IMG/VR virus record: IMGVR_UViG_3300008267_000229
Coordinates: 1 to 30,597 of that record
DNA length: 30,597 nucleotides
Direction: 5' to 3' (one strand)
Source: a virus
Shown: in pieces, positions 1 to 30,597 of the stretch
Layout of the letters: each line of letters begins with the position of its first letter
How positions within the stretch are numbered: the first letter of the stretch is position 1
Notes under the pieces: model-generated
The model's database searches: none
Told to the model about the DNA's origin: nothing
What the model saw: only the letters and a program-made list of their open reading frames with translations
Position numbers and translations under genes: made by a program

Positions 1-11
1 GGGCTGGCGCG
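1..11. repeat. Left copy of 11-bp terminal direct repeat
   Basis: GGGCTGGCGCG is found at 1-11 and again, identical and in the same orientation, at 30587-30597, the last bases of the window. Chance identity of exactly the two ends is negligible. It fits either a cos overhang present at both ends of a linear virion DNA or the residual overlap of a circular assembly. Its place just upstream of the small-terminase candidate is where cos or pac sites usually lie. Confidence 0.7.
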
Positions 12-43
12 GTCCCGGGGGGGTCCGTCGGTATACACGACCT

Positions 44-289
44 TCACTGCTCACCCCTCCGCGCACGAGCGCGGTTGTGGTCACGGTACTCCACACGAGC
101 ATCCTCGAAGGCTTCCCTCGCGTAGTAGGGGTAGCGTTCCATGTACTTTCGGATCGCCGTGATCGTCGCCGTGCGCGGGAAGCTGGGGTCGCGCCGTGCA
201 TCGCAGCAGAAGTCGGCCACGATGTCGTCTCGGTCGTTGTTGTCGGCGCGCTTCGCCTGACGGAAGATCCATCGAACGAACGGGGTCAT
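44..289 (-). CDS. YozE-like (SAM-like fold) small protein
   Basis: An 81-residue protein beginning MTPFVRWIFRQ. The start at 289 is chosen because GGAG stands about six bases upstream (CCGAAGGAGACAGC before ATG); a longer reading from 322 lacks this. The order of an F..W(I/L) motif, an acidic helix with D.VADF..D, DPSFP, and a C-terminal FEDARVEYRDH helix matches the YozE SAM-like family of small bacterial proteins, whose biochemical role is unknown. It is the last gene of the leftward early operon, separated from the primase-helicase gene by the putative origin. A link to replication is suggested only by position. Confidence 0.7.
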   Translation of the reverse strand: MTPFVRWIFRQAKRADNNDRDDIVADFCCDARRDPSFPRTATITAIRKYMERYPYYAREAFEDARVEYRDHNRARARRGEQ

Positions 290-347
290 GCTGTCTCCTT
301 CGGCGGCTTCATCGCTCGCCACACATGTTGACGTGTTTTTCGGTCGT
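290..347. other. Leader between putative origin and the YozE-like gene
   Basis: Non-coding. It holds the ribosome-binding site of the gene starting at 289 (reading leftward) and, on the plus strand, a short T-run at 336-340. I see no convincing promoter for the leftward gene here. Confidence 0.4.
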
Positions 348-571
348 AGGACAGATCGTGGGACACATCGACCCCCTCTACGATGCGCCTGCCAGCGGCG
401 TTGGGACAGTAGGACAGAACTTTGCGGGTATTATCTCAGCCTATATACGTGAGGACTTATCCATAGGGTGTTCCGTATACTGGAATGATGTTGGAAAAGA
501 ACTGTCCTTCTGTCCCAATGCAGTCAGTAGGCTCATCGTAGAGGGGTAGGAAGTGTCCCAAGAACTGTCCT
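348..571. other. Candidate replication origin: symmetric iteron array
   Basis: Eight copies of the heptamer (A/G)GGACA(G/C) lie as a perfect mirror array. Four read rightward at 348-354, 360-366, 403-409 and 411-417; four read leftward at 502-508, 510-516, 553-559 and 565-571. Every pair is centred on 459.5. A second conserved block, CCCCTCTACGATG (373-385) and its inverse (534-546), is mirrored about the same point. The centre (about 425-497) is richer in A and T than the rest of the genome. The array abuts and overlaps the stop codon of the primase-helicase gene. In satellite phage P4 the related alpha primase-helicase binds iterons at ori and at crr, so an origin is the best reading; a regulatory operator array is the alternative. 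Confidence 0.75.
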
Positions 572-2919
572 CAGTAGTAGGTCGTCCTCGGCACCTCACG
601 GATCCGGGTCTCCTCCTCGCGGAGTGAAAGTCCCTCCCAGCGGCGTCCGTTGACGCGGCTCTTGGCCTGGGCGAACCCGCGCTCCTGAAGCGTCCGCGTG
701 AGCCACCGATGGGCACGGGGCTTCTCGCCGTTGGCCTGCTGCCATGCACTGAACGCGGCGTAGAGGTGTTCGTTCTTCACCGTTCCCGTGCGGTAGCACT
801 TCTCGGAGATGAACTCCGCGAGGATGTCCATGTCCTCGCGGTAGTCCTGCGTTGCGTTGACGACGGCCTCCGGCGCGGCGAGCCCGTCCCGCTGCCACGC
901 GAGGCATCCTTCGACAGCCCACGCGAGGATGCCATCCCGCTCCGCGAGGAGCTTTGTGGGCAGCTCGCGATCCTTCTCCTCGTCGGGGATCGTCTCGGTG
1001 AACGGCACGAGCCGGATGCGGCGCCAAATGCCGTGATCCGTTCCTCGAATGACGGGTCGATGGTTCGTGGCGAGCAACACCTTGAACCGAGGCCGGAAGG
1101 TGAAGAACTCGCCGCGCATGAACCGCGCAGTGATGGCGGCGTCTCCGGTCATCTCCTTGACCAGCGACTCGTCCAGCTGCTCGCCCTGCTCAGGCTCGGA
1201 CGCCGTGACGACACGGGCGCCTCGGAGGGCCGCGATGTCGTTGGGGATCCCGCCGCCGCGCTGATCCCGCATGAACGTCTCGGCGCGGGCGTGCATCACG
1301 TAGTCTCCGAGGATGGCGCGGATCGTGTCGAGGAAGGTGGACTTCCCGTTGCTGCCGTTCCCGTACAGTATGAAGATGGCCTGTTCACGGGTGCTGCCGG
1401 TCAGGCAGTAGCCGACGACGCGCTGGAGGAACGCGACCATCTCAGGATCGCCGCCCATGATGCGGGTGAGGAACGCGATCCACGTCGGGCACGCCCCTTC
1501 CGGCGCTGCGCCCGTCACCTTCGTACAGAGCGCCTCGCGGTCATGCTCCATCGTGCTGCCTGAGCGCAGATCAACCATCCCGCTCGGCGTGTTGATGATC
1601 CAGTCGTCGGCGTCGAGGCGCTCCTGATCGACAGCGAGGCGCTGGCGCGCGACTACCTGGCACGCACGGAGATGTCCCTGCATCTCGCTCTGTCGCGCCC
1701 ACATTGCCCACGTCCGATGCTCCTGCCGCAGATCGTTGATCCGGCGGGCCTCGGCGGGCTGCGGAGGATCGCTCGCGGAGGCTTGCGCCTGGCGCAGCTG
1801 CACCTCGACGGCCTCGGCATGGCGCACGACCTCGTCAGCGACCGCGAGGGCAAACCGATCCACCTCCTGCATCGTGTCCGGCGCCCAGCGCATTCCATCC
1901 CATACGAGCCATCCGTCACCCTGGACGCCCGAGGACCAGCGCACGTCCATGCCGTACCGATCCGCGAGGCGCTGGGCGTTCCCCGCGTCCGTGGGACGGT
2001 AGACGCCACCATCCGGCGCCGGCGCAGTACCTGGCATGGGGCGCGGTGCAGGAACGCGCGGCTGGAGTCCTCCCTTCGACAGTCCATCGCGCACCGTGCG
2101 CTGCACCTCCGCGAGTCCCTTCCCAATGGCGAGGCCAGCCTCCACGAGGACGCGCTCGGCCTCGCTGGCGTCGATCGTGCCACCTGCCACGAGCTCCCCG
2201 ATGCCCGCAGCCTCGCGGTAGATCGCGTCGTGGCGGCTGCCGTCGCCCACGTTGCGGATACGCGCAGCGGCGTGCTTCAGCGCCGCAGCACCATACGCCT
2301 CCATCGCAGCACCCTCCACGGGCGCCACCGCGCGCGTCTCGACAGGCCGGCTCGGCGCCGGCGCTGCGACCTTCTTCGGCGGGTCCAGCAGGTCAAGCAG
2401 CCACTCGGGCGCGTCGTAGATCGTGCGCCGATCCATCTGCCAGCGGTAGGTCTCTCCCGTATCAGGATGGATGCTGGGCGGCAGAACGACGTAGCCGCCC
2501 TCCGCGCGGCAATCGAGGCCCGTCTTCTCGCCGTCGAGGTGGATGCGGGCACGGTTCCGCAGGTTCCGATCCTTCGGGAAGCTGAAGTAGAGATGCCACC
2601 CAGCACCTCCCGTGTTCACGCGCATCGTCGGCGGCAGCTCGCCGTGCATCGCCTCAAGGCGCTCCAGCGCCTCCGGTCCCGTGAGACCGCCGCCCTTCGG
2701 CGGATCGGCATCCACGTCCAGCACGAACACCCCGCTCTCGGGGCCGCATGCGAGCCCGATGTTGTAGTCACGATCGCCCCACGCCTCGCGGATCGCGTCC
2801 ACGTCGGCGCTGGCGTCATGGAACCCGTGCGCGGTCGCCGGCACCTTCGATCGCACCTGAAGTGGGAAGACCTTCCACTGCTTCCGCTCGGCGTAGCGCA
2901 TGGCATGCAGGCGCATCAT
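571..2919 (-). CDS. Primase-polymerase / D5-like helicase (P4 alpha type)
   Basis: A 782-residue replication protein. The N-terminal Prim-Pol (AEP) domain, about residues 5-165, shows the metal-binding DVD at 68-70, GWHLYF at 107-112 and the GLDCRAEGGYVVLPPSIH block at 134-151. A PriCT-like helical linker follows (about 210-280), then a D5_N-like region (about 305-480). A superfamily 3 helicase domain has Walker A GNGSNGKST near 520, an acidic EPEQGEQ segment near 575, the sensor-type LLATNHRP near 616 and GIWRRIRLVPF near 630. It is expected to unwind DNA and synthesise primers. The start at 2919 has GGAGGT six bases upstream and overlaps the preceding stop as ATGA; 2916 is an alternative. 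The gene lies directly beside the iteron array it probably recognises. Confidence 0.95.
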   Translation of the reverse strand: MMRLHAMRYAERKQWKVFPLQVRSKVPATAHGFHDASADVDAIREAWGDRDYNIGLACGPESGVFVLDVDADPPKGGGLTGPEALERLEAMHGELPPTMRVNTGGAGWHLYFSFPKDRNLRNRARIHLDGEKTGLDCRAEGGYVVLPPSIHPDTGETYRWQMDRRTIYDAPEWLLDLLDPPKKVAAPAPSRPVETRAVAPVEGAAMEAYGAAALKHAAARIRNVGDGSRHDAIYREAAGIGELVAGGTIDASEAERVLVEAGLAIGKGLAEVQRTVRDGLSKGGLQPRVPAPRPMPGTAPAPDGGVYRPTDAGNAQRLADRYGMDVRWSSGVQGDGWLVWDGMRWAPDTMQEVDRFALAVADEVVRHAEAVEVQLRQAQASASDPPQPAEARRINDLRQEHRTWAMWARQSEMQGHLRACQVVARQRLAVDQERLDADDWIINTPSGMVDLRSGSTMEHDREALCTKVTGAAPEGACPTWIAFLTRIMGGDPEMVAFLQRVVGYCLTGSTREQAIFILYGNGSNGKSTFLDTIRAILGDYVMHARAETFMRDQRGGGIPNDIAALRGARVVTASEPEQGEQLDESLVKEMTGDAAITARFMRGEFFTFRPRFKVLLATNHRPVIRGTDHGIWRRIRLVPFTETIPDEEKDRELPTKLLAERDGILAWAVEGCLAWQRDGLAAPEAVVNATQDYREDMDILAEFISEKCYRTGTVKNEHLYAAFSAWQQANGEKPRAHRWLTRTLQERGFAQAKSRVNGRRWEGLSLREEETRIREVPRTTYY

Positions 2920-3116
2920 TCCGCACCTCCAAGCACCACACGACGTGCCGCCTCGATGGCCTCGACGGGCGCAGCAATGCGCTGCTCGAGAAGCCGCAGC
3001 CCTTCGATCAGCGCCGCGCGCACGACATCACTGCGCGTCGTGGCGCTCTGCAACGCCAGCCGATCAGCGCGCTCCACTTCCGATCCTTCTACCCGGACTG
3101 TCAGATGACGCTCCAT
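2916..3116 (-). CDS. Ribbon-helix-helix (CopG/Arc-like) DNA-binding protein
   Basis: A 66-residue protein. The N-terminal strand MERHLTVRVEG, then a polar helix ERADRLAL, a turn with TTRSDVVRAAL and a second helix match the ribbon-helix-helix fold used by small dimeric repressors. Two ATGs stand in tandem (3119 and 3116); I prefer the second because AGGAGG is only one base from the first. The 3' end overlaps the primase-helicase start as ATGA. A perfect inverted repeat covers its ribosome-binding site (3119-3152), so autoregulation either at the DNA operator or through an mRNA hairpin is plausible, and would also set the level of the primase-helicase. Confidence 0.75.
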   Translation of the reverse strand: MERHLTVRVEGSEVERADRLALQSATTRSDVVRAALIEGLRLLEQRIAAPVEAIEAARRVVLGGAE

Positions 3117-3118
3117 CA

Positions 3119-3152
3119 TCCCTCCTGTGTGTCACGCGTAACACAGGAGGGA
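3119..3152 (-). promoter_or_regulatory. 12-bp inverted repeat covering the RHH gene's SD
   Basis: Arms TCCCTCCTGTGT (3119-3130) and ACACAGGAGGGA (3141-3152) are perfectly complementary around a 10-base loop. In the leftward mRNA the 3' arm contains the AGGAGG Shine-Dalgarno of the ribbon-helix-helix gene, so the hairpin would hide it. The loop contains ACGCGT, which is the centre of a second, shorter dyad. It may act as a DNA operator for the adjacent repressor, as a translational switch, or both. Confidence 0.65.
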
Positions 3153-3166
3153 ATGGGTGCAAGGGA

Positions 3167-3391
3167 TTACTCGTGAACCGTAGCGAGGTCCGCCTTCCGC
3201 CGCAGCCCGATCTCAATGGCGTGCAGCTCGATGGCAAGCCACGCCGCGCCGGCGAGCGAAGTGTCATGCACAAGCGCCAGCGCGTTGAGCGCCTTCCACG
3301 TCTCGACGGGCAGGATCAGACTCCGACGCTCAGTCGGAGTGTCAAACAGGGGAGGGCGACCCGCCCCTGTCCGAGCGCCTCCCCGGCTCAT
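3167..3391 (-). CDS. Small RHH-like protein
   Basis: A 74-residue protein. It opens with the disordered basic tail MSRGGARTGAGRPP, common on small phage DNA-binding proteins, followed by a strand RRSLILPVETW and helices through SLAGAAWLAIELHAIEIGL. This spacing resembles a ribbon-helix-helix repressor, but no diagnostic residue settles it. ATG at 3391 overlaps the upstream stop as ATGA. Its stop lies 14 bases before the inverted repeat at 3119-3152, so a ribosome finishing here could melt that hairpin and couple translation of the next gene. Confidence 0.6.
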   Translation of the reverse strand: MSRGGARTGAGRPPLFDTPTERRSLILPVETWKALNALALVHDTSLAGAAWLAIELHAIEIGLRRKADLATVHE

Positions 3392-3573
3392 GCGGACACG
3401 CGAACGTCAGCATCCGGGCTCTCGCTCTCGCCGGCGTCGAACGCTGCGCGGTTTGCCTCCCGGTTCGTTCCGGTGGGAACCTCGGCGCCGTCGTAGGCGA
3501 ACGCCGCGCAACGGGCGCAGTAGTGGTAGTCGGGGCCAGCGAGGATGGTGCCGCCACAGTCGTGCATGGTCAT
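3388..3573 (-). CDS. Small zinc-ribbon-like protein
   Basis: A 61-residue protein beginning MTMHDCGGTI. It contains one cysteine group (DCGG) followed by a CxxC pair (YCARCAAF), the minimum of a zinc ribbon, then an acidic tail ending PDADVRVSA. The start at 3573 is chosen for its strong site AAGAAGGAGAAGGACA before ATG; a longer frame extending towards 3768 would run through the hairpin at 3641-3658 and is rejected. It overlaps the next gene as ATGA. Function unknown. Confidence 0.65.
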   Translation of the reverse strand: MTMHDCGGTILAGPDYHYCARCAAFAYDGAEVPTGTNREANRAAFDAGESESPDADVRVSA

Positions 3574-3640
3574 TGTCCTTCTCCTTCTTTGCAGCAGCTT
3601 CGACGCCGCGTCGTGTGCATAGTTGGGACCGAAAGCCGGA

Positions 3641-3658
3641 CAGGGGGCTGGCCCCCTG
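3641..3658. terminator. GC-rich hairpin in intergenic gap
   Basis: CAGGGGGC (3641-3648) and GCCCCCTG (3651-3658) form a perfect 8-bp stem around TG in the 103-base gap between two leftward genes. There is no clear U-run after it in the leftward mRNA, so it may be an attenuator or an RNA-stability stem rather than a full terminator. Confidence 0.45.
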
Positions 3659-3676
3659 CCCGACTGCAATGCTGGT

Positions 3677-3904
3677 TCAGTCCAGCGCCGCGACCCGGAG
3701 CATGACATCGCTGCGCGCCATGTCGGACGGGAACACGCGGAACGCATCGACACAGCGGTACGCCCCACCCGTGTAGGTCAGTCCTTCGCGCACGACGAAA
3801 GCGCCCTGCGCGCCGGCATCGCGGCGGGTAGCGTAGATCGCGGCGCCCTTCGTCCAGTTGTTCAGGGTGTCGCGAAACCAGATGCTGAAGTTCTTGGCGT
3901 CCAT
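3677..3904 (-). CDS. Hypothetical small early protein
   Basis: A 75-residue protein starting MDAKNFSIWFRDTLNNW. Start at 3904 is supported by AAGAAGGAGCAACAAG before ATG. The body is mixed charged and aromatic (YATRRDAG, FVVREGLTYTGGAYRCV) and ends in a short C-terminal segment SDVMLRVAALD. I recognise no family. It has its own leader, with gaps of about 100 bases on each side, unlike the overlapping genes around it. Apart from a weak GCACC/GGTGC stem at 3964-3980, I see no signal in the upstream gap. Confidence 0.6.
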   Translation of the reverse strand: MDAKNFSIWFRDTLNNWTKGAAIYATRRDAGAQGAFVVREGLTYTGGAYRCVDAFRVFPSDMARSDVMLRVAALD

Positions 3905-4001
3905 CTTGTTGCTCCTTCTTTTGTCGTCGGCTCCATCGCCGCCCGACACATGTAGATTACCGCGCACCTTTCTATGGTGCAAGGAGAAGGGCAAAGAAAG
4001 T

Positions 4002-4481
4002 TTACGAGGCCCGCTGCTCCCCTCCATACAGCGCGAGGCACGCAGCATCCGCGAGCCCATCGTGGGCCTTCCTGCGCCGGCCTGGTGTAAGGTCCAGCCC
4101 GGGCAACTGCGCCGCTCGAGCGATCGACCGTGCTTTTCCCTCGCCGGGGATGTCGCGCAGGATCGTGCGCTGCCAGGACTGCGGCGTAGGCTCGATGACG
4201 TGCGGCACACGCCCCGCGAGGATCCCGCGCCAGAGGCCGACGCCGTACCCCATCCGGAACATCGACGCGACTCCCTGCCCGGGTCGAGACGCCACGCGCT
4301 CCAGCACGGCCACCGTGACCCCGTGGTCACCGCACCACTGGCCTACCAGCCCGTCCATCTGCTCGGGCACGTACCCGTCAGGGCAGAGGTCACGCGTACA
4401 GCACTGCTCCATGACGCGCCCGTGCGCGATCACTACGAGCGCCCCGTCGAGGCCGGGGTCGATGCCGAGGACGCTCGTCAT
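4002..4481 (-). CDS. RuvC-like Holliday junction resolvase
   Basis: A 159-residue nuclease of the RNase H fold. The N-terminal strand MTSVLGIDPGLDGALVV carries the first catalytic aspartate. AVLERVASRPGQG, around residue 67-79, carries the conserved glutamate. The C-terminal KAHDGLADAACLALYGG supplies the last acidic residues, in the HDxxDA arrangement typical of RuvC. It should cut four-way junctions and branched replicating DNA before packaging. Start 4481 has GAGGAGGAGCC before ATG and overlaps the upstream stop as ATGA. Length fits phage RuvC relatives. Confidence 0.9.
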   Translation of the reverse strand: MTSVLGIDPGLDGALVVIAHGRVMEQCCTRDLCPDGYVPEQMDGLVGQWCGDHGVTVAVLERVASRPGQGVASMFRMGYGVGLWRGILAGRVPHVIEPTPQSWQRTILRDIPGEGKARSIARAAQLPGLDLTPGRRRKAHDGLADAACLALYGGEQRAS

Positions 4482-4723
4482 GGCTCCTCCTCGTGATCGC
4501 CCGCGAGGATACCAGCCGCGAGCGACAGCTGTCCGCGTGCCCTGAGGTACTCGATGACGCGCCGACGCTCCTCGGAGCGCGCGAGGTGTACCTGCGTACA
4601 CCACCACTCCTGTGTCCGATCGTCGGCGTACCGATCGCGCATGCGCTTGCGCCACTTGTCGATCTGGACTCGGATCGCGTCCCACCGCTGATCGAGGAGT
4701 AGCAGATCGCTATCGCTGTCCAT
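4478..4723 (-). CDS. Hypothetical charged helical protein
   Basis: An 81-residue protein beginning MDSDSDLLLLDQRW. The start at 4723 is preceded by GGGAGGCGGTAC. Most of the chain is charged helix (IDKWRKRMRDRYADDR, ARSEERRRVIEYLRARG), suggesting a small coiled or helical protein, with an acidic end DHEEEP. It overlaps the RuvC start as ATGA and the preceding gene by 14 bases, so it belongs to the same mRNA. No family recognised. Confidence 0.6.
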   Translation of the reverse strand: MDSDSDLLLLDQRWDAIRVQIDKWRKRMRDRYADDRTQEWWCTQVHLARSEERRRVIEYLRARGQLSLAAGILAGDHEEEP

Positions 4724-4979
4724 GTACCGCCTCCCAAACTGCGTCGGGCGTCGGGATGCCGCAAGACTCATAGAGCTCGAGACACTCGGGCGCCGTCAGG
4801 CCGAGGACCGCGCACAGCACCGCCGCACCCTCGGGATCGGGCGACCGCTCGCCTGAGTAGTAGTAGTGGACGCGCGCCCGGGACTCTCGACCCGTATGGT
4901 CGTTGAAGCCGCGCACGACAGCGCGTCTGCTGACGTTGTGGGCCGCCGCGAGGCGGAGGATGGTGTCTCTCGGCTCCAT
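4710..4979 (-). CDS. Putative helix-turn-helix (Cro/XRE-like) protein
   Basis: An 89-residue protein. Residues 6-22 (TILRLAAAHNVSRRAVV) resemble a helix-turn-helix, followed by a short basic linker, YYYSGERSPDPEGAAVL and LGLTAPECLELY, the layout of small Cro/XRE proteins that recognise palindromic operators. The assignment is by eye and modest. It is the second gene behind the divergent promoter that contains the GTCAACGCACGTTGAC palindrome, making it the best candidate repressor for that site. Start 4979 overlaps the upstream stop as ATGA. Confidence 0.55.
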   Translation of the reverse strand: MEPRDTILRLAAAHNVSRRAVVRGFNDHTGRESRARVHYYYSGERSPDPEGAAVLCAVLGLTAPECLELYESCGIPTPDAVWEAVHGQR

Positions 4980-5206
4980 CAGCGATCTACCTCATAGGTG
5001 CCGGTCTCATGCGCCACTCGGGCGTAGACGATCCGATACTCAGTCGGCGTCTCCCAGCAGCGCATGACGAGCCAGCCAGCGGTCATCAGCCAGTCAGTGT
5101 CGGCCTCCTCGTGCAGACGCACGGCCAGCATCGAGACGCCGAGCGGCACGCCAGAGGCCGCATCTCCGCTCGGGCGCCCGTGAGTGCCTCGCTTTACGTC
5201 GCTCAT
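4979..5206 (-). CDS. Hypothetical first gene of leftward early operon
   Basis: A 75-residue protein starting MSDVKRGTHGRPSGD. The N-terminus is basic and flexible; the rest (VSMLAVRLHEEADTDWLM, GWLVMRCWETPTEYRIVYARVA) looks like a small alpha/beta domain. Start 5206 has GGAGG four bases upstream. An in-frame-independent five-codon reading frame (ATG at 5217) ends in TGA overlapping this ATG, which could couple its translation. No family recognised. Confidence 0.6.
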   Translation of the reverse strand: MSDVKRGTHGRPSGDAASGVPLGVSMLAVRLHEEADTDWLMTAGWLVMRCWETPTEYRIVYARVAHETGTYEVDR

Positions 5207-5297
5207 CTGTCCTCCATGCCCTACCTGTACCTCGGACAGAAAAAGAAGTCAACGCACGTTGACGATCTACCTTCGAACCGTATACAGGTAGTGCATG
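5207..5297. promoter_or_regulatory. Divergent early promoters around a shared palindrome
   Basis: The perfect palindrome GTCAACGCACGTTGAC (5248-5263) supplies both -35 boxes. Rightward: TTGACG (5259-5264), 16-base spacer, TATACA (5281-5286). Leftward: TTGACT (complement of 5247-5252), 17-base spacer, TACAGG (complement of 5224-5229). The outer parts are also inverted copies: CATGCCCTACCTGTA (5215-5229) against TACAGGTAGTGCATG (5283-5297). A protein bound to the palindrome would block both promoters. The rightward -10 lies only eight bases before ATG 5295, so that mRNA would be leaderless or nearly so. Confidence 0.8.
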
Positions 5298-5768
5298 ACA
5301 CCGTGGCACCCCATCCTCGACATCGCCCTCGACGCGTCGGCCCTCCTGCGCGCCACCGGCTCCATCGTCCACCCGGGCCGGCTCGTGCTGTTTGGCGCGG
5401 CGCCCTTTCCGGAGGGCGCCAGCGTCTCCCCGCATGCGGTCAGCTGGTACGATCGCGGCGTCCATGTCCGCATGGTCACGACGCCGACAGAGGAGGACAT
5501 CACGCCCGAGCAGCTCGACGCCCTGATCGACCTCGCCCTGCGAATGGACCGCGAGGCTCGCGGAGACTGGACGCTGCGCGCCTCCCGCACGCTGCACACC
5601 GTCGAGATCGGCGCCCACCATGACCTCGGGCGCCATCTCGCGCAGGTAGCCCCACGCGATGCGGTCTACGGGCGCACCGCAGTCACCTACTGGGCCGCAT
5701 GGCCTATCCACGACGGCGTCGAGGTCTGCGCCTTCGTCACGGACCCGAACATCCTCTCGTCTCTGTAG
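5295..5768 (+). CDS. Hypothetical first gene of rightward early operon
   Basis: A 157-residue protein starting MTPWHPILDIALDASALL. It has alternating strands and helices (FGAAPFPEGASV, VHVRMVTTPTEEDITPEQL, HTVEIGAHHDLGRHL, GVEVCAFVTDPN) and looks like a folded soluble domain. No family recognised. Only a weak AGGT lies before ATG 5295, and the -10 element TATACA ends nine bases before it; translation from a leaderless mRNA is likely if the promoter is right. Position as first product of this operon hints at a regulator or anti-host factor, without direct support. Confidence 0.65.
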   Translation: MTPWHPILDIALDASALLRATGSIVHPGRLVLFGAAPFPEGASVSPHAVSWYDRGVHVRMVTTPTEEDITPEQLDALIDLALRMDREARGDWTLRASRTLHTVEIGAHHDLGRHLAQVAPRDAVYGRTAVTYWAAWPIHDGVEVCAFVTDPNILSSL

Positions 5769-5776
5769 GAGCATCT

Positions 5777-5893
5777 ATGATCCGCGATCTGATCGGTACT
5801 CTCATCCTCGGCGCGGCCTTCGCCGTCGCCATCCTCGGCTGGCTTGAACCTGAGCCGGCCCTCCACTCCATCCCTTCCGCATCTCAGGAGTAA
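5777..5893 (+). CDS. Tiny single-pass membrane protein
   Basis: A 38-residue protein, too short for usual cut-offs: MIRDLIGTLILGAAFAVA and onward. Residues 6-23 form one hydrophobic helix, after which a Pro-Glu-rich polar tail follows. AGGAG (5767-5771), overlapping the previous stop codon, stands five bases from ATG 5777. Its own 3' end supplies CAGGAG as ribosome-binding site for the ERF gene. Role unknown. Confidence 0.6.
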   Translation: MIRDLIGTLILGAAFAVAILGWLEPEPALHSIPSASQE

Positions 5894-5895
5894 GC

Positions 5896-6630
5896 ATGTC
5901 CGTCTTCGCTTCCACGACTCTCGGAGAGCTTGCTAAGGCGCTCTCCGCCGCTCAGGCCGAACTCACCCCGGCTAAGAAGGACGCCACGAACCCGCACTTC
6001 CGCAGTCGGTACGCTGATTTGGCGTCCTGCTGGGATGCCGTGCGCATCCCGCTGGCGAAGCATGGCCTCGCGATCTCGCAGCACGCTGGCCTCGATGGCG
6101 ATGTCGTCACGCTGACGACGCTCCTCATTCACTCGTCCGGCGAGTACATCCAAAGCACTGCTGGCGTGCGCCTGGCGAAGCACGACGCCCCCAGCGTCGG
6201 CTCTGCGCTGACCTACCTCCGCAGGTACTCCCTGAGCTCTGTCGTGGGCCTCTCCACCGAGGACGACGATGGAGCCGCCGCGATGTCCTCGGCGCACGTC
6301 CCGGCGTATCAGGAGCCCAAGCCCTCCCCGGCGCTCGAGCGCGCGGTCGCACAGGTTGAGAAGACCTTTCCGGGCAGCACGACGAACTACGTGCAGACGG
6401 CCAGCGGTCAGGACGGCGATCCTCCCTGCCCGAAGTGCGGCAATAAGATGTGGGACAACCGTGGCACGCCCGAGAAGCCGAAGACGAACCCCAAGGCTCC
6501 CGACTTCAAGTGCCGCGACAAGTCCTGCGATGGCGTGATCTGGCCTCCGCGCGGGCCTCGCAAGCAGGAGAAGATGCCCGTGCATGTGCCTGACGTGCAG
6601 GTTCACCCCGACGAAGAGATCCCGTACTGA
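5896..6630 (+). CDS. erf: ERF-family single-strand annealing protein with zinc ribbon
   Basis: A 244-residue recombinase of the ERF superfamily. Residues 1-130 show the family pattern: helix LGELAKALSAAQAEL, the NPHFRSRYADLASCWDAVR motif, GLAISQHAG, strand VVTLTTLLIHSSGEY, and the SVGSALTYLRRYSLSSVVGL motif followed by acidic EDDDG. It should anneal complementary single strands during recombination-dependent replication or end repair. A flexible linker leads to a C-terminal zinc ribbon: CPKCG near 177 and CRDKSC near 206, perhaps for DNA or partner binding. Start at 5896 follows CAGGAG by five bases. Confidence 0.92.
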   Translation: MSVFASTTLGELAKALSAAQAELTPAKKDATNPHFRSRYADLASCWDAVRIPLAKHGLAISQHAGLDGDVVTLTTLLIHSSGEYIQSTAGVRLAKHDAPSVGSALTYLRRYSLSSVVGLSTEDDDGAAAMSSAHVPAYQEPKPSPALERAVAQVEKTFPGSTTNYVQTASGQDGDPPCPKCGNKMWDNRGTPEKPKTNPKAPDFKCRDKSCDGVIWPPRGPRKQEKMPVHVPDVQVHPDEEIPY

Positions 6631-6641
6631 GGAGGCATTGT

Positions 6642-7136
6642 ATGGAGCGAGAATACACCACACAAAACAGTCACCTCATGTCGCTCGGCAAGAAGCGCGG
6701 CGTCGGCGAGTTGCGTGAGCGTCGGTGGTACTACACTGCCGAGGAACTCGCTGAGTTGCAGGCAGAGCTTGACGCAACGCGTGTCAATCGGTCAGAGGCG
6801 CAGAAGCAAACACGCCGAGCTTCGCTTGAAGCCTACCGGAAGCGCGCGCAAGAAGCGGCACATCTCGCCATAGAGCGCGAAGTCGTGAAGCGCAAGCAGG
6901 AAGAAGAGGACGAACAGGCCCATAGGGATGGGTTGGCGCGCATGTATGACCATGACTACATCGAAGACAAGAGCGTGTTTGCCGCAGTGTCGTTCGCGCG
7001 GAAGATGATCCGTACAGGCACCAGCCCCGGACTCGCGAACTATAGAGCTGCTCGCTACTACGACGTAGATGTATCGACGGTCGCTCGCTACGTCGGGCAA
7101 GTCGCGTCTAAGAAGCGACACAAGGCGGCGCCATGA
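6642..7136 (+). CDS. Hypothetical coiled-coil protein with C-terminal HTH-like end
   Basis: A 164-residue protein. The N-terminus is polar, then a long charged helix runs through about residues 30-95 (EELAELQAEL, EAYRKRAQEAAHLAIEREVVKRKQ). The C-terminal segment YRAARYYDVDVSTVARYVGQ resembles a helix-turn-helix recognition unit. Start at 6642 has GAGGAGG upstream. Base use is noticeably less GC-rich than in neighbouring genes (for example the first 60 bases), suggesting a more recent arrival. It overlaps the next gene as ATGA. No family recognised. Confidence 0.6.
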   Translation: MEREYTTQNSHLMSLGKKRGVGELRERRWYYTAEELAELQAELDATRVNRSEAQKQTRRASLEAYRKRAQEAAHLAIEREVVKRKQEEEDEQAHRDGLARMYDHDYIEDKSVFAAVSFARKMIRTGTSPGLANYRAARYYDVDVSTVARYVGQVASKKRHKAAP

Positions 7137-7630
7137 CCGGCCCCGAACTCCTCCAGCATGCCGGCGCACTGGTCGCCATGCTTGACGCCCCTGAGGGCGC
7201 GGACGTGGACGCGATGTCCGAGGCGCTCGCTGAGTGGCTCGGTCAGTCGGACGACAAGCTGACGGCCTATTGGGCCGTCGTGAAGCGCCTCGACGCGGAG
7301 GCGCAGACGTTGCGCGACCTCGAGCAGACGCTGGCTCGACGCCGACGCTACCTCGACGGTCAGGCCGAGCGCGTGAAGACGCTGGCGTCCGAGTTGCTCT
7401 GCGCGCGTGAGGCGCTGGGCGAAGAGGCGAAGGTGAAGGGACCGCTGTTCACTGCGTGGCTGGCCACGTCCAAGAGCATCGAGGTGTCCGTCGAGGCGCA
7501 CGAGCTGCCAGCCGCGTACCAGCGGGTGCGCGTCGAGGCGAGCAAGACGGCGCTCGAGAAGGCGATCGAAGCCGGCGAGGTCATCGACGGCGTGCGGATC
7601 GTGGAGCGTCGAGGTGTCCGATGGCGTTGA
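7133..7630 (+). CDS. Siphovirus Gp157-like protein
   Basis: A 165-residue protein matching the Gp157 family found beside recombination genes in many siphoviruses. Residues 45-105 form a coiled coil (AVVKRLDAEAQTLRDLEQTL). The C-terminal half has the family sequence order: GPLFTAWLATSKSIEVSVE, then HELPAAYQRVR, then SKTALEKAIEAGEVIDGVRI. The family's exact function is not settled; its position near ERF fits a role in DNA metabolism. ATG overlaps the previous stop as ATGA. Confidence 0.82.
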   Translation: MTGPELLQHAGALVAMLDAPEGADVDAMSEALAEWLGQSDDKLTAYWAVVKRLDAEAQTLRDLEQTLARRRRYLDGQAERVKTLASELLCAREALGEEAKVKGPLFTAWLATSKSIEVSVEAHELPAAYQRVRVEASKTALEKAIEAGEVIDGVRIVERRGVRWR

Positions 7631-7878
7631 AGCGTCGGCAATACGAACGCCGAGACATCGCGGAGGGTCGTGTTCTGCTACTGCTCGCGGAGCGAGGCAC
7701 CGCCTCTTCCACGCTGATCGGTCGCTCGCTCAACTGGGACGAGAGGAAGGTGCGCTCGGTCATGCACGGACTATCGGAGCGCGGCCTCGTCGCACGGCAC
7801 GAGGATGAGCGGCGCTGGCGTCGAGCGTCGGGACAGTTCGCGCGGACGGTCGAGTACCGCTGGGAGGCTGCGCCATGA
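7621..7878 (+). CDS. Small winged-helix DNA-binding protein
   Basis: An 85-residue protein starting MALKRRQYERRDIAEG. The helix RVLLLLAERG, then TASSTLIGRSLNWDERKVRSVMHGLSERGLV, then a basic wing RHEDERRWRRASG and strand VEYRWE, is the usual order of a MarR/winged-helix domain. It may regulate early transcription or bind phage DNA. Start at 7621 has GAGGTG five bases upstream and overlaps the Gp157 gene by ten bases. It overlaps the next gene as ATGA. Confidence 0.7.
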   Translation: MALKRRQYERRDIAEGRVLLLLAERGTASSTLIGRSLNWDERKVRSVMHGLSERGLVARHEDERRWRRASGQFARTVEYRWEAAP

Positions 7879-8240
7879 AGCCACCCGGTCATACCTGCCC
7901 GCAGATCGATCGGGCACAGTCGGCGCTTCGCAAACTGGCATGGCGTGCAGCTGGAGGTGTCGCCATCATCACGCCCGCCGAGGTGTGCGATGAGGGCCTC
8001 CGTGCGCTCGAGGAGGTCCGCGCCGAGAACCGCCACATGCGCGAGGCGTATACCTGGGCGCGTGCCGAGGCAGACCGCGTCGGGCAGGAGCTCGCCGCTG
8101 TCCGTGAGCGGGTGCGAGAGCTCGAGGCACACGAGGCGCGGCGTATCTTCCTCGATAGCGTCTGCTTCGGAGAGACGAGCGACCGCGCGCAGCTCATCGA
8201 GTACGCGCGCACGCTCCTGCGCGATGAGGGCGACCTATGA
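7875..8240 (+). CDS. Hypothetical coiled-coil protein
   Basis: A 121-residue protein. Residues 45-95 are a continuous charged helix (LEEVRAENRHMREAY, VGQELAAVRERVRELEAHEARR), probably a dimeric coiled coil. The N-terminal part holds one cysteine (TCPQ) and a hydrophobic helix segment; the C-terminus ends LIEYARTLLRDEGDL. ATG 7875 overlaps the previous stop. No family recognised; co-transcribed with the winged-helix and zinc-ribbon genes. Confidence 0.6.
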   Translation: MKPPGHTCPQIDRAQSALRKLAWRAAGGVAIITPAEVCDEGLRALEEVRAENRHMREAYTWARAEADRVGQELAAVRERVRELEAHEARRIFLDSVCFGETSDRAQLIEYARTLLRDEGDL

Positions 8241-8437
8241 CATGCACCCGCTGCGGTAGTCGCCTCGACGTGGAGCAGACGAGCGGGCCAGAGCGCACCG
8301 CCCGCAAGCGGCGTCGGGACGTGCGTAAGATGGTCGCTGCGACCGAGTACGTGGTTCGTCGCCGGCGCTGCGTCGGCTGCGGTCAGGTTGTCCACACTGT
8401 CGAGGTGGAGATCACCGATCCCGCGCCAGCGCCTTGA
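8237..8437 (+). CDS. Small zinc-ribbon protein
   Basis: A 66-residue protein with two CxxC knuckles, CTRC at residues 3-6 and CVGC near 45-48, separated by a basic stretch (ERTARKRRRDVRK). This is a classic zinc ribbon, similar in plan to the N-terminal ribbon of NrdR and to small phage transcription factors. It overlaps the previous stop as ATGA and is the last gene of the rightward operon. Its 3' 26 bases overlap the end of the convergent late operon (stop at 8412). Confidence 0.7.
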   Translation: MTCTRCGSRLDVEQTSGPERTARKRRRDVRKMVAATEYVVRRRRCVGCGQVVHTVEVEITDPAPAP

Positions 8438-9038
8438 TCTGCTTCTCGGCGCGGGTCAGGCGCTCGTCCAACTCCTCGACGCCTGGAGAGTCGGGACGGA
8501 TCACCGTGCCGACCTTCCGTGTCGTGTCGGACAGGCGCTTGTCGATCGCGTCGAGGCGCTTCTCGAGCGCCGCGTGTGCTGTCTGACAGGGAGGAGGCGA
8601 AGCGCCCCCATGCCCTGCCATGTCACGCTCGAGGCGCAGCCGCTCCAACGCCTGCTGGTGCTTCTGCTCGGAGTACTGCGTCCAAAAGCGCCACCCAGCG
8701 CCACCGCCCAGCACCATCACGACAAGCACGGCGAGCATGAGCATCGGGTTACCGCCCGCCATGCCTTCGATCTGCGCGAGGTCAGGCGGCGCATCGGAAA
8801 GGGAAACCTGCGTCTGCGCATCCTCGGAGGACTCGATGCCTTTGGGAGGCCCAGCGGGAACGGCAGACGCAGGAAGGATAGGAGTCGGCAGAGGCTCGTC
8901 GGGCGTGTCCGTGAGAGGCTCCATGCTGTCTCCGTAGTAGGTGCGAAAGGTGACGCCCGCAGGGATGTCGCAGTCGCGGAGGGTCGCCGCCGTCCCCGGC
9001 TCGACCTCGACGACTTCCCCCGGCGCGGGACAGGTCAC
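8412..9038 (-). CDS. Late membrane protein with C-terminal coiled coil
   Basis: A 208-residue protein, last of the late operon. Residues 1-35 form a small beta-rich segment with two cysteines, followed by a Pro-rich linker (about 42-70). One transmembrane helix lies at about 98-116 (NPMLMLAVLVVMVLGGG), and a charged coiled coil follows (LEKRLDAIDKRLSDTTRK, LDERLTRAEKQIKAL). A spanin-like or other envelope role is possible because it lies in the lysis/fibre end of the operon, but the long N-terminal region before the membrane helix is unusual for a spanin. ATG overlaps the upstream stop as ATGA. Confidence 0.6.
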   Translation of the reverse strand: MTCPAPGEVVEVEPGTAATLRDCDIPAGVTFRTYYGDSMEPLTDTPDEPLPTPILPASAVPAGPPKGIESSEDAQTQVSLSDAPPDLAQIEGMAGGNPMLMLAVLVVMVLGGGAGWRFWTQYSEQKHQQALERLRLERDMAGHGGASPPPCQTAHAALEKRLDAIDKRLSDTTRKVGTVIRPDSPGVEELDERLTRAEKQIKALARDR

Positions 9039-9376
9039 GTCGGGATGAACAGGATCTCATAGTTCACGGACGCCGAGTCCGAGAACAGCGCGAGCGTGCT
9101 GGCGAGCTGGAAGCCCGACGCTGCGCTCGTGTCTGTCTTGATCTGGATGCTGTCCGTAACGGTGAAGAACAGGGCCGGCGCCGCGCCGTCTTGCGTCAGC
9201 GCCGGGGCGAAGGACACGCGTAGCGCCTTCGACGACTTGTCGCGATTGTGGATCACGATGTTGACGCCCGACACAGACGGCAGCGTGACCAGCTGGCAGG
9301 TGTTGGTCGTGGATGGCGTCGTCCCGCTATACACATACGGGATCCCAGGCAGGATCGCGAGATTGACCGCCGGCAT
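9035..9376 (-). CDS. Putative virion (tail fibre-associated) protein
   Basis: A 113-residue beta-rich protein starting MPAVNLAILPGIPYVYSG. Short strands such as CQLVTLPSVSGVNIVIHN, ALRVSFAPALTQ and SVNYEILFIPT suggest a compact beta-sandwich. The start at 9376 shares one base with the upstream stop (TAATG), favouring translational coupling; an ATG at 9391 would add five residues. Neither has a good SD. Position among fibre-type genes suggests a decoration or fibre protein; no family recognised. Confidence 0.6.
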   Translation of the reverse strand: MPAVNLAILPGIPYVYSGTTPSTTNTCQLVTLPSVSGVNIVIHNRDKSSKALRVSFAPALTQDGAAPALFFTVTDSIQIKTDTSAASGFQLASTLALFSDSASVNYEILFIPT

Positions 9377-9573
9377 TAGATCGCCCGCCATGCGCTGATG
9401 GACCCGTCAGCATCCTCGGTCACGACGCACGGGACGGTCCATCCCTCGGCGTCGGCCTGTGCGCTGTACACGGGCGGGATGCCCACGAGGTAGGCCACGC
9501 ACGACTCGGAGACGGCGAGCGCGGTCGCCTCGGAGGCGCTCCACGTCGGCGGGACGATCAGAAGGTCTTGCAT
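9376..9573 (-). CDS. Hypothetical small late protein
   Basis: A 65-residue protein starting MQDLLIVPPTWSASEA. It looks like a small folded domain with two cysteines (ESCVAYLVG and VPCVVTEDADGS). ATG 9573 stands three bases after the stop of the polyglycine gene; GGAGG lies ten bases upstream inside that gene. Likely a partner or chaperone of the neighbouring fibre proteins, by position only. Confidence 0.55.
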   Translation of the reverse strand: MQDLLIVPPTWSASEATALAVSESCVAYLVGIPPVYSAQADAEGWTVPCVVTEDADGSISAWRAI

Positions 9574-9576
9574 GAC

Positions 9577-10476
9577 TTAGGCGCCTCCGAACGAAATGAT
9601 GTGCGCGGTGCCGGCGGTGCCAGTCGTGCCGGACGTAGCGTTGGTGCCGAGGCCCGTACCCACCGCGCCACCGCTGGCCGTCACAATGCCGCACTGGCTG
9701 ACCGGCGTGTTCGTCACGAGGATGACGAGACCGCCACCGCCACCACCACCACCACCAGCGCCGCCGAGTGTCACCGTTCCGGATGCGTTGCCGCCCTTGC
9801 CGCCGTTGGCCGAGATGCGCCCGGAGTTGGCTACGGTTGCGGCTGCCAGCCATACATAGCCGCCGCCGCCACCGCCGCCGCCTGACAACGGCGTATCCGT
9901 GTTGACGAGGCAGCCACCGCCGCCACCACCAGCGCCGCCGTTCCACGTCCCGCCGGACCAGCGCCCAGACACCCAGTTGGAGATCAGCCGCTGAGCGGGC
10001 GTGACACCAGCAGCGCCGCCGCCCGCGCCACCGAGGTAGGCGCCCGACGCCTGCCCACCAGCGCCGCCCGTAGGCGCAGCCCCGGTATCGTTGGTGCTGG
10101 AGTTGCCGCCCGACCCGCCGCCGAGGTTCCCGCTGCCGGTCGTGTTGCGACCCGCACCGCCCGCGCCTGCGGCAGCCACGAGGTAGGAGGATCCGCGCGA
10201 CAACGCCGCGCCCTGCGTGCCTGCTACCGCATCGTTGCCGTCATCGTTGAATGATCCCGTCGCCGCGACGGTCAGCGTGCCCTTGACGTAGATGCGCCAT
10301 CCCGCCGGCTTGAACGTCGTCCCGGCCGGGATCGTGACGTTATTGAATTGCCTTTCCAACGTAGCCGTGTAGCTGGTCACGACGGTCAGATCACCGTCCC
10401 CACCGTTGCCGAACATGCCCGTCACGGTCGTACCAGCGGAGGCGCCCGCCACGCTCGGGTAGACCTGCGTACTCAT
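9577..10476 (-). CDS. Polyglycine-rich adhesin candidate
   Basis: A 299-residue protein. Residues 1-100 look like beta-structured attachment (TVVTSYTATLERQFNNVTI, WRIYVKGTLTVAATGSFNDD). Residues about 105-265 are glycine tracts broken by short loops, with runs of six, eight and nine glycines (at GGAGGGGGGC, SGGGGGGGGYVW and GGAGGGGGGGGGLVIL). This pattern resembles the packed polyglycine-II helices of the gp38 adhesin of phage S16, in which loops between glycine helices bind the receptor. It may be the receptor-binding protein or fibre tip. The next upstream gene overlaps as ATGA. Confidence 0.65.
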   Translation of the reverse strand: MSTQVYPSVAGASAGTTVTGMFGNGGDGDLTVVTSYTATLERQFNNVTIPAGTTFKPAGWRIYVKGTLTVAATGSFNDDGNDAVAGTQGAALSRGSSYLVAAAGAGGAGRNTTGSGNLGGGSGGNSSTNDTGAAPTGGAGGQASGAYLGGAGGGAAGVTPAQRLISNWVSGRWSGGTWNGGAGGGGGGCLVNTDTPLSGGGGGGGGYVWLAAATVANSGRISANGGKGGNASGTVTLGGAGGGGGGGGGLVILVTNTPVSQCGIVTASGGAVGTGLGTNATSGTTGTAGTAHIISFGGA

Positions 10477-10847
10477 GCCAGCACGCGGTACACGACGACG
10501 TAGTCGTAGACGTTGTCAGCGCCGGCGTTGGGCGTCGGGAGCAGGTAGAGCTTCCCGTTTTCGTAGGTGTTCGACACCGCGCCCTGCGCCTCCACGTCGA
10601 ACAGGTCAGCGATCGGCGTAGCGGATCCCTGAAACACCATGTCGATGTTTCCGGCGGTGCCACCGGGGACGCGGTGGATGCGCGGCGTGCTGGTCGTGGC
10701 GCTGCCCGACGTGTGCTTGAGCGACACGCGCTCGAGCTGCACGACCTTGACCGAGTCGCCACAGGTGATCTCGATCGCGGTCGCGGCACCGACCGAGGTG
10801 GCCGAGCCAGTGACTACCTGAGGGATGTTGTACACGGGCGTCGGCAT
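10473..10847 (-). CDS. Putative minor virion protein
   Basis: A 124-residue beta-rich protein starting MPTPVYNIPQVVTG. Strands such as AIEITCGDSVKVVQLERVSL, IDMVFQGSATPI and YDYVVVYRVLA suggest a jelly-roll or sandwich domain. Start 10847 follows GAGGTAGACC, a leader identical to that of the tail-tube gene at 22490. ATGA overlap joins it to the polyglycine gene, suggesting that it may be the anchoring or accessory protein of that adhesin. No family recognised. Confidence 0.6.
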   Translation of the reverse strand: MPTPVYNIPQVVTGSATSVGAATAIEITCGDSVKVVQLERVSLKHTSGSATTSTPRIHRVPGGTAGNIDMVFQGSATPIADLFDVEAQGAVSNTYENGKLYLLPTPNAGADNVYDYVVVYRVLA

Positions 10848-10855
10848 GGTCTACC

Positions 10856-11041
10856 TCAGTCGAGGAGGGCGAAGGCGATGGACTTGCTCAGGCCGAGGAG
10901 GTGCTTCACGAGCTTCTTCCCCTCGTCGGGGTCGAGACGCACGACACCGTCTGCGTCCTTTCGGAGCGCGCCCTGGAGATGGTTGATCAACTGCATCGCC
11001 TCGACGGCGATCTCGGCGGCTTCGGTTGGGTCGATCTTCAT
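10856..11041 (-). CDS. Hypothetical small helical protein
   Basis: A 61-residue, mostly helical protein starting MKIDPTEAAEIAVEAM. Helices LINHLQGALRKDA and EGKKLVKHLLGLSKSIAFALLD are amphipathic, with no clear membrane segment. The start at 11041 has AAGGGGAAC upstream and overlaps the endolysin stop as ATGA. It might assist lysis, by position only. Confidence 0.55.
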   Translation of the reverse strand: MKIDPTEAAEIAVEAMQLINHLQGALRKDADGVVRLDPDEGKKLVKHLLGLSKSIAFALLD

Positions 11042-11517
11042 CGCTTGTTCCCCTTGACGTAGGGAGTGTATCGCCCCGCGCCGTCGTATACGAGGCCCTG
11101 CATGCACTGCGCGTCGGGGCGCCACGGCGCACCCAGCGACACATGCACCCACGTATACGGGCGATCGGGCGAGGACTTCTCCAAGATGCACTGCCCGAAG
11201 TGGAGGCCCGAGTCGTCGATGATCCAGCGGTGGAGCTCCTCCACCGTGACCGAGGGCGCCGAGATGTCAGCCGCCTCCCCCTTGAGGTGCTGACTCGTCT
11301 TCGACCCGCCGACCTTCGCGTTCACCGACTTGCCGCGGAAGGCGCTCGTGATCTTGATCGGCCCGAACTTGGCACGGATCGGCTCGAGGAGGGTCTTCGC
11401 CAGCGCCGTGAGCGCATGCCGATACTGCTCGGCCTCGGCAGTGTTCGCCGTCTGGAGCGCGGTCTGTCCCGTCCGCGTGAGCTCAGCCCACGAGAAGTGC
11501 GGTGATACATCACTCAT
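11038..11517 (-). CDS. Endolysin, M15-family peptidase
   Basis: A 159-residue zinc peptidase that should cut peptide cross-bridges of peptidoglycan. Residues 56-60 (ITSAF) open the Peptidase_M15_3 pattern, then SQHLKGEAADIS gives zinc ligands His77 and Asp84, and WVHVSLG gives His125; Glu113 is a possible catalytic base. No signal peptide or separate cell-wall-binding domain is present, so export would need the holin. Start at 11517 overlaps the preceding membrane-protein gene by eight bases, the usual holin-endolysin pairing. Confidence 0.92.
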   Translation of the reverse strand: MSDVSPHFSWAELTRTGQTALQTANTAEAEQYRHALTALAKTLLEPIRAKFGPIKITSAFRGKSVNAKVGGSKTSQHLKGEAADISAPSVTVEELHRWIIDDSGLHFGQCILEKSSPDRPYTWVHVSLGAPWRPDAQCMQGLVYDGAGRYTPYVKGNKR

Positions 11518-11746
11518 GTGTCACCGCTGCGACAGGCGGCGTGAGGGTCACGCCGGACGTGGATACCTGGATGCCGGCGAGGGCGAGGATGCCGAGGAGG
11601 GCGAGGACGCCGAGAACCCGGATGTCCTGTCGCAGCCCGTCGAGCGCGCCCGTGAACTGCCGCGTCTGCTCGCTGCGGTCGAGGCTCGTTTGCTTCATGT
11701 GCTGCGCAAAGAGTGTCGCAAGGGCGCTGCTCTCGGGCTCGTTCAT
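11510..11746 (-). CDS. Candidate holin (single transmembrane helix)
   Basis: A 78-residue protein. A polar helical N-terminus (residues 1-42) is followed by one transmembrane helix at 44-62 (VLGVLALLGILALAGIQV) and a short C-terminal tail. The immediate overlap with the endolysin gene makes a holin or holin-like role likely, though single-span holins are hard to tell from other small membrane proteins. Start at 11746 is supported by AGGAGGCCCGCG before ATG. Confidence 0.65.
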   Translation of the reverse strand: MNEPESSALATLFAQHMKQTSLDRSEQTRQFTGALDGLRQDIRVLGVLALLGILALAGIQVSTSGVTLTPPVAAVTHE

Positions 11747-11778
11747 CGCGGGCCTCCTGCGCGCTTTATAGCACGCAG

Positions 11779-11964
11779 TCAGGCGAAGAAGCGCACCAAC
11801 AGACTACCCGTAGCGTCGTGCAGCTCCCCGTATGGCTCGGCCCACACGGTCAGCGGACGCCCCTCCACGATGTCCACGCCGGCGCGCTCGACGTAGTCCT
11901 GCGGGACGAGGAACTCGGAGCCGGTAGGATGCGCCTCGAGGAGCGCCGTCAGGTAGTCGAGCAT
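11779..11964 (-). CDS. Hypothetical small late protein
   Basis: A 61-residue protein starting MLDYLTALLEAHPTG. Following the helix there is a small strand-rich segment (SEFLVPQDYVERAGV, LTVWAEPYGELHD, SLLVRFFA). GAGGT lies seven bases before ATG 11964, which follows the upstream stop by one base. It resembles short conserved proteins seen near phage lysis or fibre genes, but I cannot name a family. Confidence 0.55.
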   Translation of the reverse strand: MLDYLTALLEAHPTGSEFLVPQDYVERAGVDIVEGRPLTVWAEPYGELHDATGSLLVRFFA

Positions 11965-11965
11965 G

Positions 11966-12940
11966 TCAGTACCTCACCATGACGGCGTTGCCCGCCGTCG
12001 TGTTGATTGTCGCGGCCACCGTGTACCCGATCGTCGTAGCGCCCGACAGCACGGTCACGCGCGAGAACTGGTCTTTGACTAAGTACCACTGACGTGCGGC
12101 GCCAACGAAGTTGGACGTGACGACATCGCGGATCGTCAGCGGCACGCCCACAGGCTCGGCGTCTGCCGTGACGAATGTCGCACCGATCGCCGTGAATGAT
12201 CCGAAGCGCATCGAGGTGCGGATCGTGTTCGTTCGCGGCTGGAAGTAGCCGGCGTGCGAGGTGTTCACGCTGGCGACGTGCTGGCCGAACGCGCTGCCGT
12301 CCGTCGTGATCGAGGCCCACGAGCCCGAGGTTACGGCGTTGGCACCCGCCGTGATCAGCGAGTACACACGCCCGTCCGTCTCGCTCTGTGCCGTGCCCGA
12401 CCCGATCGGATCGAACAGCGCGCCGAACGCCGTGATCGATGTGCTGCCCGTGCTGGCCTGAGCGAACTGGACGACGCATCCCTCCTGCGACTCCATGAGC
12501 GACACCGAGTCGTAGGCCACCGTGGCGAACGCGCGCGTCGTGCGCCAGTACCCGGAAAAGCCGGCGTTCGTGAACGGCGTGGCGCTGCCCCACGTCGTGT
12601 ACGTCCCTGCGTTCTTCTGCATGGCCGCAACGAGCAGACCCGTAGCCGTCGCCGTGTCTGGAGCCAGCAGCGTGTACGACACCGCGGAGGCACTGCCCGC
12701 GATGATGTACCGCATGCCGAGCGCGTTCGTCGGCGGGTTGCCATAGCATGCCACCGTCGTGCCGCTCGTCTGCTCACGCGCCCACGTCCACGCGCTGCCC
12801 GTCCCTGGCGTGCGGGTCGTTCCGTCGTTGAAGGTGGCCTTTGTGCCCAACGTATAGAGTGCGTCGAGGGCGCCGTTCAGCGAACCCGCCGTGAAGGTCT
12901 GCGTGCCGACGAAGCGCCAGTTGAGCGTGGGGTTTGCCAT
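11966..12940 (-). CDS. Virion structural (tail fibre-type) protein
   Basis: A 324-residue protein rich in Thr, Ser, Ala and Gly, with repeated beta strands (WRFVGTQTFTAGSLNGALDA, TTWGSATPFTNAGFSGYW, VYSLITAGANAVTSGSWASI). No transmembrane or enzymatic motif is seen. Composition and place between the fibre-type genes and the lysis genes suggest a tail fibre, spike or decoration protein. ATG 12940 lies one base after the preceding stop; its SD is weak, so translation is probably coupled. Confidence 0.65.
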   Translation of the reverse strand: MANPTLNWRFVGTQTFTAGSLNGALDALYTLGTKATFNDGTTRTPGTGSAWTWAREQTSGTTVACYGNPPTNALGMRYIIAGSASAVSYTLLAPDTATATGLLVAAMQKNAGTYTTWGSATPFTNAGFSGYWRTTRAFATVAYDSVSLMESQEGCVVQFAQASTGSTSITAFGALFDPIGSGTAQSETDGRVYSLITAGANAVTSGSWASITTDGSAFGQHVASVNTSHAGYFQPRTNTIRTSMRFGSFTAIGATFVTADAEPVGVPLTIRDVVTSNFVGAARQWYLVKDQFSRVTVLSGATTIGYTVAATINTTAGNAVMVRY

Positions 12941-12941
12941 A

Positions 12942-13211
12942 TCAGTTCACTCGCACGTCTTCGGCAGCGTACAGCACGACGTTGCCATTGGGGAGGTAGT
13001 CAGCATCGCGCGCCGTCGAGGCGATCAGCAGGTAGAGCGATAGGCCCATCTGCACCCACACAGCTGCGCCGGCGGTCGCATCCGTGAGGACGTAGGCCAC
13101 GCGCTCGGCAGTGTTGATCCACAGCCAGCCGAGACGGTAGCCGTCTGCCGAGTCGTCCGTGACGGTCGGCGCCCGAGCGGCGCTCGTCGTGGGAGGTACG
13201 AGGTAGCTCAT
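12942..13211 (-). CDS. Small tail-fibre module protein
   Basis: An 89-residue protein starting MSYLVPPTTSAAR. The core DGYRLGWLWINTAERVAYV followed by DATAGAAVWVQM is a motif I know from phage fibre and tail proteins, where it forms a small beta unit. Start at 13211 overlaps the preceding stop as ATGA; an upstream ATG at 13223 is possible but has no SD. Probably part of the tail tip or fibre assembly. Confidence 0.65.
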   Translation of the reverse strand: MSYLVPPTTSAARAPTVTDDSADGYRLGWLWINTAERVAYVLTDATAGAAVWVQMGLSLYLLIASTARDADYLPNGNVVLYAAEDVRVN

Positions 13212-13732
13212 AGGATCACCCATCCCGTGCCGGTACTCTGCACGGTTGCTGCGTTGTACGCCGTGAGGACGAGCGTCAGATTGCCGTCGATCGTCTCGCT
13301 GCCGTTGGCGTCGAGCGTCACAGTGTTGGCGCTGGCGTTGACGTGCTTCACGACGAAGATCTGTCCGGTCACGCCGGCGGCTGCGGGCAGGTTCACGGTC
13401 GCCGCGATCGTCGTCGGGTCCACGGCGATCGTGTAGTCCGTCGTCAGTGCCGTCGTGGACGCGGCGCCCACGCCGGCGGTGAATAGCCGGTAGGACATTA
13501 CCTGCGTCGTCGGCGCCGACCCGCCACCGCCGCCCGACGAGGTAATGGTCAGCTCCACCTCCTCGTTCGTCGGGTCGTCCACCATAGTGTACGAGATGCC
13601 GCTGCCCGCCACGAACCGGATCGCGCGGCGCTTGTACTCGGTCGTCCCGCCGCCCGTAGCAGGGAGGCGCACGCCTACACGCGCGTTGCTGTTCGTGCGC
13701 GGCGGCATCAATGGACGGCGTGCTGCTGGCAT
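13208..13732 (-). CDS. Putative tail fibre protein
   Basis: A 174-residue protein. A basic start is followed by a beta segment (FVAGSGISYTMVDDPTNEEV), a Gly/Ser linker (SSGGGGGSAP) near residue 70, and a C-terminal domain about 110-174 (GQIFVVKHVNASANTVTLDA, ETIDGNLTLVLTAYNAATVQ, TGWVIL). The C-terminal domain is widespread at ends of phage tail-fibre proteins. ATG 13732 lies three bases after the previous stop and depends on coupling. Confidence 0.7.
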   Translation of the reverse strand: MPAARRPLMPPRTNSNARVGVRLPATGGGTTEYKRRAIRFVAGSGISYTMVDDPTNEEVELTITSSGGGGGSAPTTQVMSYRLFTAGVGAASTTALTTDYTIAVDPTTIAATVNLPAAAGVTGQIFVVKHVNASANTVTLDANGSETIDGNLTLVLTAYNAATVQSTGTGWVIL

Positions 13733-13735
13733 GGC

Positions 13736-15577
13736 CTACAGACTATCCCGCGCAGGATCCTCGAGGATGAGGAGCGAGAGGCCGATGGAGCCCGAGCTGT
13801 CCCACTGCACCTCACGCACGAGGGCCACCTGAGCGGACAAACCGATCTCGCTGTCCGTCACTACGACGACATCACCGCGCGAAATCTCGTCGTAGGACGC
13901 ACCCGACACGACATAATCCACCGTCCTGCGGGCGAGGGCGTACGCCTTCGCTTGAACATTTAGGATAGCGTCAGCGGTCGCCACGTCCCAGATGATCGTG
14001 GAGTCCGTCGTCATCTCGCGGACGCCCGTGTCTCGCGTCGTGCGATACCGCGCCTGGGACACAGCGCACAGGTACGAGGCGCGGGTACTCGGGTCCGTGC
14101 TGTCGTACGTGGCGTCGAGCGCGCGGTACTGCATCGAGACGTTGGTGCGTCGGTTGAAGCAGAAGTTGAGACGGAACTTGTTCGCAATCTTGCTGCTGTC
14201 TACCTTCACACGGGAGGCGCGCTGCGTCGTCGGGTCAGCGTCGGCGTCGATCGTCCAGCGGGCGTCCCGCGCCGTCGCGTCGTAGCGCCACACGACAGGG
14301 TAGAGCCCTTCCGGTCCCGTCGCCAGCGAGCAGGGCAGGATCGGCAGGAGGTTGGCCGAGAGCCATTCCCAGATGTTCACGCGCGCGTCGATCGCGCAGT
14401 CGATGCGGAAGGTGTTCAGCAGCGCCGCGGCGGTCGCGCACCGCCCCGCGTCTACCTGCATGCCCGTCTCACGCAGGAGGTACGTCAGCACGTCGCCGGC
14501 GCCTCGTACCAGCTGCCCGTCGTCGCCCACCATGCCGCCGCCCTCGTCGCTCCGGGTGCGGTCGTACCATCCGACATAGAGCGGGACGTACAGGAGCCCG
14601 CCGTTCTCGTCGGAGTACGAACGGTACGAGTCGTCGTCCAGCTCGATGTTCATGTAGTTGGATCCGAGCGTGCAGACGTTCACGCCGTTCACGGCGACCG
14701 CCGCACTACCTGCCGTGTCTCCACGCGCCACCCCGGGGCAGACCGCCACCGTGCGCCCTCGGGCGTCGGTCCAATGCTCCACGAGAAAGCCATTGTCCTG
14801 CGGGTCAAGCGCCGAGAAGCCGCCTTTGTAGAAGTTCCACGTCTGGTTCTGGATCGACTCCGTGTACAGGTACACGGTATCGGCCTGGACGCGGTGCCCT
14901 GCGATGATGATCACCGGCCCCGGGTCCGCAGCGGTTCCGCTCGGGCCTCGATCCCGCGAGATGTGTACGGCGATGCTCCCCTCCCACGCAGGATCAGAGA
15001 GGCCGGTCGTGCGCCCCGGGCGACCGAACACGACAGGGTAGACGAGGTTTGCATCCTCGGGACGCAGCGACGAATAGAAGTCCGGCAGCGTGCCAGACCA
15101 TCCGGCGAAGTACGTGCTTTGGAGCGAGTCCGGCCATGTCGAGGAGGAGACCTCCTTCCCCGGCGCTGGGATCTGCACGTCACTCTGCCAGATCTCATCC
15201 TGCAACGAGAAGTCCACCGGCTCCCACTCGGCACCGTACTCGGGATCGGTCACGCGCCCGACGAGGCGCACGCGGCGTTGCTCGTACGTCTGTCCCTCGC
15301 GCCAGAGGGCGAGCGTCCCCGTGCATCCCTCGAGGCGATGCCCTGCCGCCACCAGCGAGGGAACGTCCACGCCGAGGACAGCCGAGACGCTGACGTTCGC
15401 CTGCGGGATCTGCGAGTCCAGAAGCTCGAGCGCCTCGGAAAAGGTCATCTCCTGTAGGGCGCCGGCGTAGTGGAGATCTCCCAGCACCGACGAGGTCACC
15501 GTCAGATCATCCGTCGAGAGGCGCAGCGTCTTCCCCGCGAACTCGAGGTCGAGCAGCCAGTAGCACGCGCCGCTCAC
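13736..15577 (-). CDS. Tail-tip / baseplate hub-like protein
   Basis: A 613-residue protein beginning MSGACYWLLDLEFAGKTL. The N-terminal third has strand patterns of tail hub proteins (LRLSTDDLTVTSSVLGDL, YAGALQEMTFSEALELLD, RRVRLVGRVTDPEYG). A helical central region contains LTYLLRETGMQVDAGRCA, and the C-terminus is beta-rich (GDVVVVTDSEIGLSAQVALV). It follows the large tail protein and precedes the fibres, the usual place of the hub or tip attachment protein. Sequence alone does not settle the exact counterpart. Its ATG overlaps the preceding stop as ATGA. Confidence 0.65.
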   Translation of the reverse strand: MSGACYWLLDLEFAGKTLRLSTDDLTVTSSVLGDLHYAGALQEMTFSEALELLDSQIPQANVSVSAVLGVDVPSLVAAGHRLEGCTGTLALWREGQTYEQRRVRLVGRVTDPEYGAEWEPVDFSLQDEIWQSDVQIPAPGKEVSSSTWPDSLQSTYFAGWSGTLPDFYSSLRPEDANLVYPVVFGRPGRTTGLSDPAWEGSIAVHISRDRGPSGTAADPGPVIIIAGHRVQADTVYLYTESIQNQTWNFYKGGFSALDPQDNGFLVEHWTDARGRTVAVCPGVARGDTAGSAAVAVNGVNVCTLGSNYMNIELDDDSYRSYSDENGGLLYVPLYVGWYDRTRSDEGGGMVGDDGQLVRGAGDVLTYLLRETGMQVDAGRCATAAALLNTFRIDCAIDARVNIWEWLSANLLPILPCSLATGPEGLYPVVWRYDATARDARWTIDADADPTTQRASRVKVDSSKIANKFRLNFCFNRRTNVSMQYRALDATYDSTDPSTRASYLCAVSQARYRTTRDTGVREMTTDSTIIWDVATADAILNVQAKAYALARRTVDYVVSGASYDEISRGDVVVVTDSEIGLSAQVALVREVQWDSSGSIGLSLLILEDPARDSL

Positions 15578-18500
15578 AGCTCCTCCTCGATCCGCACCCG
15601 GGCGACTCGGTAGACTTCACCGCTCGGGTCTTCGAACTCGGAGCCCTGCACCGTATCCACCTGGAGCGTCTCGCTTCGGATGCGTCCGTACAGCTGGAGC
15701 GAAGGCGAGACGATCGTCCGCACCGTCGTGCCGCCCGTCATGGTCGCGATCTGCGGGAGGTACACGATCGGCGTCACCGCACCGTCGAGCTGCTCCATGA
15801 GCCCGAGCAGGGAGGGCGCCACGTCCGCAGGAGAGGCGATGCCACCGCCACCCGCGTGGAGGCGCACGTAGTCCACGTCGTTGCGCGCGATCGCGGTGCC
15901 ATCGACGCCCTCCTCCCACGCGATCTCGACAGCGCGGCGTGCCGGTCCCGTGCGCTGCACGCGTCGGGCGCCTCCACGCACTTCCGTGAGCTCGTACGCC
16001 GGCGTCATGCTCTGCGCCCTCGAGGCGCTGTACTGCTGCCCGAAGACGTGGAGGTATCCCTGCACGACGCAGCCCACCTCGAAGTACCCCTCGTACGTAC
16101 TCTGCACAGGGATGCGGAGCCGGTAGGCCGAGTACTCCACCGTCGTCGTCTCGGCTGCGATCACCGTCACGCTCGGCATCCAGATCTGTGCGTCATTGCC
16201 ACTCGTCGGATCACCCGCGAGCGTCGTGATCGTCGCGCGCACCTTCGTACCGGCGCCGACGCTGGCGCCTGCCCACACGCCCGGAGTCGATACAGAGATC
16301 GGACGCACACGCGTGCCGCCCGACATGACGAACCGTGCGCCGGCGAGCTCATTCGCAAGCAGCATGCGCGTGGCAATGGCCGAGCTGCCGAGCGGCGCGT
16401 CGGCCGTCACGATCTCATCGTCCCGCAGGAAGCCGAGGCCCGTCTGTCCGGTCGCAGCGTCCACCGTGGCGATGGACTGCCAGACGCCCGCGCCGTCTCG
16501 GCCCTCCCAGTACGCCGTGCGGAAGTTGATCCCGGCGAGGTGGAGGCAGCGTACCGGCCCGAGGAAGGGCGAGGTGACAGTCGGGTCGAGCTCCCACGCG
16601 ATGATCTGCTCGCTGGCTGTCGTCGTCGAGCGCCACGTCCGACGAGGCGAAGGCTCTTCCTCGACGTGGACCGCGCGCACTGGGAACCGGTAGTCGGTGG
16701 CGATCGTCCACGTATCCGAGCGGTACGCCGGCCCATCCGTGCCGTACACCTCGAGGCCACCCACCGCATAGACGGGCGTCGGCGCGAGGTCGCGCGGGAG
16801 GAGGTCCGCAGGGTTCGCCGGCGGCGTATAGATCTGCGTCTGTCCCGTGCCCGCGTACTGATCCGAGACGTACGCCATGCTGCGCCACGTCTGGTTCACG
16901 GCTACGCCGGCGCCGACACCCGAGAGGAACTGCACGCGATGCGTCGTAGAGGCGCCCTGCACGAGCGCGGCGGTTGTGCCTACCTGCACCCATGCGCGAT
17001 CTTCGGCATCGCCTCGCGCCCCTGACGCGTACCATGCCGTCGTGCGCCCGTTGTTGCCGCTGACGAGGCGGCAGCCCACCGAGATGCGGAGCCACACGCC
17101 CGTCGTCGCTGCGGTCGTGTTCACCGTCGCGATCGTCACGGCACCGGTCACGTCGAGCAGGGAGATCGTCGTCGGCGTTGCGACGATCGACGCCTCGAAG
17201 CTGTCAGGTCCAGCCACGCCGGCGCGGACACGCACGGTCGCAGCGCCCGTCGTCACGGACACCCACGCCTCCGCGATCACGCCCTGCGCCATCGTGCCTG
17301 AGGGCGATCCGGTCCACGTCGCGGAGTCACCGACGCCGCCCGTCACCGTCATGCCCGTGGCAGACAGCGCGACAGTCGGAGCGCCCGTGGAGGTGTACGC
17401 CCAGCTCGTCGCGTCCTGCACGTCGGGCAGATCGTAGGGTAGCCACGTCCGCTCCCACGTCACCATCGTGTCATGGGTGATCGGACCCGTCAGGGACGGC
17501 AGCGGGACGCTCGCCCACCCGCCCGCTGTGAGGATGGCGATGGATGCCTCAGCCGTCGCGGCTACCGAGTTGTGCTGGTGGGAGAGGACGAGGCGCCCAC
17601 GCTGCCAGCACGCCGAGAAGTAGCGTGGGTGCGTGCTACCGCTGCGTCCCTGCCAAAGCATCGCCTTGGTCGTCTGCTGCGAGCTCGAGCCGGTGCCGCT
17701 CCATTGGCTGTCAGCATAATCGTCCGTGTATCGAACAGCGATGGCGTCGTCGCCAGCAGCGGACACGTCGCGCCCGTAGGCGTACACGCGCCCCACGTCG
17801 TCAGCGACCAGTGCCATCTCGCCGTCGTTGAAGCCACCCGCGGCGCTTGTCGCCCACGACATCGGGTTGCTCGCGTCCTGCATACGGACCTCGGTCGCAC
17901 TGAGGAACAGCGAGTACGCCGAGCCGATGCGCCGGCTCCACGGGCGGCGCAGGATGCCGTAAGTAGCGTGCGTCTCCTCGCGGACGTACGAGATGATGAA
18001 GCCATCAGCGATGGCGACTACGTCACCGAGGCCACCATGGTTCGCCTCGTCGGCGCCGCTGAACTGATCTACGAGCTGGAAGGAGGCGCCGAGGTCCGCG
18101 CTCGCATACTGCGCGAGTCGAGGATCATAGGCCACCGATGTATCCACGATGTCCACGAGGAGGACGATCTGCCCGCCGTAGTAGGCGGCGCGCATGCGGC
18201 GCACGCTCTTGGATACCGTCGAGATCGATGCCTCAAGGCAGTACCGCTGGCCCGTCGTCCACGTCGCTCCGTCGTCGTCCGAGTAGGACATCCACACGTT
18301 CACCGTCGAGGAGGTGGAGTCCTCGACGCAGAAGAAGCAGAGGATGCGCCCGCTCGGCAGTTGCACCAGCGCCGGCTTCGCGCCCGTTGTGTAGACGGCA
18401 CCGATCGTCACGGCGTGCGAGAACACCAGCACGTCCGACCAGCTCGACGCCGACGAGGCGCGCCGCGAGGCGCGGACAGCCCCGCCCGTCTGGTCCTCGT

Positions 18501-18894
18501 AGGCCACCAGCAGACCATCGTCTGCGGTCGAGAGGATCACGGCATCTCGGTAGTCGTTCGCAGTGGTCGTGTACCGCACCGAGCCCCAGCCCGTGAGCGT
18601 CTGCGGGACATCCCACCCGCGCCACAGGGTCGCGCCCTGGTCACGCCACACGAAGCCGGCGCCCTCGAGCCCCGGCATGCCGGCACGGAGGGTCTGCACC
18701 TCCACCGTCGTGCCGCTCTGCTCGCCCGTCGCCACCAGCGTGGCATACGTGTCCTGCGAGGCCACCGCCTCCCCGGGCATCGGTCCCGCCTGCGTGGCGG
18801 TCGAGAGCGTCGAGGAGTAGGCGCCCTCGTACGTGAGGCGCGGATCAGGGATCAGGAGGCCGCGGAGGTATGTGCGCGTCAGAGCCGTCGCCAT
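15574..18894 (-). CDS. Large tail protein with sialidase-like propeller
   Basis: A 1106-residue protein, the largest in the genome. The first 450 residues look like a beta-propeller: an Asp-box SYSDDDGATWTTG at about 203-215, a degenerate one at 263-272 (YASADLGASF), and strand repeats such as GGQIVLLVDIV and GRVYAYGRDVS. Middle and C-terminal parts are beta-sandwich-like, Thr/Val rich, and end in VYRVARVRIEEEL. Asp boxes mark sialidases and other glycan-binding propellers, so this may bind or trim surface sugars; no catalytic set is evident. It follows the tape measure, as tip or distal-tail proteins do. Confidence 0.7.
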   Translation of the reverse strand: MATALTRTYLRGLLIPDPRLTYEGAYSSTLSTATQAGPMPGEAVASQDTYATLVATGEQSGTTVEVQTLRAGMPGLEGAGFVWRDQGATLWRGWDVPQTLTGWGSVRYTTTANDYRDAVILSTADDGLLVAYEDQTGGAVRASRRASSASSWSDVLVFSHAVTIGAVYTTGAKPALVQLPSGRILCFFCVEDSTSSTVNVWMSYSDDDGATWTTGQRYCLEASISTVSKSVRRMRAAYYGGQIVLLVDIVDTSVAYDPRLAQYASADLGASFQLVDQFSGADEANHGGLGDVVAIADGFIISYVREETHATYGILRRPWSRRIGSAYSLFLSATEVRMQDASNPMSWATSAAGGFNDGEMALVADDVGRVYAYGRDVSAAGDDAIAVRYTDDYADSQWSGTGSSSQQTTKAMLWQGRSGSTHPRYFSACWQRGRLVLSHQHNSVAATAEASIAILTAGGWASVPLPSLTGPITHDTMVTWERTWLPYDLPDVQDATSWAYTSTGAPTVALSATGMTVTGGVGDSATWTGSPSGTMAQGVIAEAWVSVTTGAATVRVRAGVAGPDSFEASIVATPTTISLLDVTGAVTIATVNTTAATTGVWLRISVGCRLVSGNNGRTTAWYASGARGDAEDRAWVQVGTTAALVQGASTTHRVQFLSGVGAGVAVNQTWRSMAYVSDQYAGTGQTQIYTPPANPADLLPRDLAPTPVYAVGGLEVYGTDGPAYRSDTWTIATDYRFPVRAVHVEEEPSPRRTWRSTTTASEQIIAWELDPTVTSPFLGPVRCLHLAGINFRTAYWEGRDGAGVWQSIATVDAATGQTGLGFLRDDEIVTADAPLGSSAIATRMLLANELAGARFVMSGGTRVRPISVSTPGVWAGASVGAGTKVRATITTLAGDPTSGNDAQIWMPSVTVIAAETTTVEYSAYRLRIPVQSTYEGYFEVGCVVQGYLHVFGQQYSASRAQSMTPAYELTEVRGGARRVQRTGPARRAVEIAWEEGVDGTAIARNDVDYVRLHAGGGGIASPADVAPSLLGLMEQLDGAVTPIVYLPQIATMTGGTTVRTIVSPSLQLYGRIRSETLQVDTVQGSEFEDPSGEVYRVARVRIEEEL

Positions 18895-18895
18895 G

Positions 18896-20779
18896 TCAGA
18901 GTGCCTCCCGCATGCCTACCGTGCGCGCTCCCCTTATCTCGACAGCCAACGGCGACCCCATTCTGAGGTTCTGTTTGATGAAGTCGTTGTAGACACGGTG
19001 CCTGTATTGCTGAACGATAACCATAGGTTGAGGTGTCTGCGGGATGCCGGCATTCGCTGCGCGCACTGCCTGCTCCCCACCGATCGCGTTGACCCCCGAG
19101 CGGGACAGCACGCCCTCCCCGCGCACGAGGCGCGCATTCACCTCGTCGGGCGGCGCGCCGACGATGCCTCCCGCGTGGAAGGCCGGCTGCTGTGCCGCGA
19201 TGGTCGCCACCTGAGCAGCACCCGCAGCACCTGCCACCGCAGCAGCGATCGGGTTGGGGAGGCTCGCGGTCACTGCGGCGGCGGTGTTGATAATCGCCTC
19301 TGCGAGCTTCGCCGCCTTCGCAACCTCGAACGCCTGGATCGCAGCGTTGCGCTGCGCGGCTACGCGCTCCTGTAGTGCCGCCTTCTCGCTCGCGGTGAGC
19401 ATCTCGCTCTGATCCGCGAGCTGCTGCTGGAGTCGCCCGAGAGAGTCGGCGCTTGAGGTGGCGAGCGCGTCGAGTCCCTGCCCGACCGAGCCGATACCCT
19501 GCGCGATCAGCTGCGCGTTCTCGATCGCCGCAGCGGCCTCGGCCTCGCGTGCTGCCGTCGCCTTCTCGGCCTCCTCCTCGCGCGCGGCCTGACGGATCTG
19601 TGCGAGCTGCGCCTGAAGATCGGCCTCGGCGTCGAGGATCGCCTGAGCGCCGGCGGCACGAGCTGCGGCGGCTTCGGACTCGGTCAGTCCGAGGTATTCC
19701 ACCTGCTGGGTCAGTTCGCGGAGCTGCTGGATGCGCTGCTCCCCGGAGGCGCGCAGCTTCTCCTCTTCCGACAGGAACGAGGACTGGTTCGCGGTGAGGC
19801 GCTCCATGCCCGCCGCGTAGTCCAGCACGGCCCGAGTGTACGCAGCCCGCGATTGCTCGCGCTCACGCTCGGCCTGTTCCGCAGCCCGTGCGGCCTCCTC
19901 GGCGGCGCGCTGCTCTTCCGCGAGGCGGCGCTCGGCGTCGGCCTGTCGCTGATCCGCTCGGATGCCTGCGAACCGTGCGCGCGTCAGACCTTCCGCCGTG
20001 GAGATCTGATCGTTCATCTTCTCGGTGAGTGCAGTCAGCTCTCGATCAATCCTCCGATAAGCTTCGGCTTCTGCGGTGTTGAGCCCCTTTCCAGCAGCAG
20101 CGGCGGCAGCTTCTCGCTTCTTTGCCTCGAGGTATTGGATCTGCTCTCGATACGCCGCACGGATCGCGTCCGTGCGGTCGCGAACGGCGAGCTCCTCCTC
20201 GGTCGTCATACCGGTTGCGAGTGCTTCCTCGTCTGCGAGATCGCGCGTGACGCGTGTCAGTTCTTTTGTGCGATCGATAGCAGCATCAGCGAGACGCGCA
20301 GCCTCCTCGTTCTTCTGGTTGACGTTCTCCAGTTCTGCCGCGAGGTACTGGTACGCAGCGGCGCCCGCCGCCACTGCCGCTGCGACAGGCCCGAGGATGG
20401 CGAGAAGGCGCGTGCCACCCATCGCCGCGATCTCGAAGCCGTCCGCAATGTCCGCAGCGCCTCGGGCTACGCCACCCAGCCCGGGCACGACGAGGTCGAG
20501 GACGCCCGCCACCTTCCCGGCGTTGCTTCCGAACTTCCCGATCTTGTCGCCCACATCGCCGGCAGCGTCTGCCGCCTTCTTCGACGCGGCGGCGGTCTGC
20601 TCCATCGCGCGCTTCGTTGCAGCGGCGCTGTCCTTCGACGCCTTCTCCGCTGCCTTGATCGACGCCTGCAAGTCCTTGACGATGAGCTTCGCCGTGTCGG
20701 CAGTCATGCCCTGCACGGATGCAAGTTGCGCCTCGAGGTTCGCCAGCGAGGCCGATACGGTCAGGTTGATGTCAGCCAC
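18896..20779 (-). CDS. Tail tape measure protein
   Basis: A 627-residue protein. Residues 1-90 are helical (LEAQLASVQGMTADTAKLIV, KRAMEQTAAASKKAADAAGD). A hydrophobic segment covers about 92-145 (VLDLVVPGLGGVARGAADIA, LGPVAAAVAAGAAAY), followed by a long coiled coil and a second hydrophobic part near 490-545 (NTAAAVTASLPNPIAAAVAG). These are hallmarks of tape measures. At the usual 0.15 nm per residue it predicts a tail of about 94 nm. Start 20779 overlaps the upstream gene by eight bases. Its C-terminus (AFHAGGIVGAPPDE, VNAIGGEQAVRAANAG) is typical. Confidence 0.92.
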   Translation of the reverse strand: MADINLTVSASLANLEAQLASVQGMTADTAKLIVKDLQASIKAAEKASKDSAAATKRAMEQTAAASKKAADAAGDVGDKIGKFGSNAGKVAGVLDLVVPGLGGVARGAADIADGFEIAAMGGTRLLAILGPVAAAVAAGAAAYQYLAAELENVNQKNEEAARLADAAIDRTKELTRVTRDLADEEALATGMTTEEELAVRDRTDAIRAAYREQIQYLEAKKREAAAAAAGKGLNTAEAEAYRRIDRELTALTEKMNDQISTAEGLTRARFAGIRADQRQADAERRLAEEQRAAEEAARAAEQAEREREQSRAAYTRAVLDYAAGMERLTANQSSFLSEEEKLRASGEQRIQQLRELTQQVEYLGLTESEAAAARAAGAQAILDAEADLQAQLAQIRQAAREEEAEKATAAREAEAAAAIENAQLIAQGIGSVGQGLDALATSSADSLGRLQQQLADQSEMLTASEKAALQERVAAQRNAAIQAFEVAKAAKLAEAIINTAAAVTASLPNPIAAAVAGAAGAAQVATIAAQQPAFHAGGIVGAPPDEVNARLVRGEGVLSRSGVNAIGGEQAVRAANAGIPQTPQPMVIVQQYRHRVYNDFIKQNLRMGSPLAVEIRGARTVGMREAL

Positions 20780-21353
20780 GCGGGCCTCCCTTTAGCGCCG
20801 CCTTCGTGGCACGCTGGATGCTCCGAATACTATCGCGCGCGCGCTTCTTTCCGGGCTTGATCACGTTCTCCTGCCACATGGACTTTCCATCGCTGGCCTT
20901 CGGGTTGGGGCGCACAGCGCGCACGCCCACCGGATCGCCGTTCTCGTCGAGCTTCGCGAAGCGGTAGCCTGGAGGCATCGCCTTGTTCTTCCTGTAGTAG
21001 TCGCGCACCTCGAAGTACTCGCTCTGTTGGGTGAGCTTCCGCGTCGAGAGGACCGACAGCGGCCCCGGGCGCTTGATCATGTAGGTGGCCTTCTCGGTCG
21101 CGTACACGACGCCCGTCACCTTGTCGGTCGTGAGGCGCATCTCCGTCTCGATGCTCTCCTGTGAGTCGCCCGATCGCTTGTCCACCTGATCATACCAGTC
21201 CTGGCGCGCATCCTCGGCCACCTCATCCACGAGCGCCTCGATGCCCGTAGCGAGTCCCTTTGACGCGGCGTTGAACGCGGCGCGTAGGCTCTTCTCCAGC
21301 GTGCCGTCTACGGCTACGGTCACCTTCCCGGATCCGTACACGACACGCGCCAT
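20772..21353 (-). CDS. HK97 gp10-like / tail completion protein candidate
   Basis: A 193-residue protein starting MARVVYGSGKVTVAVDGTLE. The helical N-terminal domain (VDEVAEDARQDWYDQVDKRSGDSQ) and following strands (GVVYATEKATYMI) resemble the HK97 gp10-like family of head-tail or tail-completion proteins; the C-terminus is basic. Such genes normally come before the tail-tube gene. Here it lies between the tail chaperones and the tape measure, so the name is tentative. ATG 21353 directly follows TGA of the chaperone frameshift extension. Confidence 0.5.
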   Translation of the reverse strand: MARVVYGSGKVTVAVDGTLEKSLRAAFNAASKGLATGIEALVDEVAEDARQDWYDQVDKRSGDSQESIETEMRLTTDKVTGVVYATEKATYMIKRPGPLSVLSTRKLTQQSEYFEVRDYYRKNKAMPPGYRFAKLDENGDPVGVRAVRPNPKASDGKSMWQENVIKPGKKRARDSIRSIQRATKAALKGGPRG

Positions 21354-21913
21354 TCAGCCTCCGAGCCCCCAGAACGAGGCGCCATCTGCCGTCACCGTAT
21401 CACCCGGGCGCGGCTGGAGCGGGCCTCGTGCTGCGCGCTTCGGCGGCGGCGTGTGCTTCGCCCGCCACCATCCCAGCACGCGTTCCTGCTGGTCCACGGT
21501 CCACCCATAGAACGCGTCCGGGTCGCCGGCGTAGGTGAGCCCGATCTCGAGGGCTACGGCGTCGAGTCCCCCTTCGGGGCCTCGATAAAATCCGCGTGGG
21601 ACTGTACCGCCTCCTCGCGCGGGTAGGAGTCCACGATCAGCGAGATCGCCTTCGACGCAGCCTCAGCCACCTCGGACTCCGAGACGCCGGCGGCGTGGAG
21701 CTCGTCACGCACCGCAGCACCGTACGCCATGCCGTCCCACTTGCACCCCGCGAGCGTGGCCTTGAGCGCGGGACGCCCCTGCCAACAGACACCGAGCGCG
21801 GCGCCCATGCCGAGCCATCCATCCTGCGCGAGTGCAAGCAACGCCTTCGTGCGCGCGGCGTGCGAGGCAGGTGCTGCGAGCGTGACAGTCTTCCCCTTGA
21901 TCGTGACTTCCAT
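21354..21913 (-). CDS. Tail assembly chaperone long form (-1 frameshift, GT-like)
   Basis: The frame one base back from the short chaperone stays open past its stop (21554) to a TGA at 21354. It encodes GLDAVALEIGLTYAGD, then DAFYGWTVDQQERVLGWWR and a Pro/Gly-rich end. This 65-75 codon extension has no ATG and no SD, and sits exactly where lambda G/GT-type fusions occur. The two frames overlap at about 21560-21595; possible slip sites on the coding strand are a run of five G (21572-21568) and four T (21590-21587). The fused product would be about 185 residues and should bind the tape measure and recruit tube subunits. Confidence 0.7.
21554..21913 (-). CDS. Tail assembly chaperone short form (G-like)
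   Basis: A 119-residue protein starting MEVTIKGKTVTLAAPASHAA. The start at 21913 is chosen for GAGAAGGAGAAGGAAG before ATG; a longer frame reaching 21982 would cross the hairpin. It is mostly helical (RTKALLALAQDGWLGMGAAL, VSESEVAEAASKAISLIV), small, and lies between tail tube and tape measure, the standard place of the tail assembly chaperone. Its C-terminus overlaps the -1 frame extension. Made after the tail-tube hairpin, so probably at reduced level. Confidence 0.8.
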   Translation of the reverse strand: MEVTIKGKTVTLAAPASHAARTKALLALAQDGWLGMGAALGVCWQGRPALKATLAGCKWDGMAYGAAVRDELHAAGVSESEVAEAASKAISLIVDSYPREEAVQSHADFIEAPKGDSTP

Positions 21914-21943
21914 CTTCCTTCTCCTTCTCGGCGCAAAACGAAC

Positions 21944-21976
21944 AGCGCCCGCCGTACCGTAGCACGACGGGCGCTT
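21944..21976 (-). terminator. Hairpin after the tail-tube gene
   Basis: AGCGCCCG (21944-21951) and CGGGCGCT (21968-21975) form a perfect 8-bp stem, with CGT/ACG pairing inside. In the leftward mRNA it starts 17 bases after the tail-tube stop and is followed by GTTCGTTTTGCG, which has a short U-run. It is probably a leaky terminator or RNA 3'-end stabiliser. The same arms recur after the major capsid gene. Confidence 0.65.
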
Positions 21977-21992
21977 CCCCACCTACGTCGGA

Positions 21993-22490
21993 TCAGGTCG
22001 CCGTGATGGCGCCCAGAACCTCGAAGTTGATGGTGAAGCTGTTGGGATCGCCTTCCGCGAAGTCGATGCTGCAACGGCAGTTGTTCATGGTGAGGACGTG
22101 ATCAGCGGCGTCACCGAAGTTGGTGCCCTCGATCGTGATCACGATCTGGAGCGTGTAGAGGTCAGCGTTCGCCCCGAGGGTCGAGACAGCCGAAGCCCAC
22201 GCACCGTCCTTGTTCACAGCGTTCCAGATGAGGCGATCGGTCGCGTCCGCAAGATCGGTCATCTGGCAGGAGAACGATCCCGTAGCGAACATGCGGTTCG
22301 TCTTGCGGATCGAGCCGAGCTCCCCACGGTCGAGGTACTTCGTGTACTCGTACTGGCCCTGGTTGGCCGAGGACAGCGAGAGATCGCCGCTCTCGAACTG
22401 CACGGTCAGGGTCAGCGGCGAGGGAGACGTGCCATCGTTGATGACGATGGTGCCGTCCCGGAAGTTCTTGACGACGGAAGAGATGGCCAT
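21993..22490 (-). CDS. Major tail tube protein
   Basis: A 165-residue protein starting MAISSVVKNFRDGTIVINDG. It has alternating strands (PLTLTVQFESGDLSL, GSFSCQMTDLADATDRL, LYTLQIVITIEGTNFG, FTINFEVLGAITAT) as in the beta-sandwich of siphovirus tube proteins, and lies between the tail terminator and the tail chaperones. Hundreds of copies stack into the tail tube. Start 22490 is preceded by GAGGTAGACC. It is followed by a stem-loop that resembles the one behind the capsid gene, which may let it be made in excess. Confidence 0.85.
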   Translation of the reverse strand: MAISSVVKNFRDGTIVINDGTSPSPLTLTVQFESGDLSLSSANQGQYEYTKYLDRGELGSIRKTNRMFATGSFSCQMTDLADATDRLIWNAVNKDGAWASAVSTLGANADLYTLQIVITIEGTNFGDAADHVLTMNNCRCSIDFAEGDPNSFTINFEVLGAITAT

Positions 22491-22498
22491 GGTCTACC

Positions 22499-22942
22499 TC
22501 ACTGGAGCGGAAGGGTATGGACGACGCGGAAGGATATCACGCCCGTGACCCACTCTCCTGCGTCATTCGTCGTGCGCGTCGTCGTGACGAGCTGGAACTT
22601 GTAGGACGACGGCCACGTCGCGTCGAACACCATGAGCTTGTTCACCAGCGCCTGCTCTCCATCGAGGGCATCGTCGTAGGTGTCGCTCATGCTCTTGGGC
22701 GCGAGGCGCCACGAATACCGCACCTCCAGCGCAGTCTCTACGAGCGTTCCCTCGGCAGGACGCCCCCGGTACTGTCGGAGGTCCGTCGTCTCCGTGGGCG
22801 ACACTGAGAAGCACTTGTGGGCGAGCGAGTCAGCATCCCGCCCGAAGTTATCGGGAGCCACTCGCGACTCTTTCCACCCCGTCAGCGTGAGGAGGCGCGT
22901 CGTCACGTCCTCGCGCAGCTGCCGGATCGTGCGTGCCGCCAT
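22499..22942 (-). CDS. Tail terminator-like protein
   Basis: A 147-residue protein beginning MAARTIRQLREDVTTRLLTL. An N-terminal helix is followed by beta strands (TLVETALEVRYSWRLA, FQLVTTTRTTNDAG, GVISFRVVHTLPLQ). The size and its place immediately before the tail-tube gene fit a tail terminator (lambda U-like ring). ATG 22942 shares a base with the preceding stop (TGATG) and has GGTGG upstream; an upstream TTG at 22954 is less likely. Confidence 0.65.
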   Translation of the reverse strand: MAARTIRQLREDVTTRLLTLTGWKESRVAPDNFGRDADSLAHKCFSVSPTETTDLRQYRGRPAEGTLVETALEVRYSWRLAPKSMSDTYDDALDGEQALVNKLMVFDATWPSSYKFQLVTTTRTTNDAGEWVTGVISFRVVHTLPLQ

Positions 22943-23700
22943 CAGCGCCACCAAGCCGTAGCAGAGTACCCGCGTCCGTTCGTCCAGATCTGCGACGAGG
23001 CGCTCTTCTTCTTCGACGGGTCCACCGTGTTCTCGTCGGCCTCGTCATACGTGAAGCGGAGTTGTCCCCACGCTGCCTCGTACTGCACGCGGTAGTGTTC
23101 CGCGAGCGCCTGCCACCGCCCGCCGTCCCCGGCGCTGGTGGAATAATCGAGGAAAATTAGATGCAATGCCAGATGCAGCATGCAGTCCCGAAGCGCGCTC
23201 GGCTGGATCACGAGGTACGGTCTACGCCCCGCTGCTACGAGGCGGCTGCAAATGCTGAAGAAAGCCTCGTCGATGTACGGCTGGTACGAGGTCGCGGCTC
23301 CGAGCAGCGCAGGAAGATCGGAATGCCGCATGGTCAAGTCGTCTTGGCTGATGCATACGTAGAGGGTTCTACGGCAGAGAGCGCTGTCATTGCGGAACGT
23401 GTGCGTCACGCCGTCCGGCATGACGAGCGCCCACTCCACGAGCCATCCCTCCCCGAGCGCCTCCGCGCTCGTCGTAGCACCCGAGAGCGTGTACTGCGCC
23501 ACCGAGGCCGGCGGGATGGTGACCGCCTGTGCGGACACCAGCGCCGACCCGTCTGGCCTATACAGCGAGAACGTGCCGGCAGTCGGGGTAGCCGTCGCGC
23601 CGGCGCGGGATGTCGGGCAGGTCAGCACCTGCGTGCGTCCGCGCTCGATCGTCTCCGTCGAGCGGAACCGCGCAGTGTAGACAGTCTCCGCGAGCGACAT
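22942..23700 (-). CDS. Head-tail connector protein candidate
   Basis: A 252-residue protein. An N-terminal beta domain (TARFRSTETIERGRTQVLT, GTFSLYRPDGSALVSAQAV) is followed by a helical part from about 115 (DDLTMRHSDLPALLGAA, PYIDEAFFSICSRLVAAG, LRDCMLHLALHLIFLDYS) like the helical bundle of gp6/gp15-type adaptors. Placed between capsid and tail-tube genes, it probably binds the portal ring. The added beta domain is not typical of short adaptors. Start 23700 follows GGAGGTCGGG. Confidence 0.65.
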   Translation of the reverse strand: MSLAETVYTARFRSTETIERGRTQVLTCPTSRAGATATPTAGTFSLYRPDGSALVSAQAVTIPPASVAQYTLSGATTSAEALGEGWLVEWALVMPDGVTHTFRNDSALCRRTLYVCISQDDLTMRHSDLPALLGAATSYQPYIDEAFFSICSRLVAAGRRPYLVIQPSALRDCMLHLALHLIFLDYSTSAGDGGRWQALAEHYRVQYEAAWGQLRFTYDEADENTVDPSKKKSASSQIWTNGRGYSATAWWR

Positions 23701-23714
23701 CCCGACCTCCGTGC

Positions 23715-23864
23715 CTACCGGCCCTTATCGCGTTCGCGCTGATCTTGGCGCTTCGCCGCGTCCTGCGCCGTTTGCCGCGCCTTGTCGGCGGGCATGCCGC
23801 CCTCTCGCAGTTGACGCGCCATGCGCTCCATCGCCTCGCGGTAGCCTGGACGCTCGCCGGTCAT
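23715..23864 (-). CDS. Small basic protein (49 residues)
   Basis: Too short for common cut-offs, but a clear gene: ATG at 23864 overlaps the previous stop as ATGA, and TAG lies at 23715-23717, 14 bases before the connector start. The protein begins MTGERPGYREAMERMARQLR and ends in a strongly charged KRQDQRERDKGR. It is predicted to be almost all helix. No family recognised; its place suggests a head-completion or assembly factor. Confidence 0.6.
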   Translation of the reverse strand: MTGERPGYREAMERMARQLREGGMPADKARQTAQDAAKRQDQRERDKGR

Positions 23865-24526
23865 GCGCGGCCTCGACGCGCCTTCGGCTTCGGCGCGGGC
23901 TCGGGCTCCTCACCCGGAGCGGGAGGATTGTAGAGGCGATCCTTCGCCGCGATCATCGACTCGAGGAGAGCCTCCTCGACGGCGAGCGCATCGCGGTGAA
24001 ACGGCGAGGAGGGCGCCTTCTCGCGCCACTCATCGACCTTCTTCTCCTGGCGCTCGATCTGCACGCCGATGAAGTCGGGATCGGGGAGGTCGATGTACGT
24101 CCCGACAAGGGACTTGCAGAAGGCCCAGTAGCCCTCCTCGTCGCTCTGGATGCGCGTCTGCCCTGCGACGATCTTGGGGCTCTCCCACTTCGACAGGTGG
24201 ACGAGGCCAGCCACGCCCTCGTAGGCCACGCAGTAGCCGCCAGCCTCGGCCTCCCACGGGATCACGGTCCAGCCACGGCGGCGCTTCGCCACCTCGGCGG
24301 CATCCGTGCTGCCGTCCTTGTCCACATTGCTCACACCCGGATCAGCAGCCAGCACCGACAGCCACGGCACCCACTCGCCATCGCGGAACGTCCACCGAGC
24401 AGGATGATGGATGTACCACCATGCCGGACGTGGCTCGAGGCGCACGAGCTCCTTCATCGCCTGCGGACGGGATGCAGGCTGCGCGGCGAAGTTGCCGGTC
24501 CCGCTGGTGCCGAAAGTCGCTGCCAT
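23861..24526 (-). CDS. Hypothetical head-region protein
   Basis: A 221-residue protein starting MAATFGTSGTGNFAAQ. The start at 24526 has AAGAAGGAGACAAG before ATG; a longer frame up to 24583 would cross the hairpin. The centre is Trp/aromatic-rich (RPAWWYIHHPARW, GEWVPWLSVLA, GYCVAYEGVAGL). A helix near 160-195 (ERQEKKVDEWREKAPSS, ALAVEEALLESMIAAKDRL) leads to a Pro/Glu/Lys tail. It lies between capsid and connector genes, so a head decoration or completion protein is plausible. I recognise no family. Confidence 0.65.
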   Translation of the reverse strand: MAATFGTSGTGNFAAQPASRPQAMKELVRLEPRPAWWYIHHPARWTFRDGEWVPWLSVLAADPGVSNVDKDGSTDAAEVAKRRRGWTVIPWEAEAGGYCVAYEGVAGLVHLSKWESPKIVAGQTRIQSDEEGYWAFCKSLVGTYIDLPDPDFIGVQIERQEKKVDEWREKAPSSPFHRDALAVEEALLESMIAAKDRLYNPPAPGEEPEPAPKPKARRGRA

Positions 24527-24556
24527 CTTGTCTCCTTCTTCGTGAGGCGAACGCAG

Positions 24557-24597
24557 AAGCGCCCGCCCCGGTAGACTAACCACCGAGACGGGCGCTT
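24557..24597 (-). terminator. Hairpin after the major capsid gene
   Basis: AAGCGCCCG (24557-24565) and CGGGCGCTT (24589-24597) form a perfect 9-bp stem, with CGGT/ACCG pairing inside around a nine-base loop. It starts 12 bases after the capsid stop in the leftward mRNA. No long U-run follows, so partial termination or 3'-end protection is likelier than a full stop. Its arms match those of the hairpin after the tail-tube gene. Confidence 0.65.
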
Positions 24598-24609
24598 GTA
24601 CTGCTCGAC

Positions 24610-25533
24610 TTAGAAGTCGGACAGGACGCCGACGCCGCGCAGGTCATCGAGCTCGGCCACGCCGACGAAGGCGGAGCCGACGATGATCGTGGAGCCGTTC
24701 GACGCGTCACGCTCAAACTCGACAACGATCGGGCTCTGCGGCACGGTCGTGGTGGAGCCGATCACCGGAGCGGCGGTGCCCGTCGCAACGCCGATCGCGC
24801 CGCGCGTGAACATCATGCCGAGGTAGTCGGCGCCGGCGTTCGCGGTGGGGACGGTGTTGGAGCCGAAGAGATCGACGCCGAACAGGGTTCCCTTCAGACC
24901 TGGGGGCTTTGCTTCGACCCCAGACTGAGAGGTCTGGAGGTACTGGCCGGGGCCGGTCTCGGAGCGAAGCGAGCTCATCAGATCGTTGATCTGCTGGTTG
25001 TGGAGGACCGCGACGAACTGGCCGTCGTTCGCCTGGAGCTGGAGGGCGAAGATAGCGTTGTAAAAGACGCTCACCGAGAGGTCCACGCCCGTCGAGCCGA
25101 CCGAGGTGGAGAACCCGGAGGACAGCGCGGTAAGCATGGTCGTGACGCGCTTGTTGTACGCCAGCACCATGTCGGACGCGAGGTTGTCAACCGTCACGTC
25201 CATCGGGATGCCGGTCGCGGTCAGCTGCGCGAGGTCGCTGATCTGGCGGCGGAGCGCCTGACGAGCGATCGTGACGTTCGCGTTGGTGCTGGTGAGCGAG
25301 GTGTTGGACACCGAAGCGTTCTCAGCGACCGCCGCCATGGCGTCGGCGCCCCACGACACGACGGGCACCTGCACGACGCTGGAGCCGGAGCCGTTCATCG
25401 CGCGGAGCTGCACGATCGCCGGATGGTTCACGAGGCTGGCGGTGTCCGTCAGCTTCATAAGCACGGCCTGGTTGAGGATCGCGGCAACCCTGGCGTTGCC
25501 GGTGAGCGAGCTGTAATAGACTTCGTTGGCCAT
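24610..25533 (-). CDS. Major capsid protein
   Basis: A 307-residue protein starting MANEVYYSSLTGNARVAAIL. The strand and helix order (VVQVPVVSWGADAMAAV, RQALRRQISDLAQLTATGIP, ASDMVLAYNKRVTTMLTAL, FVAVLHNQQINDLMSSLRSE, ADYLGMMFTRGAIGVATG) is that of HK97-fold capsid proteins; it has no long N-terminal delta domain. Placement after scaffold and portal supports this. Start 25533 follows GGAGGGCCGCATC. A promoter candidate precedes the gene and a hairpin follows it. Confidence 0.88.
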   Translation of the reverse strand: MANEVYYSSLTGNARVAAILNQAVLMKLTDTASLVNHPAIVQLRAMNGSGSSVVQVPVVSWGADAMAAVAENASVSNTSLTSTNANVTIARQALRRQISDLAQLTATGIPMDVTVDNLASDMVLAYNKRVTTMLTALSSGFSTSVGSTGVDLSVSVFYNAIFALQLQANDGQFVAVLHNQQINDLMSSLRSETGPGQYLQTSQSGVEAKPPGLKGTLFGVDLFGSNTVPTANAGADYLGMMFTRGAIGVATGTAAPVIGSTTTVPQSPIVVEFERDASNGSTIIVGSAFVGVAELDDLRGVGVLSDF

Positions 25534-25605
25534 GATGCGGCCCTCCTTGAATAATCGAGGTTAGACCGCGCCTATCGCTGTTGACGGGAGTTCGTGCCCG
25601 AGCGC

Positions 25606-25626
25606 GTGCGAGGTGGTGCCTCGCAC
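25606..25626. repeat. Hairpin upstream of the capsid gene
   Basis: GTGCGAGG (25606-25613) and CCTCGCAC (25619-25626) form a perfect 8-bp stem around TGGTG in the 123-base gap between scaffold and capsid genes. It lies just downstream of the candidate capsid promoter, so it would be near the 5' end of that transcript and may stabilise it. Confidence 0.45.
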
Positions 25627-25630
25627 AGCC

Positions 25631-25660
25631 AGCCTACACATACTTCCGCTCGCGTGTCAA
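25631..25660 (-). promoter_or_regulatory. Candidate promoter for the major capsid gene
   Basis: In leftward sense TTGACA (25660-25655) is followed, after 18 bases, by TAGGCT (25636-25631). The -35 is perfect; the -10 matches TATAAT at only three positions. It overlaps the scaffold stop codon. A second late promoter here would boost capsid protein relative to upstream genes. Confidence 0.4.
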
Positions 25661-26208
25661 CCCGCGCGCAGAGCCGCGAAGATCGCATCCCTGTTCGCCT
25701 TGAACTCGGCGGGCGAGAGACGCGCGATCGCCTCTGGCGTCCAGCTCTGGGGAGCGTCGGGCGCCGCTGCCACCGCAGCGCGTGCCGTCGAGGGCGCGGG
25801 TGCGGGCGCCGGCGTCGGCGCTGCCGTCGTAGTCGTCGGCGCGGCGGTGTCCGACAGGTACGCGCGCACCGCCTTCGGGAGCGCCTCCTTATTGCCCAGC
25901 CATTCGCTGATCGAAGGCCGGCCATCGCTCGGCAGCTTGGAGTACGCGTGCTGCACGTATTCGAGTCCCTCGGCGTCCATGACGCCGGCAGACATGATCT
26001 CACGCTCGAGGCGCAGCGCCTCGCGCTCGGCCTTGCTCATCGCCTTTTGCTCGTCCAGCTGCACGCGGTACTTCTCGGCGGTCTCCGCGAGCGGCTGCAG
26101 CTCGCCCACGCGGGCCTCGAGCTCCTTCACGCGCGCGACCAGCTGCCGGATCCGAGCGTTCGCCGCTCCAGTGTCTACACTATCGACGGTCCCTTCTTCT
26201 GCCGACAT
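25657..26208 (-). CDS. Capsid scaffold protein
   Basis: A 183-residue protein. The N-terminal half is highly charged helix and coiled coil (IRQLVARVKELEARVGELQP, KYRVQLDEQKAMSKAEREAL). The middle is Ala/Pro/Thr-rich, and the C-terminus (LSPAEFKANRDAIFAALRAG) is a short basic helix that could bind the capsid subunit, as in other scaffold proteins. It lies directly before the capsid gene. GGGAG stands five bases before ATG 26208. No protease domain is visible, so it is probably removed without a dedicated phage protease. Confidence 0.85.
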   Translation of the reverse strand: MSAEEGTVDSVDTGAANARIRQLVARVKELEARVGELQPLAETAEKYRVQLDEQKAMSKAEREALRLEREIMSAGVMDAEGLEYVQHAYSKLPSDGRPSISEWLGNKEALPKAVRAYLSDTAAPTTTTAAPTPAPAPAPSTARAAVAAAPDAPQSWTPEAIARLSPAEFKANRDAIFAALRAG

Positions 26209-26273
26209 GGATGCTCCCTGTTATAGATGGTGAGCATCGGTGACTCCCCGATGTGGCTTGTCGGTAGATCGGT

Positions 26274-26296
26274 CGGAGCGGGTACCAGCCGCTCCG
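26274..26296. terminator. Hairpin between portal-linked gene and scaffold
   Basis: CGGAGCGG (26274-26281) and CCGCTCCG (26289-26296) form an 8-bp stem with a seven-base loop, five bases after the stop at 26302. On the plus strand it is followed by TTTTACTTTTT (26300-26310) and would be a good terminator for rightward antisense transcription; in the leftward mRNA it has no U-run. Confidence 0.45.
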
Positions 26297-26301
26297 GCCT
26301 T

Positions 26302-26730
26302 TTACTTTTTGAGGGCTTCCTCGATCCGCGCCTGCTGTCTGACGATCTTCCGCGCCCACGTACGGCCAGCATCGCCGCCCCATAGGAGCCACGCGATGTA
26401 GCCGGCGCTCGGGTAGCCGGGGTTCCCTCGCTTCGCGGCTGGCGCCTCGAGGTCGATCTCGTGACGCGTGAAGTATGCGAGCATGCGCTTCACCGTCTCG
26501 ATCGTGAGCGTGCGCCTGTTCCCGAGGTCGCGTGCCCTGGCGACACCGACAGCCGTTCCGCCACGTCCGTACTCGGCGCGGAGCTCAAGCCCACGTCGAG
26601 CAGCCGCAGCCACCGTAGCCGGCGGCTTTAGGTCGAGCTCGCCGCGCTCCTCGGCCCGCTTGAACTCGCGGTACACCGCTGGCTCATTGCGGCGCAGGTA
26701 CTCGCGCTGTGCGTCCGAGACGAACGGCAC
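26302..26730 (-). CDS. Conserved phage protein next to portal (function unknown)
   Basis: A 142-residue protein. It uses GTG at 26730, directly after the portal TGA, with GGAGGG four bases upstream. Part 1 (residues 1-60) starts PFVSDAQREYLRRNEPAVYR, a helical motif seen in phage proteins. Part 2 has TLTIETVKRMLAYFTRHEID and then GYPSAGYIAWLLWGGDAGRTW, a conserved block I have seen in proteins near phage portal genes but cannot assign a function. No protease motif is seen. Confidence 0.65.
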   Translation of the reverse strand: MPFVSDAQREYLRRNEPAVYREFKRAEERGELDLKPPATVAAAARRGLELRAEYGRGGTAVGVARARDLGNRRTLTIETVKRMLAYFTRHEIDLEAPAAKRGNPGYPSAGYIAWLLWGGDAGRTWARKIVRQQARIEEALKK

Positions 26731-28740
26731 TCAGCCCTCCGATGGCGCGAGCGTGAACGAGCGGCCCACCGGACCCATGAGCGTCTCGGCCTGATCCGGC
26801 GCGATGGAGAAGAACTGCACGAGCATCTGCACGCCCGTCTCGCGCGGCAGCTCGCCACGAGCGACAGACTGGATGATGCCCTGCGCGGCCTGTACCTGGG
26901 CGCCGTTGAGCGCGACCGCCGAGGCAGGCTGTCCGGCTGCGGTCGCCGCCGCCGCCACGCTCTCGGAGGGCGCTGCGTCGGTAGCCGGCGCTTCGTCCTC
27001 GATCTCGCTCGTCTCGCTCTCGACCTCGCCGGGGAGCTCGGTCTCTGCCTCGACCTCCTCGCCCGTGAGGTAGCCGCGCGCCTCGCGCAGAGACTCCAGC
27101 ACCGCGCGCAGGATGTCGCGCTGATCCTCGGTCACGCTGCCGGCCAGCAGTCCGTCGAGCGCCTCCTCGGACGCGCGGAGCTCATCGACCGCCTCGGACA
27201 TCGCCTCTTCATGCTCGCGCGATACGTCGGCGGCGGGCGGCGCCTTCGGCGTCTCTGTTCCTTCTTCCGCAGAAGGTGCCGCCTCTCCGCGCATGGCCCG
27301 GATCTGCGCGAGCTGGGCGACCGCATCCTGCTCGCTCAGCGACCCGAAGAAGCGCAGCGCGTCCACGTCGGACATCAGACCGGCGGCGCGCATCTGCAAA
27401 ATATGCTCTCGCCTGGCTCGCATCTCGTCGGGGCTCAATGGCACCTCGCGATACAAAACTGCGTACCCGCCCTCCGGATAGTTCGTCGGCTCTGTGTTTG
27501 CCTCCGCCCATCGATTGAACAGGGTCGCAGAGAGTCCGACGAGGGCCTCGTCCGCTGCTCTGAACTGCATGATGTACTTTCGTTGAGCGATCCGCTTGCC
27601 CTCCTGGCTGAGACTGATCGCGTACCCGGAGCGGGCAGAGCCGCTCGTGCGCTGGAGCTCCGAGGGCGCGAGGCCGGCGTCCGTCGCAGCGCGGTGGGCG
27701 ATCGCAGCGATCACGCTCTCGAGCTTCTCGACATCCGATCCCGCCTGATACTGGCCGAGCATCGGCTGAGTCGTCTCACCGACAGGATCGAACATTAGGA
27801 TCGTCGCGGGATCGGTCGTGACCTCCGAGCGGCTCGCGCGAGAGCCGAGGTCCACCGCGTCCATGCCCGCCACCCGGACGCCGACAGCGTACCGCTGCGG
27901 GTGACTCGCGTCTCGGATGGCATGGTTGAGGTACGAGTACAGCACGCCGAGGTTGAGGGTGGCCTCGTAGAGCTCGATGTTGGCGAAGGGGTCGAACAGC
28001 CGGTCGCCGTACGTGGACGCATGGTAGAGCTGCGCGGGAATGACCGGCGTCCCGTTCTGGCGGCGCCATGCCGCAGGGTAGTCGGCGCCGTCGTAGGTCG
28101 CGCCGTGGAGCTCCACGGTCAAGTTCCTCCCGAACTTCCACCCGTCGAGTGCCTCGAAGACCCGGTAGGTGGGGAACTCGGGATCACGGATGTCCCACAC
28201 GTCGAACGTCCAGACGTGCTTGTCCGCGATCCAGCGGAGGCGCAGCTCTCCGAACACGACGGGCACAGTCGGCTTCGACGCGTCGGCCTCCGCGAACGTC
28301 ATGTGTGGCGGGACGGGACGGTAGACGAGGCGCCCGTCTACGACCTCGACGCGAAGCCACATCTCCCGCAGCGCGATCGTCAGCGCCTGGAAGCGCGTCA
28401 TCTGAGACCACAGGCCCGAGCGTGCGATCGATCCGGAGGATCCGATGAGCCGGTCGAGGTTCGCACTCGGCGCGATCTGCGAGTGACGCACGTCCGGCTC
28501 GGCGTCGTAGAGCGTGGCGAGCTCGATGCTCGTCGTGCGCATCATGCACTGCGTGATGTCACCGATGCCCCACGCAGCACGCCGCACCGATCCGATCTGC
28601 TGCTCGAGGCGGGCCTCCAGCAGCGGAAGCCACCGGCCCTCCATCATCGCGTAGCGGTGCCGCGTATGCTCGACGCGGCGGGCCTCGTCAGGGTTCCCCG
28701 GTGCGGGAGGCGCCGGCGTCGAAGTCGTGGAGTAGTGCAT
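26731..28740 (-). CDS. Portal protein
   Basis: A 669-residue protein in the standard place after the large terminase. The first 450 residues carry the portal pattern (FDPFANIELYEATLNLGVLY, VEKLESVIAAIAHRAATDAG, GSARSGYAISLSQEGKRIAQ). After about residue 485 it is acidic and Ala/Glu/Pro-rich, then ends in a helical domain (LNGAQVQAAQGIIQSVARGE, VQMLVQFFSIAPDQAETLMG) known from C-termini of SPP1-type portals. Twelve copies should form the DNA channel at one capsid vertex. GGGGGC lies before ATG 28740. It is longer than most, because of the acidic insert. Confidence 0.9.
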   Translation of the reverse strand: MHYSTTSTPAPPAPGNPDEARRVEHTRHRYAMMEGRWLPLLEARLEQQIGSVRRAAWGIGDITQCMMRTTSIELATLYDAEPDVRHSQIAPSANLDRLIGSSGSIARSGLWSQMTRFQALTIALREMWLRVEVVDGRLVYRPVPPHMTFAEADASKPTVPVVFGELRLRWIADKHVWTFDVWDIRDPEFPTYRVFEALDGWKFGRNLTVELHGATYDGADYPAAWRRQNGTPVIPAQLYHASTYGDRLFDPFANIELYEATLNLGVLYSYLNHAIRDASHPQRYAVGVRVAGMDAVDLGSRASRSEVTTDPATILMFDPVGETTQPMLGQYQAGSDVEKLESVIAAIAHRAATDAGLAPSELQRTSGSARSGYAISLSQEGKRIAQRKYIMQFRAADEALVGLSATLFNRWAEANTEPTNYPEGGYAVLYREVPLSPDEMRARREHILQMRAAGLMSDVDALRFFGSLSEQDAVAQLAQIRAMRGEAAPSAEEGTETPKAPPAADVSREHEEAMSEAVDELRASEEALDGLLAGSVTEDQRDILRAVLESLREARGYLTGEEVEAETELPGEVESETSEIEDEAPATDAAPSESVAAAATAAGQPASAVALNGAQVQAAQGIIQSVARGELPRETGVQMLVQFFSIAPDQAETLMGPVGRSFTLAPSEG

Positions 28741-28749
28741 GGCGCCCCC

Positions 28750-30135
28750 TTATCCGAGTCGTAGCCGCTGGGGCGCGTAGGCCCTGCGCGTGATCAGCTC
28801 GCAGCCGTACCTTAGCGCGTCGAGCGTGTGCTTGTGGTTGCTCGCTTCGCGCCCGTCGAACTTGCCTAGGTCGTCGATCAGTCGCTTGCACCTCGGATGC
28901 ACGACGAAGTCGCCCCGGAGCATGGCGCTCTGGAGGATCCGGTACGAATGAAACACCGAGCCGGCTGGCTTGTAGGCGGTGTTTATCCGCGCCGGCCACG
29001 ATCCGATCGGGATCCTGAGCGCCTTCTCGAACGCTTGAACCAGCAGTGCGTTCGATTTGATCGCTCCACCTCGGCGTGAGATCGCCGCGCGGTCCCCTAC
29101 CCATCGGTCGATCTGCTCCCAGCGGAGGCCGGCGCGCTTGATCATCCCGAGGATCTGCGCGGCGTCCTCCTCGGGCGTCGTCATGCCGTTGCTCGAGACG
29201 ACATCCAGCACCGTGATCCGGGGCTCATTGTCCGCCGTCCGCGTAATCGCCACCATGACGGCAGTCTGCGCGCCGCTCTCCTTCCCGTGGTCGATCCCAA
29301 TGCCGATCTGCGCTTCACCAGCCGGCGCCTCGTCTCGGACCATCGTCGCGGGGTCAAACTGCAAGAACACGCGGCCCTCGACCCACCCGCTTTCCCACTC
29401 GCCGTGAATGCGCTGGGCGCGCTCCTGCGGCAGCACCTGCGCCTCGAGCTTGTCTATGTCGCGCTGGTGGAGGAGCGGACGCCCGCCGATCGGCGTCGTC
29501 GCCTCCACCGTGAGCGGCGTGTGGATGTCCTCGACCTCGCCCTGCTCCACCAGCTTCTTCAACCATCCGAGCGGGAGGCCGATCGGCGTCATCGTGATCG
29601 CGATCCGTCCACGCTGGCGCAGCACGCGCGCCGCGAGCTCCGACCAGATCGCTTCGGGCGGCGGTTCATCGATCAGCACGTAGTCGATCGTCGCGCCAGC
29701 GAGCGCGAGCGCGCCCTGGTTGACTGTACGGATGCGCAGCACTGAACCGTTGCGGAACCGAATGATCGGCGTGCGCCCGACGAAGCCCTTCCCGTGGACG
29801 AACGTGCAGCCTTCTTCCACACTGTCTTTCGGTAGCAGACTCCAGATCTTCTGCTGGATGCTCAGGCTCTGCTCCCACGACACGACGACTACCCACGCTT
29901 CGATCGGCGCTGCCCTGACGAGCGTGTACGGATGCGAGCCGAGGCACCGCCAGATGCAGTCGGCCACGCCGCACCATGTCTTTCCCGCCTGGTTCCCGGC
30001 GCGAAAGAGCTTGATCTGAGACGAGCTCTGGAGGAAGCGGAGCTGAGGTGGCGTCGGGCGGTAGTAGGCGAGCGGGTCTGTGTGTGCCCGCTTGCCGAGG
30101 ACGTGCGTAGCGGAGGCGAGAGCCGCGAGACTCAC
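28750..30135 (-). CDS. terL: Terminase large subunit
   Basis: A 461-residue packaging motor. Walker A is FRAGNQAGKTW at about 44-54 and Walker B DYVLIDEPPPE at 151-161. The RNase H-like nuclease domain has its acidic residues in IGIDHGKESG (Asp282), WVGDRA (Asp348) and HTLDALRYG (Asp439). It translocates DNA into the prohead and cuts concatemers. Start is GTG at 30135, overlapping the small-subunit stop as GTGA. The portal gene follows after a nine-base gap. Confidence 0.95.
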   Translation of the reverse strand: MSLAALASATHVLGKRAHTDPLAYYRPTPPQLRFLQSSSQIKLFRAGNQAGKTWCGVADCIWRCLGSHPYTLVRAAPIEAWVVVVSWEQSLSIQQKIWSLLPKDSVEEGCTFVHGKGFVGRTPIIRFRNGSVLRIRTVNQGALALAGATIDYVLIDEPPPEAIWSELAARVLRQRGRIAITMTPIGLPLGWLKKLVEQGEVEDIHTPLTVEATTPIGGRPLLHQRDIDKLEAQVLPQERAQRIHGEWESGWVEGRVFLQFDPATMVRDEAPAGEAQIGIGIDHGKESGAQTAVMVAITRTADNEPRITVLDVVSSNGMTTPEEDAAQILGMIKRAGLRWEQIDRWVGDRAAISRRGGAIKSNALLVQAFEKALRIPIGSWPARINTAYKPAGSVFHSYRILQSAMLRGDFVVHPRCKRLIDDLGKFDGREASNHKHTLDALRYGCELITRRAYAPQRLRLG

Positions 30136-30509
30136 GCGCCACTACCCGCGAGGCGCACGACCTTCCCGCCGCGCCGCAGGTCGATCGCATCCTCGAGGCG
30201 CTCCAGATGCTGCGCCGGCATCGAGGCCACCGCTTGCACGATGATCCCGAGGAGCTGCTCGTCGCTCATCGAGTCGTCGGGACTCGCTGCCTTCGCGATC
30301 TCCTCATCCAGCACACGCCGCGTCTCCAGCGCACGCAACTTCAACGACCCGACCGCTTGCCACGATCCAGCCTCGTTCGCGTCGATTACTGCCTGTTCGA
30401 GCTGGCGCAGCGAGGCGCGCAAGTAGTCCACGTAGGACGAGGTCACGCAGTCATCGGCGGTCATCGCTGCGCGAGGCTTCTGCTTGGGAGGCTTCCCTCG
30501 GATCGGCAT
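30132..30509 (-). CDS. Putative terminase small subunit
   Basis: A 125-residue protein starting MPIRGKPPKQKPRAAMTADD. The N-terminus is basic, then come helices (YVDYLRASLRQLEQAVIDAN, VGSLKLRALETRRVLDEEIA) that could form the oligomerising coil, and a C-terminal helix HLERLEDAIDLRRGG. No DNA-binding motif is obvious, so the name rests mainly on its overlap with the large terminase. GGAG stands eight bases before ATG 30509. It is the first gene of the late operon. Confidence 0.7.
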   Translation of the reverse strand: MPIRGKPPKQKPRAAMTADDCVTSSYVDYLRASLRQLEQAVIDANEAGSWQAVGSLKLRALETRRVLDEEIAKAASPDDSMSDEQLLGIIVQAVASMPAQHLERLEDAIDLRRGGKVVRLAGSGA

Positions 30510-30597
30510 GGTGGGCTCCTTCTGCTTCGGGCGTATCGCGCCCTTGAACAGGGGTTCAAGTTTTGGGAGAGCGAGAGAAGGACGAGGGGCTGGCGCG
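30510..30597. promoter_or_regulatory. Late-operon control region and palindrome
   Basis: CTTGAAC (30543-30549) and GTTCAAG (30554-30560) form a perfect 7-bp dyad with AGGG between. In leftward sense TTGAAC (30559-30554) could be a -35, with GATACG (30537-30532) after 16 bases as a weak -10. GGGCG/CGCCC at 30529-30543 could form a small stem before the TerS ribosome-binding site. It lies between the right end and the first late gene, the right place for late control and for a packaging site. Confidence 0.45.
30587..30597. repeat. Right copy of 11-bp terminal direct repeat
   Basis: GGGCTGGCGCG, identical to bases 1-11. See the left copy for interpretation. The neighbouring 20 bases on the left are purine-rich (GAGAGAAGGACGAG), which could be part of a terminase recognition site. 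Confidence 0.7.

Follow-up and report, generated by a model that had tools for sequence, protein, structure and literature searches.

Mirrored iterons directly 3' of a Prim-Pol/D5 primase-helicase gene as a putative replication origin of a tailed phage

When short repeats are arranged symmetrically next to the gene of a primase-helicase, it may be asked whether they form a replication origin and, if so, whether such an origin is of a known kind. Here, we have analyzed a site of this type at 348-571 of the window, that is, the whole stretch of 30,597 nucleotides (positions 1 to 30,597, a linear fragment) given by the IMG/VR virus record IMGVR_UViG_3300008267_000229. An earlier note made from the sequence alone had taken the site for an origin.

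Eight heptamers of the form [AG]GGACA[GC] are arranged four plus four in inverted orientation (Table 1), with spacings of 12-43-8 in the left arm and 8-43-12 in the right arm. All four heptamer pairs, together with a 13-bp block, CCCCTCTACGATG, share a common centre at 459.5, and the earlier description of the heptamers, their spacings, the centre and the mirrored block proved correct to the base. However, the pairs and the block should not be counted as independent coincidences, because they are part of a single ungapped imperfect inverted repeat with arms of 76 bp (348-423 and 496-571), in which 60 of 76 positions (79%) are complementary and 72 bp separate the arms. When every centre of the whole window was scanned, this repeat was the best, the runner-up reaching only 42/76, and the binomial probability per centre was approximately 1e-18 to 1e-22. 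None of the 16 mismatches between the arms falls within a heptamer (P = 2e-4), and the 13-bp block is also free of them (P = 4e-7, post hoc). A wider site consensus, RGGACASWTC, is fully matched in five of the eight sites; elsewhere in the window a single further copy of this pattern could be identified, at 7830, and no second GGACA cluster was seen in the 30.6 kb.

Table 1. Coordinates of the mirrored repeat, its core and the adjacent gene in the window
Feature	Position	Strand	Basis or remark
Iteron L1, AGGACAG, outer left pair	348..354	+	Heptamer match
Iteron L2, GGGACAC, outer left pair, 12 bp from L1	360..366	+	Heptamer match
Second mirrored element, CCCCTCTACGATG, left copy	373..385	+	CTACGAT kept in L003, L088 and L089
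Iteron L3, GGGACAG, inner left pair, 43 bp from L2	403..409	+	Heptamer match
Iteron L4, AGGACAG, inner left pair, 8 bp from L3	411..417	+	Heptamer match
Low-GC core between the arms	424..495		GC scan
TTATCCATA, DnaA-box-like, one mismatch to the consensus TTATCCACA	457..465	+	Sole copy in the window
Iteron R4, inner right pair	502..508	-	Heptamer match
Iteron R3, inner right pair	510..516	-	Heptamer match
Second mirrored element, right copy	534..546	-	Mirrored 13-bp block
Iteron R2, outer right pair	553..559	-	Heptamer match
Iteron R1, outer right pair; last base within the primase stop codon	565..571	-	Heptamer match
Primase-helicase, 782 aa	571..2919	-	Prim-Pol (PF09250), D5_N (PF08706), DUF5906 (PF19263)

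The surroundings of the repeat were then considered. The A/T-richer core that had been expected between the two halves was borne out: the 72 bp with the lowest GC content of the whole window are found here, at 429-500 (38.9% versus 66.8% overall). The stop codon of the Prim-Pol/D5 primase-helicase gene marks the start of the repeat, which thus lies directly 3' of the gene. Genes for a terminase large subunit (28750-30135) and a major head protein (24610-25533) indicate that the window belongs to a tailed phage and not to a satellite. Other genes in the window encode a RuvC-like resolvase (4002-4685) and a Sipho_Gp157 protein (7133-7630), and the 1106-aa product of 15574-18894 weakly matches BNR repeats. 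It should be noted that GC skew was uninformative, because the putative origin is located 350 bp from the contig end.

Mirrored GGACA iterons could also be identified directly 3' of the primase gene in close relatives of the phage, namely L003 (94% DNA identity to the window, primase 99% identical), L087/L054 (primase identity 67%), L088 (63%) and L089 (71-73%). The spacing of 12-43-8 is common to the window, L003 and L087, and is 12-43-9 in L088 and 11-11-43-9 in L089, which has five iterons per arm; the outermost left iteron of L087 is degenerate. When the five genomes were pooled, 112 of 114 iteron positions matched between the arms, versus 146 of 238 other positions (24/53 between the iterons of L087). 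The earlier view that the bases between the motifs had diverged is clearly right for the relatives but only partly so for the window, where 32 of 46 such bases still match. In four of the five genomes, each arm has the element CTACGAT between its outer and inner pairs, and the DnaA-box-like TTATCCATA was found in the cores of L003, L087 and L089 as well and is missing from that of L088. Two further differences from L003 were noticed. First, the seventh base differs jointly (G to C, window versus L003 6874-7098) in five of the eight iterons, while the last 83 primase residues are identical in both despite these changes, which suggests conversion among the sites or a free seventh position. Second, approximately 300 bp of L003 (7405-7704), apparently an extra small gene, correspond to a direct junction at 41-44 of the window.

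These comparisons bear on the possibility of a structured origin, in which a cruciform or stem-loop extruded from the arms would be recognized by the replication protein; such origins have been proposed for pRN1 and for some phages. The pRN1 origin has a stem-loop of ~100 bp in the same place, and its authors extend the idea to phages (PMC4234260); the complementarity of the arms in the window would agree with such a structure. However, since the matches outside the iterons are lost in the relatives, pairing of the arms is not maintained, whereas the words and their spacing are. In addition, single arms folded no better than shuffled sequences, and a loop of 72 nt would make a poor hairpin. 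A stem-loop origin was rejected on the loss of pairing and the folding result, and we regard it as improbable. BIP-1, which has been cited as a precedent for a stem-loop, was set aside, as the stretch examined contains no repeated word.

Phages often have operators in inverted clusters, and iterons can also autoregulate. The sites might instead control the transcription of the replication genes or of the downstream small gene and have no part in the start of replication. On the other hand, the cluster is found at the 3' end of the primase gene and not upstream of it, a consensus scan of 1-1200 revealed neither a sigma-70-like promoter nor a terminator, for which reason a promoter or terminator role of the repeat was rejected, and the arrangement tracks primase 3' ends over numerous lineages, with an origin annotation in Lactobacillus phage A2. 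A purely regulatory role appears very unlikely.

The primase-helicase itself is the proposed initiator. Its AlphaFold model (pLDDT 87.9, pTM 0.58) has a predicted C-terminal winged helix at residues 699-762, with the order helix-strand-helix-helix-strand-strand. The top match among solved structures was the SaPI5 primase-helicase 7ola (Z 30.4, 390 residues, rmsd 4.5, model residues 293-768), and this match takes in the winged helix; AsfvPrimPol and poxvirus D5/E5 were matched as well, and entries of dodecamers or head-to-head double hexamers occur among the solved relatives (AsfvPrimPol, MPXV E5). The protein may bind the RGGACA iterons just downstream of its own gene through this C-terminal winged helix. 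Two ring helicases would then be seated by the inverted arms in mirror orientation, one on each flank of the AT-rich core, probably as a double hexamer; the core would melt, perhaps with the host DnaA acting at TTATCCATA; and the two helicases, each with its own Prim-Pol, would start two forks, so that replication would be bidirectional. The reading of 348-571 as a tailed-phage replication origin rests on conservation in the relatives, the position 3' of the initiator gene, the low-GC core, the homologous position of the annotated A2 origin and the protein structure, and is well supported. The complete scheme, in which an origin resembling those of SaPI/PICI elements and A2 uses the primase-helicase as its initiator, with mirrored rings, core melting and two forks, is in our opinion highly probable. 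We also looked for a recognition code in the winged helix. In a Mantel test of 41 loci, rho was about 0 (partial correlation -0.035, reached by 728 of 1,000 permutations), and iteron words were shared among close relatives only. Thus, similarity of iterons does not track similarity of winged helices beyond close relatives, and a recognition rule could not be demonstrated.

To see how far the layout extends, 110 loci with related primases were collected, mostly chosen by protein, with 7 taken from a GGACA scan. Under a strict test, a locus counted as positive when two adjacent identical 6-mers faced an adjacent pair in mirrored orientation at a distance of 40-140 bp, within the 330 bp that follow the stop codon; 42 of the 110 loci were positive, versus 0 of 2,200 shuffles. 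A looser test requiring at least four mirrored copies was positive in 52% of 104 protein-selected loci, versus 4.7% of shuffles and 9.1% of other stretches of the same loci; by these criteria, approximately half of the related primase loci are without mirrored repeats. The words differ by lineage and include GGTGAC, TGACGC, GGGACA, TGTTAC and ACGGGA, among others. Isolate phages with the layout include phi105, AcaML1, A9Y, Eponine and Listeria phage FHC15313-PLM26. Of these, the Mycobacterium phage Eponine has GGGACA as its iteron word. Mirrored repeats 3' of a related primase were absent in the isolate actinobacteriophages Kurnik, Powerpuff, Clayda5 and Shady (L102, L108, L110 and L111), and in the last three a DNA polymerase I gene is located nearby. 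The earlier note had regarded homologues that keep the primase and lack the heptamers as evidence against an origin; close homologues do keep the heptamers and distant ones have the mirrored layout with other words, but these four phages are without it.

Some additional features were observed among the loci. The Singulisphaera plasmid pSINAC02 has mirrored AGTACC repeats 3' of a related primase gene. Five loci (L041, L073, L029, L085 and L109) contain a second mirrored block, often palindromic, between the outer and inner iterons (like AACCCTTGnnnnnCAAGGnTTYCAG), and CCCCTCTACGATG of the window occupies the position matching this block in such extended origins. The second block is possibly a site for another protein. 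A first scan of genome contigs gave no matches.

The inner geometry was also searched in IMG/VR, as GGACA pairs mirrored over 72-102 bp. This pattern was found in 82 stretches, versus 2 for a permuted control word. More than three-fifths of the stretches (53 of 82) are located 3' of an initiator gene (20 AAA_25, 17 VapE, 11 D5 and 5 DUF5906), a count that is partly circular, as the initiator panel was built from some of the same 82 loci, although the Pfam assignments are independent. Thus, one iteron word appears to serve initiators with different motors; examples after AAA_25 (RecA-like) and VapE initiators, as after D5, are L010, L022, L069, L011 and L018. The site in the window might still be a recent inverted duplication or some other passive DNA feature without function, in favor of which the matching bases between its iterons could be cited if the window were taken alone. 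This is hardly credible, as the repeat is kept in five genomes despite diverged spacers and the GGACA pattern far exceeds the permuted word and is mostly found 3' of initiator genes. Direct rather than mirrored GGACA pairs gave 58 IMG/VR matches (L116-L161), some beside the same initiators, and are perhaps another origin layout. An element CAAnGnTT beside the GGACA iterons was present in both arms in only 8 of 81 loci and in at least one copy in 27 of 81, versus 0.07 expected per 60-mer; it is a lead and not a result.

A broader generalization may be offered tentatively, and we put it at somewhat below an even chance. A single origin grammar might extend far beyond PICIs, with inward-facing iterons 7-13 bp apart flanking a melting core of ~60-95 bp directly 3' of the initiator gene, and with a group of outer iterons and another mirrored block added in the extended form. 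It would operate across many phyla, in phages as well as in prophages and plasmids, and even with initiators whose ATPase motors are unrelated (D5, VapE and RecA-like AAA_25). As several of these share the GGACA core word, origin recognition would have been exchanged or have converged across helicase families.

Previously recognized in certain mobile elements, the layout turns out to have a much broader distribution among phages than had been described; it was seen here in tailed phages, prophages and one plasmid. Its frequent occurrence in phages and prophages and its spread across helicase families are, in our view, a more interesting result than the single site. For uncharacterized phages, a search for mirrored words shortly after the 3' end of a Prim-Pol/D5, VapE or AAA_25 gene could serve as a simple rule for predicting the origin. 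In addition, the exact 4+4 site and its small single-protein initiator would be a handy test case for the placement of self-loading double-hexamer helicases and the melting of the core.

In phage P4, the initiator is likewise a primase-helicase (alpha protein) with iterons, and ori and crr are two separate sites; nothing was found in favor of the earlier suggestion that the two are fused into one site here, and this idea is not supported. A literature search for a GGGACA phage origin gave no relevant description. The claim that no origin with such a layout had been described is not supported, since every PICI origin has an AT-rich region with a set of iterons on each side (PMC6092414) and the A2 origin is annotated at the same place. 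The A2 rep_origin lies directly 3' of a P4-type primase and has the same 12-bp outer and 8-bp inner spacings (ACGGGA iterons at +9, +21 and +85, inverted at 163, 171, 227 and 239). It differs from the window in its word, in its outer-to-inner distances (64 and 56 bp versus 43) and in having only one inner iteron in the left arm.

For SCCmec, the C-terminal domain of Cch2, a D5-type helicase that forms hexamers and dodecamers, binds repeats just 3' of its own gene, as SaPI Rep does (PMC7581432), and the window protein may by analogy bind in the same manner. Unlike the window, SCCmec has three direct AAGTG repeats, and its inverted repeats are dispensable for Cch2 binding (PMC7581432). The pRN1 origin resembles the window in that a required inverted structure lies directly 3' of a Prim-Pol/SF3/winged-helix gene (PMC4234260). 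It has been interpreted as a stem-loop in which the symmetry is important, whereas the window and its relatives conserve the iterons and not the pairing, with arms that in the relatives are not complementary between the iterons and no excess of folding. The closest agreement is with the SaPI/PICI origins (SaPIbov1, SaPI1, SaPI5, EfCIV583 and the E. coli PICIs), which lie just beyond the 3' end of the pri-rep gene. In the window, the outermost iteron overlaps the primase stop at 571, the 4+4 iterons surround a core with the minimum-GC 72 bp, and the initiator, which in SaPI/PICI elements binds by its C-terminal domain, has the corresponding domains, a predicted winged helix and a SaPI5 protein as its top structural match. 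Unlike these satellites, which are without their own head and packaging genes, the window has both terminase and major head protein genes, and its RGGACA word and exact 4+4 mirror, with outer and inner pairs and a second mirrored block, set it apart from SaPI origins, known here by description. Thus, the window fits the SaPI/PICI layout and not the pRN1 stem-loop, and appears to hold a known kind of origin, in a phage and with an unusually exact, extended geometry.
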